Of a DNA stretch of 64,000 nt, positions 1 to 64,000 are shown in pieces. The notes beneath the pieces were generated by a model that saw only the letters and a program-made list of their open reading frames with translations, was not told the origin of the DNA and did no database searches. Both the position numbers and the translations under genes were made by a program. This DNA is from Nitrospiraceae bacterium. GTDB taxonomy: Bacteria; Nitrospirota; Nitrospiria; Nitrospirales; Nitrospiraceae. The first letter of the stretch is position 1. The number at the start of each line of letters is the position of its first letter. The stretch is from assembly GCA_019637075.1 (NCBI GenBank), contig JAHBWI010000004.1:248001-312000 (forward strand), read 5' to 3'.

Positions 1-80
1 GTCGGTTATTGGACTATCTGCGGCATACCGATGATGCCCGGTATCGTTCGGTCCTGGATCGGTTGAGCATTCGGAAGTAG
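1..80 (+). CDS. rpsO: 30S ribosomal protein S15, C-terminal end (partial)
   Basis: The window opens inside an ORF read from base 3 and stopped by TAG at 78-80. The 25 readable residues include RLLDYLRHTD near the start and end in LDRLSIRK, which fits the C-terminal helix of ribosomal protein S15. S15 binds 16S rRNA in the small-subunit platform. Its position just upstream of pnp matches the common rpsO-pnp arrangement and supports the call. The 5' part of the gene lies outside the window. Confidence 0.85.
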   Translation, partial: RLLDYLRHTDDARYRSVLDRLSIRK

Positions 81-102
81 TTGTCGGTAAGTGGACGATA
101 AT

Positions 103-130
103 GGGCCGTCTCCGATCGATGGGACGGCCC
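103..130 (+). promoter_or_regulatory. rpsO-pnp intergenic hairpin
   Basis: GGGCCGTC (103-110) and GACGGCCC (123-130) form a perfect 8-bp stem with a 12-base loop. No T run follows, so it does not look like an intrinsic terminator. In enterobacteria a hairpin at this place is cut by RNase III and lets PNPase control its own mRNA. A similar role here is inference. Confidence 0.5.
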
Positions 131-196
131 GCGGATTCCCCCTCGCAGGTGAACACTGACATGGGCTCGCGCTTCGGCAAGGCACAGGGAGAAAGG

Positions 197-228
197 GCGA
201 AAGAGAGTGGTGGTGAACTCTCGCCTTT
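197..228 (+). terminator. Possible terminator or second leader hairpin before pnp
   Basis: GGCGA (197-201) pairs with TCGCC (221-225) and GAGT (205-208) with ACTC (217-220). The 5' arm has a 4-base bulge, the loop is 8 bases, and TTTT follows at 225-228. It could partly end rpsO transcription or belong to the pnp leader. The short T run makes strong termination doubtful. Confidence 0.35.
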
Positions 229-309
229 TGATTGTGAACTGCTTGCTGGGTACATGCGTGTGAGCGCATCTCTGTGGGCATCTGTGGGAGATAACGAAGG
301 AGACCATAG

Positions 310-2427
310 ATGAAACACACGGTAGAAATGGAACTGGCGGGTCGGCGGCTGACTCTGGAAACCGGCCGCATTGCGAAACAGGCGGATGGGGCGATCTGGG
401 CCACATACGGCGACACCATCGTCCTTGCGACGGCGGTGGCGTCCCAAACCGTGAAGCCGGGCGTCGATTTCCTGCCCCTGACCGTCGATTATCAAGAAAA
501 GACCTACGCGGCGGGCAAGATTCCCGGAGGGTATTTCAAGCGGGAAGGTCGGCCGTCGGAGAAGGAAGTCCTCACGAGCCGGTTGATCGATCGGCCTCTC
601 CGCCCGCTCTTTCCGGAAGGCTACTACTACGACACGCAGGTCATTGCCTCGGTTTTGTCGGCGGACAAGACGGGTTCTTCGGATATCATCGGCATCATCG
701 CGGCGTCCGCTGCCCTGGCCGTGTCGCCGATTCCGTTCAACGGTCCGATCGCCGGCGTGAAGATCGGCCGCGTCAACGGGCAGTTCGTCGTGAATCCCGA
801 CATCGAGACGCTCGAAACCAGCGAACTCAATCTCGTCGTGGCCGGGACGGCCGATGCCGTCATGATGGTGGAAGCGGGTGCCAATGAATTGCCGGAATCC
901 GTCATGCTGGAAGCGATTGAGCTGGCGCATAGCGAGATCAAGAAGATCGTGGCGAAGATCGAGGAGTTGCGCGCGTTGGCCGGCAAGCCGAAGCGGGTGG
1001 TGGTGCAGGAACAGATCGACGCAACACTCAGCGATCAGGTGCGGGCTTTGGTGGCGGGGCAGATCCGCGAAGCCATTCTGATTCCGAACAAGAACGCGCG
1101 TCAGGAGCGCTTGGATGAAGTGTTGGCGGGGGCGATCGCCAAGTTCAAGTCGGATGAGCCGAACCGTGAACGCCACGTCAAGATCATCTTCCATGGGCTC
1201 GAATACACCGAAGTCCGAAGCATGATCCTGGAAAAGCGTGTGCGAGCCGACGGCCGCGGTCCGGCGGACATCCGACCCATTACCTGCGAAGTCGGGGTGC
1301 TGCCTCGGGCTCACGGCTCAGCCGTCTTCACCCGTGGAGAAACGCAAAGTTTGGCCGTGGTCACGCTCGGTACGACCGATGACGAGCAGCGGATCGATGC
1401 GTTGGAGGGGGAATACACGCGAACGTTCATGCTCCATTACAATTTCCCGCCGTTCAGCGTCGGCGAGGCGAGGCCGTTGCGTTCGCCGGGTCGGCGCGAA
1501 GTCGGCCATGGTGCGTTGGCGGAGCGGGCGCTCAAGTCGGTCATTCCGGGCAAGGACAAGTTCCCGTATACCCTCAGGATCGTGTCGGAGATCTTGGAAT
1601 CGAACGGGTCATCCTCGATGGCAACGGTCTGTGGCGGTACTCTGGCCTTGATGGATGCCGGTGTGCCGATCAAGGAGCCGGTAGCCGGCATTGCCATGGG
1701 GTTGATCAAGGAAGGCGACCAAGTGCTGGTCCTCTCCGACATCCTCGGGTTGGAAGATCACTTGGGCGACATGGACTTCAAGGTCACCGGAACGAAGAAC
1801 GGCGTGACGGCGCTGCAGATGGATATCAAGATCGGCGGCATCACGTTCGCCTTGATGCGGGAAGCATTGGCGCAGGCGAAGGCCGGCCGACTCCATATCC
1901 TGGAGCGCATGGCGAAGGCTCTGACGGAACCGCGGACGAAGCTGTCGGCCTATGCGCCGCGCATATTCCCGATGAAGATCAAGCAGGACAAGATTCGCGA
2001 TGTCATCGGCCCGGGCGGCAAGATGATCCGCAGTATCATTGCGGAGACCGGGGTCAAGATCAATGTCGAGGACACCGGCGACGTGACGATTGCCTCCTCG
2101 GATGAGGCATCGGCACAGAAGGCCATCGACATGATCAAGCGGCTTACCGAAGAGGTCGAGATCGGCAAGATCTACCTTGGGACGGTGCGCAAGATCATGG
2201 ATTTCGGCGCGTTCGTGGAAGTGTTGCCGGGGACGGATGGGTTGGTGCACATCTCGCAGTTGGCGCATCATCGAGTGAAGGCCGTGTCCGACGAGGTGTC
2301 CGAAGGCGATCAGATTATGGTCAAGGTACTAGAGATCGATAAACAAGGGAAGATTCGCCTGAGCCGGAAGGAAGCAATGCCGGCGCCGGACGGTTCTCCC
2401 GCCAAAGAGCCGACTCCTGCGGGATAA
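310..2427 (+). CDS. pnp: Polyribonucleotide nucleotidyltransferase (PNPase)
   Basis: PNPase degrades RNA 3' to 5' with phosphate and is a core part of the bacterial degradosome in the cytoplasm. The 705-residue length is normal for the family. Two RNase PH-like domains flank an all-alpha linker; the second carries FxxGETQ-type sequence (FTRGETQ) and PLRSPGRREVGHG. A KH domain with VIGPGGKMI lies near residue 567, and a C-terminal S1 domain contains GAFVEVLPGTDGLVHIS. The ATG follows AACGAAGGAGACC, a good ribosome site. Upstream is rpsO; the M16 peptidase gene starts 5 bases after the stop, so the two are probably co-transcribed. Confidence 0.97.
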   Translation: MKHTVEMELAGRRLTLETGRIAKQADGAIWATYGDTIVLATAVASQTVKPGVDFLPLTVDYQEKTYAAGKIPGGYFKREGRPSEKEVLTSRLIDRPLRPLFPEGYYYDTQVIASVLSADKTGSSDIIGIIAASAALAVSPIPFNGPIAGVKIGRVNGQFVVNPDIETLETSELNLVVAGTADAVMMVEAGANELPESVMLEAIELAHSEIKKIVAKIEELRALAGKPKRVVVQEQIDATLSDQVRALVAGQIREAILIPNKNARQERLDEVLAGAIAKFKSDEPNRERHVKIIFHGLEYTEVRSMILEKRVRADGRGPADIRPITCEVGVLPRAHGSAVFTRGETQSLAVVTLGTTDDEQRIDALEGEYTRTFMLHYNFPPFSVGEARPLRSPGRREVGHGALAERALKSVIPGKDKFPYTLRIVSEILESNGSSSMATVCGGTLALMDAGVPIKEPVAGIAMGLIKEGDQVLVLSDILGLEDHLGDMDFKVTGTKNGVTALQMDIKIGGITFALMREALAQAKAGRLHILERMAKALTEPRTKLSAYAPRIFPMKIKQDKIRDVIGPGGKMIRSIIAETGVKINVEDTGDVTIASSDEASAQKAIDMIKRLTEEVEIGKIYLGTVRKIMDFGAFVEVLPGTDGLVHISQLAHHRVKAVSDEVSEGDQIMVKVLEIDKQGKIRLSRKEAMPAPDGSPAKEPTPAG

Positions 2428-2432
2428 CCGAC

Positions 2433-3686
2433 GTGTATCGTAAGATCGTTCTGGATAATCGGCTGCGCATTGTGGCCGAACATATCCCCACGCTGAAGTC
2501 CGTCACCATCGGGATCTGGGTCAACGTCGGCTCACGAGACGAGCAGCCCGGTGAAGAAGGCCTCTCACATTTCCTTGAGCATATGTTCTTCAAGGGAATG
2601 CGTAGCCGGTCTGCGACGCAGATTTCACGTGAGATCGACGCCCTTGGCGGGGAGATGAACGCTTTTACGACCCGCGAGACTACGACGTTCTATATCAAGG
2701 TGCTCGATCAGCAGCTGGATACGGCGCTGGAACTCCTCTCGGACCTCTTCTATCAGTCCCGCTTCGAGACGAAAGAAGTCGAAAAAGAAAAGCAGGTCGT
2801 GCTGGAGGAGATCCGGATGGTGCAGGACGATCCGGAGGATCTTGTCCAAGAGTTGCACATGAAGCATACGCTCGGCAGTCATCCCCTTGGGCGTTCGATC
2901 CTGGGGCAGGCCAAGCGTATCCAGGCACTCGACCGCAATGATTTGTTGGCCTATGTGCAGTCGCACTACGATCCGGAGCAGACTGTCGTGGCTGTGGCCG
3001 GGAATTTTAGCTGGCGGCGCTTGGAACGCTTGCTCGCCAAGTATTTCTCCGCGCCTCACAAGGGCGCACCGGTGCGCCCGCATCGTTGGCCGCCGGAGGT
3101 CAACGGCGGAGTGCTGGTGCAGCGGAAACCCCTCGAGCAGGTGCATCTGTGTCTTGGTTTGCAGGGGCTGGGGGCCGGACATAAGGATCGCTATGCGGCG
3201 CATGCGTTGAATGGCGTGTTGGGCGGCAGCGTGAGCTCGCGCCTGTTTCAGGAAGTGCGGGAGAAGCGCGGCTTGGTGTACTCGATTTATTCGTTCCTCT
3301 CCGCCTATTCCGACGGAGGCATGATTACGGTATATGCCGGCACGCGTGCGAAGGAAGTGCAGCGCGTGGTCGAGTTGGTTTGCCGGGAACTCCGGAAGTT
3401 GAGGATGCAGGGCATCGATGCGAAGGATCTTGCTCGGGTGAAGAATCAGATGAAGGGTAGTCTGATGCTGAGTCTCGAGAGTTCGCATAGCCGTATGAGT
3501 AAGCTGGCGAAGGACGAGTTGTCGCAGGGGTGCCACGTGTCCCTCGAACAGATGACGGCAGAAATCGATCGCGTCACGACTGATCAGGTGTATCGTGTCG
3601 CGCAGGACCTGCTTAACCCGCGGTGTTTGTCGGTGACGGCTCTTGGGCCTATTGCCCCGAAGGCGCTGGACGCGTTCGCGAAGTAA
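2433..3686 (+). CDS. M16 family zinc peptidase (processing-protease type)
   Basis: This 417-residue protein belongs to the pitrilysin/mitochondrial processing peptidase family. The inverted zinc motif HFLEH lies at residues 46-50, and the third ligand is probably in the EEIRM helix about 75 residues later. The C-terminal half has the usual second M16 domain with REKRGLVYSI, seen in active family members. It starts at GTG (2433), 5 bases after the pnp stop, and pnp-M16 adjacency is common in bacteria. No signal peptide is seen, so the protein is probably cytoplasmic. Its substrate cannot be told from sequence. Confidence 0.93.
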   Translation: MYRKIVLDNRLRIVAEHIPTLKSVTIGIWVNVGSRDEQPGEEGLSHFLEHMFFKGMRSRSATQISREIDALGGEMNAFTTRETTTFYIKVLDQQLDTALELLSDLFYQSRFETKEVEKEKQVVLEEIRMVQDDPEDLVQELHMKHTLGSHPLGRSILGQAKRIQALDRNDLLAYVQSHYDPEQTVVAVAGNFSWRRLERLLAKYFSAPHKGAPVRPHRWPPEVNGGVLVQRKPLEQVHLCLGLQGLGAGHKDRYAAHALNGVLGGSVSSRLFQEVREKRGLVYSIYSFLSAYSDGGMITVYAGTRAKEVQRVVELVCRELRKLRMQGIDAKDLARVKNQMKGSLMLSLESSHSRMSKLAKDELSQGCHVSLEQMTAEIDRVTTDQVYRVAQDLLNPRCLSVTALGPIAPKALDAFAK

Positions 3687-3828
3687 TCAAGTAATCATTA
3701 GGTATCGGGCGGCCGAATATATCTGTCCATTGGGCGGTGTTGGGGTAGAGCAAATTCGTGACTAAGTCATTGAAACCATGATCGTTTTAATCCTCAAGTC
3801 CGACATGAAGAATCGCCAAAACAATTCC

Positions 3829-3857
3829 TTGACACCTTTGGGGGATTTCAGTACGAT
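3829..3857 (+). promoter_or_regulatory. Sigma-70-type promoter for the exported-protein pair
   Basis: TTGACA (3829-3834, exact consensus) is followed by a 17-base spacer and TACGAT (3852-3857, 4 of 6 matches). It lies in a 367-base gap after the M16 gene and gives a leader of about 190 bases before the gene at 4054. Apart from this promoter and the ribosome site AAGGAGGGA at about 4038-4046, I see nothing else in the gap. A 60-codon ORF across it overlaps the promoter and is not convincing. Confidence 0.65.
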
Positions 3858-4053
3858 GGCGGCGTTTTTCGGGCCAACGATACTGAAATATCTTTCGGTT
3901 GCACCACACAGGAAGGTAAGCAGAGTGAAAGGGGGTGTCGGTCGCACTTCCTCCTGCTAAAGCGTTCTCTGATTTTTTTGCTTTTCTGCAATCTTTATTG
4001 GAAGCTGGTATTCAGGTTTTCTGGTCATCATTTTTCCAAGGAGGGATAGGGTT

Positions 4054-4566
4054 ATGAAAAGGGTCGGAATTCTAGCCGCACTTGCAGTTTCGTCTGTTGT
4101 CGGCTTGCTGACGGCCGAATTTTCGGTGGCAGCCGACGCGCCGGCCGGTGGTGGACCGGTTGAGATCACCACGGGCAGTGGAAAGTCCTACAAGGGCGAA
4201 GCGACCAACACCCTGAAGGGGCGTGTGTGGTCTCAGTGGGCTGACAATCCCGATGGGGAGCTCCTGTTCGGGATCCAGTACTGGAATACGGGTGAGCCGG
4301 CCTCCGGGAACTCCGGTGGACGCTCCTCCGGCGACCTCGATGTGAAGCCGCCGGATCCTTTGTTCAGCTGCTGCGCCTGGGGCTTTGTCGGTGGGACTGA
4401 AAAGAACAACCCCTACTCGGGCTGGTATCACGCTGCCACGACCGTCCGCTTGGCTGTCAAGGACAAGGCGTTGATGGATCAAATCATCAAGGCAGCCCAG
4501 GAACTCGTCGCGATGGAAGTGACCCTTGATGGTCGCACCATCACCGGCTTCAAGGTCCTGAAGTAG
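4054..4566 (+). CDS. Exported protein of unknown function, first of a related pair
   Basis: I do not recognise a named family. The 170-residue protein has a clear signal peptide (MKRVGILAALAV..., cleavage probably after SVAA near residue 27). The mature part has TLKGRV at 53-58, a GS-rich stretch at 80-93, a vicinal CC at 106-107, and DKALMDQI at 137-144. TLKGRV and the DKA helix recur with similar spacing in the next gene, suggesting a shared, perhaps OB-like, fold. A strong upstream promoter and AAGGAGGGA ribosome site point to good expression. Probable location is periplasm or outer-membrane face. Confidence 0.85.
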   Translation: MKRVGILAALAVSSVVGLLTAEFSVAADAPAGGGPVEITTGSGKSYKGEATNTLKGRVWSQWADNPDGELLFGIQYWNTGEPASGNSGGRSSGDLDVKPPDPLFSCCAWGFVGGTEKNNPYSGWYHAATTVRLAVKDKALMDQIIKAAQELVAMEVTLDGRTITGFKVLK

Positions 4567-4620
4567 AATTTATCACTATTCGAAATTCATAGACTTTCTT
4601 CTCTTAAGGAGGACGTGATT

Positions 4621-5295
4621 ATGAAGCTGCACAAGCAAGGCTGGGCCTTCATGGCTGCCGTGGCCCTGGTGGTAGGGCTCTCCTCCACCGCGCTGGCCAT
4701 TGAGGCGTTCCAGGAGCGTTTTGAGTGGGGAGACATGAGCAAGCCGACCACGTTGCAGGGTCGGGTGATCATTCTGGATCCCTACGATGAAGCGGTGTGG
4801 ATCAACATCGCAGTGTTCGGCGGCAACGCCGAGAGTGGTTTGTTCTGGCAGAAGATTCACCCGGGCAAGAACCTGAAATTCTATGCTGCCGACAAAGCGG
4901 TGTGGGAACAACTGAAGTCGATGGCGCGTCCGCATGCCGGTCCCGCTGCCGCCAAGGAAGTTCCGCCGTCTTCCCAGACCACGTTGGTTGAGTTCACCGC
5001 TCAGGAGACCGAGCAGAACCATCGCGTGATCTCCGCAGTCAAGAAGCTGAGTGACAATGCTGGTGAGTTGGGCAAGCCGAAGAGCATCTCCTCCTTGCGC
5101 TTGAAAGAGTGTGATGGGAAGAACGAGATGGAAGCTGGCTGCGCAGCTGCCAAGCAGGTTCTGAATACCTCCCCTAAGTCTCCGGATGGTGCCAACGTCA
5201 TGATGCAGTACGATGTGCTGCAGCCGGGCGGGAAGCCGTTGTCTGGCTTGATTCCTTGGTCCGCCAAGTACAATCAGCCAGGCGGCCACCACTGA
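4621..5295 (+). CDS. Exported protein of unknown function, second of a related pair
   Basis: The protein has 224 residues and a signal peptide ending near ALA at residues 24-26. I do not recognise a named family. TTLQGRV at 43-49 and DKAVWEQL at 91-98 match TLKGRV and DKALMDQI of the preceding gene, so the two look like divergent tandem paralogues. The C-terminal half is extra: two cysteines within KECDG...EAGC, then a tail ending PGGHH. A GTG at 4615 is in frame, but TAAGGAGG at 4606-4612 is spaced correctly for the ATG at 4621, which I chose. The gene ends 32 bases before a strong terminator and is probably co-transcribed with 4054. Confidence 0.85.
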   Translation: MKLHKQGWAFMAAVALVVGLSSTALAIEAFQERFEWGDMSKPTTLQGRVIILDPYDEAVWINIAVFGGNAESGLFWQKIHPGKNLKFYAADKAVWEQLKSMARPHAGPAAAKEVPPSSQTTLVEFTAQETEQNHRVISAVKKLSDNAGELGKPKSISSLRLKECDGKNEMEAGCAAAKQVLNTSPKSPDGANVMMQYDVLQPGGKPLSGLIPWSAKYNQPGGHH

Positions 5296-5326
5296 TCGCG
5301 TAAGCGATTCCTGTGAGGGAATGAAG

Positions 5327-5357
5327 GGCGGTGCTTCGAAAGAGGCACCGCCTTTTT
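5327..5357 (+). terminator. Intrinsic terminator after the exported-protein pair
   Basis: GGCGGTGC (5327-5334) and GCACCGCC (5345-5352) form an 8-bp GC-rich stem, extendable by two weaker pairs, followed by TTTTT at 5353-5357. It ends plus-strand transcription just before the convergent end of mutS at 5384. Confidence 0.9.
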
Positions 5358-5383
5358 GTTTGTCCGGCCTTGTTGCCTCCGAA

Positions 5384-8032
5384 TCAGTCGTTTGCTAAGC
5401 GACGCTGCAATTCGGCTAGGCGATTCAGCGCGTCCAGTGGCGTCATTCCAAAGAGATCCATTTGGCGGACCTCCTCAAGAATTGGGTGGGGTGGAGGCAA
5501 TGTGGCGTCGAACTGTAGAGACTGCTGGGGTTCCCTTTGAGGGTGGGCGGAGGTACCTGAGGTTTCCAATTGCGCCAAGACCGCCTGTGCGCGGCTGATC
5601 ACAGCGGCTGGCAGGCCCGCCAACTTGGCAACATGGATGCCGTAACTCCGGTCTGCACCGCCGGGCACGATCTTTCGCAAAAAGAGGACATCGCCGTCCC
5701 GTTCCTGAACCGCAACCCGAAAATTCGCGATTCCGTCTCGAAGCGATTCCAATTGCGTCATTTCGTGGTAATGGGTCGCGAAGAGCGTTCTGGCTCCGAG
5801 GCGCTGGGGATCTTCGATGAACTCGGCGACTGCCCAGGCGATGCTGAGTCCGTCATAGGTACTGGTTCCGCGGCCGATTTCGTCGAGCAGGATGAGGCTG
5901 CGACCGGTGGCGCTATGTAGGATATGGGCGGTCTCGGTCATCTCGACCATGAAGGTGCTCTGTCCCCCCGCCAGATTGTCTGATGCCCCGACTCTGGTGA
6001 AGATGCGGTCCACAAGTCCGATGCGGGCGGATTTGGCCGGGACAAAGCTTCCCACCTGGGCCATCAGGACGATGAGGGCCACTTGCCGAAGATAGGTACT
6101 CTTCCCCGCCATGTTTGGGCCGGTAATGAGATGCAGCCGATGAGACACCGCATCCAGACGAGTGTCGTTCGGAATGAATCCGCCCGAGAGGTTCAGCCGT
6201 TCAACCACGGGATGTCGCCCTTGAACGATCTCCAACTCCACACCCTCATCGACGATCGGCCGCACATACCGATTCAATGCTGCTGTCTCCGCCAGCGCCC
6301 CGAGGATATCCAAAATTGCCAATCGCTGGCTGATTTCCTGGAGCCGCACCGTGTGTCCGGCGAGCCGGAGGCGCAGCGCCTCAAATAGCTCCTGCTCAAG
6401 CGCTACCAGCTTCGACTCTGCCCCCGTTACACGCTCCTCCAATTCCTTCAGTTCCGGGGTCATGAAGCGTTCCGCGTTGGCCAGCGTTTGCTTTCGAATG
6501 AAATCGGCGGGGACTTTATCCAGATTCGCCTTTGTCACTTCAATGTAGTAGCCGAACACCTGGTTGTAGCGAACCTTGAGTGAGTCGATCCCTGTTCGCT
6601 CACGCTCCTTTGCCTCCAGCCCGGCGATCCATCCCTTTCCTTCTCGACTGGCCTTCCGAAGTTCGTCGACTCCAGCGTGATAGCCCTCCCGGAAAATCCC
6701 ACCGTCACGGATAGAGACGGGCGCCTCCGCTTCAATGGACTGTTCCAAGAGTTCGTACAGGTCTCCGGCGTTATCCCATGCGGTCGCCAGCTCTCCGATC
6801 AACGGAGCGGTAAGGGGGATGAGCCTTGTCTGCACGGCCGGAAGGGATGCGAGGGAAAGCTTGAGCGCCACAAGGTCCCGCGGGTTGGCGACGCCCAGGG
6901 AGATCCGGCTGCTCAGACGGGAGATATCCTGTACCGTCCTCAATGCGGATCGAAGTCCGACGCGGGATTCCAGATGGTCCTTCAAATTCTCGACGGCGGA
7001 AAGACGGGCGTCGATTGCCGAACAAGACAGTAGGGGACGCAACAACCACTCGCGCAGCAGGCGGCTGCCCATTGCGGTGACGGTTCGGTCGAGCACTCCG
7101 AGCAGCGTCGAATCCGCCGCTGCATTGGATGCGTCCAGCCGATCCGAGCCACGGACCAACTCCAGATTGCGGATGGTGACGCTGTCCAACTGCATGCCGT
7201 CACCGTCATGCCGCACTCGGAGTCGTCGAATGTGTTCCAACGACGCGGTGGGTTGGGTTTCGCGCACGTACCGCAGGACGGCGGCTCCGGCTTGAACGGC
7301 GACCGTCAGGCCTTGGCATCCGAAGGCGTCGAGACTATGAACATGCAACTGCTCCTGAAGTCGGAGGCGCCCCTGTTCGAGGTCGAACCAGGCGGCAGGT
7401 CGGTTACAGAAGCGCAGGTGTGAAAGCGGCGCGAGCCACTTCCGTGCCTCATCCTGTTGTTCCTCCGGATAGAGCAGTTCTTTCGGTTCGAGGCGCGTAA
7501 GTTCGTCTTGAAGGGCCGAGGTTGCCCGTTCTCCATGAAACTCGCTGAGCCAAAATTCGCCGGTCGACACTTCAAGGGTCGCGAGTCCATACGAAGCGGT
7601 GTGTCGTCCGCCGGTTCCGGCTCGATGACGGACGGCGACGGCCGCCAACACATTCGTTTCAGTCGGGGGCAGGAACTCGCTGTCCACCAATGTGCCCGGT
7701 GTATAGAGGCGGACCACTTCCCGCCGCACCAAGCCCTTGGCCAGTTTGGGGTCCTCAACTTGATCGCACAGGGCCACCGTCCGTCCGGCCTTCAATAACT
7801 TGGCGATATAGGCGGTGGCGGCATGATAGGGCACGCCGCAGAGGGGAACGGGATTGTCGCTCGTCTTGTCGCGGGATGTCAGGGCAATGGAGAGTAGTTT
7901 GGATGCTTCGACGGCATCTTCATGGAACATTTCATAGAAGTCGCCGACTCGAAAAAACAGGATCGCGTCGCGATATGCTTGCTTGATCTCGCGGTACTGC
8001 CGCATCAGCGGCGTTGCTTCGGAGTCACCCAT
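5384..8032 (-). CDS. mutS: DNA mismatch repair protein MutS
   Basis: MutS recognises base mismatches and small loops and starts repair with MutL, which is not in this window. The protein has 882 residues, normal for MutS. The N-terminal mismatch-reading F-x-E motif is FYE at 32-34. Connector, lever and clamp domains follow. The ABC-type ATPase has Walker A GPNMAGKST at about residue 638 and Walker B/signature residues ILLDEIGRGTST. The C terminus keeps a dimerisation tail (PLDALNRLAELQRRL). The gene is the last of a minus-strand run; its start lies just inside the end of the downstream-facing lapA-like gene (8 bases of overlap). Confidence 0.98.
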   Translation of the reverse strand: MGDSEATPLMRQYREIKQAYRDAILFFRVGDFYEMFHEDAVEASKLLSIALTSRDKTSDNPVPLCGVPYHAATAYIAKLLKAGRTVALCDQVEDPKLAKGLVRREVVRLYTPGTLVDSEFLPPTETNVLAAVAVRHRAGTGGRHTASYGLATLEVSTGEFWLSEFHGERATSALQDELTRLEPKELLYPEEQQDEARKWLAPLSHLRFCNRPAAWFDLEQGRLRLQEQLHVHSLDAFGCQGLTVAVQAGAAVLRYVRETQPTASLEHIRRLRVRHDGDGMQLDSVTIRNLELVRGSDRLDASNAAADSTLLGVLDRTVTAMGSRLLREWLLRPLLSCSAIDARLSAVENLKDHLESRVGLRSALRTVQDISRLSSRISLGVANPRDLVALKLSLASLPAVQTRLIPLTAPLIGELATAWDNAGDLYELLEQSIEAEAPVSIRDGGIFREGYHAGVDELRKASREGKGWIAGLEAKERERTGIDSLKVRYNQVFGYYIEVTKANLDKVPADFIRKQTLANAERFMTPELKELEERVTGAESKLVALEQELFEALRLRLAGHTVRLQEISQRLAILDILGALAETAALNRYVRPIVDEGVELEIVQGRHPVVERLNLSGGFIPNDTRLDAVSHRLHLITGPNMAGKSTYLRQVALIVLMAQVGSFVPAKSARIGLVDRIFTRVGASDNLAGGQSTFMVEMTETAHILHSATGRSLILLDEIGRGTSTYDGLSIAWAVAEFIEDPQRLGARTLFATHYHEMTQLESLRDGIANFRVAVQERDGDVLFLRKIVPGGADRSYGIHVAKLAGLPAAVISRAQAVLAQLETSGTSAHPQREPQQSLQFDATLPPPHPILEEVRQMDLFGMTPLDALNRLAELQRRLAND

Positions 8033-8369
8033 CGGCGTGGTCTCCCTCCGGGTCTCCCAGCGGGGCGGGGGCAGTCCGGCGTGTGGCTCTTTCCAGCGAT
8101 TGCCTCAGCCGTTCCAGGTCGACCTCCGCTTCCTGCAGGGCTTTGGTCTTTCGACGGAGTTCGATACGGCCGCGGACCCAGGCCGGAAACAGCAAGATGC
8201 CCGAGACGAGAATACCGATGGCGAACGCCGCGAGGATCGGCTTGTAGATAAGCGTGGAGGCGGATCGAAGGCCGAAGAAGTAGCGGAGGGTGACTTCCTG
8301 CTCCTGATTCTGGAGAAAGAAGGCCAAGGAGAGTAGGAGTAACGTGCCGACCAGTATGACCCGAATCAC
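8025..8369 (-). CDS. LapA-domain inner-membrane protein
   Basis: This is a small (114-residue) membrane protein with two hydrophobic segments (VILVGTLLLLSLAFF and ILAAFAIGILVSGILL) and a basic coiled-coil tail, the layout of the LapA/YciM-partner family (DUF1049), which helps lipopolysaccharide assembly in Escherichia coli. A longer reading from 8468 exists, but AAGGAGG lies about 8 bases before GTG at 8369. That GTG overlaps the tsaE stop as GTGA, a translational-coupling arrangement. The gene sits between tsaE and mutS. The LapA family assignment rests on layout more than on sequence identity. Confidence 0.75.
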   Translation of the reverse strand: MIRVILVGTLLLLSLAFFLQNQEQEVTLRYFFGLRSASTLIYKPILAAFAIGILVSGILLFPAWVRGRIELRRKTKALQEAEVDLERLRQSLERATRRTAPAPLGDPEGDHADG

Positions 8370-8905
8370 CGCGAAGCCCTCCTTGATCGGCGCGATTGTA
8401 CACGGGTCGGCCGGCGCGCTCCAGTAGCAGCGCGTTGCCTCAGTTCGGCGCGGACGCCGGACAGCCATCTGGTGCTCGAAGGCCCATAGGGAATGAGCGT
8501 CGCGCGGCGCGTGGCGGCAGTCCGATGCTTGAGTTGGATGTCGAGGCGATCCGCGGGTAGTCCGGCGTTCCAGCGCTCAGCCCATTCGATTGCAAGCACA
8601 GTCCGGTCGTCGAGGTATTCGGTCAAACCCGTGTCCTCGAGTTGTGAGCCGGTCAAGCGATAGAGGTCCGTGTGAATCAGACGCAGTCGTCCAGGATATT
8701 CCTGGATTAACGTGAAGGTGGGACTGCTGACCGAGGCCGGCTCCGCACAAAGTCCTTCGGCCAGTCCTCGCACCAGCGTGGTTTTTCCGGTTCCGAGATT
8801 CCCGAAGAGCGCCAACACGTCTCCGCCACAAGCTGTCCGGCCGAGCGCGAGTCCCAGTCGGCGGGTATCACGGAGGGATTTCAGTAGAAGCGTCAAGGGT
8901 TTCAC
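8366..8905 (-). CDS. tsaE: tRNA threonylcarbamoyladenosine biosynthesis ATPase TsaE
   Basis: TsaE is the ATPase that works with TsaB and TsaD to make the t6A37 modification of ANN-decoding tRNAs. The 179-residue protein has Walker A GNLGTGKTT, the SSPTFTLIQEY motif, and HTDLYRL and EWAERW motifs typical of the family. It is longer than the usual 150-160 residues because of a basic tail rich in R, S and T after about residue 140. It lies between nnrDE upstream and the lapA-like gene, with a 4-base overlap to the latter. An nnrD-tsaE pairing is common in bacteria. Confidence 0.95.
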   Translation of the reverse strand: MKPLTLLLKSLRDTRRLGLALGRTACGGDVLALFGNLGTGKTTLVRGLAEGLCAEPASVSSPTFTLIQEYPGRLRLIHTDLYRLTGSQLEDTGLTEYLDDRTVLAIEWAERWNAGLPADRLDIQLKHRTAATRRATLIPYGPSSTRWLSGVRAELRQRAATGARRPTRVQSRRSRRASR

Positions 8906-8968
8906 GGCATGGCCTGAAGGCGTGAGGGAGTCTCCTGTTGCCTGGGACGGACGCGGGCGCGAGCCATA

Positions 8969-10522
8969 TTATGCCCCCGTGCAAGATACAAGGGCGTGGG
9001 GAATTTCCGCGATGAGGTCGCCCGCGATCATACCGGCCTGTCCATGATGTTCCGCTGCCAGATCTCCAGCCAACCCATGCAGGTATGTGGCGGCACAAGC
9101 GGCATCCCAGGGCGACAGTCCCTGTGCCAGGAGGCCGACCAGCATGCCGGTCAGGGCGTCACCGGTTCCGCCCGTCGCCATTCCGGGGTTTCCCGTGGGG
9201 CAGATGGCTGCTGTACCGTCTGGTCTGGCGATGATCGTCTTTGCGCCCTTCAAAACGACATAGACCCCGCGCTCCCTGGCAAATCGTGTTGCAACGCCGA
9301 GGCGATCGGCATTGATCGAGTGGGTGGTGGCCTCAGGCTCCAACCGTGCCATTTCCCCCGGGTGAGGGGTGAGGATGGGAGGCACTGTACATTCGGTGAG
9401 TAACGAAGGCTTGCCCGCAAGGGCATTCAAGGCATCCGCATCCAGGACGCAGGGGCGATCGATGCGTCTTACCAGTTCCTGCACAAGTTCAACGGTTTCA
9501 GGATGGGTTGTCAAGCCGGGGCCGATCGCGACGGCTGTGCGGGCGCCGGTGAAAGCCGCCAGGCTATCAAGTCCGGACCGGGCGAATGTGCGGGCTTTCG
9601 TCTCGGGCATGGGGCTCGTCATGGCTTCCAACAGTTTCGACTCCAGGATATCGTTCACGCTGGAGGGGACGGCCACGGTGACCAGACCGGCGCCGATGCG
9701 CAGAGCCGCCAGCGCAGCCATCGCCGCGGCGCCGGTTTTTCCGACTGAACCGGCGATGATGCCGGCATGTCCGAAGGTGCCCTTGTGGGCAGTCGGGCGG
9801 CGGGTCGGCAGCACGGCCGACGTACCGGCTTGGGTCAGCAGGTGGACACGACTGTCCAGGGCCTCTACAAAGTCGTGGGGAATGCCGATGTCCACGACCC
9901 GAACGGCCCCGGCGCAATCGATGCCTGATCCCAAGTAGAGCCCTAACTTGGGCAGGCCAAAGGTGACGGTGAGGTCAGCTCTGACGGCGCTTCCCAGGAT
10001 CTCGCCCGTATCGGCATGGAGCCCGGACGGCAAATCGACGGCGATGGTGGGCTTGTCTGCGGCATTGATGGCCTCGATGGCTGCCTGGTAGAGGCCGGTG
10101 ACCGGTGATGATAGCCCGGTTCCCAATATCGCGTCGATGACGAGCGCGGAGGTCGATAAGCGGCCGGAGAGAGTCGACGGATCTGTAACGCGAGTGAGCG
10201 CGGAGTTCGAGATGGTTCCCCGCAGACGCCGGTGCATGGCTTTGGCGTCACGACTCAACTCGGTTGGGCTGGCCAGCAGGAACACATGGACGCGCGCGCC
10301 TTTTTTTTGCAGCAACCGGGCCGCGACCAGACCGTCACCGCCGTTGTTACCTTTTCCGCAGACGATAGCGATTGGGCAGCGAGCGATGGAGCCATAGCGG
10401 TCGATGAGGTGTGTGACGATCCCCTTGCCGGCACGCTCCATCAGAGTCAATCCGGGCACCCGCGCTTCGGCGATCGTGCGCCGGTCGAGCGCTTGCATTT
10501 GAGCGGCCGTGACGATTCGCAT
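8969..10522 (-). CDS. nnrDE: Bifunctional NAD(P)H-hydrate epimerase and ADP-dependent dehydratase
   Basis: This two-domain protein (517 residues) repairs damaged NADH and NADPH hydrates. The N-terminal YjeF_N domain (about 1-215, with GKGNNGGDGLVAAR) interconverts R and S hydrates. The C-terminal ribokinase-like domain (about 225-510) dehydrates the S form with ADP and carries TPHPGEMARL and GTGDALTGMLVG. The fusion is the usual form in many bacteria. It lies upstream of tsaE and downstream of pdxJ on the minus strand. A gap of 63 bases separates it from tsaE and 48 bases from pdxJ, consistent with one operon. Confidence 0.95.
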   Translation of the reverse strand: MRIVTAAQMQALDRRTIAEARVPGLTLMERAGKGIVTHLIDRYGSIARCPIAIVCGKGNNGGDGLVAARLLQKKGARVHVFLLASPTELSRDAKAMHRRLRGTISNSALTRVTDPSTLSGRLSTSALVIDAILGTGLSSPVTGLYQAAIEAINAADKPTIAVDLPSGLHADTGEILGSAVRADLTVTFGLPKLGLYLGSGIDCAGAVRVVDIGIPHDFVEALDSRVHLLTQAGTSAVLPTRRPTAHKGTFGHAGIIAGSVGKTGAAAMAALAALRIGAGLVTVAVPSSVNDILESKLLEAMTSPMPETKARTFARSGLDSLAAFTGARTAVAIGPGLTTHPETVELVQELVRRIDRPCVLDADALNALAGKPSLLTECTVPPILTPHPGEMARLEPEATTHSINADRLGVATRFARERGVYVVLKGAKTIIARPDGTAAICPTGNPGMATGGTGDALTGMLVGLLAQGLSPWDAACAATYLHGLAGDLAAEHHGQAGMIAGDLIAEIPHALVSCTGA

Positions 10523-10570
10523 AGGTGACCGACTGGTGTTCCCTGGACGTATGAACCGAATTCAGGGGGC

Positions 10571-11284
10571 CTAAGCGATGAGCGCTTTCATCTCGCGCAC
10601 GGCCCGGCTGAGGCCGACCATGACCGAACGCGCGATGATGCTGTGCCCGATATTGAATTCGACGATTTCCGGAAGTTTGGCTAATCGCTTGACGTTCTTG
10701 TAGTTGAGGCCATGTCCGGCGTTGACGCCGATCCCTAATTTGTAGGCTAACTTGGCTGCTTGGGTGATGGCTTCGAATTCCTCGTCTTCTTCCTTTGATC
10801 GTCTGGCATTGGCATAGCGGCCGGTGTGCAGTTCCACGTAGGCGGCGCCGACTTTGTGGGCGGCCTTCACCTGTTCGAGGCTTGGCTCGATGAACAAGCT
10901 GGTCGGAATACCACCGTCCCGGAGCATGTCCACGAGGCCTTGAATCTTGTCTCGATGGTTGGCGACGTCCAACCCGCCTTCGGTTGTCAGTTCCTGACGG
11001 CGTTCCGGCACCAGAGTGACAAGGTCGGCCTTGATGCTCAATGCGATCTTTGCCATCGTCTCGTCGGCGGCAATCTCGAGATCCAGCTTGGTGCGGACGA
11101 TTTCGCGTAGGAGAGTCAGGTCGCGATCTTGGATGTGACGGCGATCTTCGCGCAAATGCACCACGAGACCGTCGGCCCCGGCCAGTTCGACCAGAATGGC
11201 GGCGGCCAAGGGGTCGGGGTCAGTGCCCCCCCTGGCTTGCCGAAGCGTCGCCACATGATCGATATTCACACCCAGTCGTGCCAT
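10571..11284 (-). CDS. pdxJ: Pyridoxine 5'-phosphate synthase
   Basis: PdxJ condenses 3-amino-2-oxopropyl phosphate with 1-deoxyxylulose 5-phosphate to make pyridoxine 5'-phosphate, the last ring-forming step of DXP-dependent vitamin B6 synthesis. The 237-residue TIM barrel has the typical start [20 protein letters not shown], then HLREDRRHI, and a C-terminal [11 protein letters not shown] and EFNIGHSI. Length and motifs match the family throughout. It is the first gene of the minus-strand run that continues into nnrDE, tsaE, the lapA-like gene and mutS. A 307-base divergent gap separates it from alaC. Confidence 0.97.
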
Positions 11285-11492
11285 CGTGCCTCCCCAGTCT
11301 CGGCTCAGTTGCAGAGGGATTTCGAACGGAACTTCTCGAAATTCATAGACATTTTGGATGCCGGTCAGGCATTATTAACAGAAAGTACGAGGATGCGGCA
11401 AGGAGGCAGCGGCCTAGGGTGGTTTCCTCATGTGCGCAGGGTCCCACGAGACTATCGAAGAAATCCCCCAACCTCATAGAATCCAAGTGAAA

Positions 11493-11521
11493 TTGACTCG
11501 TTTTGAGCCCTCAATTAGAAT
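11493..11521 (+). promoter_or_regulatory. Sigma-70-type promoter for the alaC-hom-thrC-lysC-cimA operon
   Basis: TTGACT (11493-11498) and TAGAAT (11516-11521) are separated by exactly 17 bases. The predicted transcript starts near 11528 and reaches the AAGGAG ribosome site at about 11575 and ATG at 11592. The promoter lies in the 307-base gap between pdxJ and alaC. I could not settle on a convincing promoter for pdxJ in the rest of that gap. Confidence 0.7.
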
Positions 11522-11591
11522 ACGCCCTTTCATAAATACGGCTTTTACCTCAACCAGACGTATGACCCTTCCCTAAGGAGTCAGATATTTC

Positions 11592-12788
11592 ATGTCGATC
11601 GGCGAAGGATTTTACCGACTCAAGCGCCTTCCTCCCTACGTTTTTGCACAAGTACAAGCACTGAAGCTTGAGGCACGTCAGCGGGGCGAAGATATCATCG
11701 ATTTCGGCATGGGGAACCCTGATCAACCCACGCCCGGACACATTGTCGACAAGCTGATCGAGGCGTCCAAGAAGGCGAAGAATCATCGCTATTCCGCCTC
11801 GCGCGGCATCACCAAGCTCCGGCACGCCATCGCCGGTTGGTACAAGCGAAACTACGATGTCGAGTTGGATCCGGAAACGGAAGCGATCGTCACCATCGGA
11901 TCGAAGGAGGGCATTGCCCACCTGGCGTTGGCCATGATCGGGCCAGGCGACGTCGTGTTGACGCCGACGCCGACCTATCCGATTCACATGTACAGCTTTA
12001 TCATCGCCGGCGGCGAAGTGCGCGGGATCGAGCTTCGCCAAGACAGCGATTTCTTCGACGATCTGCAACGCGTGTATCGGCAGACCTTGCCCCGGCCACG
12101 GATCCTCGTCATCAATTTTCCGCACAACCCGACGACGGCCGTCGTGGATCTGGAGTTCTTCAAGAAGATCGTCGCCTTTGCCAAGGAACACAACGTCATC
12201 GTTATCCACGACCTTGCCTATGCGGATATCGTTTTCGATGGGTACAAGGCGCCTAGCTTCTTGCAGGTGCCGGAGGCGAAAGATGTCGGCGTCGAGTTCT
12301 ACACGCTATCCAAGAGCTACAACATGCCGGGATGGCGTGTCGGATTCTGCGTGGGCAATCGTGAAGTGGTGGGCGCGCTGGCGAAGATTAAGAGCTACCT
12401 CGACTACGGGATTTTCCAGCCTGTTCAGATCGCCAGCACCGTGGCCCTCAATGGTCCGCAGGATTGCGTGAAGGACATCGTGCAGCGCTATCAAAATCGG
12501 CGCAACGTGCTCGTGAACGGGCTCAACCGGATCGGTTGGCCGGTGGCGCTGCCGCGCGCGACGATGTTCGTCTGGGCTCGGATTCCGGACCCGTTCCGCC
12601 ACATGGGCTCGCTCGAGTTTTCGAAGTTGTTGTTGAGGGAGGCCAAAGTCGCCGTGTCGCCCGGCATCGGATTCGGTGAGGGGGGCGATGAATATGTGCG
12701 CTTTGCGCTCGTGGAAAATGAACATCGAACGAGACAGGCGTTGCGCGGGATTCGCAAAGCCTTGAAATTGGACGGTCGCGAAGCATGA
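11592..12788 (+). CDS. alaC: Class I/II aminotransferase, AlaC-like alanine transaminase
   Basis: The 398-residue PLP enzyme probably transfers amino groups between glutamate and pyruvate. It has the fold-type I core: [11 protein letters not shown] near the start, [16 protein letters not shown], and the PLP lysine in [13 protein letters not shown] near residue 238. The phosphate arginine lies in a C-terminal YVRFALVEN segment. These features fit the AlaC/YfdZ group better than aspartate aminotransferases. It is the first gene of the operon, and its stop overlaps the hom start (ATGA). The exact amino donor is inferred, and a role in aspartate or methionine-related transamination is possible. 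Confidence 0.9.
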
Positions 12789-14098
12789 AAAGTGAGATCG
12801 GAGTCGGGCTGATCGGGTTCGGGACGGTGGGGACGGGAGTTGCACGTATCCTGCTGGACAATGCCGCGCTCATCCGGCGGCGGGTGGGCATTCCCATCAA
12901 CCTCGTGCGGATTGCAGATCTGGATATCACGCGTGATCGCGGGGTGAAATTGGCCCCGGGGGTGCTCATCAACGACGCACAAGCTGTACTGGCCGATCCC
13001 AAGGTCGATATCGTGATCGAACTCATGGGCGGCTATGACGCCGCCAAGCGCGTGTTGCTCGATGCGATCGGCCGCGGGAAACAGGTGGTGACGGCGAACA
13101 AGGCATTGCTGGCGGTTCATGGTGAGGACATTTTTTCAGCTGCCTCGCGGCACGGAGTGGACGTCGGTTTTGAGGCCAGTGTCGGTGGCGGTATTCCGGT
13201 CATCCGGGCGCTGATGGAAGGTTTGGCGGCCAATAACATCCAATCCATCTATGGCATCATCAATGGGACGTCCAACTATATTCTCAGCCGCATGACGAGC
13301 GAAGGGCAGCGGTTCGAGGTCGTGCTGGAGGAGGCCAAGCGGGCCGGGTATGCCGAAGCGGACCCCACGTTTGATGTGGCCGGAACCGACAGCGCCCATA
13401 AGCTGACGATCATGGTGAGTCTGGCGTACGGCACGCCGGTGAATTTCAAGGATGTCTACACGGAAGGGATTACCGGTCTTACCCCGATCGATATCGCCTA
13501 CGCGAAAGAGTTTGGGTTCACCATTAAGCTGCTGGCCATCGCGAAATACGTGGAGGGAGAAATCGAAGCGCGGGTGCACCCCACCATGGTGCCGTCGGCG
13601 TCGCAGATTGCAAAGGTGGACGGCGTCTACAATGCGATTCAACTGGTGGGTGATGCGGTTGAAGACGTGGTGCTCTATGGTCGTGGCGCCGGGTCGATGC
13701 CGACCGGCAGTGCCGTCGTGAGTGATGTGATGGCTATCGCGCGCAATCTGATGAAGAATGCGACGGGCCGAGTTCCGCCGGCCTCGTATCAACAGGATCA
13801 GCGGCGGCCCCTGCGCATGCGTCCGATGGAGGAAATCACCTGTCTGTATTACATTCGGTTCATGGTACTGGACCGTCCCGGCGTGTTGTCTCAAATTGCC
13901 GGCGTCCTGGGCCGGTATGGCATCAGCATCTCGTCGGTGCTTCAGCAGGGGCGTAAAGAGGGGCAGACGGTGCCGGTGGTTATCATGACGCACATGGCCC
14001 GAGAGCGGGATGTGCAAAGCGCGCTTCGCGAGATCAATGGGATGCCGTATATTTCGGAGCCCACCACCCTGATTCGGGTCGAGGGGAAGGACGAATGA
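12785..14098 (+). CDS. hom: Homoserine dehydrogenase
   Basis: This enzyme reduces aspartate semialdehyde to homoserine with NAD(P)H, the branch point to threonine and methionine. The protein has 437 residues. The N-terminal Rossmann motif is [13 protein letters not shown]; the catalytic domain has [25 protein letters not shown] and [21 protein letters not shown]-terminal ACT domain (from about residue 355, [19 protein letters not shown]) suggests feedback control by an end product. It overlaps alaC by 4 bases and is followed by thrC after a 46-base gap. Confidence 0.98.
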
Positions 14099-14144
14099 GT
14101 CGGGCAGGCTCGTATCGCCGAAATTGGGAGAGGATGAAGAGCCG

Positions 14145-15203
14145 ATGAATCGTTGGCGCGGTGTCATCGAAGAGTACCGGAAGTTTCTTCCGGTCACAAC
14201 CCAGACCCCGATAGTCAGTCTCGGCGAGGGAAATACCCCGTTGATTCGTGCCGCTCGCCTCGCGAAGAAGATTGCGCCGGGCGTGGATCTCTATTTGAAG
14301 TACGAGGGGGTCAATCCGACGGGGTCGTTCAAGGATCGTGGGATGACGATGGCCATCTCCAAGGCGCTGGAGGGTGGCGCTCGCGCGGTCATTTGCGCAT
14401 CGACCGGCAACACCTCCGCCTCTGCCGCGGCCTACGGAGCCCGCGCCGGCTTGGCTGTGTATGTGCTCATTCCTGCGGGAAAGATCGCCTTGGGGAAGCT
14501 GTCCCAGGCAATGATGCATCAGGCCACGGTCATTCAGGTCGAGGGCAATTTCGATCAGGCCCTGACGATCGTCAAGGAACTCGCTGCGTCGTATCCGGTC
14601 GAACTGGTGAACTCCTTGAATCCCTTCCGGATCGAGGGACAAAAGACGGCGGCGATGGAAATTTGCGACGATCTCGGGGATGCCCCGACGGTCCATGTAC
14701 TTCCCGTGGGCAATGCGGGTAATATCACCGCCTATTGGAAGGGATATCGGGAGTATCGGTCGGCCAACCAAATCACTCGGCTCCCGCAAATGATGGGATT
14801 CCAGGCCGCCGGAGCCGCGCCGATCGTGCTGGGCCATGTCGTGGCAGAACCGCAGACGATCGCCACCGCCATCAGGATCGGCAATCCGGCCAGCTGGCAA
14901 TCGGCTCTTACGGCCGTGGAGGAATCCGACGGGCGTATCGACATGGTGACCGACGAAGAAATTCTTCATGCCTATGCGCTGGTCGCGGGCGAAGAAGGGG
15001 TTTTTTGCGAACCGGCCTCTGCGGCCTCCGTTGCCGGTGTCATCAAGATGAGCCGAGCCGGGCAGTTGAAAGAAGGCGGCACGGTGGTCTGTACTTTGAC
15101 CGGCCATGGCTTGAAAGATGCCGATACGGCGATCAGTATTTCGCGTCCGCCCAAAACCGTTAAAGCCACTCGTGATGATGTGGCCCGCCTGCTTCATGTC
15201 TGA
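14145..15203 (+). CDS. thrC: Threonine synthase
   Basis: Threonine synthase converts O-phosphohomoserine to threonine using PLP. The protein has 352 residues from ATG 14145. A TTG at 14124 would extend it by seven residues, but the ATG has a better purine-rich site (GAGAGGATGAAGAG) and gives the usual N terminus. The PLP lysine lies in [11 protein letters not shown], the phosphate-binding loop is [10 protein letters not shown], and [18 protein letters not shown] follows the lysine motif. It is the short, plant/archaeal-like single-domain type. It follows hom directly: no homoserine kinase gene lies between them. Confidence 0.96.
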
Positions 15204-15221
15204 TTATTTCAGGACACTGGC

Positions 15222-16469
15222 ATGAAATACTTGATCCTCCACGCCGATGGCATGGCTGATTTTCCATGTCCGGAACTGGGCGGGAAGACACCGCTTCAGG
15301 CCGCTGTGACGCCTCACCTAGACCGTATGGCGCTGGGAGGAGAAGTGGGGCTGCTTGCGTTGCCGCCCGATGCAGGGCATGCCGGCAGTGATGTCACGGC
15401 CGTGGCGATGTTGGGGTATGATCCGCGCAAATTTTACCCGGGCCCCGGACCGCTCGAAGCCGCCAGCCTCGGCGTGACGGTTGGCGAGCACGACGTGGTG
15501 TTTCGCTGCACGATGGTCACGGTGCGCGGGGAATCCGTCGGTGGAAAGAAGGGTGGGTACGGGGATGTCAGGAAACTGACTCCGCAGACTATTCTCGAGG
15601 ATGCGACGGCCGGCTTGATCGACAGTGAGCAGGCGCGTGAGTTGATCGATGCGATCAATGAGCAGCTCGGGTCCGAATCGATTCAGTTTTATCCGGGGTC
15701 TGGTCACCGGCATCTGATGGTGTGGGTCGGAGGAAAAGCGCGTGCCGCTTGTACTGATCCGCAGCGGCTGGTGGGGAAAGCCATCGGTGACGGGCTTCCG
15801 TCCGGTGACGGAGCGGACACGCTGCGTAAGATCATGGACGCGTCGCTGCTGATTCTGCGCGACCATCCGGTCAACGATGAGCGCCAGGCTGAAGGCGCCA
15901 AGCCGGCCAATTGTGTGTGGCTCTGGGGCCAGGGGCGGGCTCCGTCCTGGCCTCCGCTGCCGGAACGGCATCAATTGAGCGGCGCGGTCGTCTCGTCGAG
16001 CGATGTCCATCGCGGCGTGGGGTTGTGCGCCGGGCTGGATGCCGTCGAGGTGCCGCTCGAGCACGACCATGAGTCCGGAGAATTCGGGACTCGGGCCCAA
16101 CTCGCGCTGAAAGAATTGGCCAAGAAGGATTTCGTGTATTGCCACATCGGATTTTCGGATGACGTGCTTCATGCGACGGACCCTAAGGACAAGGTGCGGG
16201 CGATCGAAGAATTCGACGCCAAGGTCGTGGGACCGTTCCTGTCCGCGCTCGCATCCTTTCCCGCGCATCGTTTCTTGATGGTCTGCGATCCAGGCTTGGC
16301 CCGCGAGGGGCAGGCGATGCCACCGATTCTCTATGCGTTGAACGACAGTGCCGCGCCTGCCAAATCGGGCGGAGCGCGTCGTTTCAACGAACAGGACCTC
16401 ACGGCCGGCGATGCCGTTCCGCGCGATGCGTCGAAACTGCTTGCCCGGCTGATTGCCCGCGGAGTGTAA
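15222..16469 (+). CDS. ApgM-like protein, proposed homoserine kinase analogue
   Basis: The 415-residue protein belongs to the cofactor-independent phosphoglycerate mutase (ApgM/COG3635) part of the alkaline phosphatase superfamily. Metal-site residues are visible: D9 in LHADGMAD and the presumed nucleophile S56 in [15 protein letters not shown]. Late metal ligands probably include the histidines in HNDC-like positions, seen here as EHDHESG and CHIGFSDD. A subgroup of this family has been proposed to act as homoserine kinase because it clusters with threonine genes where thrB is missing. Its place between thrC and lysC fits that proposal. Glycolytic mutase activity remains the alternative. Confidence 0.85.
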
Positions 16470-16474
16470 GACGT

Positions 16475-17710
16475 ATGGCCTTAATCGTTCACAAGTACGG
16501 CGGCACGTCCGTCGGCAGCATTGAGCGCATCCACCGTGTGGCCGACCGGGTCGAGCAGGCTTATAAAGCAGGCCATCAGGTCGTCGTAGTGTTGTCGGCC
16601 ATGAGCGGTGAGACCGATCGCCTGCTGAAACTGGCTCATGAAGTGACGTCGACGCCGGACGAGCGGGAACTTGACATGTTGTTGTCGACCGGGGAACGGG
16701 TCACCATCTCCCTGCTGGCGATGGATCTGCGAGGCCGGGGTATCAACGCCCGCTCGTTTACCGGACGCCAAGTCGGCATCCATACGGACAGCGCCCATAC
16801 CAAGGCTCGTATATCGCGGGTGACCGCCGAACGTATCCGTGAGGCCATCGTCGAGCGGGTCGTCCCGGTCGTCGCGGGTTTCCAGGGCATCAACGCCCGG
16901 TCCGATGTGACGACGCTCGGCCGGGGAGGGTCGGACCTCACCGCCGTGGCGCTCGCGGCCGCACTGAAGGCTGATCGCTGCATTATCTATACGGACGTCG
17001 ACGGCGTGTACACGGCGGACCCCAACATTGTGCCGGCGGCGAAGCGGATCGACAGGATTTCCTACGAAGAGATGCTGGAGATGGCGAGTCTCGGAGCGAA
17101 GGTCTTACAGAGCCGCTCGGTGGAATTTGCCGCGAAGTACGCCGTTCCCGTTGAGGTCAACTCCAGTTTTAAGGAAGGAAAGGGGACGCTCGTGACACGT
17201 GAAGACGCGGATATGGAAGGGGTGCTGGTATCCGGAGTAACCGGTGACCGCCATCAGGCCAAAGTGACGATTGTCGGAGTTCCTGATCGCCCCGGCATCG
17301 CCGCGAAGATTTTCGGCGCCATCGCGGAAGCCAACATCGTCGTGGACATGATCATTCAAAACGTGAGCCAAGCGGCGATGACGGACATCTCCTTCACGGT
17401 GCCGAAGCCCGATTTACGGAAGGCGGTCGATCTGATCCAACGCTTGGCTAAGGAAGTGGATGCCCGGTCGGTGACGGTCACTGAATCCATTGCCAAAGTG
17501 TCCTTGATCGGCGTGGGCATGCGGTCCCATTCCGGTGTCGCAGCGAAGATGTTCGAGGTCTTGTCGCGAGAGGGCGTGAACATCATGATGATCAGCACCT
17601 CGGAGATCAAGATCTCCTGCGTCATCGAAGAGAAATACCTAGAGTTGGCCATGCGCGCGCTCCATACAGCCTTCGGGTTGGATCGGGTGTCCGCTCCTTC
17701 CCTTGGGTAA
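16475..17710 (+). CDS. lysC: Aspartate kinase
   Basis: LysC phosphorylates aspartate, the first step toward lysine, threonine and methionine. The 411-residue protein starts with the kinase motif KYGGTSVGS, followed by [15 protein letters not shown] and the [10 protein letters not shown] segment. The C terminus (from about residue 265) has two ACT domains, [17 protein letters not shown] and [22 protein letters not shown], expected to bind lysine and/or threonine for feedback inhibition. It starts 5 bases after the ApgM-like gene and precedes cimA by 68 bases. The length is that of the single-function, alpha-type kinase. Confidence 0.98.
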
Positions 17711-17778
17711 TCGCCGCGTCGTCGGGACCGGTCGGCTCGGACTGGACTCGACAGGCGCTTACGATCCTTGCTACGCTC

Positions 17779-19422
17779 ATGCCTATGAAACGCCAACAGA
17801 CACCTATTCGGAGGCCCGACGGCCCCGCCTCGATTCCGGCCGCGACGCCAGCCAAGCTTGCAGGGTTGGAGATCTACGACACCACGCTTCGCGACGGCGC
17901 GCAGGCGGAGGACGTGAGTTTCTCGGCCGAGGACAAGGTGCGGGTCGCGCAAAAGCTCGACGAACTGGGCGTCCAATACATCGAGGGCGGCTGGCCTGGG
18001 GCGAATCCCAAAGACATTGAGTTCTTCCGCATGATCAAAACCATCCCGTTGCAACATGCGACGGTGGTGGCGTTCGGCTCGACCCGAAAGGCCAGCAACC
18101 CGGTTCAAAAAGATGCGAATCTCCAATCGCTGCTGGCGGCCGAGACCCATACGATCACGCTGTTCGGGAAAAGTTGGTCGCTCCATGTGACGGACGCGCT
18201 CGGTATCTCGCTGGCGAAAAATCTCGAGTTGATCGGGGATTCCGTTCGCTATTTGCGCGAGAAAGGGCGGCAAGTGTTTTACGACGCCGAGCACTTCTTC
18301 GACGGCTACAAGACTAATCCGGACTATGCCCTGGCTACTCTCAAAATGGCGGTGGAGGCCGGCGCAGAGCGGGTGATTCTTTGCGACACCAACGGCGGTT
18401 CCATGCCCTGGGAAATTCGCGAGATCTGCGAGACGGTCCGTCGCGAGTGCGCGGTGCCCTTGGGGATTCACGCCCATAACGACTGCGAAATGGCGGTCGC
18501 CAATTCTCTTGTGGCGATCGATACCGGCATCGTGCAGGTCCAGGGGACGATCAATGGTATCGGCGAGCGATGCGGGAATGCGAACCTGTGTTCCATCATT
18601 CCGAACCTCCAGCTCAAGATGAAGCGCCAGGCGCTCGGCAAGAAGTTGGCGCATCTGAAAGAAGTGTCGGGCTTTGTCACGGAAATCGCCAATCTCATGC
18701 CGGACAAACACCAGCCGTACGTGGGCGACTCGGCGTTTGCCCACAAGGGCGGGGTCCATATCCATGCGGTGCTGAAGAATCCCGCCACCTACGAACACGT
18801 CATCCCCGCCGAGGTGGGCAATCGTCAGCGCATGCTGGTGTCCGACTATGCCGGGCGCAGCGGATTGCTTGAGAAGGTCGAAGCCTACGGGATCTCCCTG
18901 AAGAAAAATCACGCCAAGGTGCAGGAACTGGTCGACACGCTCAAGGAGCGAGAGAGCCAGGGCTACCAGTTCGAAGGCGCCGAGGGGTCGTTCGAATTGC
19001 TGATGAGAAAAGCGATGGGCACCCACAGACCCTCCTTCCAACTGCTCGGATTCCGAGTCATTGTCGAGAAGAAACAGGACGACGGGGCTCCGCTCTCCGA
19101 GGCGACCGTTATGGTCAAGGTGGGTGAAGTCGTGGAGCACACGGCAGCGGTTGGTGCAGGCCCGGTGAACGCGCTGGACCATGCATTGCGCAAGGCGTTG
19201 GAGAAATTCTATCCCCAACTTCGCGAAGTAAGATTATTGGACTACAAAGTCCGGGTATTGTCTGCGAGCAAGGGCACCGAATCCCGCGTCAGGGTGTTGA
19301 TTGAATCAGGCGACCACAAGGACAAGTGGGGCACGGTGGGGGTCTCTGAAAATATCATGGAGGCCAGCTGGCAGGCCTTAGCCGACAGTATTGAATACAA
19401 GCTTCTCTTAAAGGATCGGTAA
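17779..19422 (+). CDS. cimA: (R)-citramalate synthase
   Basis: CimA condenses pyruvate with acetyl-CoA to citramalate, giving 2-oxobutyrate for isoleucine without threonine deaminase. The 547-residue protein is a DRE-TIM metallolyase: DTTLRDGAQAEDVSFS starts the barrel at about residue 36, and GIHAHNDCEMAVANSL holds metal-binding histidines. A C-terminal LeuA-type allosteric domain (from about residue 425) includes VMVKVGEVVEHTAAVGAGPVNALD. The N-terminal extension and motifs fit the long CimA type more than 2-isopropylmalate synthase. An alternative start is ATG 17785. Its position at the end of the aspartate-family operon joins isoleucine supply to threonine and lysine synthesis. Confidence 0.92.
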   Translation: MPMKRQQTPIRRPDGPASIPAATPAKLAGLEIYDTTLRDGAQAEDVSFSAEDKVRVAQKLDELGVQYIEGGWPGANPKDIEFFRMIKTIPLQHATVVAFGSTRKASNPVQKDANLQSLLAAETHTITLFGKSWSLHVTDALGISLAKNLELIGDSVRYLREKGRQVFYDAEHFFDGYKTNPDYALATLKMAVEAGAERVILCDTNGGSMPWEIREICETVRRECAVPLGIHAHNDCEMAVANSLVAIDTGIVQVQGTINGIGERCGNANLCSIIPNLQLKMKRQALGKKLAHLKEVSGFVTEIANLMPDKHQPYVGDSAFAHKGGVHIHAVLKNPATYEHVIPAEVGNRQRMLVSDYAGRSGLLEKVEAYGISLKKNHAKVQELVDTLKERESQGYQFEGAEGSFELLMRKAMGTHRPSFQLLGFRVIVEKKQDDGAPLSEATVMVKVGEVVEHTAAVGAGPVNALDHALRKALEKFYPQLREVRLLDYKVRVLSASKGTESRVRVLIESGDHKDKWGTVGVSENIMEASWQALADSIEYKLLLKDR

Positions 19423-19454
19423 GCCAATCTATCCCTTCAAGCCGCATATAATCC

Positions 19455-19483
19455 TTGACAGAGTTGGTAACCTCACGTAACTT
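19455..19483 (+). promoter_or_regulatory. Possible promoter for ihfA
   Basis: TTGACA (19455-19460) is an exact -35 match, with a 17-base spacer to TAACTT (19478-19483), a weak -10 (3 of 6). It lies 84 bases before the ihfA start. Confidence 0.45.
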
Positions 19484-19566
19484 ATGGGAAAATTCTTCTT
19501 CTGGGACGATCGGCGCCAAGAAAGACTTCCTAAGGAACGATTCGAGTGCATGGCGGGGGGAAAGGC

Positions 19567-19842
19567 ATGAGAAAGGCCGATATTGCGAACGAGATTTTTA
19601 AGCAGGTTGGTGTCTCGAAAAATGAAGCATCGGACATCGTCGAATTGGTGCTCAACCTTCTGAAGGGCGTTCTGCAAAAAGGCGATTCTGTCAAAATCGC
19701 GGGGTTTGGGAATTTCGTGGTCCGCAGTAAGGGGGCGCGCAAGGGGCGCAATCCGAGGACCGGCGAGGAAATCGGCATCACTCCCCGTCGTGTGGTGACC
19801 TTTCGGCCCAGTCAGGTTTTTAAAAAATACGTCAACTCCTAA
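19567..19842 (+). CDS. ihfA: Integration host factor alpha-type DNA-bending protein
   Basis: This HU/IHF-family protein bends DNA and shapes promoters, recombination sites and the nucleoid. From ATG 19567 it has 91 residues; a longer reading from 19546 adds MHGGGKG but covers the ribosome site GGGGGGAAAGGC. The start MRKADIANEIF, the GDSVKIAGFGNFVVR strand pair, the GRNPRTGEEI arm and RRVVTFRPSQVFKKYV are family hallmarks. The following MerR-type gene makes the common ihfA-merR pair, which favours IHF alpha over HU. Confidence 0.92.
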   Translation: MRKADIANEIFKQVGVSKNEASDIVELVLNLLKGVLQKGDSVKIAGFGNFVVRSKGARKGRNPRTGEEIGITPRRVVTFRPSQVFKKYVNS

Positions 19843-19883
19843 GCATCATTGTGCAACAGGCGATCACGGTATGAGGACCGGTC

Positions 19884-20234
19884 ATGGGCAATGAACCCAG
19901 ACTGGGAAGCAAAGTTTTTTATAAAATCGGTGAGGTCGGCGCAATTACGAAGTTGCCGGCCTACGTGTTGCGGTTTTGGGAATCCGAGTTCGCATTCCTG
20001 AAGCCGAAGAAGAGCCGAGGTAATCAGCGGCTCTATGTGCAGAAAGATGTGGAAACGGTGCTGGAGATCAAGCGCATGCTGTACGAGGAAGGGCATACTT
20101 TGGCCGGCGTCAAGCGGTACTGGGCCCGTCGTGGGCGGGCAACGACCAAGCAGGGGACCAGAAAAGATCTGGCGCAGCGGGTGCGGGGTGATCTTCAAGC
20201 CATCATTCGAATGATTGATTCTTATTCGGCATAA
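19884..20234 (+). CDS. MerR-family transcriptional regulator
   Basis: A short (116-residue) MerR-type protein. The N-terminal winged helix-turn-helix reads FYKIGEVGAITKLPAYVLRFWESEF, followed by KSRGNQRLYVQKDVETVLEIKRMLYEEG, the usual MerR pattern. The C terminus is a short helical dimerisation part without an obvious metal-binding cysteine set. It lies 41 bases after ihfA, a pairing seen in many Gram-negative bacteria downstream of pheT. Its target is unknown. Confidence 0.9.
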   Translation: MGNEPRLGSKVFYKIGEVGAITKLPAYVLRFWESEFAFLKPKKSRGNQRLYVQKDVETVLEIKRMLYEEGHTLAGVKRYWARRGRATTKQGTRKDLAQRVRGDLQAIIRMIDSYSA

Positions 20235-20296
20235 TCCCTCCGGTGATTCGGGCGGCTGCGTTCGAACCACTCTTTCCGGAACAGGGTCGTGTGTGT

Positions 20297-20373
20297 CGGG
20301 GCGTAGCGCAGCCTGGTAGCGCACTCGCTTGGGGTGCGAGTGGTCGTGGGTTCAAATCCCGCCGCCCCGACCA
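20297..20373 (+). tRNA. tRNA-Pro (GGG anticodon)
   Basis: The 77-base gene folds as a cloverleaf: acceptor arms CGGGGCG (20297-20303) and CGCCCCG (20363-20369), anticodon stem CTCGC/GCGAG with loop TTGGGGT (anticodon GGG), and T arm GTGGG-TTCAAAT-CCCGC. The discriminator A and an encoded CCA (20371-20373) complete it. The C1-G72 pair with acceptor-stem GGGG fits bacterial proline tRNA. It decodes CCC and CCU. Confidence 0.95.
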
Positions 20374-20503
20374 TCCACACGAACCCGGTCGGAATTTCAT
20401 ACTGTCCGGATGTGAATATTCCAGATGCCGCTTACGGTTTAGGTCCACCCCGCCTCCCGCCGCCGCTTCGTCCCGACCAGATTCATGCAACCAAAGGAAC
20501 ACT

Positions 20504-21319
20504 GTGGCCCGCCTAACCATACTTTTGACGAATGACGACGGAATCGCCTCGCCGGGTGTTCGGGCCATGGCCGCTGCATTGCAGTCGCTCGGCGAGGTGT
20601 GGGTGGTGGCGCCTGAGCGTGAACGCACGGCCGTTGCCCATGCGGTGACGTTGCACAAACCGCTTCGGCTGACGAAGCTTGAGTCCCGATGGTTTGCGGT
20701 GAATGGGACGCCGGTCGACTGCGTGAACCTGGCGCTGGCGAAGGTTTTGCCTAGAACACCCGCGCTGGTCGTCTCCGGCATCAACCGAGGCGTGAATCTC
20801 GGCGATGACGTCATGTATTCGGGAACCGTCTCCGGCGCTCTCGAGGGCACGATCCTGGGCATCCCGTCGATCGCCGTCTCGCAGGAAGGGGACGAGGATT
20901 TTCGCTTCGAGGTCGGCGCCCGCTATGGTGCGCGCGTGGCTTCCTCGGTCTTGCAGGACGGTTTGCCGCCGGAGACAATCCTCAACGTGAATGTGCCAGA
21001 TTGTCCGGCCCGCGCCATCCGTGGAGTGAAGGTCACCTGCCTGAGCCGCCGCAGATTTGAAAATCCGATTGTCGAGAAGGTCGACCCTCGAGGAAGAAAA
21101 TACTATTGGATCGCGGGGACACGCGTCTCATGGAGTCGTCGAAACGACGCGGACCATGAAGCGGTTGAGCGTAAGATGGTGTCGGTCACTCCCATCCATT
21201 TGGATACGACGCACTATGAGGTGTTGTCGCAATTCAAGCGGTGGGAGTCTGTCTGGTCGAAGCGTCCGCGCGCCACGAAGTCCGCGACGACACGTTCACG
21301 GGCGAGGCGTCTCGTATGA
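20504..21319 (+). CDS. surE: 5'/3'-nucleotidase SurE
   Basis: SurE removes phosphate from nucleoside monophosphates and helps survival in stationary phase. It has 271 residues when started at GTG 20504, preceded by AAAGGA. A longer open frame reaching back to 20243 runs through the tRNA gene and is not real coding sequence. ILLTNDDGIASPGVRAMAAAL carries the metal-binding DD pair, and VVSGINRGVNLGDDVMYSGTVSGALEG holds the conserved core. Its stop overlaps the start of the DedA gene (ATGA). The C-terminal tail is basic and longer than in most SurE proteins. Confidence 0.95.
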   Translation: MARLTILLTNDDGIASPGVRAMAAALQSLGEVWVVAPERERTAVAHAVTLHKPLRLTKLESRWFAVNGTPVDCVNLALAKVLPRTPALVVSGINRGVNLGDDVMYSGTVSGALEGTILGIPSIAVSQEGDEDFRFEVGARYGARVASSVLQDGLPPETILNVNVPDCPARAIRGVKVTCLSRRRFENPIVEKVDPRGRKYYWIAGTRVSWSRRNDADHEAVERKMVSVTPIHLDTTHYEVLSQFKRWESVWSKRPRATKSATTRSRARRLV

Positions 21320-21951
21320 CTGCGTTCATCGAATGGCTGGTGGAGGAACTGGGGCGGTTCGTCATTGCGGCGATTTCGCGGTTCGGCTACACGGGCATTC
21401 TCCTCACGATGGCGATCGAGAGCGCCTGCATTCCGCTTCCAAGTGAAATCATCATGCCGTTTTCCGGCTACCTGGTGTCGACGGGAGAGTTCTCGATGCT
21501 CGGCGTGACCTTGGCCGGAGCATTCGGCAATGTGCTGGGCTCTCTCGTCGCCTACTATGCGGGGCTCTGGGGTGGACGACCGTTCGTCGAGCGATACGGC
21601 CGGTATGTGCTGGTCTCGCATCATGATCTGGATCTGGCGGATCGATGGTTTCAAAAGCACGGCGATGCCGCCGTCTTGGTGAGCCGCCTCTTGCCCGTGG
21701 TCCGGACGTTCATCTCGCTCCCTGCCGGGATCGCGCGAATGAACGTGACGAAGTTCGTGTTGTTCACCTTCATCGGGGCGCTCCCGTGGTGTTACGCGCT
21801 CGCGTACATCGGCGTTGTTATGGGTGAGCGGTGGAACCAGTTGCGTGCTTATTTCCACCACGTCGATCTTGTCATCGGAGTCGCGGTCGCGATTGGGGTG
21901 GCCTATTTTCTGTGGTCCCACTGGCCAAAACGACAGCCATCCACGGAGTAA
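21316..21951 (+). CDS. DedA-family membrane protein
   Basis: A 211-residue inner-membrane protein of the DedA/SNARE-associated family, thought to move polyprenyl-phosphate or other lipids across the membrane. Features are the ESACIPLPSEIIMPFSG motif, GNVLGSLVAYYAG, and VSRLLPVVRTFISLPAGIARM, where the conserved arginines sit on a half-buried helix. It is translationally coupled to surE by a 4-base overlap and precedes cysS by 12 bases. Exact substrate unknown. Confidence 0.92.
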   Translation: MTAFIEWLVEELGRFVIAAISRFGYTGILLTMAIESACIPLPSEIIMPFSGYLVSTGEFSMLGVTLAGAFGNVLGSLVAYYAGLWGGRPFVERYGRYVLVSHHDLDLADRWFQKHGDAAVLVSRLLPVVRTFISLPAGIARMNVTKFVLFTFIGALPWCYALAYIGVVMGERWNQLRAYFHHVDLVIGVAVAIGVAYFLWSHWPKRQPSTE

Positions 21952-21963
21952 TAAAGTAGGGTC

Positions 21964-23415
21964 ATGCGTCTCTTCAATACGTTGACGGGGAAAAAGGAAC
22001 AGTTTGAACCGATCGATCCGGGCAAGGTCCGCATGTATGTGTGCGGCGTCACGGTCTATGACTACTGCCACTTGGGGCATGCGCGGAGCGCCTTGGTCTT
22101 CGATGTGTTGCGGCGCTACCTCGAGTTTTCCGGACTGACGGTCGAGTTCGCCAAGAACTTTACCGACGTGGACGACAAAATCATTCGGCGAGCCAATGAG
22201 CAAGGGGTGTCCTGCGAGGCCGTCACGACCAAGTATATCGATGCGTATTACGAGGACATGGGGCGCCTGGGGGTGCGACGCGCCACGCTCGAGCCTCGGG
22301 CGACCGAGCACATCGAGGATATCGTTCGGCTCGTCGAGCGGCTGATCGAGAAACAGATGGCCTATCGTGTCGATGGCGATGTGTACTTCCAGGTTGAGAA
22401 GTATTCCGAATATGGGCGTCTCTCCAAACGGCGTTTGGAGGACTTGCAGGCGGGCGCTCGCGTCGAAGTGGACGAGCGTAAGCGCCATCCGATGGATTTT
22501 GCCCTGTGGAAGGCCAGCAAGCCTGGTGAGCCGGCATGGCCGAGCCCATGGGGACCCGGACGCCCTGGCTGGCATATCGAGTGCTCCGCGATGTCGCTCC
22601 GACATCTCGGGGACACGTTCGATATCCACGGCGGTGGGATGGACCTCATCTTCCCTCATCACGAGAATGAGATCGCACAATCATGCGGCGCAACGGGCCG
22701 CGAGTTCGCACGGTATTGGGTGCACAACGGATTCGTCCAAATCAATCAGGAGAAGATGTCGAAGTCGCTCGGCAACTTCTTTACGATCCGTGAGATTTTC
22801 GACAAGTCGGAGTGGTCTGAACCGATTACGGGAGAAATTCTTAGACTGTTTCTACTCTCGACGCACTATCGCAGCCCGCTGGACTTTTCGGACCAAAGCC
22901 TGAGAGAGGCTAAGAATGCGCTCAACGGATTCTATGATCTGTTCGAGCGGCTCAAGGAACCCTCGCCCCGTGCCGGCGGCGATCCACGCACACAGGAAGC
23001 GGTCGCACGATGCCGCGTCGCCTTTGCCGAGGCCATGAACGACGATCTGAATACTCCGGTTGCTCTTGCCGAATTGCAGAAGCTTCGCAGCGAAGGCAAC
23101 AAAGCCGTCGAGAGCGGGCTTTCAGACGAGGGGCGTCGAAGCTTGCGGCAGGAATTCCGGACCTTGGGCGCGGTGGTGGGATTGTTCCAGCTTGAGGCTT
23201 GGCAGTTTAAGACAGTGCCTGTCCAGGGGAGCGCGTCGGTCGATTCCGGCCAGGATGCCCTGAGCGATCAGGTTATCGAGGAGCAACTCGCGGCCAGAGC
23301 GGCAGCGAAGAAAGCCAAGAACTATGCGCTAGCGGATCAAATCCGGAAGGAATTAGCCGGACGTGGAATCACCATTGAGGATCGCCCTGATGGCACCAGC
23401 CGGTGGAAGCGATAG
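21964..23415 (+). CDS. cysS: Cysteinyl-tRNA synthetase
   Basis: CysS attaches cysteine to tRNA-Cys. The 483-residue class I synthetase has the HIGH-type motif HLGHARS in CGVTVYDYCHLGHARS, KMSKS in QEKMSKSLGN, and zinc-binding residues, including the first C of MYVCGVTVYD and the GGGMDLIFPHHENEIAQS segment. Length and C-terminal DALR-like and anticodon parts are normal. It starts after AGTAGGGTC and overlaps the rlmB start by 26 bases. Confidence 0.98.
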   Translation: MRLFNTLTGKKEQFEPIDPGKVRMYVCGVTVYDYCHLGHARSALVFDVLRRYLEFSGLTVEFAKNFTDVDDKIIRRANEQGVSCEAVTTKYIDAYYEDMGRLGVRRATLEPRATEHIEDIVRLVERLIEKQMAYRVDGDVYFQVEKYSEYGRLSKRRLEDLQAGARVEVDERKRHPMDFALWKASKPGEPAWPSPWGPGRPGWHIECSAMSLRHLGDTFDIHGGGMDLIFPHHENEIAQSCGATGREFARYWVHNGFVQINQEKMSKSLGNFFTIREIFDKSEWSEPITGEILRLFLLSTHYRSPLDFSDQSLREAKNALNGFYDLFERLKEPSPRAGGDPRTQEAVARCRVAFAEAMNDDLNTPVALAELQKLRSEGNKAVESGLSDEGRRSLRQEFRTLGAVVGLFQLEAWQFKTVPVQGSASVDSGQDALSDQVIEEQLAARAAAKKAKNYALADQIRKELAGRGITIEDRPDGTSRWKR

Positions 23416-24163
23416 CCCTCACGATCTCATCTATGGTCTGCATGCCGTCCGTGAAGCGCTGCGGGCCGGTGCGCGCCCGCTGCAACGATTGCTCGTCCTC
23501 GGCACCGACCGTCAATTCAGCGACATTGTAAGACTTGCCAGGGAACGTCGTGTCCCGATTCACGTCGAGCCCAGGGTGGCATTCGACCGCCTCGTTTCCG
23601 GCGGGAATCACCAGGGGGTCGTCGCCGTTGTCGCCGCAAAGTCCTATGATCAGGTCGAGGAAATCCTGGCGGCGGCCCGGGCGCCGGGGCAAGTTCCGTT
23701 TCTCGTTGCGCTCGATGGGGTGGAAGATCCGCACAATTTGGGCGCCATCCTTCGCACGTCTGAATCCGCGGGGGTCCAGGGGGTATTCGTCCCTGAGCGC
23801 CGCGCAGTTGGCTTGACCAGCGTGGTGGCGAAGGCGTCTGCGGGGGCGCTGGATCATATGCGGGTGGCCCGTGTGGTCAATATGTCGCGTCTGATCGAAC
23901 AGCTCAAAGCAGCCGATATTTGGGTCTATGGGCTTGATGCCGAGGCGAATAAGCCGTACACCGCGCTGGATCTGCGCGGACCGATTGCGCTGGTCTTCGG
24001 CGGGGAAGGCAAAGGCGTGCGTCCGGCTGTTCGCGATGCCTGCGACGAGGTAGTCCGCATTCCGATGTTAGGGAAGGTCAGTTCCCTCAATGTATCGGCA
24101 GCAGCGGCGGCGGTCCTCTACGAGGCGGTTCGTCAGCGGGGCCGGAACGAAGCCGGGGATTAA
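23390..24163 (+). CDS. rlmB: TrmH/SpoU-family 23S rRNA 2'-O-methyltransferase (RlmB-like)
   Basis: This is a SPOUT-class methyltransferase, probably methylating G2251 (E. coli numbering) of 23S rRNA. From ATG 23390 it has 257 residues; GTG 23363 is an in-frame alternative. The N-terminal L30-like domain begins LIYGLHAVREAL. The knotted catalytic domain shows ALDGVEDPHNLGAILRTSESAG, LVFGGEGKGVR and IPMLGKVSSLNVSAAAAAVLYE, the three SpoU motifs. It overlaps cysS at its 5' end. At its 3' end it overlaps the convergent LuxR-type gene by 4 bases through a shared TTAA. Confidence 0.93.
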   Translation: MAPAGGSDSPHDLIYGLHAVREALRAGARPLQRLLVLGTDRQFSDIVRLARERRVPIHVEPRVAFDRLVSGGNHQGVVAVVAAKSYDQVEEILAAARAPGQVPFLVALDGVEDPHNLGAILRTSESAGVQGVFVPERRAVGLTSVVAKASAGALDHMRVARVVNMSRLIEQLKAADIWVYGLDAEANKPYTALDLRGPIALVFGGEGKGVRPAVRDACDEVVRIPMLGKVSSLNVSAAAAAVLYEAVRQRGRNEAGD

Positions 24164-24441
24164 CGCAACCGCAACATTTTCCCCTGGATTGCGGCTTTCA
24201 ACAACTGGGCGGTGTTGGAGACACGAATCTTCTTCATCATGTTTGCGCGGTGAGCCTCGACTGTCTTGACGCTGATACTGAGCCGCTGTGCGATTTCCTT
24301 GTTCTTGAAGCCTGACCAAATCAGTTCAAGAATCTCCTGCTCGCGTGTCGTAAGGGCTTCCGGTCGTCGCTTGCGCGACGGGATGAAGACCTCGGGAGAG
24401 GGGGTTGGAACTCGGCGTTTGCGTGTGGTCGCCATGGGCAT
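24160..24441 (-). CDS. Stand-alone LuxR-type DNA-binding protein
   Basis: The 93-residue protein is little more than a GerE/LuxR helix-turn-helix domain (about residues 30-90): LTTREQEILELIWSGFKNKEIAQRLSISVKTVEAHRANMMKKI. A basic N-terminal tail with TRKRR and SRKRRP precedes it. There is no receiver, PAS or autoinducer domain. It is divergent from pilD and has its own promoter with an exact TATAAT, so it may regulate the pilus cluster; that link is inference. Its stop shares TTAA with the convergent rlmB stop. Confidence 0.88.
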   Translation of the reverse strand: MPMATTRKRRVPTPSPEVFIPSRKRRPEALTTREQEILELIWSGFKNKEIAQRLSISVKTVEAHRANMMKKIRVSNTAQLLKAAIQGKMLRLR

Positions 24442-24497
24442 ATCCGTCAGGCTCCGCTTCGGGTAAGGGTCAATCGGCTGACTCGGTAGACCTGCGG

Positions 24498-24527
24498 ATT
24501 ATACGCAAGTCTCCTGTCGATTGTAAA
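24498..24527 (-). promoter_or_regulatory. Sigma-70-type promoter for the LuxR-type gene
   Basis: Read on the minus strand, TTTACA (24527-24522) is followed by an 18-base spacer and TATAAT (24503-24498), an exact -10. Transcription would start near 24491, about 50 bases before the ATG at 24441. Confidence 0.65.
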
Positions 24528-24647
24528 TCACGGCCCGCGGAATTTCATTGCATAATTCCCGGGGAGAATCGTCGTACGATAAACTACATAAATCCCTGAG
24601 GGCGAGGGCGCCGTGGAGAAGGTAGAAGCGGGCGAGTTAGGTCAACC

Positions 24648-25421
24648 ATGATGCCCTATGTGTTCGTGGCGCTGTTCGGCGCCGTCATCGGCAGCTTCCT
24701 GAACGTCTGTATCTACCGGATGCCTCGGGGCGAATCGGTGGCATGGCCGGGTTCGCACTGCCCTGCCTGCGGGCACGAAATCGCACCATACGACAATATC
24801 CCCGTCGTCAGCTACTTGGTGCTCCGGGGGCGCTGTCGTGCGTGCGGAATCGGAATCTCTCCGCAATATCCGCTGGTTGAAGCCGTCAATGCCCTCGGCT
24901 TCGTGCTGATGTTCTGGCTTTTCGGTTTCGGCCCGGCGGCCTTGGTCTACTCGCTATTCTTCTCCGCGCTGCTGGTCATTACGGGTACGGACCTGTCACA
25001 TCAGATCATCCCAGACGCGATCACCCTGCCGGGACTTGCGCTTGGTCTCCTGGCAGCATGGCTCATTCTCCCCCTCGGTCTCGTCGACGCAGTCCTTGGA
25101 GTCCTTGTTGGGGGAGGCCTCCTGTGGTTCCTCGCCTGGATCAGCCCCTATGTCTTTGGCAAGGAGGGGATGGGCGGAGGCGATATCAAGCTTATGGCGA
25201 TGGTTGGGGCTTTTCTCGGTTGGAAGCCCGTCTTGCTGGCGATCATGATCGGGGCGTTTTCCGGCTCCATCGTGGGTGTGGGGCTCATGGCAACCGGGCT
25301 CATGCGGAGGGAGCAGTATCTGCCGTTCGGTCCCTTTCTCGCATTCGGTTCGTTAGTGGCCCTTTTGTTTCATGAACCGCTCTTCACCTGGTACTGGTCC
25401 TTCATCGAGATTCCCCAATAG
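24648..25421 (+). CDS. pilD: Prepilin peptidase / N-methyltransferase
   Basis: PilD cuts the leader from type IV prepilins and methylates the new N terminus in the inner membrane. The 257-residue, multi-span protein has the four-cysteine cytoplasmic zinc loop (C38, C41, C63, C66: HCPACG and CRACGI), with catalytic aspartates in GTDLSHQIIPD and GGGDIKL. Start may be ATG 24648 or 24651. It stands immediately upstream of the first minor pilin set and is followed by an intrinsic terminator, so it may also serve other pilin loci. Confidence 0.96.
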   Translation: MMPYVFVALFGAVIGSFLNVCIYRMPRGESVAWPGSHCPACGHEIAPYDNIPVVSYLVLRGRCRACGIGISPQYPLVEAVNALGFVLMFWLFGFGPAALVYSLFFSALLVITGTDLSHQIIPDAITLPGLALGLLAAWLILPLGLVDAVLGVLVGGGLLWFLAWISPYVFGKEGMGGGDIKLMAMVGAFLGWKPVLLAIMIGAFSGSIVGVGLMATGLMRREQYLPFGPFLAFGSLVALLFHEPLFTWYWSFIEIPQ

Positions 25422-25427
25422 GCCCAT

Positions 25428-25453
25428 AAACCGGCTCTGGTGGCCGGTTTTCT
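25428..25453 (+). terminator. Intrinsic terminator after pilD
   Basis: AAACCGGC (25428-25435) pairs with GCCGGTTT (25443-25450) around a 7-base loop and runs into TTTTCT. The 292-base stretch from here to the first pilin gene holds no other gene that I can support. Confidence 0.65.
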
Positions 25454-25713
25454 CCACCATTCTGGCCCCGCCTTCTGTATCCGATTCGATGGTGTGTTGT
25501 ATCTGAAGAGGCACACCTCACCTCAATCTCTAGCCTGTTCGATATGTCCCCGAATGTCGCGGCATCCTGTCCCTTGCGCGGGGGGACACCGATTTTCTCC
25601 ATGATTTGGCCAGATTCCCGCTGAAATGCTCCCGATCCGATGCCGTGAGTACGCAGAAGTTCCTGACGGCATGAAAATTGGAAACGCTCTACGCGCTCGA
25701 CGTGGGAGGCGTT

Positions 25714-26148
25714 ATGAAGGAACGGGGCGGGAGTCTGATTGAAGTCTGTGCGGTATTGGGGCTGATCGGGACCCTGTGCGCCTTGGCGGTGCCGGGATGG
25801 GGCGCGCTGACGGCGCGTCATCACGGACGGGCGGTGGTCCGGGAATTGGCATCGGAACTGAGAATGGCTCGGCAGTTGGCCATGGCGCGCCATGAACGTG
25901 TGCGCGTGATCGTCAATGCCGAGCAGTCCAGCCTGAGAACCGAGTGCATCGAGTGCGGAGGAACGGCGTTGCGCTGGTACTACTTTGCTCAACGCGGTAC
26001 GGCGATTGAATCGATGTCGACTCGGGGGGAGATTGTCTTTCAGCCGAGCGGACGGTCCGCCACGCCTACGACGATCGTGCTCGTTGGGCCGCAGCAAGAG
26101 CGTCCGACCCTGACAGTCAGTCTGACAGGAAAGGTGACGGTGTCATGA
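25714..26148 (+). CDS. Minor pilin, FimT/GspH type (set 1)
   Basis: A 144-residue type IV-like prepilin. The leader is only MKERG; PilD would cut before GSLIEV, giving Gly instead of the usual Phe at +1 while keeping Glu at +5. The hydrophobic helix VCAVLGLIGTLCALAVPGW follows, then a soluble GspH-like domain with a CIEC pair. I chose ATG 25714, after GGGAGGCGTT, over an upstream in-frame start at 25678 that would give an atypical leader. It overlaps the PilV-like gene by 4 bases. Confidence 0.85.
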   Translation: MKERGGSLIEVCAVLGLIGTLCALAVPGWGALTARHHGRAVVRELASELRMARQLAMARHERVRVIVNAEQSSLRTECIECGGTALRWYYFAQRGTAIESMSTRGEIVFQPSGRSATPTTIVLVGPQQERPTLTVSLTGKVTVS

Positions 26149-26672
26149 GCAGGTGCGGCGTGCAAACGACGTGGTTGAGAACACTGTCTCACAACTCATC
26201 GGGATTCACCCTCGTGGAAAGCATGGTTGCCACATTGGTGCTCTCCGTTGGTCTCCTTGGTCTGTTGGCAATGTGTCAGTGGTCTGAGAGGGGGTTGCAG
26301 CATGGATTGCTTGCCACACGGGCGTTGGCCTTGATGGAGTCACGGCTGGAGGCGAAACGCCTTGGAGCGTGGGATCACCTGTTGCTGGATGACCTGGATC
26401 GAAACGGGTCGCTGGAATCACGGATGCATGACGACGGACTCTTAGGAGACGCCACAGCCGGTGACGGCGTATTCACAGGACAACTGATGGAGGGCGCCGT
26501 TCGATTGCAATGGACTGTAGAACTGAATCGACCGGCGGCTCCTGCCTCATCGAGCACCGCGTGGGTCGAAGTGCGCGCGTGGTTTCAGCCCGCCGGAGAC
26601 CATATGCGCGAGGTGCGGCTGCGAACGATGCGAGCCAATCCTCGGTTTGTCGGAGTTCAGGTGCCGTCATGA
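26145..26672 (+). CDS. Minor pilin, PilV/GspI type (set 1)
   Basis: A 175-residue prepilin with a 20-residue leader ending SSG and a mature start FTLVESMVATLVLSVGLLGLLAM, the PilV/GspI pattern with Glu at +5. The soluble domain includes LLDDLDRNGSL and a GDATAGDGVF segment. Both neighbours overlap it by 4 bases (ATGA), giving a tightly coupled fimT-pilV-pilW unit. It would be a subunit near the pilus tip. Confidence 0.87.
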   Translation: MSRCGVQTTWLRTLSHNSSGFTLVESMVATLVLSVGLLGLLAMCQWSERGLQHGLLATRALALMESRLEAKRLGAWDHLLLDDLDRNGSLESRMHDDGLLGDATAGDGVFTGQLMEGAVRLQWTVELNRPAAPASSSTAWVEVRAWFQPAGDHMREVRLRTMRANPRFVGVQVPS

Positions 26673-27445
26673 ACCAGCAGTGTGGGCGGGTACGGGGTCG
26701 ATCGTGCAGGTCGCAAGCATGGCGAGGGAGCGATGACTCGGGATTCAGTCTGATCGAATTGCTGTTTGCCGTGCTGATTTCGGGGATCGTCATGTCCTCG
26801 GCGATTCGAACGTTTGCCGTCTACGGGCATAGATTCTCGGCACAACAGACTGCGATGGAGTCGATGCAGGAGTTACGGCTGGCGTTGGATGTGTTGTGCG
26901 GGGAACTTCGCCTGGCGGGCGCCGGGCTTCTGACACGGGATGTCGCGTTTCTTCGAATGGATCGACAGGAGGTCGAGTTTCTCGCGAATCTCGCGTCATC
27001 GACGACCCAGATGACTGCAGATGCCTTGCCCGGACAGCGCGACCTCACTGTGGAGGAAGCCACGGGGTGGGGAAAGGGGAAGACGGTTGTGTTGTGCACA
27101 TTCGAGCGTTGCGGAGAGAATCGATTGGCCGCCGACGGTCGCAAGCACGAGATCACATTGGCCGCGCCTGTGACGGCATCGATTCCTGCGGGCAGCGGCC
27201 TGTTTCTGCTCAATCGAGTGCGCTACTACCTGAAGGTTGAAGAGGGCGGAACGTTTCGACTGATGCGGGACGTCGATGGTGGAGCCAGTACGCTCTTGGG
27301 CGGGATCACGCAATTTCGCTTGGACTATCTCACACGGCAAGGAACCGTGACAGCCGATCCTCGGGTAGCCGCGCATGTCCGCATTACGATGGGGGTTGGA
27401 GCGAATGGCCCGCTACTCACCCGAGATGTGGGTTTGCGAATCTGA
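26669..27445 (+). CDS. Minor pilin, PilW/GspJ type (set 1)
   Basis: A 258-residue prepilin. The leader ends SDDSG at residue 25; mature sequence begins FSLIELLFAVLISGIVMSSAIR with Glu at +5. The soluble part resembles PilW/GspJ in size and has a region LDVLCGELRLAGAGLL typical of PilW. ATG 26669 overlaps the PilV stop; the longer open frame upstream is only an extension into PilV. The downstream PilX-like start lies 22 bases after its stop. Confidence 0.87.
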   Translation: MNQQCGRVRGRSCRSQAWRGSDDSGFSLIELLFAVLISGIVMSSAIRTFAVYGHRFSAQQTAMESMQELRLALDVLCGELRLAGAGLLTRDVAFLRMDRQEVEFLANLASSTTQMTADALPGQRDLTVEEATGWGKGKTVVLCTFERCGENRLAADGRKHEITLAAPVTASIPAGSGLFLLNRVRYYLKVEEGGTFRLMRDVDGGASTLLGGITQFRLDYLTRQGTVTADPRVAAHVRITMGVGANGPLLTRDVGLRI

Positions 27446-27467
27446 CTCGGACAATATAGGAATGACG

Positions 27468-28949
27468 ATGAAAGCAAAAGACGAAGCGAATAAATCAAAC
27501 CGGCAGAGTGAACGTGGCATGGCGCTGTTGGCTGCACTCATGCTGTTGCTGATGCTCACGATCCTGGGAATGACCTCCATGCAGCTGGCGGGGCAGGAAA
27601 TCGCGGGTGTGAATGCGTTGCAGGAGGAGCGCGCGGCGCACCACGCTGCGGAATCGGCTGTCGATGCGGTGATGGGGTGGTTTCACGATCCCAGCCTCCC
27701 GCCTGAAGGAATCCCTCCTGGGTTTATGGCTAAGCGGGTGGTGAATGCGCAGGGAGAACCATCCTACTTTGATGCCCAAGGGCGGTCACAGTTCACGGGG
27801 ACGGCGAGTCGACCGGATGTCGTGTTCGACGCCGTCAATCCGCAACACGATCAGATGTTAAACGATCCCCGTACCGGATGGTTTCGCTCGCTCAAAGGGT
27901 TGGCGAAGATTCTCAAACTCCGCGTGTATGGGGCGATGCGACCGGGCTTGCTCTGCACGGTGGAGGTGACGGCGGGGGCGGGGCCAGGAGCGCGTGTGAA
28001 AAGAACGTTGTCGGTAGAGCTCGGAACCTATGCGATGCCGGCTCTGCGCGCTCCGTTGGAGGTTGCTTCGATGGGGTCTCCGTCCCCATCGGCGAAAGGT
28101 CTGGCTGTAACCCATTGGGGCGACATGCTGGTGCGTGGCTCGGCGTACTTTGGTGCAGTCGGCGACCTGCCCGGCAAGAGCATGTCCGCTTCAGTGACCG
28201 GACAGGCCTATGAATTGATGGTGCACCGGGAGGATCGGTGGCTCGATGTGTGGATCGGAGGAGAGGGGTACTTCTCGCAGATGCCATCGGGCAACGTCGC
28301 GGGCGTTCCGTCCAATCTGCATGTGCATCAGGAGCCGGAACCGGGGATCAAGGTTGATGACTGGAAGTATGATCGCTTGAAGCAAATGGCAAAGCAGTAC
28401 GGCCGCTACTATGCGATGGATCGCGATGGACTGTTGTATGCAGACGGCAACGTCCAGCCTGGGCTGGGGCACCGTCCTGCGGAGGTACTTGCTTCCACGG
28501 AGCCGGGAGATCATCTGGGACTCGTCTTCGTCGACACCCTGGACGGCCAGCCGCCGAGCGCGAATAACCTCGGAACTCTCGTCCTCGAACAAGACTACAT
28601 AGAAGGTATTCTTGTCTTGAACGCGCACGTTCGGTGGAAAGGCGGGCGAATGGGAAGGTCGGTGCCGGTTTTGAGTCCTCCCCCGGAGGGACAAACTGCG
28701 CTCGGGACACGAGTGCCGGTGCAACTGTCCAGTGTCCATCTGCAGGGTGTCCTGTACTCTGCCGGTGATGTGACCTATTCGGGTCGTGTGAACGTGTTCG
28801 GCGGTGTCATGGCTCAAGGCAACGTGTCTGCATCGGGAGGTGAATTGGGTCAGTTGGAGGTCTGGTACAACTACGAGCTGCGGGAAGGACTGGTGCGCGG
28901 TATGCCAGTGGTGTTTGTCTCGCCGGGTAGTTGGCAGGTCAGAGCCTAG
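27468..28949 (+). CDS. Large PilX/GspK-like minor pilin (set 1)
   Basis: A 493-residue prepilin-like protein, more than twice the size of the set-2 PilX (208). The leader ends RQSERG at residue 17 and the helix starts MALLAALMLLLMLTILGM; it lacks Glu at +5, as tip-capping PilX/GspK pilins often do. After about residue 200 there is a long beta-rich part, with LHVHQEPEPG, a GDHLGLVFVDTLDG segment and a repeat-like LQGVLYSAGDVTYSGRVNVFGGVMAQGN tail. The tail resembles the extra domain of some PilX proteins. I chose ATG 27468 because TAGGA is spaced 6 bases before it. Confidence 0.83.
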   Translation: MKAKDEANKSNRQSERGMALLAALMLLLMLTILGMTSMQLAGQEIAGVNALQEERAAHHAAESAVDAVMGWFHDPSLPPEGIPPGFMAKRVVNAQGEPSYFDAQGRSQFTGTASRPDVVFDAVNPQHDQMLNDPRTGWFRSLKGLAKILKLRVYGAMRPGLLCTVEVTAGAGPGARVKRTLSVELGTYAMPALRAPLEVASMGSPSPSAKGLAVTHWGDMLVRGSAYFGAVGDLPGKSMSASVTGQAYELMVHREDRWLDVWIGGEGYFSQMPSGNVAGVPSNLHVHQEPEPGIKVDDWKYDRLKQMAKQYGRYYAMDRDGLLYADGNVQPGLGHRPAEVLASTEPGDHLGLVFVDTLDGQPPSANNLGTLVLEQDYIEGILVLNAHVRWKGGRMGRSVPVLSPPPEGQTALGTRVPVQLSSVHLQGVLYSAGDVTYSGRVNVFGGVMAQGNVSASGGELGQLEVWYNYELREGLVRGMPVVFVSPGSWQVRA

Positions 28950-29022
28950 GGGGCGTTGACGGCACTGATGAAGATCGTACGTCGAACAGAACGGGAATTA
29001 TTTTGAGGAAAGGATCGCTGAC

Positions 29023-30825
29023 ATGAGTGCAGGTGTGATGGTGTCCGGGACCGACTCCAGGCCGACAAAAGCCGCCTTCCGTGCATCGAAAGTCGAGACG
29101 TCAAAACAAGCTTACGAGTTGCTCGTCGCGCGGGGATTGCTCCGAGCGGAAGAGCTCACATCGGCAATCTCGGAGGCGCGACGCAAGGGGTTGGATTTGG
29201 CGATCGTGCTCATGGATCGGTACCGTGTTCCGAAGGCGGCTCTTGGCGTCGTGCTGGCCGAATACTATGGCTGTCCTTTTGAGAGTTTTCACGAATCGAC
29301 AGTCATCGAACGGGATCTACTGAAACGGCTCAGCCTCGACTACCTCCGCAGGAGCCATTGGATTCCATTACGCCGGCAGGGTGGGGCCGTGGAGGTGCTG
29401 ATCGATGATCCGCATCATCTGGATAAACTGCAAGATGTGCGACGAGCCTTCCCCCAGCAGTCGGTCGCGTATCGGGTCGCACTGCGAAGGGATATTGAGC
29501 AGTTTGTGGCGGCAGTCTCCGGGCGCGATTCTGAATCGGCCATCACCGAGATCCTGGGCGAGCTGGTCAGCGAAGCCCAGTTGGAGGAGCAGCAGAATGC
29601 GACGATCGGATCGATCAGCGAGAACGACAGCGCGATCGTCAGACTCGCCAATCAAATCATCGCTGAGGCTTATCGCCAGGGCGCTTCGGATATCCACATC
29701 GAGCCCTATGCGGATCGAAAGGAAACGGCGGTTCGGTTTCGAGTGGATGGGGCCTGTTTTACGTATATGGCGATCCCGGCCGCCTATCGGCGGGCGATCG
29801 TGTCTCGAGTGAAGATCATGGCCAGCCTCGATATTGCCGAACGGCGTAAACCCCAGGACGGCAAGATTCGATTCAAGCTCAATACCGGCAATGAAATCGA
29901 GCTGCGGGTCGCCACGCTGCCGACTGCCGGTTACAACGAGGATGTGGTCGTGCGGCTGCTCAGCGCCGGCGGACCCCGGAGGCTGGATAACTTGGAATTC
30001 AATCCTCGCACCAGGCGCTCGATTGAGGAGTTGGCTCAGAAGCCGCACGGGATCATGCTGTGCGCCGGACCCACCGGATCGGGGAAGACGACCACGCTCC
30101 ACGCGATCTTGTCATCAATCAATACGGATGAGCGAAAAATTTGGACCGCCGAGGACCCGATTGAGATCACCCAGGATGGGTTGCGTCAGGTGCAAGTGCA
30201 TCCGAAAATCGGGCTGACATTTGCTACGACGATGCGGGCGTTTCTCCGGGCCGATCCCGACGTGATCATGATCGGGGAAATGCGGGACAAGGAAACGGCG
30301 GACATTGCAATCGAGGCTTCGCTGACCGGACACCTGGTGTTCAGTACCATTCACACGAACAGTGCCGTGGAGACCGTGGCGCGGCTGCTCGATCTCGGCT
30401 GCGATCCATTCAACTTTTCAGACGCCATGCTTGGCGTGCTGGCCATGCGACTCTGCAAACGCATTTGTCCGAACTGTCGGGAGGCCTATCACCCGACTCG
30501 CACGGAGTACGATGAGTTGGCGCAGGGATATGGCGAGGCAGCTTGGGAGGAACGGAACCTTGCATACTCAAGCGAATTCACTCTGTTTCGTGGCCGCGGC
30601 TGTGAAGTTTGCAATCAGTCTGGCTATCGAGGGCGTGTCCCCATTCACGAATTGATGGTCGGTTCAGGGCCCATGAGAAGTCTGATTCAAACCCGCGCCC
30701 GTACCACCGAACTTCTGCGCCAGGCCAAATCCGAAGGGATGAACACCTTGATTCAGGATGGTATCGACAAAGTTCTGCAGGGATTGACGACCTACAAACA
30801 GGTTCGAGCTGTAGCCGCCTACTAA
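29023..30825 (+). CDS. PilB/GspE-type assembly ATPase
   Basis: A 600-residue secretion/pilus assembly ATPase. The N-terminal MshEN-type domain spans about 25-160. The ATPase core has Walker A GPTGSGKTTT at about residue 349, the Asp box EDPIEI, Walker B IMIGEMRDKETA, and HTNSAVETVARL. A four-cysteine zinc motif (CKRICPNC and CEVC) lies between about residues 485 and 535, as in PilB/GspE. It follows set 1 after 73 bases. No pilC, pilT or pilM-Q genes are in the window, so the rest of the machine must be elsewhere. Confidence 0.93.
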   Translation: MSAGVMVSGTDSRPTKAAFRASKVETSKQAYELLVARGLLRAEELTSAISEARRKGLDLAIVLMDRYRVPKAALGVVLAEYYGCPFESFHESTVIERDLLKRLSLDYLRRSHWIPLRRQGGAVEVLIDDPHHLDKLQDVRRAFPQQSVAYRVALRRDIEQFVAAVSGRDSESAITEILGELVSEAQLEEQQNATIGSISENDSAIVRLANQIIAEAYRQGASDIHIEPYADRKETAVRFRVDGACFTYMAIPAAYRRAIVSRVKIMASLDIAERRKPQDGKIRFKLNTGNEIELRVATLPTAGYNEDVVVRLLSAGGPRRLDNLEFNPRTRRSIEELAQKPHGIMLCAGPTGSGKTTTLHAILSSINTDERKIWTAEDPIEITQDGLRQVQVHPKIGLTFATTMRAFLRADPDVIMIGEMRDKETADIAIEASLTGHLVFSTIHTNSAVETVARLLDLGCDPFNFSDAMLGVLAMRLCKRICPNCREAYHPTRTEYDELAQGYGEAAWEERNLAYSSEFTLFRGRGCEVCNQSGYRGRVPIHELMVGSGPMRSLIQTRARTTELLRQAKSEGMNTLIQDGIDKVLQGLTTYKQVRAVAAY

Positions 30826-30844
30826 GTCCCTCGAGGCTGTGGTT

Positions 30845-30870
30845 GCAGGGAGGGCATAGGCCCTCCCTGC
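30845..30870 (+). terminator. Strong hairpin after the ATPase gene
   Basis: A perfect 11-bp stem, GCAGGGAGGGC/GCCCTCCCTGC, closes on the 4-base loop ATAG. It lies 20 bases after the ATPase stop. It lacks a T run, so it may act as a transcript end protector or a Rho-independent terminator of reduced strength. It splits the pilus cluster into two blocks. Confidence 0.55.
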
Positions 30871-31003
30871 TGGCTCACCAGTAAACGATTTTCCTTAACT
30901 CGATTCCGTAGATCCTGTGCTTCCTCCCGCATGCGATCGTGCTCGGTCGCGCCTCTTTGTATGGCCACCAAGGGTATTTCCGGTACCGAAGCTGCCGAGA
31001 TTA

Positions 31004-31047
31004 GGCCGAAATTTGTCACCACTTTCGACCGGAATGGGCCGAAATTG
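31004..31047 (+). repeat. Direct repeat upstream of the second pilin set
   Basis: GGCCGAAATT occurs at 31004-31013 and 31037-31046, a spacing of 33 bases or about three helical turns. Both copies lie 75-115 bases before the FimT-like gene at 31120, inside a 294-base gap holding no other gene. They may be paired binding sites for a regulator, but no protein can be named. Confidence 0.4.
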
Positions 31048-31119
31048 TACTCGGGCAACAGACGGCGCAAATAGTGTTTTCAAGGAGTTGTGAAGGAAGC
31101 CACATAGGGTAACAACGGC

Positions 31120-31620
31120 ATGGCACTTGCTCACATCATTGTCGCCATGTGTGTGCAACCTCAAACGCAGGGGCTCTGTATTGTCCGAAACCGGGGTGGA
31201 TTTACCCTGGTTGAGGTCATGATCGTGTGCGCGATCATTGCCATTGTCACGATGCTATCCGTTCCCGCTTATATGCAGTGGACTGCTCGGTATGAACTGA
31301 GCCAAGGGACGACGGAGTTGGCCAACAACCTTTCGTTGGCGCGGATGGCTGCCAAGCATCGCAATGCGGCCGTTACCGTGAGTCTGTCACTGGTGTCGAG
31401 CCATGTAAGCGTCTCAACCGGAGGTGTGTTTCCCCCCGTGGTCCTGCCGCGGTCGATCGTGGCGTTTTCCGGCGGCCCAATCCAATTCTCTCCGCAAGGC
31501 ATGACGACGGCTGCGGCGAATCAGACCCTCACCCTCACGTCGAATCAGAACAAGGTGTACTCGGTGGTCGTGACGCCGGCGGGGAAGGTGAATTGGTGTC
31601 CGAAAGCCACCTGTCCGTAG
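31120..31620 (+). CDS. Minor pilin, FimT/GspH type (set 2)
   Basis: A 166-residue prepilin with a 27-residue leader ending NRGG and mature start FTLVEVMIVCAIIAIVTMLSVPAYMQW, Glu at +5. The soluble part has the GspH-like repeat AMAAKHRNAAVTVSL pattern (here RMAAKHRNAAVTVSL) and a C-terminal CPKATCP that may form a disulphide. The ribosome site is weak, so the start is less sure; ATG 31147 is an alternative. It opens the second pilin operon. Confidence 0.85.
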   Translation: MALAHIIVAMCVQPQTQGLCIVRNRGGFTLVEVMIVCAIIAIVTMLSVPAYMQWTARYELSQGTTELANNLSLARMAAKHRNAAVTVSLSLVSSHVSVSTGGVFPPVVLPRSIVAFSGGPIQFSPQGMTTAAANQTLTLTSNQNKVYSVVVTPAGKVNWCPKATCP

Positions 31621-31631
31621 GAGTATCGACA

Positions 31632-32153
31632 ATGTATCAGGCCTTGGAGCGCTTGCCCATAACGTGTCGTCGATCGCAGGAAGGATTCAGTCTCCTGGAG
31701 GCGATGGTGGCCGCTGGAATTCTGTCCGTGGGGCTCCTGGGGCTCGCTGGTCTGCAAGGGATGTCGATCGGCAAGAATGTCGATGCGAATGAAATTACCC
31801 GTGTGACCAATCTTGCGGCCGATATGGCGGAGCGTATTCAGAACAATCGCCAGCGGGCGTTGGACTACAACGGAATCGATACTTCGGTGGCCTGCGCGCA
31901 GAGTGCGTCAACTCAAGCGATGGCATTGGGAGACTGCACTCAATGGCGGACCTTGCTGGCCAATTCCGCACTCGGTAGCGTTCGAGGCATCGTCACGGCG
32001 GCGCGGATCGATCCTGACCCCGCCACCAATCCTGTGACCATGAACCGCATTGCGATCACGATTCGCATCAGCTGGCAGAATGGCGCACGAAGTGAGACGA
32101 GTGTCTCGCGTCCGAAGTCGGTTACCTTCAACAGCGTCATCGCACCGGAGTAG
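31632..32153 (+). CDS. Minor pilin, PilV type (set 2)
   Basis: A 173-residue prepilin. The leader ends RRSQEG at residue 18 and the mature N terminus is FSLLEAMVAAGILSVGLLGLAGLQ, typical of PilV. The next segment, NLAADMAERIQNNRQRALDYNGID, also matches the PilV family pattern. ATG 31632 follows TAGGAGTATCGAC. It has two cysteines, in VACAQSA and GDCTQW, likely a disulphide. The PilW-like gene begins 3 bases after its stop. Confidence 0.9.
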   Translation: MYQALERLPITCRRSQEGFSLLEAMVAAGILSVGLLGLAGLQGMSIGKNVDANEITRVTNLAADMAERIQNNRQRALDYNGIDTSVACAQSASTQAMALGDCTQWRTLLANSALGSVRGIVTAARIDPDPATNPVTMNRIAITIRISWQNGARSETSVSRPKSVTFNSVIAPE

Positions 32154-32156
32154 CCC

Positions 32157-33281
32157 ATGAAACGACCAACCAGCAGGACCGAAACTCGACTGATCGGGCA
32201 ACGGGGATTTACCGTCGTCGAGATGATGGTGGCTGTCGGTGTGACGGCGGTGATTGTCGCCGCCGCGATGACGACGGTGGTCAATACCAATCGGGCGAAT
32301 ATCGCGAACAGTCAGATTGCGGATACGCAGCAGAATGTGCGACTCGCAACGGAGATCATCGGTCGAGACATCAAGTTGGCAGGTTTCAATTATAGTCCGA
32401 CCGACCCTGCAACGGCATCGATCGCCGGTTGCACGACGACTGTCGGCTCGATAGCAAAGCCTGTCAGCCTTCGTCCTCAGGATCAAAATTCCGGGGGCGC
32501 AGATACCGGGCCGGATAGTCTTTCTTTGGTGGTTCCCGTGCTGAACACCACCGGCTGGACTTTGTCGGCTGCCGCAGGTGGTACGCAGAATGCCCCTGCC
32601 CCCTACAATTCCATTTCTCTCTCTGCCGCGGCCGTCACGCAAATGGTAGCCCAAGGGCTTGCGATTGGTTCCACGGTTTCAATCGGCGGTGCCGTGTCTA
32701 AGACGGTGGCTAGCGTGGGCGCAACCTCGATCGGATTCGGCGCAGGCAACTTTGTCGATGCGCGATTCCCGGCCGGTACCCCTGTGTACTTGCTGCAGTG
32801 CGTGCAGTACCAGGTGATCTCCAACAACGTGCCGACCTGCGGGAGCACGAGACCGTGTCTCGTTCGTAACGGGGTGCCGATCGTGGATGGAGTCGAAGAC
32901 CTACAGATCACCTACGCGTGCGACGGCTGCAATACCACGGCGCCCAACCCCGCTCTGCCTGACGGTGTCGTCGACAATCAGGATGGCTCAACCAGTTCGG
33001 GGCAACCGAGCTTTACCCAAGGGGATTTCGTATCGAACAACACCTGGGCGATCACCCCCTGGACGCCCGATAAGATCAAGCTTGCCCAGCTGAGCATCGT
33101 CGCCATTCAGCCGAAGGCGGAACAGGGAACAAACGAGAAGGGAACCATCGCCGCGAATAGTTCGACGCCTGCAGTCGTAGGAGACCACGACCCTGCGACG
33201 AGTCCGGGATATAGCGCGCCTGCGTATCAGCAGCAGCGCCGGCGGGTGTTGGTTCGCACGATCCAGCCTAGGAATCTCTAG
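32157..33281 (+). CDS. Minor pilin, PilW type (set 2)
   Basis: A 374-residue prepilin, larger than the set-1 PilW (258). The leader ends IGQRG and the helix is FTVVEMMVAVGVTAVIVAAAMTTV with Glu at +5. The soluble domain includes IIGRDIKLAGFNYSP, the PilW signature region, and several cysteine pairs (CVQYQ, CGSTRPC, CDGC). It ends QQQRRRVLVRTIQPRNL. The gene is tightly packed between PilV and PilX. Confidence 0.9.
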   Translation: MKRPTSRTETRLIGQRGFTVVEMMVAVGVTAVIVAAAMTTVVNTNRANIANSQIADTQQNVRLATEIIGRDIKLAGFNYSPTDPATASIAGCTTTVGSIAKPVSLRPQDQNSGGADTGPDSLSLVVPVLNTTGWTLSAAAGGTQNAPAPYNSISLSAAAVTQMVAQGLAIGSTVSIGGAVSKTVASVGATSIGFGAGNFVDARFPAGTPVYLLQCVQYQVISNNVPTCGSTRPCLVRNGVPIVDGVEDLQITYACDGCNTTAPNPALPDGVVDNQDGSTSSGQPSFTQGDFVSNNTWAITPWTPDKIKLAQLSIVAIQPKAEQGTNEKGTIAANSSTPAVVGDHDPATSPGYSAPAYQQQRRRVLVRTIQPRNL

Positions 33282-33296
33282 ATAGGGGCGTGATGT

Positions 33297-33923
33297 ATGG
33301 GGACGTTGCGTTGTCAGTCTAGTCAAGGTAGCCGGTCACCGGCCGGTTTCCGAAACGACCGGGGCATTGCCATGTTAACGGTCATGCTCTTGTTATTGAT
33401 TCTAACCGTGTTGGGTATCGCCGCCGTCACGGTGACCGGGTTGGAAAACCGAATGGCCGGCTTCTTCCGAACTGGCGAGGCCGTCACGGCTGCGGCCGAT
33501 TCATGCGAGGGGACGGCGGCAAACATCATTCAACAAACACTGACACCTCCGGGGACGCTGCCTGCTGCCTTCTTGAGCACGGCGGCTCCTCCGGGACCGG
33601 TTCCGGTGGCGAATGGACCCACGCTGTATGCCGAAATCTATGGATACAATTTGCCTTCTCCTCCGGCAGCGGCGAACACGCCGGCGGAAAATTACAGTGA
33701 CAGTGCCAACACCGCTCCGAATTTCACGCTGGTGAACATGCCGGGGTTCACGGTCAACGGCGACATCGATTTGCTCTACAAACACAACAAACCAGGGACG
33801 CCGGTGGTTGAGCATGTCTACCGCATCACCTGCATGGCCAGCAATGCGGCGACCGGGGCGAACAGCACCGTCACGTCTGTCTACGCGTGCACCCAGAATG
33901 AAACCTGCGTCAAGAAATTCTAG
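33297..33923 (+). CDS. Minor pilin, PilX type (set 2)
   Basis: A 208-residue PilX-type prepilin of usual size. Leader ends FRNDRG at residue 23; the helix IAMLTVMLLLLILTVLGIAAVTVTGLENRMA lacks Glu at +5 and carries the NRMAG-like sequence typical of PilX. Four C-terminal cysteines (ITCMAS, VYACTQNETC) may form disulphides. It lies 15 bases after PilW and 10 bases before the small exported protein. Confidence 0.9.
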   Translation: MGTLRCQSSQGSRSPAGFRNDRGIAMLTVMLLLLILTVLGIAAVTVTGLENRMAGFFRTGEAVTAAADSCEGTAANIIQQTLTPPGTLPAAFLSTAAPPGPVPVANGPTLYAEIYGYNLPSPPAAANTPAENYSDSANTAPNFTLVNMPGFTVNGDIDLLYKHNKPGTPVVEHVYRITCMASNAATGANSTVTSVYACTQNETCVKKF

Positions 33924-33933
33924 GAGGTGGAGT

Positions 33934-34254
33934 ATGACTGCACGGAGCACATTCATTCTCCTGGCGATGAGCTTGATGTTGTGTGCATCGGGACCGTTGG
34001 GCTCTATGGGATTTGCACAAGAAACCATCAAACTGCCGTTTCCGACCGTCGGATTCCAGTCCGGGTCGGTTGACGAGGTTCACGGCTCTTCGATTCGTAT
34101 CGACGGGAGAACCTACACCATGAAATCGGACGTGATCGTGGTGGATCACAAGGGGCGCGAGTTGCAGCTGGAACGCATCATTCCCACGTCGATGGCCAAG
34201 TTTCATTTGAAGGAGGGCCACATCGATAAGATGGTGGTCACGCTTCCGCAATAG
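33934..34254 (+). CDS. Small exported protein between pilX and pilY1
   Basis: The 106-residue protein has a signal peptide (MTARSTFILLAMSLMLCASG..., probable cut after GFAQ near residue 30). The mature part is a compact beta-rich domain: SVDEVHGSSIRIDGRTYTMKSDVIVVDHKGRELQLERI. I do not recognise a named family, though the pattern recalls small proteins next to pilY1 in other pilus operons. Start is ATG 33934, after TAGGAGGTGG. A role in tip assembly or PilY1 folding is suggested only by position. Confidence 0.82.
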   Translation: MTARSTFILLAMSLMLCASGPLGSMGFAQETIKLPFPTVGFQSGSVDEVHGSSIRIDGRTYTMKSDVIVVDHKGRELQLERIIPTSMAKFHLKEGHIDKMVVTLPQ

Positions 34255-34329
34255 GCAACGATCTTCTCTCAACCTGTAGCCGACGATGAACGGCTGGTTG
34301 TCTTGATTGAGACGAGGAGGAGTACACAC

Positions 34330-37300
34330 ATGAAACGACACACCATCACTGCCCTGACCCTGGCGATCACGAGCGGACTTGGTGTGCTGCTGAGCGCGGG
34401 GGAGAGCCGCGCCGTGAGCAATGCCGATTATACGGCGACGCCGCCGTTCGTTTCGAACGCGACGACCCCGAACATCATCATCATCATGGACAACTCCGGC
34501 AGTATGAGCAACCTGGGCAATTGCGACGGCACCGATGACGGCGACTGTGTGGATTTTTCAGGTTCTTCAATCGATAAAGCTTTTACGAACACGACCAACT
34601 GGGGTGGGTACTTTAACAGCCTTACTTGCTATACCTACGACACGACCGACACGCGGTTTGAACCCGCCTCCTCCAAAGCGACACTCGCCGATCTCTGTCC
34701 CGATACGCAATGGGACGGCAATTTTCTGAATTGGGCGACGCTTCGCAGGTTTGATGCGGTCAAGAAGGCGATGAGCGGGGGAGATTGTATTGTGACCAGA
34801 GCGGCGGATGGAACCTGTCCGGCCAACGGGACGCCGGCCTTGAAGACCGTCACAGCTCAGGGGACCGGCGTGAATACGCAGGCAGCATCGGTCAGATACA
34901 ACGCTGGAACCGGCGCCAATACGTATGTCGGCCGGATCCCGCTCGCGGATCGGTCGGGCAACAAGGACCCAATCTACATCCATACCGACGCGGCCTATTT
35001 CTGTGTCGATGACGACAACAGCTTCAACAGCAATTGTGGCGACTCTTACAGCGTGAGAAAGTATCTGCTGAAAATCGGGTATGCATCGGAACCGACCGGC
35101 GTGATTCAGCAGATCGGTTCGAAGGCCCGATTCGGGCTCATGGAGTTTAAGTCTTCTTCGGTAGGCGCGCGGATGCTGGTAGGTGTCGGCGCTCGGCAAT
35201 CGATCGACTGGTCGGGCACGGTCGTCGAAACGTTCAATACCAACACAGCTGCGATGGTTGATGCGGTTGGGGAGTCATATCCCTATACCTGGACGCCGTT
35301 GAGCGAATCGCTCTATGAAACGGCTCGCTACGTCGCGCAAATCAATTCCACCTATTCGAGCACGTCATATGTCTATCCGATCGCCTTTGCAGGCGGTATT
35401 TCAAACGGCGTCAACTTTGCCACGAGCGGGGTCGGTTCCATCGGAACGAGTGAGATTACGGCATTAGGGGCCTCGGAATCCTGTCCATCCGGCTATATCA
35501 GCAACGCCTGCGGGCGAGATCCATATTTTTATGGCCAGAACCATACGCCTGCCTGGTCCAGCACTTCGCAATTGGTTAACTGCTGCAAGACCTTCGTCAT
35601 CATCTTCACCGACGGAGAACCGACGCAGGACCAGAACATTCCTGCGGCGATGCAGGACTATGCGCACGCCCGTCACGGCGTACATTGCACGGGAAGCGAC
35701 AACGGTGTCCCCTCCCGACCCATCGACGGGACTTGCAACACCAACGCAGCGACTCCGTTCAGTGACCTGCTCGCGGAACACAAGACCGACTATGCCAGCA
35801 GCGGCAGCCACTTCCTCGACGATGTGGCCTACTGGGCTCACACGAACGACCTTCGTCCCTGCAATGGTAGTGCGGACGGCACCATCAACGTGTTGGCAGT
35901 GACCGGTCACTGTTTGCCCGGGACACAGAATCTGACCGTCTACACCTTCTTCGCATTCGGCAATATGAATGGGCGAGGCATTCTTTCCCAGACCGCTCGG
36001 TTGGGTGCATTCGAGGATTCGAACGGTGACGGCATTCCCCAGACTAGCGAATGGGATAAGGAGAACAACTATTCCGGAGCGGCCACCCCGGACGGCATTC
36101 CCGACGCGTATTTTGAGTCTTCCAATGTCGACGATCTTCAGGACAAGCTGCTTGCCACGATTGCCAGCATTCTTCGGCGCAGTTCGTCCGGTTCATCGGT
36201 CTCGGTGCTGGCGACGGCCAATACGGGTGAAGGAGCGTTGTATCAGTCATATTTCTATCCGAGCACGATCGAACCCTCGACCCTGAGCGACATCCGATGG
36301 ACCGGTTATACCCAGTCGCTCTTTATCGACACCTTCGGCAACACGCGCGAAGACACCGATCAGGACGGCAAGCTGAACTACGTGCGCGATTTGATCGTCA
36401 AGACCCGTTTTGACAGCGTGGCGAATCAGGTCAAAGTGGACAAGTATATCGATACGAACGGAGACGGGTTGCCCGATGATCGTACCGGAGATGGATTGGT
36501 CACGTCGGCCGACTGTTACGTCTGCGGTCAAACACTGGCGGACATCGTCCCCCTGTGGGAAGCGGGGAAACAGTTGGCACTCAAGGACGCGGCCACACGT
36601 AGCATCTACACGTGGGTGGATTCCGACCATGACGGGATCGTCGATTCGGGTGAGCAAATCTCCTTCGATACCGCCAACGAGGCGACTCTGCGCCCGTACT
36701 TGCGTGCAGCGACAAGCGCGGATGGGACCAAGATCATCAACTTCGTTCGGGGCTGCGACCCCTCGTCCTGTGCGGAGCAGGCGGCGACGAGAGATCGACG
36801 GTTGCAGGTTCCCCCGACCAGTGGGACGCTGAAGGTCTGGAAACTGGGCGATATCATTCACTCTACCCCGACCGTCGTCGCGTCGCCGAAAGATCGCTAT
36901 GACGCCGTGTATGGCGATGAATCTTACTCAGCGTTCTTGCAGCACTACTACAACAGGCGCCAAGTTGCCTACGTGGGCGGGAACGATGGGATGCTGCATG
37001 CATTCAACGCAGGCTTCTACCATCCCGGCGATGACTCCTCGACCACAGGAACCAACAGGGTCGAGCACGGGTATTTCACGCGAACAGCGACCGACAACTC
37101 CGGCGGGCCGGTGCTGGGTGAGGAATTGTGGGGGTTCATCCCGTATCAGCTGCTGCCTCAATTGGAATGGCTCACTCGGGCTGACTATCAGCACACGTAT
37201 TATGTCGATTTGCCGATCAAGGTCGCCGATGTCAGGATCTTCGCCGCGGATACGGACCATCCCAATGGCTGGGGAACGATTCTCATCGGCGGGTTCAGAA

Positions 37301-38745
37301 TGGGTGGCAGTTGCGGGGCCTGTACCTCGGGGACCGGCGCACCGCCTATGGTGGTAAACATCGGCGGTACCAACTATACGTTCTACAGCGCGTACTTTGT
37401 CCTGGATATTACGAATCCGGAGGTTGCTCCGAAGCTCTTGTGGTCGTTCAGTGCCTCGAACCTCGGTCTGACCACCAGCGTCCCGGCCGTGGTGCGGGTC
37501 AATCCCAGCGGGGATGCCGTGGCGAGCAATGCGAACGCCAAGTGGATGTTGGTCGTCGGGTCAGGACCGACCGCCTACGATGCCACCGTGACGCAAACCT
37601 CGAATCTGTTCGTGATCAATCTCGCGTCTGGACCCGGGAGCAACAATAGTTTGGTGACGACTCTGCCGGTCGGAAGCTTCAACTCATACATCGGTGACAT
37701 GACGGCCTTCGACAAAAACCTGGATTACCGTCACGATGCCGTCTACTTCGGTCGCGTGATCAATGATGGATCGCTGCCCTGGAGGGGTAAGATCTATCGC
37801 CTGACTTTGGGTAAGAATCCGTCGACCGCAGCGTTTGGGACGTCCACGGATCCGGCTCAGTGGGGTATTGCCTCAGGAGGCAACCGAGTACCGACGGAGC
37901 TCCTGGATACCTTTGCGTCGGGGGCCGAAATGGGACCTGTGGCTGCTGCTCCTGCCGTCACGGTGGATGATGCCGCCAACGTCTGGGTATTTGCCGGCAG
38001 CGGCCGATACTACAGCGCGGCGGATAAGACCGACATGTCGACCCAGTACTTCGTGGGGCTCAAGGATTCCGTTCTGAACACGGGCTGTGACCAGACAGTC
38101 AGCATCATCAATTGCTGGACCAATGATTTGGTGGATATGTCGAACGTGACGGTATGTATGGTCGGCGTCGGTGACTGTGGTCAGTCGACGGGCACCAAGC
38201 AAGTCACCGGTCTGTCCGGAACCAATACCTTTACGGACCTGATCGGCGCGGTCAAGGCCAAGGATGGGTGGTACACGAAGATGTTGGAACCGGCCAGCCT
38301 GCCGACCTATCCGTCACCGTATGGGATCGGTGAGCGAGTCGTGAATAGTCCGACGGTCTTCGGCGGCATCGTGTTTTTCCCAAGCTTTATCCCGACGAAC
38401 AATGTCTGCTCCTCGTCGGGCACCAGCCGGTTGTGGGCGCTGTTTTACAAGACCGGAAGCGCCTATCAGGAGCCGATCATCGGCACATCGGCCTCCGGGA
38501 CCAACAAGAATGTCAACCGGTATGGCTCCCTTGGGGATGGGTTGGCGTTCGGCATCGTGGTGCATATCGGATCAGGTCGAGATGGGGGAAGCCCCTTTGG
38601 ACTCCTGATCAACATGAGCCAGGGTAATTTCGGTGATTGTCCCACCTGCAACCCTGGAGGGAGCGGCGGGCCGATCAGTTCGAACATCGGGGCGAACGTC
38701 GCTATTGATCCCCGCAGTCGATACTTCTCATGGATGAACATGTAA
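34330..38745 (+). CDS. pilY1: PilY1-like pilus tip adhesin
   Basis: A 1,471-residue exported protein (signal peptide to about residue 28). A von Willebrand A domain opens with the metal-ion site DNSGS at 54-58 in IIIIMDNSGSMS. Calcium-loop-like segments occur in the middle: DSNGDGIPQTSEWD, DTDQDGKLNYVRD, DTNGDGLPDDRTGD and DSDHDGIVDSGEQ. The C-terminal half is the PilY1 beta-propeller domain, with YVGGNDGMLHAFNAGF as a family signature. ATG 34330 follows GAGGAGGAG; an in-frame start at 34303 is less likely. PilY1 binds calcium and works at the pilus tip in adhesion, surface sensing and twitching. It is the largest gene of the window. Confidence 0.95.
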   Translation: MKRHTITALTLAITSGLGVLLSAGESRAVSNADYTATPPFVSNATTPNIIIIMDNSGSMSNLGNCDGTDDGDCVDFSGSSIDKAFTNTTNWGGYFNSLTCYTYDTTDTRFEPASSKATLADLCPDTQWDGNFLNWATLRRFDAVKKAMSGGDCIVTRAADGTCPANGTPALKTVTAQGTGVNTQAASVRYNAGTGANTYVGRIPLADRSGNKDPIYIHTDAAYFCVDDDNSFNSNCGDSYSVRKYLLKIGYASEPTGVIQQIGSKARFGLMEFKSSSVGARMLVGVGARQSIDWSGTVVETFNTNTAAMVDAVGESYPYTWTPLSESLYETARYVAQINSTYSSTSYVYPIAFAGGISNGVNFATSGVGSIGTSEITALGASESCPSGYISNACGRDPYFYGQNHTPAWSSTSQLVNCCKTFVIIFTDGEPTQDQNIPAAMQDYAHARHGVHCTGSDNGVPSRPIDGTCNTNAATPFSDLLAEHKTDYASSGSHFLDDVAYWAHTNDLRPCNGSADGTINVLAVTGHCLPGTQNLTVYTFFAFGNMNGRGILSQTARLGAFEDSNGDGIPQTSEWDKENNYSGAATPDGIPDAYFESSNVDDLQDKLLATIASILRRSSSGSSVSVLATANTGEGALYQSYFYPSTIEPSTLSDIRWTGYTQSLFIDTFGNTREDTDQDGKLNYVRDLIVKTRFDSVANQVKVDKYIDTNGDGLPDDRTGDGLVTSADCYVCGQTLADIVPLWEAGKQLALKDAATRSIYTWVDSDHDGIVDSGEQISFDTANEATLRPYLRAATSADGTKIINFVRGCDPSSCAEQAATRDRRLQVPPTSGTLKVWKLGDIIHSTPTVVASPKDRYDAVYGDESYSAFLQHYYNRRQVAYVGGNDGMLHAFNAGFYHPGDDSSTTGTNRVEHGYFTRTATDNSGGPVLGEELWGFIPYQLLPQLEWLTRADYQHTYYVDLPIKVADVRIFAADTDHPNGWGTILIGGFRMGGSCGACTSGTGAPPMVVNIGGTNYTFYSAYFVLDITNPEVAPKLLWSFSASNLGLTTSVPAVVRVNPSGDAVASNANAKWMLVVGSGPTAYDATVTQTSNLFVINLASGPGSNNSLVTTLPVGSFNSYIGDMTAFDKNLDYRHDAVYFGRVINDGSLPWRGKIYRLTLGKNPSTAAFGTSTDPAQWGIASGGNRVPTELLDTFASGAEMGPVAAAPAVTVDDAANVWVFAGSGRYYSAADKTDMSTQYFVGLKDSVLNTGCDQTVSIINCWTNDLVDMSNVTVCMVGVGDCGQSTGTKQVTGLSGTNTFTDLIGAVKAKDGWYTKMLEPASLPTYPSPYGIGERVVNSPTVFGGIVFFPSFIPTNNVCSSSGTSRLWALFYKTGSAYQEPIIGTSASGTNKNVNRYGSLGDGLAFGIVVHIGSGRDGGSPFGLLINMSQGNFGDCPTCNPGGSGGPISSNIGANVAIDPRSRYFSWMNM

Positions 38746-39773
38746 TGCAGATCGGCCTTGGCAATTCGGTGGAAAAGGCGGGGAGAGCGTTTCTCCCCGC
38801 CCAGCCCTCCATGCAGATGGGAGCCCTCTTGTGGAGCTTGGGAATCGCGCTCCTGTCCGGCTGTTCTTCCAGCGGCTCCCAGGACGACGTCACAAAAGGT
38901 GCGAATGTCTTGAACAACCAGCCGCCGGTTGTTCGCAAAGTCACCCTTGTCCCCACTCCCCTGACATTGGCTGGTCCGCTAGCCGTACAGATTGATGTCC
39001 ACGACCCGGACGGACAGCAACTCACGACGCGTGTCCAGTGGATTGTGAACGGCGCGCCGGTCACGGGCGTGAACGGTCCCGAACTGCGTCCGGACCTCGT
39101 CAAACGCGGAGATATGGTGGCGGTTGAAGTCGTGGCATCCGATGGTGAAGCCGAAAGTGTGCCGTTCAGAACGGAGCCCGTCCAGGTGGTGAATACCCCG
39201 CCGATTCTGACCCGAGTCATGATAGAAGCCGACGGTCCTCAGGGGAGCAATCGTGTCCAGGCGAAAGTCGATGCGGCCGACCCCGACCGCGATGAAATTC
39301 AATACACTTACCAATGGTGGCATAACGACAAGCAGGTAACGGAAGGGACAGAGAACGCGTTGGATACGACGGGCTATGGACGAAAGGATATCGTCGGCGT
39401 CGAGGTGATCGCTCGAGACCAGGAAAGTGCGTCATTGGCCATGCGGGCTACGCCCATCGTGCTCGGCAATTCTCCTCCCGAAATCACGTCCAACCCCGCC
39501 GTATTGAACAATCGCGAGCAATATGACTATGCGGTGCAGGTGAAGGACATTGACGGAGACCCGATCACATTTGCCCTTGAAACCGCTCCTCCGGGCATGT
39601 CCATCGACAAGACGAGCGGCCAAGTCACGTGGAAGGTGACGCCGGGCCTTACCGGCACGCATCGGGTAAAGATCGTGGCAGAGGACGGTCAAGGGGGATC
39701 GACATGGCAAGAGTTCGAGGTCACGATACCGTCGACGGCTCAGACCGCGACACAGTCGTCACCCCAAGGCTGA
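38745..39773 (+). CDS. Ig/cadherin-like lipoprotein after pilY1
   Basis: The start overlaps the pilY1 stop (TAATG). From ATG 38745 it has 342 residues; ATG 38811 is a possible shorter start. A lipobox LLSGC at about residues 36-40 predicts lipidation. Three beta-sandwich repeats follow: two with PPxxxxVxxxP-type starts and DPDGQQL/DPDRDEI acidic loops, and a third like a dystroglycan-type cadherin domain (DIDGDPITFALETAPPGMSID...GQVTW). It is probably an outer-membrane or periplasmic partner of the pilus tip complex, a role inferred from the coupling to pilY1. Confidence 0.85.
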   Translation: MQIGLGNSVEKAGRAFLPAQPSMQMGALLWSLGIALLSGCSSSGSQDDVTKGANVLNNQPPVVRKVTLVPTPLTLAGPLAVQIDVHDPDGQQLTTRVQWIVNGAPVTGVNGPELRPDLVKRGDMVAVEVVASDGEAESVPFRTEPVQVVNTPPILTRVMIEADGPQGSNRVQAKVDAADPDRDEIQYTYQWWHNDKQVTEGTENALDTTGYGRKDIVGVEVIARDQESASLAMRATPIVLGNSPPEITSNPAVLNNREQYDYAVQVKDIDGDPITFALETAPPGMSIDKTSGQVTWKVTPGLTGTHRVKIVAEDGQGGSTWQEFEVTIPSTAQTATQSSPQG

Positions 39774-39821
39774 CGACTGCACGAGCCGATTCCTCCCTCC
39801 CGGACGCCATTGCCCATCTAC

Positions 39822-39851
39822 TTGTTCCCCACTTTGCCGCTTTGTTAAAAT
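39822..39851 (+). promoter_or_regulatory. Possible promoter for phoH-ybeY-ftsY
   Basis: TTGTTC (39822-39827) and TAAAAT (39846-39851) are 18 bases apart; the -10 matches 5 of 6, the -35 only partly. A start near 39858 would give a short leader before the GTG at 39891. Confidence 0.5.
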
Positions 39852-39890
39852 CACCCTAACGATCCTGGCGAAAGGGGTGTACATTCCGGC

Positions 39891-40952
39891 GTGCGAAAAC
39901 TCAAACTTCGCGAAGGTACGAATACAGCAGCCCTCTTCGGTCATCACGATCGGCACCTGAAGCTGATCGAGGAAGAGTTTGGAGTCCGGCTCTCAGCGCG
40001 TGGTGAGGAAGTCGCGATCGAGGGGATTCCGGATGCGGTGCGGCAGGCAGAGCGCGTGTTGAACGAGCTGGCCCTGCTGACGTACGAAGGCTACGAGCTC
40101 AAATCCGATGAAGTCAGTCATGCCCTGACGGCTCTCCGTCAGAATCAGGACGCACCCCTTAAAGAGCTCCTGTTCAGCGCCTCTCCTATCGTTACCAAAA
40201 AACGATTCATCGTTCCCAAGACGCCCACGCAGAAGTTTTATCTCGAGGCCATTGAAAAGCACGATATCGTGATCGGCATCGGTCCTGCGGGGACCGGGAA
40301 GACCTATCTGGCTATGGCGATGGCAGTGACGGCTTTGATGAAAAAGGACGTGAGCCGCATTATTCTGGCGCGGCCGGCCGTCGAAGCAGGAGAGAAGCTT
40401 GGCTACCTGCCGGGTGATATGTATGCCAAGGTCAATCCGTATCTGCGGCCGCTGTACGATGCCTTGTTCGACATGATGGATATGGAGCGGGCCAATCGAT
40501 TGATCGAACGCGGAGACATTGAAATCGCGCCCCTGGCCTTCATGCGCGGGCGAACGCTGAACGATTCGTTCGTGATCCTGGACGAAGCGCAGAACGCGAC
40601 GGCCGAGCAAATGAAGATGTTTCTGACCCGTTTGGGGTTCCATTCGAAGGTCGTGGTCACGGGCGATGTGACGCAGGTCGATCTTCCGCCCGACCGTGTC
40701 TCAGGGTTGATAGAAGTGCGGGAGATTTTGAAGGACATTTCCGGCATCGAGTTTGTGTATTTTGATGAGCGCGACGTGGTTCGGCACCGCTTGGTGCAGG
40801 ACATCATCAAGGCCTACGATCAGCATGCATCTCATCGGTCCGGTGGAAGTGCCGCGCATAAGGACGGTGGCCGTGTCGGTTCACCAGGAAGCCGCCCGTC
40901 CGCGACTCCTCCCTCCCATCCTTCCAAACGCCCCTGGGGCCAGCCTCATTAA
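39891..40952 (+). CDS. phoH: PhoH-like ATPase
   Basis: A 353-residue PhoH protein, starting at GTG 39891 after CGAAAGGGG. The N-terminal KH-like part is followed by the P-loop ATPase: Walker A GPAGTGKTYLA near residue 131, Walker B FVILDEAQNATAEQMKMFLTRLG and GDVTQVDLP. These match the PhoH/YbeZ type that partners YbeY in RNA processing. The downstream ybeY start coincides with its stop. The proline-, serine- and histidine-rich tail (after about residue 315) is low complexity. Confidence 0.96.
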   Translation: MRKLKLREGTNTAALFGHHDRHLKLIEEEFGVRLSARGEEVAIEGIPDAVRQAERVLNELALLTYEGYELKSDEVSHALTALRQNQDAPLKELLFSASPIVTKKRFIVPKTPTQKFYLEAIEKHDIVIGIGPAGTGKTYLAMAMAVTALMKKDVSRIILARPAVEAGEKLGYLPGDMYAKVNPYLRPLYDALFDMMDMERANRLIERGDIEIAPLAFMRGRTLNDSFVILDEAQNATAEQMKMFLTRLGFHSKVVVTGDVTQVDLPPDRVSGLIEVREILKDISGIEFVYFDERDVVRHRLVQDIIKAYDQHASHRSGGSAAHKDGGRVGSPGSRPSATPPSHPSKRPWGQPH

Positions 40953-41422
40953 TGCCTGTCGTGGTCGGGGCGCGGCTGAGGCGCAATGCGTTGCGTCTGC
41001 GTGCGCTTCAATCATTGGCCTGCCGTGTTCTGGATGCCGTGGGCGAATCCGACGCCTTCTTGAGTTTCGAAATAGTCGGCGATGCCCGTATGCGGGGATT
41101 GAATCGACGCTACCGTCGTAAGGATAAGACCACCGATGTGTTGGCGTTTGCCGCACGCGAAGCGCTGGGCCCGGCTTCTCCCGCATTGGGCGATGTGGTG
41201 GTTTCGCTTCCTCAGACCATCCGGCAGGCACGTGAACGCGGCCATCATCCCGATGTCGAACTGGCCGTGCTGCTGATCCACGGGGTGCTGCATCTCTGCG
41301 GATATGATCACGAGCGCAGCGAAGCGGAAGCGAGGCGGATGAAACGGCGTGAGGCCCGCGTCCTGGCGATGGTCGCTCCAATCCCCCGTCTCTTGCTATC
41401 TGGGTATCGCGTTCGAGTATGA
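40952..41422 (+). CDS. ybeY: Endoribonuclease YbeY
   Basis: YbeY is a metal-dependent RNase used in 16S rRNA 3'-end maturation and ribosome quality control. The 156-residue protein has the zinc-binding signature HGVLHLCGYDH (H3 motif) and the preceding strand motif MRGLNRRYRRKDKTTDVLAF. It starts on the last base of the phoH stop (TAATG), so both are translationally coupled. The phoH-ybeY pair is near-universal in bacteria. Confidence 0.96.
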   Translation: MPVVVGARLRRNALRLRALQSLACRVLDAVGESDAFLSFEIVGDARMRGLNRRYRRKDKTTDVLAFAAREALGPASPALGDVVVSLPQTIRQARERGHHPDVELAVLLIHGVLHLCGYDHERSEAEARRMKRREARVLAMVAPIPRLLLSGYRVRV

Positions 41423-41478
41423 TGCAGTCCGCAGCGTGGGCTTCGCGTGCGTGACTGATGCCGAAAGGGGAGGGGCCG

Positions 41479-42393
41479 GTGGGTTGGTTTCAGAAACTGA
41501 CGGCGGGTTTGACCAAGACGCGGGAGGCCGTGACGGGGCAGCTTGATCGGTTGCTCGGTAGGGCGGCTGATCCGGCGCTCTTGGACGAACTCGAGGTCTC
41601 GCTTATCGGCGCTGACTTGGGTGTGTCGGCCGTCGACCGGGTGATGACGACTCTACGTGCCCAAATGCGAGGCGGAAACTTTTCATCGGCCGAACGCGTG
41701 CGGGAGCAGTTGCGCAGCTCGCTGCTGGATATTCTTCGCCCCGCCCAGTCCGTATCGATCGACCAAGTGATCAGCCAGGGCCCGAAGCCCTTCGTCATTC
41801 TGGCGGTGGGAGTGAATGGGGTCGGGAAGACCACCACCATCGCGAAATTGACCCAGCGGCTGAAGCAGCAGGGACAGTCGCCGTTGTTGGTCGCCGGCGA
41901 CACATTTCGCGCGGCGGCCATCGATCAGCTTCAAGTGTGGGCCGATCGTATCGGTGTGGAAGTGATTTGCCACCGCCCGGGAGCCGATCCCGCTGCCGTA
42001 GCCTACGACGGAATGACGGCTGCCAAAGCGCGAGGGGCTGGGGTCGTCTTGATCGATACGGCCGGCCGTCTACATACCAAGACCAACCTCATGGACGAAT
42101 TGCGAAAGGTCAAACGAGTGATCGGCCAGGAGTGCCCCGGTGCCCCGCACGAAGTCCTGCTCGTGCTCGATGCGACGGTCGGGCAGAACGCCATTGCCCA
42201 GGCCAAGCAGTTTCATGACGCAGTCGGCGTCACGGGGATAGCCTTGACGAAACTCGACGGAACGGCGCGCGGCGGGATCGTCGTTGCGATCGCCGATACC
42301 CTCAAGATTCCGGTGCGACTGATCGGGGTGGGGGAAGCCGCCGAAGATTTGCAGGACTTTCGTGCCGACGCATTCGTCTCGGCCCTCTTCTAA
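41479..42393 (+). CDS. ftsY: Signal recognition particle receptor FtsY
   Basis: FtsY is the SRP receptor GTPase that delivers ribosome-nascent chains to SecYEG at the inner membrane. From GTG 41479 it has 304 residues (start MGWFQKLTAGL); ATG 41458 would add seven residues but lacks a ribosome site, whereas AAAGGGG sits about 8 bases before the GTG. NG-domain motifs are GVNGVGKTTTIAKL (G1), DTAGRLHTKTNLMDEL (G3) and TKLDGTARGG (G4). It lacks the long acidic N-terminal A domain of the E. coli protein. Confidence 0.96.
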   Translation: MGWFQKLTAGLTKTREAVTGQLDRLLGRAADPALLDELEVSLIGADLGVSAVDRVMTTLRAQMRGGNFSSAERVREQLRSSLLDILRPAQSVSIDQVISQGPKPFVILAVGVNGVGKTTTIAKLTQRLKQQGQSPLLVAGDTFRAAAIDQLQVWADRIGVEVICHRPGADPAAVAYDGMTAAKARGAGVVLIDTAGRLHTKTNLMDELRKVKRVIGQECPGAPHEVLLVLDATVGQNAIAQAKQFHDAVGVTGIALTKLDGTARGGIVVAIADTLKIPVRLIGVGEAAEDLQDFRADAFVSALF

Positions 42394-42541
42394 TGCCTCG
42401 CTGCCAAGGCGAGCCTTCCCTGTAACTCCTTCACTTTTCAGCTAATTCCTTCCCAGCCCTGCGTTTCCGTGCTAGCCTCAATTCCTGGTACATCGCCGGG
42501 AAACCCCGGAGTTATTTCTCAAAGAAGGAGTGCGACCGACT

Positions 42542-43327
42542 ATGAGCACCCTCCTCGTAATCGACGACGACCGGCTTCATTGCGACCTCCTGCAGGCCGT
42601 GTTTGCGCGTCAGGGCTATCAAGTGATGACGGCCACCAGTGGTCGCGAGGGCTTGGCCTTATTCCAGTCCCATCGACCGCATGTCACCTTGCTCGATCTC
42701 AGGATGACCGAAATGGACGGTCTCACGGTGTTGAAGGAGATTCGTGCGCGCGATCCGCTGGCCGGTGTCATTATCATCGGCGGCGGCGCGACGGAAGATC
42801 AGGAGAATCAGGCGCGCGAGTTGCGCGTGACGGATTTTCTGCGCAAAGGTCTCTCGCTGGACGTGTTGATCGGGGCCGTGCATCGAGTGGCGCAGCAGGC
42901 CAGACGCACCCGCGAAGCCTCCGTAACGGCGGACACTGCTGTGGCCGACGAAGCGCCAACCGAGTCGATCTTGGTCGTCGATGATGAGGTGATGGTGCGG
43001 GACCTGCTCGTGCGGTTCTTGAGCTTGCGCGGCTACCGCGTGCATGCGGCCCAAGACGGTCGCGAAGCCCTTCGCATGATCGACCAGTTGAAGCCCGATC
43101 TGATCATGTTGGATCTCATGATGCCCGAGATGAACGGTGTCGAGGTGTTGCGTATCTTGAAGGAGAAGGAATACCCCGGCGGGACGATCATTCTGACGGG
43201 CAATCAGCATGAGGATATGCTGGGTACGGCCTGGGGCTTGGGCCCTCAGGAAGTCCTGCCGAAGCCCGTCGATCTGGAGCGAGCGCTCATGGCCGTTCAA
43301 CTTGTGATGGTCTGCCGGGAGTGTTAA
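42542..43327 (+). CDS. Response regulator with two receiver domains and no output domain
   Basis: The 261-residue protein contains two CheY-like receiver domains, about 3-115 and 142-258, joined by an alanine-rich linker. Domain 2 has all key residues: DDE at 147-149, phospho-acceptor D191, T219 and K241. Domain 1 keeps D8-D10, D52 and K102 but has glycines (IIIGGGA) where the conserved Thr/Ser of the switch belongs. There is no DNA-binding or enzymatic output, so it may be a phosphorelay or protein-interaction part. ATG 42542 is chosen over an in-frame GTG at 42530 that lies on top of the ribosome site AAGGAG. No histidine kinase is adjacent. Confidence 0.92.
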   Translation: MSTLLVIDDDRLHCDLLQAVFARQGYQVMTATSGREGLALFQSHRPHVTLLDLRMTEMDGLTVLKEIRARDPLAGVIIIGGGATEDQENQARELRVTDFLRKGLSLDVLIGAVHRVAQQARRTREASVTADTAVADEAPTESILVVDDEVMVRDLLVRFLSLRGYRVHAAQDGREALRMIDQLKPDLIMLDLMMPEMNGVEVLRILKEKEYPGGTIILTGNQHEDMLGTAWGLGPQEVLPKPVDLERALMAVQLVMVCREC

Positions 43328-43360
43328 GCTGCCTCCTTCACACGGTGGTTGCGGTGAAGG

Positions 43361-45559
43361 GTGAAGTATCTGCGTCGGGTCATTGTCTGCAGTCTCCTCG
43401 GGCTTTCTGCCGTCTTCATTCCTCTCGCGGGTGATTCGCCCGCCGCATCCGACGATCCCACGATTCTCCACCATCGCCTGACGGTGGAACTCCGCCCCCC
43501 GACTCACGAATTGATCGCCACCGACCGTCTCACGGTGAAAGCCGGGCTCGCTGGCCGTCCGCTGGCCTTTTCACTCGCGCCGTCTCTTCGGGTGGAACGG
43601 ATTGAAGTCGTCGGACCTTGTGCGGCGCCCTGCCGCACCGGAGATCGCCTCGACTTCCAATCCGTCGTGGCCCCTGACCAGCCCGGAATTCGGCAGGTCG
43701 TGGTGGCGTCGCCGCATTCACTCGGCAAAGAAGGCGGGGTCGAACTCGCAATTTCTTACCGGGGGGTGATCAACGACCCACCGCGCGACCCGCGACATCT
43801 CCGTTTCGTCACGCCGAGTGAAACGTCCGGCCACATCGGAGAGGACGGGGTCTACCTGAGCAGCGAGACCCAATGGTATCCCGATCTGGACGGTTCTTTG
43901 GCGACCTTTGAAACTACGATCAGTGTGCCCGAGGGGTGGGTGGCGGTGAGCCAAGGCGCAACTCAGGACCAAGGGCGGCATTGGACCGTCGACACGCGTA
44001 GCGAGGCCCTCACCGTCGTCGCCAATCGATTCGTTGTCAAAACCCGGGACTGGCAGTCACCCAGCGGCCAAGCCATTGAACTCGCGACCTATCTGTTCCC
44101 TGAGGATGCCGCGTTGGCGGACGAGTATCTCGATGCGTCCGCTCGCTACCTGGCCGCCTACATTCCAATTTTGGGGCCCTATCCCTTCTCGCGGTTTGCC
44201 GTCGTGGAGAATTTTTTCAGCAGCGGCCTCGGGATGCCGTCGTTTACGTTGCTGGGAAGCGGGGTGATCAAGCGGCATTACACGCAGCCTTATGCATTAG
44301 GACATGAGATCGTTCACTCCTGGATCGGCAACGGCGTGTTCAACCGGGTCGATCAAGGCAACTGGGTCGAAGGGCTCACGACCTATCTGGCAAACTACTA
44401 CTATCACGAATTCACCGGTGACCTGGCTCAAGCGCGCGAGCAGCGGCGGCTGATGCTGCTGGGGTATGGCGTCTATGTCGGGGCGGCGCGCGATTATCCC
44501 GTCGGCGCGTTTACGCGCAAGAGCGATGAAAAGGACAACGCGATCGGGTACCAGAAGTCCGCGATGGTCTTCCATGCGCTCCGGCAAGAAATCGGTGATG
44601 CGCATTTCTGGAAGGGAATTCGGACACTCGTGGCCGAACACTTGGGCCGGCCTGCGGATTGGAAGGACATTGAACGGGTCTTTCAAGTCGTTGCAGGCCG
44701 TGATCTTCGGTGGTTCTTTGCCCAGTGGGTCGAACGTGCCGGGGCGCCGACTTTGACCGTAGAGTCGGTCGAAGTCCAGTCGAGGGATCGCGCATCCCAG
44801 GAGGAGCGAGCAACCCAAGTCGGCGTTCGGATCGCGCAGGGGACAACAGCCTTCCGTTTTCCGCTCGAACTCGAATTTGTCCTCGCCGGAGGAACGCTCC
44901 ACCGTGCGCGTGTTCAAATTACTCAGCCGGCGGAGACCGCGACACTGACCCTGCCTGATCGGCCGGTCTCGGTTCGGGTCGACCCTGACCTGCAGCTTTT
45001 CCGGCGGGTCGCGCGTTCCGACATGAGCCCGATGTTGAACGTGTATGTGACCGACGACAGACGATCCGTGGTGATTCCTTCGGGGGCGGCGCCGAAGCCA
45101 TCAGATCCGTTCGGAGAACTGCTTGCTCGCATCGCCGCGCAGGAGGCAAACAGGCCAGAAGGGGAACGGACCATTCAAATCGAAAGTGCGCGTCTGACGG
45201 GCACTCTACCCAGCGGGTCGATCCTGTTGTTGGGAGGGCCTGGCGAGAATCCGGCGGTCGCTGAGGCTGTGAAGGAGTGCGGGGGCCATATCGATCTGAC
45301 TGAAAAAGGATTCGTGGCCGAGGGGCGTTCGTATGAGGGGCCGACCATGGCCCTGCTGGCCTCCTGCCGCCGGAAGGACGAACCAGACTCCGTGGTGACG
45401 ATCCTCTACGGCGTGAGCCCCCAGGCGCTTCCTCGAGTCGCGAGGCTCTTGTTTTTTTATGGATGGCAGAGTTATGTGGTGTTTCACGAAGGCGCAGTCG
45501 TCGCTCGCGGCGACTGGGACGATAGAATGAACGCAGAGGTGCGGATTGAAACGAACTAA
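43361..45559 (+). CDS. Exported M1-type (gluzincin) aminopeptidase-like protein
   Basis: A 732-residue protein from GTG 43361, with a signal peptide (VIVCSLLGLSAVFIPLAG..., to about residue 30). An N-terminal beta domain is followed by the gluzincin catalytic domain: HEIVH at 315-319 and the third zinc ligand E337 in GNWVEGLTTYLANYY, 17 residues after the second histidine. The usual GAMEN exopeptidase motif is replaced by VENFFSSGLGMPSF. A C-terminal domain of about 180 residues follows. It is probably a periplasmic or surface peptidase. The TolB-like gene starts within its last 14 bases. Confidence 0.88.
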   Translation: MKYLRRVIVCSLLGLSAVFIPLAGDSPAASDDPTILHHRLTVELRPPTHELIATDRLTVKAGLAGRPLAFSLAPSLRVERIEVVGPCAAPCRTGDRLDFQSVVAPDQPGIRQVVVASPHSLGKEGGVELAISYRGVINDPPRDPRHLRFVTPSETSGHIGEDGVYLSSETQWYPDLDGSLATFETTISVPEGWVAVSQGATQDQGRHWTVDTRSEALTVVANRFVVKTRDWQSPSGQAIELATYLFPEDAALADEYLDASARYLAAYIPILGPYPFSRFAVVENFFSSGLGMPSFTLLGSGVIKRHYTQPYALGHEIVHSWIGNGVFNRVDQGNWVEGLTTYLANYYYHEFTGDLAQAREQRRLMLLGYGVYVGAARDYPVGAFTRKSDEKDNAIGYQKSAMVFHALRQEIGDAHFWKGIRTLVAEHLGRPADWKDIERVFQVVAGRDLRWFFAQWVERAGAPTLTVESVEVQSRDRASQEERATQVGVRIAQGTTAFRFPLELEFVLAGGTLHRARVQITQPAETATLTLPDRPVSVRVDPDLQLFRRVARSDMSPMLNVYVTDDRRSVVIPSGAAPKPSDPFGELLARIAAQEANRPEGERTIQIESARLTGTLPSGSILLLGGPGENPAVAEAVKECGGHIDLTEKGFVAEGRSYEGPTMALLASCRRKDEPDSVVTILYGVSPQALPRVARLLFFYGWQSYVVFHEGAVVARGDWDDRMNAEVRIETN

Positions 45560-46682
45560 GAAGTTTTTGTGGGGTGTCCTGACGGGCCTGCTGTGCGGCA
45601 TGTGTGTCGCCTACGTTTTTGCCGGAGAGTCTCCTGCACGGGCGAAGGGCAGCAAGGCTTCGGCGGCGGCTTCGGCCGAGCGCCATCTCAAGAATGTGCG
45701 GCAACTGACGTTCGGCCGGCAGAACGCAGAGGCCTATTTTTCCTTTGCAGGCAACAAACTGATCTTTCAGTCCACGAACAACTGGATGAAAGACACCTAC
45801 GCCGCCGCGCTGAAGCCTGCGGATGAACCGTTGGGCTGCTACCAGATGTACATTATGGATCTGGACAGCGATAAGATCCGGTTGGTCAGCACTGGGGTCG
45901 GAGCCACGACCTGCGGTTACTTTTTCCCGGGGGATCGCCGGGTGCTGTATTCGTCCACGCATTTGAGAGGGCCGAATTGTCCGCCGAAGCCGAAACGCGA
46001 CGGGGCCTATCGCTGGGCGCTCGATGACTACGATCTCTTTTCCGTCCGCATCGATGGGCTGGATCCCATGCGGTTGACGAACACGCCCGGATACGATGCC
46101 GAGGCCACGGTGTCGCCGGACGGCAAGACCATCGTCTGGACCTCCGTGCGAGACGGGGACCTGGATATCTATGCGATGGATTTGGACGGGAGGCATCCGC
46201 GTCGGCTGACTCAGGAAGTCGGCTACGACGGCGGGGCCTTCTTCTCACCGGACAGCAAGCGCATCGTCTATCGGGCGCAGCACCCGGAAAACCAGCAGGA
46301 GTTGGAACAGTATCAATCCCTGCTGGCGCAAAATCTGGTAGAGCCGGGTCGGCTCGAGTTGTTCATCATGAACGCAGACGGATCCGGTAAGCAGCAGGTC
46401 ACCCGCAACGGGGCGTCGAATTTCTCTCCATTTTTTCATCCGGACGGCACGCGGGTCATCTTCTCGTCCAACGTGGAGACGCGCGGCGGCAGCGGACGGC
46501 CTGAGTTCCACCTCTACCTCGTCAACGAGGACGGGACGGGGCAGGAGCGTCTTACGACCGAGGGGCATTTCAACAGCTTCCCCATGTTTTCCCCCGACGG
46601 GAAGAAACTGGTCTGGGTTTCCGATCGCCACGCGAAGGAGCCGGGAGAGTTCAACGTGTTCCTGGCGGACTGGGTGCCTTGA
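45546..46682 (+). CDS. Exported TolB-like beta-propeller protein
   Basis: A 378-residue protein from TTG 45546, which is preceded by AGAGGTG and overlaps the peptidase gene by 14 bases. It has a signal peptide or N-terminal anchor (FLWGVLTGLLCGMCVAYVFAG). Five or six PD40/TolB-type propeller repeats follow, each with a xSPDGxxIxxxS pattern, for example VSPDGKTIVWTS, FSPDSKRIVYRA, FHPDGTRVIFSS and FSPDGKKLVWVS. It is probably periplasmic and may hold or present partners of the coupled peptidase. No pal or tolQRA genes are adjacent, so it is not the canonical tolB. Confidence 0.87.
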   Translation: MKRTKKFLWGVLTGLLCGMCVAYVFAGESPARAKGSKASAAASAERHLKNVRQLTFGRQNAEAYFSFAGNKLIFQSTNNWMKDTYAAALKPADEPLGCYQMYIMDLDSDKIRLVSTGVGATTCGYFFPGDRRVLYSSTHLRGPNCPPKPKRDGAYRWALDDYDLFSVRIDGLDPMRLTNTPGYDAEATVSPDGKTIVWTSVRDGDLDIYAMDLDGRHPRRLTQEVGYDGGAFFSPDSKRIVYRAQHPENQQELEQYQSLLAQNLVEPGRLELFIMNADGSGKQQVTRNGASNFSPFFHPDGTRVIFSSNVETRGGSGRPEFHLYLVNEDGTGQERLTTEGHFNSFPMFSPDGKKLVWVSDRHAKEPGEFNVFLADWVP

Positions 46683-46748
46683 CGATGAAGTCCCGTTCGG
46701 TTTAGACAGGCGAGCTTCCGTGTCCTCCGTCCAATCGGATTCGGCATA

Positions 46749-47846
46749 ATGGCCTTTCCACTATTCGCCTGCGGGGACTCGGATCCTTCGGCTCCAGACG
46801 GCAGGGAACCTCGCCCGGTTCCCATGCCTGTCTTGTCGGCCATTGCGTTCTCGGCGCTTGCGGCCTTCGGTTCTTTTCTCGTTCTTCTCCAGATCGATAT
46901 TCCCCTCCTGCGGTTTCTACGGGCCCTGAACCTCTCGTCCGTGCAGCGGCTTGGCGATTGGGGCGAAAAACTTGGGAACGGGGGGACGCTGGTCGGGATC
47001 AGTCTGGCGATATTTGCGCTCGGCTGGTTTTTGAAGCGTGAGCGGTGGCAGCGAGTCGCCCTGGACAGTTTACTGGCCCATGGCGCGGTGGCTCTGGTCG
47101 TCAACGGGTTGAAGCATCTCATCGGCAGGCCCAGACCGCGGCTGACGCACGGTGATGATTGGCAGTGGTGGCCCTCCTGGGAATCGGGCATGGACTCGCT
47201 TCCGTCGGGGCATACGTCTGCAACCGTGGCGGTGGTGACGGTGTTAGTCCGGGGCCTTCCTCGTGCACGGTGGTTGCCCTTTGTGATTGCCGCTTGGGTG
47301 GCGGCAAGCCGTATCTGGCGCGGGTCGCATTTCCCGAGCGATGTGGCCGCCGGGATGGTTGTGGGCTATATGACCGGTACGGTCTTCAATGCGCCGCTGA
47401 AGTGGTGGTATCGGTCCGCAGCTCTGGGGCTGGTTCGCATTGCGCCGGTGGCCGTTGCCGTGGCGGGGTTGTTCTGGATCGTGTCTCACCGGGTGATCGA
47501 TCCCGGCACCGACATGTTGCTGGTTGGATCGGGGCTTTTGCTTGTGGTGGCCGGCGCGAGCATCGGTATGCTCGGGCGGCGCAACGAGGGCTCGCACAGG
47601 AGCGGACTGGCCGCGCGTGTTCCCCTGGTCTGCCTCGGGTTGGGCCTCGGTGTGGCGACTGGGGCGCCGGTGATCATGGTCCTGTCGCTGCTGGTGTGCC
47701 TGGCGTGGCTGTTGGAAGGAAATCAACCGACCGAAGAAACGGTCCAAGCAGTGGCCGCTTGGCCGCAACCGGCTCTGTATGCGATGGGGGGGACCGCTGC
47801 GTTGCTGGTGATTTACCTGGTGAAGGGGCTTATCCCACTTCGCTGA
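46749..47846 (+). CDS. PAP2-superfamily membrane phosphatase
   Basis: A 365-residue inner-membrane protein with lipid-phosphatase motifs: KHLIGRPRPRL (motif 1), LPSGHTS (motif 2) and SRIWRGSHFPSDVAAG (motif 3, catalytic histidine and aspartate). It has about nine hydrophobic segments; the last three or four are extra relative to the short PAP2 proteins. Substrate is probably a lipid or polyprenyl phosphate/pyrophosphate. The first ATG (46749) is used, although ATG 46824 is also possible. It converges with the ArnT-like gene. Confidence 0.9.
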   Translation: MAFPLFACGDSDPSAPDGREPRPVPMPVLSAIAFSALAAFGSFLVLLQIDIPLLRFLRALNLSSVQRLGDWGEKLGNGGTLVGISLAIFALGWFLKRERWQRVALDSLLAHGAVALVVNGLKHLIGRPRPRLTHGDDWQWWPSWESGMDSLPSGHTSATVAVVTVLVRGLPRARWLPFVIAAWVAASRIWRGSHFPSDVAAGMVVGYMTGTVFNAPLKWWYRSAALGLVRIAPVAVAVAGLFWIVSHRVIDPGTDMLLVGSGLLLVVAGASIGMLGRRNEGSHRSGLAARVPLVCLGLGLGVATGAPVIMVLSLLVCLAWLLEGNQPTEETVQAVAAWPQPALYAMGGTAALLVIYLVKGLIPLR

Positions 47847-47858
47847 TCTTGGATCGGA

Positions 47859-47875
47859 AGGTCACCGCCTGACCT
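47859..47875. terminator. Small hairpin between convergent genes
   Basis: AGGTCA/TGACCT with a 5-base loop lies in the 34-base gap between the PAP2 gene and the ArnT-like gene. There is no T run, so a terminator role is only a possibility. Confidence 0.25.
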
Positions 47876-47880
47876 GCGGC

Positions 47881-49680
47881 TCAGTGGCCCGGGATGCGGA
47901 TCCGAGGTTTCTCTTCCTGCTCCGGCACGTTGACCATCTCGCGATTAGCCAGCAACACGTACCCGAATCGTTCGAGGACGATCGGGTAGTCCATCGTCTC
48001 GAACGGCAACCGCCCGCGCAGGGCCGCCGGCAGGAGGAGCATTGTCTTACCCGGTTGAGCCAGGTAGGGCTTGATGTTGGCTTCCTCGTTCACCGGAATC
48101 ATGATGGCCTTTCGTTTGGCGTAGAAGACCAGCGACGGTCGCGGCTGCCCGTATACGATGAGCCGATCGTTGGGACCAAGGTTCAACCCCGCCACTTCCG
48201 CCAGTTGCTGCGGCGGTTCGACGAAAAAGTAGCTCAGCATGGGCAGCGTCAATTGGGTCACCACCAAGACGACCAGCGCCAGCGATCCTCCGGCGGCCCA
48301 GAATGCGGCCGGCCGTCTCGTCTCGCTCAGTCCGAAATAGGCCACCAAGGCCATTCCCACCAAGAAGATGCTGGCGACTGCGTAAGGGCCTGGGCCAAGC
48401 GGCACATGCCCGGCGGCTGGAAACTCGTTCGTCATCTTCACGGCAAACTTGGCATAGAGCGGAGGTAGTGAGGCCATGGCAATGGCCAAGATTCCCCCGA
48501 CGATCGTCACGGTATGGATGGCCGCGCGGGTACCTCGCGTGTTCGGGTCGGTGACGCACCGATTCCAATAGCTCGCTGTCAGCAGGGCGGCTGCTGGAAA
48601 GAGTGGCGCGATATAGTGTGGCAGCCGCGTCGAAGAGAGACTAAAGAAGATCAGCCCGCCCACCACCCAGACCGCGGCAAACCATTCGAGCGCGTGGAAT
48701 GGCGTTGAGGCCGCAGCTTCCGAAGCAGGTGTGCCTGAGAAAAGACCGGCCCGCTTTGCTGCCCGCCATTCTTGAAAAGACCGGTACCAGGCATAGGGCA
48801 GCCAGCCGCTCCAGGGGAAAAACCCCACGAGGAAAATAGGGAGATAAAACAACGGCGTGCCCCCATGGCCTTCCATGGCTCCGAGAAACCGTCCGATGGT
48901 GTCACCTTGGGCGGAGGCAGCGTATCGCTCGCCATGAATGGTCCACATCATGATGTACCAGGGGAGGGCGAGGGCGACGAAGATCGCAAGTCCCACCACC
49001 GGAGATCCTTCTCGCCAGTAGAGCGCCCAGGAACGTGTGAACCAGAGGTACAGGGCGACGGCGAGCATTGGAATGAGGAACCCGACCGGTCCCTTGGTCA
49101 AGGTGGCCAGCGCCATGCCGAGGTAGAACAGCCAGATGCACCAGCGTTCCCGCCCTTTCCCGTACAGTCCGAGCCAGAAGCCGTACAGCGCCAATGTCGT
49201 GAAGAAGTTCAGGACACTGTCGGTCAAGGCCATGCGCCCGAGACCGATGATCTCGAGATTGAGCAACAACATACCGGCGCCGAAGAGCCCGACGACCGGT
49301 CCTCGACAGCGGGTCAAAAATAGATACTGGAGCAGAATTACGCCCACGCCAAAGACGGCGGACGGCAAGCGTGCCGAAAACTCCGATACGCCGAACAGGT
49401 GATAGGACAGGCTCATCAGCCAGTACACGAACACGGGTTTCGCGAAGCGCGGCTCATAGTTGAAGGTCGGGCTGACGTAGTTGCCGGTCTCGTACATCTC
49501 CCGGCCGGCTTCTGCATTGCGCCCCTCATCCCGGTCGGTCAGGCCGGTCGAGCCGAGGCCGACGAAAAACAGCACGGCCGACAACGCCAGCAACAGCACC
49601 AACACGATCGGTTGGATCGACCGATCCTCTTCGACGCTCGGCGCCTGAGGTGGGGGATGACCGTTGGTATCGGGGATCAT
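47881..49680 (-). CDS. ArnT-like membrane glycosyltransferase (GT39/GT83)
   Basis: A 599-residue polytopic membrane protein with the N-terminal acidic motif GLTDRDEGRNAEAGREM (aspartate/glutamate catalytic pair in the first periplasmic loop). Many hydrophobic spans follow over the first 420 residues, then a soluble C-terminal region. This is the layout of ArnT and related enzymes, which move sugars from polyprenyl phosphate to lipid A or other acceptors. Its ATG overlaps the LAB_N stop by one base (TAATG), and the GT2 gene lies upstream, so the three form a module. Confidence 0.9.
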   Translation of the reverse strand: MIPDTNGHPPPQAPSVEEDRSIQPIVLVLLLALSAVLFFVGLGSTGLTDRDEGRNAEAGREMYETGNYVSPTFNYEPRFAKPVFVYWLMSLSYHLFGVSEFSARLPSAVFGVGVILLQYLFLTRCRGPVVGLFGAGMLLLNLEIIGLGRMALTDSVLNFFTTLALYGFWLGLYGKGRERWCIWLFYLGMALATLTKGPVGFLIPMLAVALYLWFTRSWALYWREGSPVVGLAIFVALALPWYIMMWTIHGERYAASAQGDTIGRFLGAMEGHGGTPLFYLPIFLVGFFPWSGWLPYAWYRSFQEWRAAKRAGLFSGTPASEAAASTPFHALEWFAAVWVVGGLIFFSLSSTRLPHYIAPLFPAAALLTASYWNRCVTDPNTRGTRAAIHTVTIVGGILAIAMASLPPLYAKFAVKMTNEFPAAGHVPLGPGPYAVASIFLVGMALVAYFGLSETRRPAAFWAAGGSLALVVLVVTQLTLPMLSYFFVEPPQQLAEVAGLNLGPNDRLIVYGQPRPSLVFYAKRKAIMIPVNEEANIKPYLAQPGKTMLLLPAALRGRLPFETMDYPIVLERFGYVLLANREMVNVPEQEEKPRIRIPGH

Positions 49681-49985
49681 TAGGACTTCATGCCGGGGGG
49701 CGATGTCGACTCGACCGCTGCAGAGGGCCGATGAATCAACATGAGGTTGCGAAGGTACACGACGCTGCCGATACTTTGCCCGGCGATAAATACCGGGTCA
49801 TGACGGTAGATGGCATAGGCCAACGTGATCAATCCTCCGATCAGACTCATATACCAGAAGGCCACGGGGACCTTGCTGGCGGCGCTCCGTTCAGAGGCCA
49901 GCCACTGGATAATCCAACGGCCGAAAAAGAGCCCCTGGCCGAGGAAGCCGATCGCGAGCCACATGGTTTCGTTCGTGATGTTCAT
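49680..49985 (-). CDS. LAB_N-domain lipid A biosynthesis-type membrane protein
   Basis: A 101-residue protein with three hydrophobic helices and aromatic motifs: WLAIGFLGQGLFFGRWIIQWLASE, VPVAFWYMSLIGGLITLAYAIYRHDPVFIAGQSIG and RNLMLIH. These match the lipid-A biosynthesis N-terminal (LAB_N, DUF 'lipid A 4-amino-arabinose/undecaprenyl flippase-like') family. Its partners here are an ArnT-like and an ArnC-like gene. A flippase-like or sugar-lipid handling role is inferred. Confidence 0.9.
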   Translation of the reverse strand: MNITNETMWLAIGFLGQGLFFGRWIIQWLASERSAASKVPVAFWYMSLIGGLITLAYAIYRHDPVFIAGQSIGSVVYLRNLMLIHRPSAAVESTSPPGMKS

Positions 49986-50006
49986 GGAAGGGTTGTGCGT
50001 CTCCGT

Positions 50007-50741
50007 TTACTGGCTGCGAAGACGATATTTCAACACCCGATGTTGCATCCAACGGACCGCGACCAGATCGTAGAGTCCTTTGAAGAGCCGATTCCCGACG
50101 CCGTACTTCGATACGCCGTGGGCCCTGGCATAGTGCCGCACCGGGACTTCGGTGACCGTGAAGCCGTGCATCAGGGCCAGGGCCGGAAAAAAACGGTGCA
50201 TCCCCTCGAACAGTTGCATCTTTTCGACTACCGGCCGACGGAAGATCTTGAGGGAGCAGCCGGTATCGTGCACCCGGTCCCCGGTCACGGCGCTGCGAAC
50301 CGTATTGGCAATCCGAGAAGAAATTTTGCGGGTCAGGTTATCGTGCCGGTCTTTGCGCCAGCCGCAGACCAAATCATGGGTACGGGTATGGGGCAACAGG
50401 GTTGCGATGTCCGCGGGATCGTTCTGCAGGTCGCCGTCGATCGTAATCACCAGCTCGCCGCTGGACCGTTTGAATCCCGCGTCGAAGGCCGAGGACTGTC
50501 CGTAGTTGCGGTCGAAATGGAAGACCGTCACCGCGCGATGCTGGGAAGCTAACCGGTCCAGCACCTCCGAACTTCCGTCGGTGCTGCCGTCGTCGATATA
50601 GACCAATTCATACGAGGCCGAGCGAGATTCCTCTCGGGCTTCGAGGACGTTCACCAGCTGTTCGGTGAGGGGGACCAGGTTCTCCCGTTCATCCTTGATG
50701 GGGATGACCACGGAGGCCCATGGGCGGGTCGCCACAGTCAT
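50007..50741 (-). CDS. Family 2 glycosyltransferase, polyprenyl-phosphate type
   Basis: A 244-residue cytoplasmic GT2 enzyme of the DPM1/ArnC-like kind without C-terminal membrane spans. The nucleotide-sugar site is visible in VIPIKDERENLVPL, YIDDGSTDGSSEVLD and the DxD-like ITIDGDLQNDPADI. The acceptor part has FRRPVVEKMQLFEGMHRFFPAL and VRHYARAHGVSKYG. It likely loads a sugar onto undecaprenyl phosphate for the ArnT-like enzyme downstream. The gap to LAB_N is 21 bases. Confidence 0.93.
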   Translation of the reverse strand: MTVATRPWASVVIPIKDERENLVPLTEQLVNVLEAREESRSASYELVYIDDGSTDGSSEVLDRLASQHRAVTVFHFDRNYGQSSAFDAGFKRSSGELVITIDGDLQNDPADIATLLPHTRTHDLVCGWRKDRHDNLTRKISSRIANTVRSAVTGDRVHDTGCSLKIFRRPVVEKMQLFEGMHRFFPALALMHGFTVTEVPVRHYARAHGVSKYGVGNRLFKGLYDLVAVRWMQHRVLKYRLRSQ

Positions 50742-50962
50742 GGAGCGGAGCAGTGTCCTTCACGCGGGGGTTGATTGCATCGCACGCCAGCATTCTACAG
50801 AAGGGGGGAACAACGGGTCAAACGCTGTTTCCCCGACGGGGCCTCGGCTGAAGTCGGTCGATGGCCACGACACGGTCGATCTGCACGGGGATCTGCGGGT
50901 CGTTCGAAAAGCAAGGCTCGATGGGACGGGCTGGATCTTGTTCCGTCGGAATGGCGTGGACG

Positions 50963-51529
50963 CTAAGGAGCGGGCGCAGATGGTTTCACCGAGGCGACCG
51001 AAAAGCGCATCGTTCCCATGAGAGTCGTATCGTTCATCTGCTCGCCGGCGTAGATTTCGACTTTGTATCGGCCGGGGCTCCAGCCGTTCTTGGGGGGAAA
51101 GAGTTTGAGGTATCCGGACTCATCCTCCAGCGCGATGTACATCGCATCTTCGGCGACGACCGTGCCGGGCAGGAGGCCCACGACCTGTTCGGGGTAGCAC
51201 CGGCCGAAGATCTGAAAGGATTGATAGTGTTGGTGCAGTTCGAACACGATGAAGACCGGCTTGGCGCCGGCGGGGAACTGTTCGGTCGGCCGCACCGGGA
51301 CAATCTCATGAGTCCGGCGAATCCCCAACTCCTCATCGAACCCTTCGGCAACCACGATTTTTCGGAACATGCCTTGCGGCGGGGCATCAAAACTATAGGG
51401 CTTCGTATTCTCCGTGCGGTTCTGGAATTCAGGAATCGGTACATTGTGGGTCAAGGGCAACTCGTCGGCCTCGGCGGATGGAGCCGCCACGAGGAGGATG
51501 CCGGCGATGAGTCCCAGCGAGAGTCTCAT
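50963..51529 (-). CDS. Exported protein of unknown function
   Basis: A 188-residue protein with a signal peptide (MRLSLGLIAGILLVAAPSAEA). I do not recognise a family. The mature part is beta-rich: GYLKLFPPKNGWSPGRYKVEIYAGEQMNDTTLMGTMRFSV near the end looks like a small sandwich domain, and one cysteine lies in FGRCYPEQ. It is divergent from the MidA-like gene. The longer open frame upstream to 51715 lacks a sensible start and covers the promoter region. The start codon lies at the predicted transcription start, so the message may be leaderless. Confidence 0.82.
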   Translation of the reverse strand: MRLSLGLIAGILLVAAPSAEADELPLTHNVPIPEFQNRTENTKPYSFDAPPQGMFRKIVVAEGFDEELGIRRTHEIVPVRPTEQFPAGAKPVFIVFELHQHYQSFQIFGRCYPEQVVGLLPGTVVAEDAMYIALEDESGYLKLFPPKNGWSPGRYKVEIYAGEQMNDTTLMGTMRFSVASVKPSAPAP

Positions 51530-51535
51530 TCTGCT

Positions 51536-51565
51536 TAGGTACACTCCACCCCAGAGCGCTGTCAA
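51536..51565 (-). promoter_or_regulatory. Possible promoter for the exported unknown (leaderless)
   Basis: On the minus strand TTGACA (51565-51560) is an exact -35, followed by 18 bases and TACCTA (51541-51536). The expected start of transcription, about 51529, coincides with the ATG. Confidence 0.4.
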
Positions 51566-51595
51566 GGAAGCGCCGAGCGCCTGGCCTGAACTCGG

Positions 51596-51625
51596 TTGCG
51601 GGTCAAATTTGCTTCCTGCTAGAAT
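51596..51625 (+). promoter_or_regulatory. Promoter with extended -10 for the MidA-like gene
   Basis: TTGCGG (51596-51601), an 18-base spacer, and TAGAAT (51620-51625) preceded by TGC, giving the extended -10 form TGNTAGAAT. Predicted leader is about 64 bases. Confidence 0.55.
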
Positions 51626-51695
51626 TTCCCTCTTTCGCCGCGTCCACGCGCTGTGGCGTGGCGTCGAGCTCGTATCACGTGTGACAGGGGGAATC

Positions 51696-53171
51696 ATGGA
51701 ACAACAGGTCGCCAATCAGCTCCAGGAACTCGACGCCCTTCCTCAGCCGCTGGGGGACTACAAGCCTGTCGACCAATGGCAGGCCCATATCAACGCGCTG
51801 TTCTACGGTCTGCGTGGAAATCAGCAGCGGAGTTTCTACCAGACGTTCGCGACGGCGGATTATCGCCTTGCCCACGCCTTGGCCGCCGACTATTACGACA
51901 AGGTCATTGCCCGCGAAAAAAACCTGAACGCGACGAAAGCCGAGGGGAAGGCGGAGGTTCAGCCCCAACCTGATATGCGGCCCTCTCTGACGGTGATGGA
52001 GTGGAGTCCCGGCAACGGGGCCATGGCCGCCTCTTTCCTGAGTCACCTCAAGCAGCTCGACGAGGGCGGGACGGTTTATCCCCGCGTACGGTACGTCATG
52101 GTCGATGCCTGGCAAGAGGCCTTGGATTGCGCCAGGACCCATCCGGACCTTGCAGAGCATCTCGGCCACATCGAAGTCGTGTGTGCGGACGTGCAGCACC
52201 TCGACATGATTGGGGACGGCACGGTCGATCGCATCATCTGCAACGAACTCTGGAACGAGCTTCCCACGAAACTGCTGGCGAAGAAGGGCGCGGAGTATGA
52301 AGAAGAATATCTTCGCCCAAATCTTAGTGAGCGGAAGGCCGCGTCTATACAGGACTGGTCGGGTTTCATTAAGGCATTCGACAGCGGGGATATCGAAGGT
52401 TTGAAGCGGTATCCAGCCTTCTTGGATGATCTGGTGTGGGAGCGCGAATACCGGAAGGTGGAATGGAAGGACGTACCCTTCCGGAAGACCATTACCGATT
52501 TCCTCAAGCGCATCGATGACGAGGTCTTGGTCCCCGTGAACGTCGGCGCCTGCAAATCCATCAAAGAGGCCAAACGCATTCTGGCACCGGGGGCGGTTGG
52601 CTTCAGCAGCTTTGACGCAGGCACGGCCGATATGGATGTGCTCAACGATCCGGAGAAGCCTTGCTACGGGCAATTCGGGGGGCTGTACAGTTTCATGGTC
52701 AACCTGGCTTTGCTTGAGGCGATTGCGAAGCACCTCGGTATTGCGGCAGTGAGCGTCGAAACCCAACGGGAGTTCATCGGGAACCGACTGGGGACAAACG
52801 TCATGACCCTCATGGATTTGCTCGCCTGTCATTCTCTGGCGGGCTCGAAAGCCGCATCCTGGGAATTGGATCGATTGACGATCCGAACAATTCGAGCCCT
52901 GAACGAAACCTACGAAAGTCCCTACCAGCGGAAGCTGGAGTTCCCGTTGCGCCAAGATATGCCGCAGGAGGAACGGGATGCCATGCAGGGGACGCTCTTG
53001 TCGCTGAAGCCCAATGGGGTTCCCGACACCATCGCCTACCTGACTGAAGACGAGTTGGCTCAAGCCGAACCGGCGTTGGAAGCGTTGGGATATGAGCGGG
53101 AGGCGATCATGATGTCGCTTGGGGCGCCTCCGAGTCCGGTTGAGTACCATCACTTTCGGTTTCGGGCCTAG
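51696..53171 (+). CDS. SAM-dependent methyltransferase, MidA-like
   Basis: A 491-residue protein, started at ATG 51696 after CAGGGGGAATC. Residues about 95-220 form a class I SAM-binding core: EWSPGNGAMAASFLSHL (motif I), YVMVDAWQEALDCA (motif II) and DRIICNELWNELPTKLL (motif IV), the last like the SNELLDALP segment of MidA (DUF185) proteins, which methylate complex I subunits in eukaryotes. The N- and C-terminal thirds are not recognised. Substrate unknown. Confidence 0.75.
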   Translation: MEQQVANQLQELDALPQPLGDYKPVDQWQAHINALFYGLRGNQQRSFYQTFATADYRLAHALAADYYDKVIAREKNLNATKAEGKAEVQPQPDMRPSLTVMEWSPGNGAMAASFLSHLKQLDEGGTVYPRVRYVMVDAWQEALDCARTHPDLAEHLGHIEVVCADVQHLDMIGDGTVDRIICNELWNELPTKLLAKKGAEYEEEYLRPNLSERKAASIQDWSGFIKAFDSGDIEGLKRYPAFLDDLVWEREYRKVEWKDVPFRKTITDFLKRIDDEVLVPVNVGACKSIKEAKRILAPGAVGFSSFDAGTADMDVLNDPEKPCYGQFGGLYSFMVNLALLEAIAKHLGIAAVSVETQREFIGNRLGTNVMTLMDLLACHSLAGSKAASWELDRLTIRTIRALNETYESPYQRKLEFPLRQDMPQEERDAMQGTLLSLKPNGVPDTIAYLTEDELAQAEPALEALGYEREAIMMSLGAPPSPVEYHHFRFRA

Positions 53172-53443
53172 CGGGTGCTATATAGGAGTTGAAGTTCACA
53201 AGCTCAAGCCTTGAAGTTTCCTAGAGAAAGAGCTTGACTAATGGTTTCAATTTCTATAGCCTCTCCCGCAATTTCCGTAACGGGACCACTCCTTTGGTTG
53301 TGCAGGAACGAAGGGGAAATCATACGGTCCCCCGGCGTCACATACTCTGTCCCCTCCACGTGACGTGTACGGTGTTCTGTTTGTCTGGGCGTGATCACGC
53401 AGTGAGAATAACGACACAGTTGTAACAAGGAGCATACAGCACC

Positions 53444-53719
53444 ATGTTTGGTTCGTTTGGGTGGATGGAACTGCTGCTGATTCTCATCATTGTCTTGATC
53501 ATCTTCGGCGCCGGTAAAATTCCGCAACTGGGCGAGGGATTAGGCAAGGCAATCAAGGGGTTCAAGAAATCGGTCCATGAACCGGATGCCATCGATGTCA
53601 CGGCGGCGGGGCCCGAATCCCAGCCGGCACAACCGGCGGCACAGATCCAGCAAACACCACAGACGGTGGCCCCTCCGCCTCAACAGGCCGGAGCCGCTCC
53701 GCCGCCACGAACCTCGTAG
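53444..53719 (+). CDS. tatA: Twin-arginine translocase subunit TatA
   Basis: A 91-residue TatA/E-type protein. The short hydrophobic helix MELLLILIIVLIIFGAGKIPQL (with FGAGKIP hinge) is followed by the amphipathic helix GEGLGKAIKGFKKSV. The rest is a Q-, P- and A-rich tail. It forms the pore-like part of the pathway that exports folded proteins. It starts after CAAGGAGCATACAGCACC. The 272-base gap upstream holds no other gene that I can support. Confidence 0.94.
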   Translation: MFGSFGWMELLLILIIVLIIFGAGKIPQLGEGLGKAIKGFKKSVHEPDAIDVTAAGPESQPAQPAAQIQQTPQTVAPPPQQAGAAPPPRTS

Positions 53720-53835
53720 GGATAACCAGAGAGGCGCGATGAGTTTTGCGTCACGCGTGATGGGAATCCAGGGGTTCTCGCAGGGTCAGCCATCATGCTT
53801 CACGCCTCACGCTTCACGTTGTACGGGTGAAGTCG

Positions 53836-54135
53836 ATGTTTGGTCTAGGCGCCGGCGAAGTTCTCATTATCCTTGTCATCGCGTTTCTTCTGTTCGGGCC
53901 GAAACAGTTGCCTGAAATCGGGCGGCAGGTTGGGAAGGCCGTCAAGGGTTTTAAGGAAACGGCGGAGGATCTGAAGAAGACGGTTGAGCCCGAGCTCAAC
54001 ATGATCCAGTCCGAAATGAAGATGGTGGAGCAGGACTTCGAAGCCTCCATGAAGGAGGCTGAGGAAGAAATCAATAACGCCACGTCGGGCGTAGAGAAGG
54101 GAGCCGAAGAGTCTAGTCTGCCCAAGCAGGCCTAA
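53836..54135 (+). CDS. tatB: TatA/TatB-family translocase subunit
   Basis: A 99-residue Tat protein. The helix EVLIILVIAFLLFGPKQLPEI has the FGP hinge of the TatA/B family, followed by the amphipathic GRQVGKAVKGFKETAEDLKKTV and a longer acidic coiled tail, more like TatB. Start is ATG 53836 (MFGLGAGEV); GTG 53827 is in frame. The 116-base gap after tatA has the tandem-like GCTTCACGCCTCACGCTTCACG. No tatC is adjacent. Confidence 0.88.
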   Translation: MFGLGAGEVLIILVIAFLLFGPKQLPEIGRQVGKAVKGFKETAEDLKKTVEPELNMIQSEMKMVEQDFEASMKEAEEEINNATSGVEKGAEESSLPKQA

Positions 54136-54159
54136 TTATCCTATCTTTTCCCTCTACGT

Positions 54160-54189
54160 CTGTTGAAGGGAGGTGACCACAGTCAACAG
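54160..54189 (+). other. Hairpin in the porin leader region
   Basis: CTGTTGA (54160-54166) pairs with TCAACAG (54183-54189) around a 16-base loop holding GGGAGGTGACC. It lies in the 259-base gap before the porin gene. It may be a weak terminator for tatB or a leader structure. Confidence 0.3.
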
Positions 54190-54394
54190 CGCACAGAGAA
54201 CATGCTCGATTCGGTGACGTCGTCTGCGGAGACAGGCGGCGCAGCAGGCTGGATGGTGGGCACCAGGAGTTCCAGCCGATGCCGAACGACACACCACATT
54301 TGTGCTTCATCGTCAGTAGCGGTTGGATGAACGAACGGCGGCTGGAGTGAGTGGGTACACGGAAAGCCGCCATCCAATTCACAGGAGGAACGCT

Positions 54395-56065
54395 ATGAGA
54401 AGCATCCACGGACGGACGCGGTGGTCCGGTTTGGCCACCATGATGGGCGCTGCAGCGGCTGCGGTCCTGCAGTTCCTGACCTTGCCGGCTTTTGCCGGAT
54501 TCGAGTTACCCCCGGGCGAACGCATTACGAACCTGCCCGCCATCCCTCGGGCCATGCCGCAGAAGGAAGCCTACGAAATCTACGATCCGGTCATCGGCCG
54601 GAACTTCGACGTGAAGAACCTCTGGATGCGCGCCGATCTGCGCGTGCGTCCGGAAATGCGGAACAACACCTGCTTCGGCCAGGCCATCAATACCAACGGG
54701 TCATGTAACACGTTCGGCACCAAGGGCAATGCGGGCGGTGTCGGAGGCCAAGTTGGTAACAAAGGCAACGATTTCTTCGTGCAACAGTGGATGCGGTTGG
54801 GTATCGGCTATGACCTCTCGCCCGACGTCAATTTCTACGTGGAAATCATCGACAGCGCCACTTGGGGTGGGAACGGTTCAGCGGTCAATGCCGGCAATGG
54901 TGGCGATCCACTCAATCACCAATGTTCGACGACTGCGACCGGCGCGTGCCGCCTAGGCGTCCGGGCTGCCTACATGTTGGTCCGGAACCTGGCCGACGTG
55001 CAGGGCTTGAGCATGAAGGTCGGTCGTCAGTATGTCGTGTTCGGCAACCACTCCCTGTTCGGTCACTTTGACTGGGCCAACACCGGCTATAGCCATGACG
55101 GTGTGATGTTCGCCTATCAGACCAAGGGCTGGGACAGTTACTTTGGTTGGTTCCGCAATTCCGAGTCGGATCTGAACCAGGCTGCGGCGGTCGGAAGCGG
55201 ATCCGGCAACATCGCCGGCACCGGCAATCGCGATGCCAACCGCGACGCCGACATGTTCATCTTCTACAATCAGTTGAAGATGGTTCCCGGCATGGTGATC
55301 GAGCCGTTCTACATGTATTACAAGAACAATTATGCGTCGGCCGACAACGCGGCCTTCGGATTGGGCACGGCCAAGCACTCGAACCAGACTCGCCACATGG
55401 TCGGGAACCGGATCGAAGTGCGCAAGGGCGGATTCGATTTCAGCAACGAGATCGCGTGGCAGTTCGGGCAGATGGGCCAGGCCGGTGCCTGCCAAGGCGA
55501 GCAGAAGTGCTTGCACATCAACGCTTGGGCGACCAGAAACTGGATCGGTTATACATTCTATGACTCGGCGTGGAAACCGCGGTTGGCCTTCAATTTCGAC
55601 TATGCCTCCGGCGACGGCCGCTCGAACAAGTGCGGCGCGGGCGCGGCGGCCGGTTCCTGCACCACGGCCAATACGTTCGAAAACTTCTTCCCGACGAACC
55701 ACATCCATATGGGCTACATGGACGTGATGGCGTGGAAGAATATGCTGTCTCCTTCCGTCAACTTCCAGGCGAGGCCTTCGGCTCGTGACCACATCGAACT
55801 GTGGTATACGAACATGAACCTCGCCAGCTCTCAGGATTGTTGGTATCGCGCGGCGCAAAACTGCTACGTGTTTTCGAATGCCAACAACACCAAGAAGCAC
55901 ATCGGCGACGAAATCGATGTGAGCTGGACCCGCATGTTCGCGGACGGCAAGGTGGCTTTCCAGGCGACCTACGGCACGCTGTTCAGCGGCGGCTATCTGA
56001 CCAGCACGTTGAATCAGCAGGTCAACCAGCACTGGGGCTATGTCCAGCTCTGGATGAATTTCTAG
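54395..56065 (+). CDS. Alginate-export-type outer-membrane porin
   Basis: A 556-residue exported protein with a signal peptide (GLATMMGAAAAAVLQFLTLPAFA, cut near residue 35). The mature part consists of alternating hydrophobic strands with many aromatic residues and short turns, such as NLWMRADLRVRPEMRNN, FVQQWMRLGIGYDLSPDVNFYVEI and MKVGRQYVVFGNHSLFGHFDWANTGYSHDGVMFAYQTK, and it ends WGYVQLWMNF with a terminal Phe, as in outer-membrane barrels. This fits the alginate_exp family seen often in Nitrospira. The ATG follows ACAGGAGGAACGCT. The solute passed is unknown. Confidence 0.87.
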   Translation: MRSIHGRTRWSGLATMMGAAAAAVLQFLTLPAFAGFELPPGERITNLPAIPRAMPQKEAYEIYDPVIGRNFDVKNLWMRADLRVRPEMRNNTCFGQAINTNGSCNTFGTKGNAGGVGGQVGNKGNDFFVQQWMRLGIGYDLSPDVNFYVEIIDSATWGGNGSAVNAGNGGDPLNHQCSTTATGACRLGVRAAYMLVRNLADVQGLSMKVGRQYVVFGNHSLFGHFDWANTGYSHDGVMFAYQTKGWDSYFGWFRNSESDLNQAAAVGSGSGNIAGTGNRDANRDADMFIFYNQLKMVPGMVIEPFYMYYKNNYASADNAAFGLGTAKHSNQTRHMVGNRIEVRKGGFDFSNEIAWQFGQMGQAGACQGEQKCLHINAWATRNWIGYTFYDSAWKPRLAFNFDYASGDGRSNKCGAGAAAGSCTTANTFENFFPTNHIHMGYMDVMAWKNMLSPSVNFQARPSARDHIELWYTNMNLASSQDCWYRAAQNCYVFSNANNTKKHIGDEIDVSWTRMFADGKVAFQATYGTLFSGGYLTSTLNQQVNQHWGYVQLWMNF

Positions 56066-56076
56066 GACGAAGCGAT

Positions 56077-56120
56077 CAGCCGACAGCTTTCAGCCGACAG
56101 CTTACTGCTGATAGCTGATA
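56077..56120 (+). repeat. Tandem and inverted short repeats after the porin gene
   Basis: CAGCCGACAGCTT occurs at 56077-56089 and 56091-56103 (period 14). Then GCTGATAGCTGATAGC at about 56107-56122 is a tandem 8-mer that is roughly inverted relative to the first pair (CAGC...). The block can fold into a hairpin between the porin gene and the next ORF. Confidence 0.6.
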
Positions 56121-56147
56121 GCCCAAGCTTAGAAAAAGGAGACCATG

Positions 56148-56576
56148 ATGAAGAATCTGTTATCGGTGACGCTGGGCGTCGCGGCACTGGCTGTGGCCGG
56201 TTTGCCGACCGTCGGGCAAGCACAAGTTGCGGATGCGATTCAAGCAACCAATGATGCGGTGGTCGAGCTGACCGATGCCCCCGGGCTGGGGAAGCGGACG
56301 ACCGTCGATGTCACGAAGCGTTGGGGCTCCGATCGTACGGTGATCGACAGCGCCACGGCCAAGCTGGAAGATGCACTCAGCAAGGCCCAATCGGGTGGCG
56401 CGCCCAACGGCGCGATCCACCAGTTGAAGATGGCCACGGCGTACGGCAAGGCTCGGTTGCACAAGGAAGCCAGGCTTTCAGCGCAGGGCGCCTTGTACCA
56501 CCTGTGCCAAGCGAACCAGAGCCAGGGGCCTGGCTGCGACACGGTGCCGAAGTTCGGCAGCTACACCGCGCCATAA
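56148..56576 (+). CDS. Small exported protein downstream of the porin
   Basis: A 142-residue protein from ATG 56148 (ATG 56145 also possible; AAGGAG is better spaced for 56148). Signal peptide MKNLLSVTLGVAALAVAGLPTVGQA. The mature part is helical: AIQATNDAVVELTDAPGLGKRTTVD and ATAKLEDALSKAQSGG, with two cysteines in YHLCQANQSQGPGCD. I do not recognise a family. Its position just after the porin suggests a periplasmic partner. Confidence 0.8.
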   Translation: MKNLLSVTLGVAALAVAGLPTVGQAQVADAIQATNDAVVELTDAPGLGKRTTVDVTKRWGSDRTVIDSATAKLEDALSKAQSGGAPNGAIHQLKMATAYGKARLHKEARLSAQGALYHLCQANQSQGPGCDTVPKFGSYTAP

Positions 56577-56600
56577 CCACTCGAGAGATATGAACCACCG

Positions 56601-56632
56601 CCTGTCCGGTGATCGATCTCCTCGGACAGGCG
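56601..56632 (+). terminator. Hairpin after the small exported gene
   Basis: GCCTGTCCG (56601-56609) pairs with CGGACAGGC (56624-56632) around a 14-base loop. No T run follows. It lies 24 bases after the stop. Confidence 0.5.
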
Positions 56633-56641
56633 CCTAAAACT

Positions 56642-56682
56642 GATCCCCGCCGCGGGAGAACCCCCGGCGGGGATCGTTGTTT
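56642..56682 (+). terminator. Second, stronger hairpin before recQ
   Basis: GATCCCCGCCG (56642-56652) pairs perfectly with CGGCGGGGATC (56665-56675) over 11 bp with a 12-base loop, followed by GTTGTTTC. This is the best candidate for ending transcription of the porin block. Confidence 0.7.
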
Positions 56683-56697
56683 CAGCCCCTGCGTATC

Positions 56698-58557
56698 GTG
56701 ACCGATCTCACAGTCCTGCTCCAGCAACGATTCGGCTTTTCTGCTTTCCGTCCTGGCCAGCGCGAGGTCATTGACGCCGTCCTTGCCGGGCATGATGCGC
56801 TGGCCGTGATGCCCACCGGCCAAGGCAAATCGCTCTGCTATCAGCTTCCGGCCACCCTGTTGCCCGGCGTCACGCTGGTGATTTCTCCGTTGATCGCGCT
56901 CATGCGGGATCAGGTCGAGGGGCTGACACAACGAAACATCCCGGCTGCGGCGTACCACTCTGGCCTATCCGATGAAGAGCGCGAGCGAGTCATCGCCCAA
57001 CTGACGCGGCGACGCCTTCGCTTGCTCTTCGTCGCGCCGGAGCGGGTGCAGCACGACCGGTTCCTGGCCATCCTCCGCTCACTTCATGTGTCGCTGCTGG
57101 TCGTCGACGAAGCCCACTGCGTCTCCCAGTGGGGCCATGATTTCCGGCCGGATTATCTAAAGGTTGGTCGCTTGCGGCGCGATTTGGGTAACCCGCCCTG
57201 CCTTGCCCTCACCGCCACCGCGACGTCGCGTGTCCAAGACGACCTGTGCGAGCGATTGTCGCTTCGTGCCCCGTTCCGGCTCGTCACCGGCTTTCGGCGT
57301 CCGAATCTCGCCTTGACGGTCGAGCACTGCGCCTCCCGCCAAGAGAAGCTCGCACTATTGGATCAGCTGGTGCGGCAGCACGACACCGGATCGATTTTAG
57401 TCTATTGCGCGACGCGTCGTTCGGTGGAGGCGGTCGCATCGTGGCTGGGACAGATGCATTCCGGGGTCGGCTATTACCATGCCGGCCTGTCCGATGAGGA
57501 CCGCAGGGCCGTGCAGGACGAGTTTCGCACAGGCCGGCTCCGCATTCTGACCGCTACCAACGCATTCGGCATGGGTATCGATAAGGCGGATGTACGCTTG
57601 GTCGCACACTATGAAATCCCGGGGAGCCTGGAGGCCTACTACCAGGAAGCGGGACGTGCGGGGCGGGACGGTCAGCCGGCAACCTGCGCCTTGCTCTTCC
57701 ACGAGCGGGATGTGGCCACCCAGGAGTATTTCATCCGGCAGGCCGACAATGAGAGTGTTTCAGGTGAACGAGCCGGACGAATGAAGACATTGCTGGCGGA
57801 TCTGCTGACCTATGTGTCGACGTCGAAATGCCGACAGGTCGCGGTGCTCGATTATTTCAGCGATACGGAAGAATCGGCACTCGGCGCCTGTGGTGTGTGC
57901 GATCGCTGCGTGCAACCGGCCGCGCCTGCCGATGGAGCGGGGCACGACGAAGCGACGGGTGGAACCGCCGTGCTGACGGCGGTGTCTTGGTGCGGTGGGC
58001 GATTCGGCACGAGCCGTATCGTCGAACTGCTTCGCGGCGGGCGCTCAAAGCCGCTTCTGGCAGCCGGCGTGGAATCATGTCCTGTCTATGGTTTCTATCA
58101 GGCTCAGTCCAAGCTTGCCGTCACTCGCCTGGTGAGAGAGTTGCTCGAAGCCGGATTTCTGGGCGTTCAGGGGGCCGAATACCCTACGCTCGAACTGACG
58201 CGACAGGGACGCGAGGTGTTGCAGGGGCTGCGTCCTCTGCCGTCAGCGCCGTCGATGATGAAGACGGTCGATATCCACGTAACCGAGCCTGCGCTGCAAG
58301 TCCCTGCAGCCACGACGTATCAGCCTGCCGTCCCGGTTGATCGAGTCCTGTTTGAGCGCCTTCGCCAGTTACGGATGGAACTCGCACAGGAGGAAGGGGT
58401 CGCGCCCTTCGTCATTTTTCATGACAAGACCTTACGAGCCATCGCCGGGCACAAGCCCGCCACTCTCAGGGCGCTGCGAGAGATCTCTGGAATTGGAGAG
58501 GTCAAGGTCGAACGTTACGGTCGCCGAGTCCTGGAGGTGGTGACAGGGGCCCCATGA
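56698..58557 (+). CDS. recQ: ATP-dependent DNA helicase RecQ
   Basis: RecQ unwinds DNA 3' to 5' in recombination and fork repair. The 619-residue reading from GTG 56698 is used; TTG 56677 would lie beside the terminator stem. Helicase motifs are visible: GQGKSLCYQLPA (I), DEAHCVSQWGHDFRPDY (II), LTATAT (III), ATNAFGMGIDKADVR (V) and QEAGRAGRDG (VI). The RQC zinc-binding part has CRQVAVLDYF and CGVCDRC, then a winged helix. The C-terminal HRDC domain (from about residue 540) includes FEIRLRQLR-like sequence (LFERLRQLRMELA). The reading order and length are normal. Confidence 0.96.
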   Translation: MTDLTVLLQQRFGFSAFRPGQREVIDAVLAGHDALAVMPTGQGKSLCYQLPATLLPGVTLVISPLIALMRDQVEGLTQRNIPAAAYHSGLSDEERERVIAQLTRRRLRLLFVAPERVQHDRFLAILRSLHVSLLVVDEAHCVSQWGHDFRPDYLKVGRLRRDLGNPPCLALTATATSRVQDDLCERLSLRAPFRLVTGFRRPNLALTVEHCASRQEKLALLDQLVRQHDTGSILVYCATRRSVEAVASWLGQMHSGVGYYHAGLSDEDRRAVQDEFRTGRLRILTATNAFGMGIDKADVRLVAHYEIPGSLEAYYQEAGRAGRDGQPATCALLFHERDVATQEYFIRQADNESVSGERAGRMKTLLADLLTYVSTSKCRQVAVLDYFSDTEESALGACGVCDRCVQPAAPADGAGHDEATGGTAVLTAVSWCGGRFGTSRIVELLRGGRSKPLLAAGVESCPVYGFYQAQSKLAVTRLVRELLEAGFLGVQGAEYPTLELTRQGREVLQGLRPLPSAPSMMKTVDIHVTEPALQVPAATTYQPAVPVDRVLFERLRQLRMELAQEEGVAPFVIFHDKTLRAIAGHKPATLRALREISGIGEVKVERYGRRVLEVVTGAP

Positions 58558-58567
58558 TCCTCTGTTC

Positions 58568-59188
58568 TCACTTGGCGAAACCACCTGCCTTCGCGAAGTA
58601 GGTCTGCAACTCCTTGTATGTCTGGGCGACTGGGAACTGGGGAAATTCCTTGGGCAGATGGTCCGGCGGGCGGAAGAAGAACCCTGCGTGGGCCTCTCCG
58701 AGCATGGCCGTGTCGTTGTAGGCATCCCCGGCAGCCAGGATGCGAAAGTTGAGGTTCTTGAACGCCGCAACCGCATGTTTCTTCTGGTTGGCTTGACGCA
58801 TCTTGTAGTTGACGATCCGCCCGTCCGTTCCGATCTCCAGCTGGTTACAGAAGAGTGTCGGATAGTTCAGTTGGCGCATCAGCGGCAGCGCGAACTCATA
58901 AAATGTATCGGAGAGGATGATGACCTGGGTACGGTCCCGCAGCCAGGCCATGAATTCCTTGGCGCCTTCAAGCGGGCCCATCGATTCGATCACCGACTGA
59001 ATGTCGGATAGCTTGAATCCATGCTGATCCAGAATCTTGAGGCGTCTGGTCATCAGTGCATCGTAGTCGGGCATCTCCCTGGTCGTAATCTTCAACTCCT
59101 CGATCCCGGTCTTCAGCGCGAAGTTAATCCAGATTTCCGGAACGAGTACTCCCTCCAGGTCCAGACAGACAATCACAGGATTTTCCAT
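58568..59188 (-). CDS. thrH: Phosphoserine phosphatase / homoserine phosphotransferase ThrH
   Basis: A 206-residue HAD-superfamily enzyme. It begins ENPVIVCLDLEGVLVPEIW, with nucleophile D10 and the ThrH-type E12 in place of the usual second Asp. Further family residues are MRRLKILDQHGFKL-like sequence (MTRRLKILDQHG), IILSDTFYEFALPLMRQL and AAGDAYNDTAMLGEAHAG. ThrH dephosphorylates phosphoserine and can transfer the phosphate to homoserine, giving phosphohomoserine. The hom-thrC operon lacks thrB, so this activity may matter here. It converges with recQ over a 10-base gap. Confidence 0.96.
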   Translation of the reverse strand: MENPVIVCLDLEGVLVPEIWINFALKTGIEELKITTREMPDYDALMTRRLKILDQHGFKLSDIQSVIESMGPLEGAKEFMAWLRDRTQVIILSDTFYEFALPLMRQLNYPTLFCNQLEIGTDGRIVNYKMRQANQKKHAVAAFKNLNFRILAAGDAYNDTAMLGEAHAGFFFRPPDHLPKEFPQFPVAQTYKELQTYFAKAGGFAK

Positions 59189-59284
59189 TGAGTTCCCCTT
59201 ACAATCGCTGAGTGTTGGCGTGTGGTGCTGAGTTCTGAGACTTGCGCGAATCGGGGTCCGAGGCGAGCCTCCCCCGGTGTGCGA

Positions 59285-60082
59285 CTAAGAATTCGTCGTC
59301 TTCCTGCGTTGAAATTCCTGGCTGATATAGCGCCAGACCTGGTCGAGCGCCTGATCGAGCAGGGTGGTGCCGGGCCACTCCCGCCGTTGCTCCTCCGCAT
59401 GGGCGCGGGCCCAGTCTAGTGCGAGGGGCAGGGGAATCAGTCGAGGCGCCGTCTCGGTCAATGCTGCCCAGAGCAGCCCCAGCGCGGTGGTGACCCTGAC
59501 TGAGACGGGCACGGGCCTGACCGCAGGGCTGAGCAGGTTGTCGCAGAGCGCCGCCGGTGAGGTGACGGTGAGCTCCCTGCAGGCGGACGGCCGGTCGTGA
59601 TAGATCAGGCAGGTGTCGTTCTCAAGAAAGGGGCAGGCCATCCGTACTGCATAATAGTCACGGTTGACCGGTTCAACAGCCTCATCCGATGGGGGCGTTT
59701 GGGATTCGGCCAGGGCCGTGAGTCTGCCCCACAATCCTGCTTCGGTCAGTCGCCGTTTGGCTGCGTCGAGCCTTGCGGTCAGCGCGAGCTTGGTGGTCTC
59801 ATCGTATCGGTCGAACGCCTGGGCCAGTGCAAATGCCTCAGGCGCGGAGAGCGGCACCAGCATACGACAACAGGCCGAGCATCCCTTGCGGCATGAGATG
59901 ACCTGCCCCGATGCCGTGACCTGTTCCTGCTCAAGGGTTTGAACCTGCGCACCGAGTCCTCGCATGAGAGGGACGACGGAGGCAATGGGGACGAATCCCG
60001 TCGGTACGCCGATCCCGGTGGTGATTTGCCCGGCCGGCGTGTTGAGCGAGATCTCAAAATGTTCGACGGTACCGCCGCTCAT
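59285..60082 (-). CDS. YkgJ-family cysteine-cluster protein
   Basis: A 265-residue protein with two cysteine clusters: C64, C68, C71 and C72 (CRKGCSACC), and CPFLENDTC...ACREL at about residues 149-170. This is the YkgJ/zinc- and iron-chelating domain pattern (CxxCxxCC), thought to bind a metal or iron-sulphur cluster; no catalytic role is established. The C-terminal third is helical. It stands 96 bases upstream of thrH on the same strand, so they may share a transcript. Confidence 0.92.
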   Translation of the reverse strand: MSGGTVEHFEISLNTPAGQITTGIGVPTGFVPIASVVPLMRGLGAQVQTLEQEQVTASGQVISCRKGCSACCRMLVPLSAPEAFALAQAFDRYDETTKLALTARLDAAKRRLTEAGLWGRLTALAESQTPPSDEAVEPVNRDYYAVRMACPFLENDTCLIYHDRPSACRELTVTSPAALCDNLLSPAVRPVPVSVRVTTALGLLWAALTETAPRLIPLPLALDWARAHAEEQRREWPGTTLLDQALDQVWRYISQEFQRRKTTNS

Positions 60083-60233
60083 GTTTCAACCTACAACAAG
60101 CAGAATCAGTGGATCCGACGCGCGATCAGGAATGGCCGGCGACGAGAGACGAACGATGCTTCGCGAGGGCGGCCACGGAATGCCCATCATAATAGTGAAG
60201 CGTAGAATCGGCGGTCAACCGTGCGGTTGATTC

Positions 60234-60647
60234 ATGCCTTGCCCCCGAGAAGCACTTCTGGCTAAGCTCCCCTCCATGCATTTCTCAGGTCATCAGATCG
60301 GGCTGTTGAAAGAATATATGCAGGATCTGGTCGAGCAGGCACGGCAGGACGCGCAGGCGGAGGAGGCGTTTGGATTCGCCTCGCAACCGTACCGACCGGA
60401 TCAAGCGCTGGCGGACTTGCTTGCGATTCTTGACGATCGGATCGAATCCGAAGGTGTGCAGGTCGGCTTGCCGTGGGAGTTTCTCCACAATATGTGGCAG
60501 CAGAGCGACGAGGCGCGGAAGCAGATCATCGAGCAGGTCTGGCTGGAGAACAACCTCAGCGGCGCCCTGCCGAACAAGGCGCGCATCCGAGAGTTGACCT
60601 ATCGCCAACTCATTGTCTATCTCGAACGGGATCAAGCCGGAGCCTAG
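60234..60647 (+). CDS. Conserved-looking small protein of unknown function
   Basis: A 137-residue acidic, helical protein without signal peptide or membrane span. Internal sequence GLLKEYMQDLVEQARQDAQAEEAFGF suggests a coiled helix. I do not recognise it. Two starts are possible, ATG 60234 and ATG 60276; neither has a clear ribosome site. Its stop directly abuts the ATG of the sugar dehydrogenase gene. Confidence 0.65.
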   Translation: MPCPREALLAKLPSMHFSGHQIGLLKEYMQDLVEQARQDAQAEEAFGFASQPYRPDQALADLLAILDDRIESEGVQVGLPWEFLHNMWQQSDEARKQIIEQVWLENNLSGALPNKARIRELTYRQLIVYLERDQAGA

Positions 60648-61820
60648 ATGGCGTGCATAAGGCGATGGCGTCGGCGCGTATGGGGCTTCGTTCTCGGTGG
60701 TTTATGTCTGCCGTGGCTGACGTCTACGGCTGGGGCGGAGTTCGATGGCCGTCCGCATGTGCGCTTGGTTCCCGTGGTGACTGCCGGGCTGGTGCAGCCT
60801 CTGTTCGTGACGCACGCCGGCGATGGGAGCGGCCGCATTTTTGTTGTCGAACAGGCAGGCCGTGTTCGGGTCATTGTCGGGAACAGCCTTCAGGGGACTC
60901 CGTTTCTTGACGTTGCGGATCGGGTATGGTCAGGCGGCGAGCGAGGGCTGCTCGGCCTGACCTTCCATCCGAAATTTCAGCAGAACGGCCGCCTGTTCAT
61001 CAGTTACACCCGCCGGCCGGACGGCGCGACCGTGGTCTCTGAATTTCGAGTCACGGAGCCAGGCTCGAAACCTACCTCCGCCGAACGTATGTTGATGACA
61101 GTGTCGCAACCCCATGCCAACCACAACGGCGGCATGATTGCCTTCGGCCCCGACGGGTATCTCTACATCGGTCGCGGTGACGGTGGAGGGGCGGGTGATC
61201 CTAATGATCGTGGACAGAATCCCGACGACCTTTTGGGGAAGCTCCTTCGTATCGACGTCGATCACGGTGAACCCTATGCGATCCCGGCCGACAATCCCTT
61301 CCACTCCGCTGGTGGGGGACGGCCTGAGGTCTATGCGATTGGGCTTCGGAACCCTTGGCGATTTTCGTTCGATCGCCGCACCGGCGACCTGTGGGCGGCC
61401 GACGTGGGGCAGTATGAGTGGGAGGAAGTCGATCTGATCGTGCGCGGTGGAAATTATGGATGGCGCCGGATGGAAGGGCGGCATTGTTTCCAACCGCGGA
61501 TTGAATGCGAGCGGCCGGGATTGCGGTTGCCGCTGTTGGAATATGGTCATCACGGTGGGCGTTGTTCGATCACCGGTGGCTATGTGTATCGAGGGGTTGC
61601 ACATAAGCAGTTCCAGGGGTTCTATGTCTTCGGCGATTATTGCAGCGGCGAAGTATTTTCCGCCGGGTTGCAGGGCGGAGAATCGCCCAGCGTACTTGAT
61701 CCTGTTCACGTCCTCCTCCGAACAGGACTTCATATCTCTTCGTTTGGCGAAGATGAGACGGGAGAATTGTATGTGGTCGACCACGGAGGCGGGCTGTATC
61801 GGATCATGTCCGATGAATGA
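60648..61820 (+). CDS. Exported PQQ-dependent sugar dehydrogenase (soluble GDH/aldose type)
   Basis: A 390-residue protein with a signal peptide (WGFVLGGLCLPWLTSTAGA, cut near residue 30). It is a six-bladed propeller of the glucose/sorbosone dehydrogenase family: GERGLLGLTFHPKFQQNGRLFISYT, QPHANHNGGMIAFGPDGYLYIGRGDGGGAGDPNDRGQN and AIGLRNPWRFSFD. The H in NHNGG is a likely base. These enzymes oxidise aldoses with PQQ in the periplasm. No PQQ synthesis genes are in the window. It starts right after the small unknown's stop. Confidence 0.9.
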   Translation: MACIRRWRRRVWGFVLGGLCLPWLTSTAGAEFDGRPHVRLVPVVTAGLVQPLFVTHAGDGSGRIFVVEQAGRVRVIVGNSLQGTPFLDVADRVWSGGERGLLGLTFHPKFQQNGRLFISYTRRPDGATVVSEFRVTEPGSKPTSAERMLMTVSQPHANHNGGMIAFGPDGYLYIGRGDGGGAGDPNDRGQNPDDLLGKLLRIDVDHGEPYAIPADNPFHSAGGGRPEVYAIGLRNPWRFSFDRRTGDLWAADVGQYEWEEVDLIVRGGNYGWRRMEGRHCFQPRIECERPGLRLPLLEYGHHGGRCSITGGYVYRGVAHKQFQGFYVFGDYCSGEVFSAGLQGGESPSVLDPVHVLLRTGLHISSFGEDETGELYVVDHGGGLYRIMSDE

Positions 61821-61851
61821 GCGGAGGGATGTAGATGGACACGATGGCCGA

Positions 61852-61910
61852 GGGCAGGACAACATTGCCGAATCGGATTCTTGCCTCGAGCCGGAAGCGT
61901 GATCCTGCCC
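61852..61910. terminator. Possible hairpin between convergent genes
   Basis: GGGCAGGA (61852-61859) and TCCTGCCC (61903-61910) are inverted repeats with a 43-base loop, between the sugar dehydrogenase and the ElyC/YdcF-type gene. The loop is long, so a terminator role is uncertain. Confidence 0.25.
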
Positions 61911-61912
61911 CG

Positions 61913-62740
61913 CTAGAGCTTCCCTGCAGCCCAGTACACTGCGATGCCCACGAGTTCATCGATGGCGTGGGTCGTGATCCCAAGGGCGGTGTAGTTTGGC
62001 AGAAAGTCGAAGACCGTCAGCTGCTGCCAGGCGTCGGCCGGTCGATCCGTCGCCTCATAACCGCAGGGCATCGGCGTCACGGCAAAGCCTTGCTTTTCGA
62101 ACAGGGCGACCGCTCGGGGAAGGTGATTGGCTGAGGTCACGAGGAGGATTCGCCCCGCACCCAAGAGTTCCTTGGTCTTGAGGGCGTTTTCATACGTTGT
62201 GCGGGAGCGGTCCTCGAGGAGGATAGCCGAGGCTGGAACGCCGAGACGGAGCGCCCACCGTTTCATCTCGTGTGATTCTAGCGTACCGGTCCCGAAGACG
62301 CTGGCGTCCCCGCCCGACAGAACCAGGCGAGGTGCAATCCCTTGCAACCATGCTTCCGCGCCGCAGGTCGTCCGTTCCCGCGAAGCTTCTGAGATTTCGG
62401 GCGCGGGACGGAGGCTTCCTGCGCTGTAGACTCCGCCTGCTAACACCACTACGGCATCGAACCGAGCCGTGGGAGTGGGATGGTAAGGGGGATACCAAGC
62501 TTCCAAGGTGCCGATGAGCATTCTGGCGGGTAACGGGGTCGTCGTCAGCAGTGTAACCAACACCGTGGCGAATCCAAATCGGCGGACCCAGCGCGTTTGC
62601 CAGGGCGTAGCCGGAAGGCAGGCCGTCAGGAATGTCAGCAGGCTTCCGGCTGCAATCCATGACAGCGGGTAGAGCAGATATTTGATTATCTTATAGGTCC
62701 CGTAGAGGGCCGGTGTCAGGTCCAAAGGTAGGACTCGCAC
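61913..62740 (-). CDS. ElyC/YdcF-type (DUF218) membrane protein
   Basis: A protein of about 275 residues with two N-terminal hydrophobic spans (YLLYPLSWIAAGSLLTFLTACL and FATVLVTLLTTTPLP), then a DUF218 domain: ARFDAVVVLAGGVYSAG, RLVLSGGDAS, SRTTYENALKTKELLG and LLVTSANHLPRAVALFEKQG. ElyC-type proteins affect peptidoglycan/enterobacterial common-antigen carrier handling. Several in-frame starts exist because the frame runs on under the EVE gene; GTG 62740 or TTG 62725 is likely, as the shared part upstream is antisense to that gene. It is probably cytoplasmic-membrane bound. Confidence 0.85.
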   Translation of the reverse strand: MRVLPLDLTPALYGTYKIIKYLLYPLSWIAAGSLLTFLTACLPATPWQTRWVRRFGFATVLVTLLTTTPLPARMLIGTLEAWYPPYHPTPTARFDAVVVLAGGVYSAGSLRPAPEISEASRERTTCGAEAWLQGIAPRLVLSGGDASVFGTGTLESHEMKRWALRLGVPASAILLEDRSRTTYENALKTKELLGAGRILLVTSANHLPRAVALFEKQGFAVTPMPCGYEATDRPADAWQQLTVFDFLPNYTALGITTHAIDELVGIAVYWAAGKL

Positions 62741-62809
62741 GCAAGGAAATCCATGGTATGCAGCATACACCCACTGGAGGTTGGTACCAAGCGTTGAGGA
62801 GGTTTTGCG

Positions 62810-63283
62810 ATGAAGCGGGCCGTTCAATACTGGTTGATGAAATCGGAGCCGGAAGTATTTTCCATCGATGATCTCAAGCGAGCACCGGGCAAGACGACCT
62901 GTTGGGAGGGGGTGCGCAATTACCAAGCAAGAAATTTCATGCGGTCGATGCAGATCGGCGATCGGGTCCTCTTCTACCACAGTAATGCGGAGCCTCCGGC
63001 TGTCGCCGGCACCGCAGAGGTAGTGAAGACCGCTTACCCGGACCCGACCCAATTCGACCGGAACGACGGACACTTCGATCCGGCCAGCAAGCCCGATGCT
63101 CCTCGATGGGATATGGTGGACATTCGGTTTGTCGATCGGTTTGAGCAGCCGCTCTCGTTGGATCGTCTCAGGAAGGAGCCGGCATTGGCGCGCATGGAAC
63201 TATTGCGGAAGGGCTCGCGCCTTTCTGTTCAGCCGGTGACGGAGGCCGAATGGAAGCACATTCTCAAATTAGCGGGAGAATGA
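62810..63283 (+). CDS. EVE-domain (PUA-like) protein
   Basis: A 157-residue PUA-like EVE protein: VQYWLMKSEPEVFSIDDLKR, TTCWEGVRNYQARNFMRSMQIGDRVLFYHS and AVAGTAEVVKTAYPDPTQFD. EVE domains bind modified bases in DNA or RNA. Its ATG follows GAGGAGGTTTTGCG. It is divergent from the ElyC/YdcF-type gene. The binding target is not known. Confidence 0.94.
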   Translation: MKRAVQYWLMKSEPEVFSIDDLKRAPGKTTCWEGVRNYQARNFMRSMQIGDRVLFYHSNAEPPAVAGTAEVVKTAYPDPTQFDRNDGHFDPASKPDAPRWDMVDIRFVDRFEQPLSLDRLRKEPALARMELLRKGSRLSVQPVTEAEWKHILKLAGE

Positions 63284-63456
63284 TTGGATTCTCGAGGCTT
63301 CGCTCCCGCGTTGCTCAGCGATGCGAGACGCGGATGCTCAAAAAGGCCGAGTCGGCTAGGCTGCCGGCGATGCAATAGTCGCAGGCGGACCCTCACGGGT
63401 GCGCTGGGGCCTTCTTCAAGCTGAGAACGAAGCCGGTGGGATCTTACAGGATACGG
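63284..63456. repeat. Degenerate dispersed-repeat-like intergenic stretch
   Basis: This 173-base gap has no convincing ORF. It contains GGATGCTCAAAAAGGCCG near 63332-63349, then GCGAGA-type and AACGAAGCCGG elements further on. From memory, similar TGCTCAAAAAGGC and GAACGAAGCC blocks recur in Nitrospira intergenic regions. Membership in a dispersed family here is inference, as only one copy is visible in the window. Confidence 0.35.
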
Positions 63457-63738
63457 CTACGTGCGGGCTTTGCCGTCATCTAAGTACCGGTGTTGCCAAT
63501 CCAACCACGCGTGCCCCAGTTCGTGTGCAAGGATGTATCGTCGGCGGGTGACAGGCAGCCGCTTTCTGATGAAGATGGTTTTGGTATCGTTATCCCAAAT
63601 GCCGTCTGCATTGGGGTCTCGGCGGTCCATTTCGGAATCGGTGACCTGCCGAACCGTGATGTGATAGCCGAACGGCAGGACGACACGTTTGGGTATGCGC
63701 AACATCAAGACTGACGCCTCATCGTGAGATCGCCGCAT
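63457..63738 (-). CDS. Small ImmA/IrrE-like HExxH protein
   Basis: A 93-residue protein whose C-terminal half is YILAHELGHAWLDWQHRY, the ImmA/IrrE (M78) zinc-peptidase motif HELGH. Before it come FGYHITVRQVTDSEMD and a strand TIFIRKRL, as in the minimal domain. ATG 63705 (with GAGGCG upstream) would give a shorter 82-residue form. Such proteins cut a regulator or act as stress-linked toxins when paired with an HTH partner; none is seen nearby. A possible partial ORF lies 23 bases upstream on the same strand. Confidence 0.75.
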   Translation of the reverse strand: MRRSHDEASVLMLRIPKRVVLPFGYHITVRQVTDSEMDRRDPNADGIWDNDTKTIFIRKRLPVTRRRYILAHELGHAWLDWQHRYLDDGKART

Positions 63739-63761
63739 TCATAGCGGCGGCTGCATGTAGC

Positions 63762-64000
63762 CTAACACACTTTTCCGTCAGGCATCCCACCGAAAATCCC
63801 CGTCATCTCCGTATGTTCCAGCATTAGGGCGAAGTCCCCGGCGCGGCACTCTGCGCGTGTTGGACTTGGTCCGCCTTGGATGATCACTCGTCCAACGAAG
63901 CCCGGATACGCTCGTCGCGTTCCGTCTATGCGAAGTGTCTCGGCTTGACGGGCCATTCCGAGAGTGTGTTCCGAGATGGCACACCGGCGAACGCAATCGA
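63762..64000 (-). CDS. Possible partial ORF at the right edge
   Basis: The frame is open from the window edge to a stop at 63762 and reads, toward its end, ...FVGRVIIQGGPSPTRAECRAGDFALMLEHTEMTGIFGG... An internal ATG lies at 63956. I do not recognise the product, and the frame could be non-coding. It runs in the same direction as the HExxH gene 23 bases downstream, so it could be that gene's partner. Confidence 0.3.
   Translation of the reverse strand, partial: DCVRRCAISEHTLGMARQAETLRIDGTRRAYPGFVGRVIIQGGPSPTRAECRAGDFALMLEHTEMTGIFGGMPDGKVC

Follow-up and report, generated by a model that had tools for sequence, protein, structure and literature searches.

Tandem minor-pilin sets, one with a predicted ComZ-like pilin, at a type IV pilus locus of Nitrospira

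How a single pilus machine manages DNA uptake as well as adhesion is still an open question, and a double minor-pilin locus in a genome of Nitrospira makes it directly testable. Within the window (the whole stretch of 64,000 nucleotides that was analysed), the order FimT-PilV-PilW-PilX occurs twice, at 25714-28949 (set 1) and 31120-33923 (set 2), on either side of a gene for the extension ATPase PilB (Table 1). What does such a doubling represent? A first-pass annotation of the locus suggested that a doubled set beside an ATPase could be a distinct pilus or pseudopilus system. The reading favoured here, which we regard as having an even chance of being right, is that of one type IVa machine equipped with two kinds of tip: set 1, ComZ-like and probably serving DNA uptake, and set 2, PilY1-associated and serving priming and adhesion. 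Literature searches found no paper that links type IV pili and PilY1 to Nitrospira, no paper on Nitrospira and ComZ concerned with pilins (judged by title and abstract), and no report of natural competence in Nitrospira, the single paper matching both terms dealing with secretion in Legionella.

Table 1. Features of the double minor-pilin locus (window positions)
Feature	Coordinates	Strand	Basis
PilD prepilin peptidase, common to both sets	24648..25421	+	PF06750 E 5.5e-37, PF01478 E 2.1e-22; syntenic in relatives
FimT1, set 1, GspH/FimU-type minor pilin, 144 aa, Gly at +1	25714..26148	+	PF12019 E 6.8e-9
PilV1, set 1, GspI/PilA2-type minor pilin	26145..26672	+	N_methyl
PilW1, set 1, GspJ-type minor pilin	26669..27445	+	N_methyl; profile match to PilW2
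PilX1, set 1, GspK/PilX-type pilin with predicted beta-solenoid domain, ComZ-like, 493 aa	27468..28949	+	PilX_N in family; model
PilB extension ATPase, non-GAF paralogue, between sets	29023..30825	+	T2SSE E 3.4e-123, MshEN E 1.6e-13
FimT2, set 2	31120..31620	+	N_methyl and GspH
PilV2, set 2	31632..32153	+	TIGR02523 type_IV_pilV 54.3 bits (cut-off 52.2)
PilW2, set 2	32157..33281	+	PF16074 PilW E 2.3e-6, above gathering score
PilX2, set 2, 208 aa	33297..33923	+	PF14341 PilX_N E 4.6e-6, above gathering score
Small secreted-looking protein, PilX2/PilY1 interval	33934..34254	+	no Pfam match; syntenic homologues in many relatives
PilY1 tip adhesin/priming factor, set 2	34330..38745	+	PF05567 E 5.1e-9, residues 839-1247
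Ig-like-domain putative lipoprotein, last gene of conserved block	38730..39773	+	PF05345, PF17963; syntenic

Two anciently diverged sets

All eight pilin genes are open and present, and each set consists of four prepilins with class III signal peptides in H-I-J-K order, the arrangement by which a type IVa tip module is recognised. Profiles of the two sets match homotypically, FimT1 with FimT2 (E about 1e-26, 136 columns), PilW1 with PilW2 (E about 1e-15, P 98.5, about 196 columns), PilV1 with PilV2 (E about 1e-12) and PilX1 with PilX2 (E about 1e-8, N-terminus only), and the doubled order is thus a true repeat of H-I-J-K rather than chance. A recent duplication was rejected on the trees and profiles; by their measure the two sets are anciently diverged modules, homologous position by position. 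The pilY1 gene accompanies the second set only, as the first-pass annotation had it: the PF05567 protein lies directly downstream of set 2, just past 34254, the right border of the annotated piece, and there is no pilY1 between PilX1 and PilB. Set 1 is therefore classed as a PilY1-less variant of the type IVa minor-pilin tip module. Scans for sigma-54 sites upstream of both sets gave matches no commoner than chance, and sigma-70 and terminator scans were uninformative.

Both sets are intact and under purifying selection. That set 1 is a decaying duplicate is suggested by single in-frame stops in the PilX1 genes of four genomes; this explanation has a next to negligible chance, given dozens of intact copies, a mean column identity of 54% in the PilX1 alignment (50 sequences), set-1 dN/dS values of 0.07-0.28 and the spread of full-length homologues over several of the class's families. 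In that alignment K80, R248 and K296, numbered by its first row, are invariant. Selection and conservation led us to reject it for the family as a whole. Pseudogenes in set 1, and membership of set 1 in a type II secretion (T2SS) operon (considered below), had been named in advance as findings that would speak against two pilus sets; both were examined, and neither overturned the claim.

Across Nitrospira the gene order SurE-DedA-CysS-RlmB-PilD-set 1-PilB-set 2-PilY1-Ig-PhoH is kept. In other genera and a sister family no PilB intervenes and the sets adjoin directly, double sets again lacking PilB are found in further families of the class, and outgroups and early-branching relatives have the eight pilin genes in a single row. 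The ancestral locus is an unbroken row of eight pilin genes with PilY1 after it. Such a row, together with the strong co-occurrence of PilX1 and PilY1 (among 61 genomes, 33 have both, 4 and 3 have one of the two, and 21 have neither; Fisher p 1.5e-9), could also mean that all eight minor pilins enter one composite tip, with sets 1 and 2 at successive positions under PilY1. We consider such a composite distinctly unlikely, as each set is complete with its own K-type pilin, the proposed cap in GspK and ComZ, and two caps would be hard to stack. Moreover, two loci have set 1 with no recognised set 2 downstream, and one genome, which is among those with a stop in PilX1, has lost set 2 and kept a damaged set 1.

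A late ATPase and a shared machine

In the PilX1 tree, the presence of PilB between the sets is explained by one change (support 98), and in the PilB tree the non-GAF PilBs form a single clade (support 99) nested within the GAF-PilBs. A PilB open frame of 774-846 aa, the length of the GAF type, is retained beside the inserted PilB in 16 of 16 relatives that have the insertion. On these trees the intervening PilB arose by a later duplication of the GAF-domain PilB and entered the locus a single time, in one Nitrospiraceae clade, and the split of the sets by the ATPase is secondary. At Desulfobacterota-type loci with related PilBs, no set-1-like pilins were found adjoining, and weak set-2-like matches occurred at one locus only.

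The genes from FimT1 to PilX1 are tightly spaced, PilB follows PilX1 after 73 nt, a gap of about 294 nt precedes set 2, and the genome keeps a second PilB elsewhere. This arrangement would suit a PilB that powers a physically separate set-1 pilus, an improbable reading nonetheless, because many relatives carry both sets with no PilB here and because, a T2SS-like locus aside, the genome encodes a single pilus-type PilC and a single PilQ-type secretin. The claim of a distinct system finds no support, and a PilB gene amid minor pilins need not be the sign of one and can have arrived late. The intervening PilB may instead provide an additional, differently regulated motor for set 1. It is a doubtful further step to suppose that, in the Nitrospira clade, the inserted GAF-less PilB selects or powers a ComZ-type DNA-receptor tip, exchangeable on the one pilus with the PilY1 adhesive tip, and thereby couples tip choice to motor choice.

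The first-pass annotation had also proposed that both sets share PilD and perhaps the ATPase; sharing of PilD and of the remaining machine agrees with the single PilC and secretin. The machine genes are dispersed, with PilC-PilS-PilR on contig C3, PilM and the secretin on C8, and the one PilT/U pair and three PilA-like genes on C2. The T2SS-like locus, on contig C1, has two GspG-like pilins, and no H-I-J-K pilins were seen in it; set 1, with its H-I-J-K order and GspK-type PilX, could in principle supply that locus with minor pseudopilins. Such a supply is very improbable. Eight near-complete genomes have set 1 without the GspD of the T2SS-like locus, three have that GspD without set 1, and set 1 lies beside PilD and usually occurs with pilY1. 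Since set 1 persists in near-complete genomes that lack the T2SS-like locus, it is not a T2SS tip, and its identity as a T2SS pseudopilus was rejected on this pattern of co-occurrence.

A predicted solenoid pilin in set 1

The different tasks that the first-pass annotation envisaged for the two sets are borne out as likely by a ComZ-like solenoid PilX in set 1 and PilY1 in set 2. PilX1, whose length of 493 residues was given correctly, has Ala at +5, K-type pilins being recognised by the absence of Glu there, and 22 of the 50 family members match the PilX_N domain. Its AF2 model (pLDDT 86.7) predicts a pilin joined to a beta-solenoid, with pilin strands at 138-179, the solenoid at about 188-460 and a last strand at about 481-484, an order of strands that agrees with a ComZ-type pilin; PilX2 is too short for a beta-solenoid. 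The best PDB match to the model in Foldseek is ComZ (6qvi, E 2.4e-7, prob 1.00; the next unrelated match has 5e-3), with Z 10.0 over 311 residues covering both domains, and ComZ is the only high-ranking structural match that spans pilin and solenoid. The TM-score against ComZ is low (0.24), probably because the relative placement of the domains differs. At the level of sequence, ComZ was absent from a PilX1 profile search of PDB sequences (E <= 10). DUF7305 was considered as a link between the sequences of PilX1 and ComZ and rejected, its matches being only weak, in 2 of 50 PilX1 proteins and, among 14 control genomes, in Thermus composti only, below the cut-off. By its predicted fold, PilX1 joins a GspK-like pilin domain to a large beta-solenoid and fits a ComZ-type competence pilin. 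A pilin of this type would be expected to bind DNA and to be required for transformation, not for piliation.

Ice-binding proteins (FfIBP) also match the solenoid, with Z about 11, as do tapirin adhesin domains at a lower Z of 5.2-5.9, so adhesion is a possible function. On that view the one pilus would still carry set 1 as an alternative tip, with the PilX1 solenoid as an adhesin for a surface, a polysaccharide or other cells, rather than a DNA receptor, and the mildly acidic character of PilX1 (pI about 6) would agree with this. FfIBP is a published fold relative of the ComZ solenoid itself (PMC6561018). The adhesin reading seems unlikely to us, if less so than a composite tip, given that ComZ alone joins pilin and solenoid among the high-ranking matches, that PilV1 resembles PilA2 and GspI, and that gene order and sizes are Thermus-like. 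The PilV1 model (pLDDT 85) gave no significant match in a Foldseek search before re-ranking, and its best matches in the re-ranked alignment are GspI/XcpV (Z 7.2-7.6) and Thermus PilA2 (6qvf, Z 6.5); the family has a conserved acidic loop, DxDxDG...AGDGxYT. FimT1 matches FimU in a profile search (4ipu, E 2.5e-4, positions 33-143), and its C-terminal motif is GRVS (GKVTVS in the window), not the DNA-binding GRxR motif. The Gly at +1 that the first-pass annotation called unusual is indeed present; position +1 varies across the family (G, K, W, V, H, R, F), and the residue is thus a family trait.

Given the modelled fold of PilX1, the most likely role of set 1 is that of an alternative tip dedicated to catching DNA and taking it up. 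In the favoured one-machine reading, PilD would mature the pilins of both sets, and a filament would be primed either by PilX1-PilW1-PilV1-FimT1 or by PilX2-PilW2-PilV2-FimT2 with PilY1. PilA would be added below the primed tip through PilC and PilMNOPQ, and retraction by PilT/PilU would pull in bound DNA, to be passed to ComEC, or the attached surface. The analysis establishes the gene content, conservation and synteny of the locus, the single insertion of PilB, the independence of set 1 from the T2SS-like locus and a ComZ-like fold as predicted by modelling; tip position, tip alternation, DNA binding and motor choice are what we infer here. ComEC is encoded in the genome itself and in 52 of 61 genomes, and is common too in relatives without set 1. 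Tandem ComZ-like and PilY1-type modules with a single PilC and secretin predict natural competence in Nitrospira.

Comparison with known systems

Several known systems share parts of this arrangement. The GspH-I-J-K tip of the T2SS has the homotypic order, and the predicted fold of PilV1 resembles GspI; unlike that tip, set 1 is linked to pilus genes and independent of the T2SS-like locus. The Pseudomonas-type operon has the order fimU-pilV-pilW-pilX-pilY1, which set 2 shares along with PilY1, whereas Nitrospira has a small gene before PilY1, an Ig-like gene after it and set 1 in tandem. As in Myxococcus xanthus, where minor-pilin clusters 1-3 each have their own PilY1 (Treuner-Lange et al. 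2020, PMC7541494), a single type IVa machine would work with multiple FimU-PilV-PilW-PilX sets, but in Nitrospira set 1 has a predicted solenoid PilX in place of PilY1, and the sets stand in tandem.

The closest parallel to set 1 is the competence locus of Thermus thermophilus, pilA1-pilA2-pilA3-comZ, with sizes of 156-193-233-554 (Salleh et al. 2019, PMC6561018) against 144-175-258-493 in set 1. The two are alike in their H-I-J-K style order, in a GspI-like second pilin and in a GspK-like last pilin with an FfIBP-related solenoid. They differ in that the profile search of PDB sequences detected no similarity of PilX1 to ComZ and that DNA binding by PilX1 is putative, and in that the Nitrospira set stands in tandem with a PilY1-type set, joined in one clade by a PilB. 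The locus thereby suggests that solenoid pilins of the ComZ kind also exist outside Thermus.

Two minor-pilin sets and their machine

The genome holding the window (4.06 Mb in 22 contigs; the window is contig C4 248001-312000) belongs to Nitrospira, and the closest named relatives of its PilB are found in Nitrospira genomes, with identity up to 80%. The first-pass annotation had described two complete minor-pilin sets, and this is confirmed: PilD, PilB, PilY1 and the eight pilin genes are all intact, with the boundaries then assigned, and both sets follow the order FimT-PilV-PilW-PilX. Between PilX2 and PilY1 lies a gene for a small protein that looks secreted, is conserved and has no assigned family. 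In the FimT1 family, position +1 relative to PilD cleavage varies unusually widely (G, K, W, V, H, R, F), Lys or Trp being frequent.

Profile comparison of the eight pilin families returned homotypic pairs as best matches, with E-values of about 1e-26 for FimT (136 columns), 1e-15 for PilW, 1e-12 for PilV, and 1e-8 for PilX, the last over the N-terminal 62 columns only. In the trees by pilin type that the first-pass annotation had proposed, a single branch separates set-1 from set-2 members of FimT, PilV and PilW (SH-aLRT 79, 89 and 90). Because these were quick trees with set labels assigned by best profile match, they speak against recent duplication or conversion and are not proof of one ancient duplication.

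Elsewhere in the genome, the only pilus-type PilC adjoins PilS and PilR (C3), PilM and the secretin are on C8, and PilT, PilU and three PilA-like pilins are on C2; thus one platform and one secretin are available to both sets. Another PilB, whose N-terminus carries a GAF domain, stands alone on C1. In many Nitrospira there is one more GAF-less PilB paralogue, not near any pilin genes and adjoined by a small ORF that is PilZ-like by eye.

A separate T2SS-like locus encodes GspD with a repeat-like N-terminal extension, GspF, GspE and two GspG-like pilins, and no pilins of the GspH-I-J-K positions are visible in it. Membership of set 1 in a T2SS pseudopilus operon, which the first-pass annotation had considered, is rejected on a mismatch in both directions: GspD of this type is missing from eight near-complete set-1 genomes (G004, G005, G009, G011, G018, G025, G030, G036) and present in three lacking set 1 (G050, G057, G060).

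Locations of features in the window, elsewhere in the genome and in relatives
Feature	Location
PilD	window 24648-25421
FimT1	window 25714-26148
PilV1	window 26145-26672
PilB between the sets	window 29023-30825
Small secreted-looking protein	window 33934-34254
T2SS-like locus	C1:112-122k (L027:3158-12419)
GAF-bearing PilB	C1:867k
Further GAF-less PilB paralogue	L059:9968-11719
Further GAF-less PilB paralogue	L183:6573-8336
Filled set 1-set 2 gap, G031	L162:9432-13058, reverse complement
Single set with giant PilW	L213:5160-10638
Single set with giant PilW	L214:5891-11265
Single set with giant PilW	L215:4993-9735, reverse complement (minus-strand block)

Conservation of the sets and position of PilB

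The order SurE-DedA-CysS-RlmB-PilD-set 1-PilB-set 2-PilY1-Ig-PhoH is syntenic in about 30 Nitrospira contigs, as far as each extends. PilX1 was found in 37 of 61 relatives, many of them draft assemblies, and several other families of the class also have full-length homologues; mean column identity is 54% (50 sequences). PilX1 and PilY1 co-occur (both in 33 genomes, PilX1 only in 4, PilY1 only in 3, neither in 21; Fisher p 1.5e-9), the genomes being related and so not independent, and some exceptions perhaps reflecting contig ends. More distant Nitrospirota have single sets in which a giant PilW (about 1050-1260 aa) is followed by a PilX1-like pilin of 530-585 aa.

The possibility that set 1 consists of silent genes or pseudogenes in relatives was examined for pseudogenes. 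Close pairs give dN/dS of 0.07-0.28 for set-1 genes (for set 2 mostly 0.03-0.27, one divergent pair giving the higher values 0.51 and 0.69), and a single in-frame stop in PilX1 was seen in G015, G016 and G023 among the first 37 genomes and in G384 of the phylum sample. Judged by sequence, set 1 is no degenerating duplicate. G023 retains PilX1 in damaged form and yielded no set 2, full PilB or ComEC, the pattern that joint decay of set 1 and the pilus would produce.

Set 1 leads into set 2 without PilB in eight relatives (G003, G004, G011, G016, G018, G026, G028, G030) and in the sister family (G037, G040, G043, G051, G055), and double sets lacking PilB are also present in other families of the class (loci L199-L201, L203, L209, L211, L212); the order of the sets is reversed in L205, and no set 2 was recognised downstream of set 1 in L202 and L208. 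On the PilX1 tree, the intervening PilB is one change forming one side of a branch (support 98), and is derived when rooted on the sister family. On the PilB tree, GAF-less PilBs other than the Desulfobacterota-type outgroups form one clade (support 99) inside the family's GAF-bearing PilBs, two rows of that clade being labelled GAF by length alone; both trees were quick runs with SH-aLRT support only. Together these results indicate that, most likely, a duplicated GAF-less PilB was inserted late and a single time. Since a PilB of GAF-type length is kept in 16/16 relatives having the inserted gene, the latter supplements the older motor rather than replacing it. The earlier suggestion that the ATPase marks a pilus or pseudopilus system of its own is unsupported. 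In G031, the sets are separated by unrelated genes, one DedA-like, and not by PilB, apparently a separate, second event breaking up the row of eight pilins.

PilX1, ComZ and the possible role of set 1

The AlphaFold model of PilX1 (pLDDT 86.7) starts with a long helix and is rich in beta-strands, resolved by fold matches into a pilin domain plus beta-solenoid. The top three Foldseek matches in the PDB are chains of ComZ, a Thermus thermophilus competence pilin (E 2.4e-7 to 8.4e-7, probability 1.00; next match 5e-3), and re-alignment spans both domains (Z 10.0, 311 residues). TM-scores are low, probably because the two domains are differently placed relative to each other. The solenoid alone re-aligns with ice-binding proteins including FfIBP 4nu2 (Z about 11); GspK and FfIBP are named as the relatives of ComZ's two domains (PMC6561018). 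Profile search of PDB sequences with PilX1 did not recover ComZ, so common descent is not established, and convergence on a pilin-plus-solenoid is possible.

ComZ binds DNA through two lysines, K98 and K233, and also binds PilA2, and pilA1-3 and comZ mutants lose competence while keeping pili (PMC6561018). Set 1 parallels the Thermus operon in order and size (144, 175, 258 and 493 residues against 156, 193, 233 and 554 for PilA1, PilA2, PilA3 and ComZ; PMC6561018), and in predicted fold PilX1 is like ComZ and PilV1 like PilA2 (Z 6.5), PilV1 also resembling GspI (Z 7.2-7.6). PilV1 carries a conserved acidic loop (DDLDxDGxxE...DDGxxxDxxAGDGxYT), above the cut-off of NF041940 (choice_anch_X), that resembles an inserted metal-binding element within a pilin of GspI type. 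Three basic positions of PilX1 are fully conserved (K80, R248, K296).

On these models, set 1 may have a ComZ-like, DNA-uptake-type role. An inner-membrane DNA channel is available, as ComEC is encoded here and in 52/61 relatives; it is also common in relatives without set 1. GRxR, described as a DNA-binding motif in gammaproteobacterial FimT, is absent from FimT1, and adhesion by the PilX1 solenoid is a live alternative to DNA uptake. Two tip complexes with different tasks, as first proposed, is still the best reading, and gains support from the predicted-structure match to ComZ. More than one minor-pilin set per machine is a likeness to M. xanthus, where multiple sets serve one machine (PMC7541494), and multiple minor-pilin versions are reported in Geobacter (PMC3543383); the class-wide conservation of a ComZ-like set in tandem with a PilY1 set appears to be new, as does the evidence for later arrival of the PilB between them.
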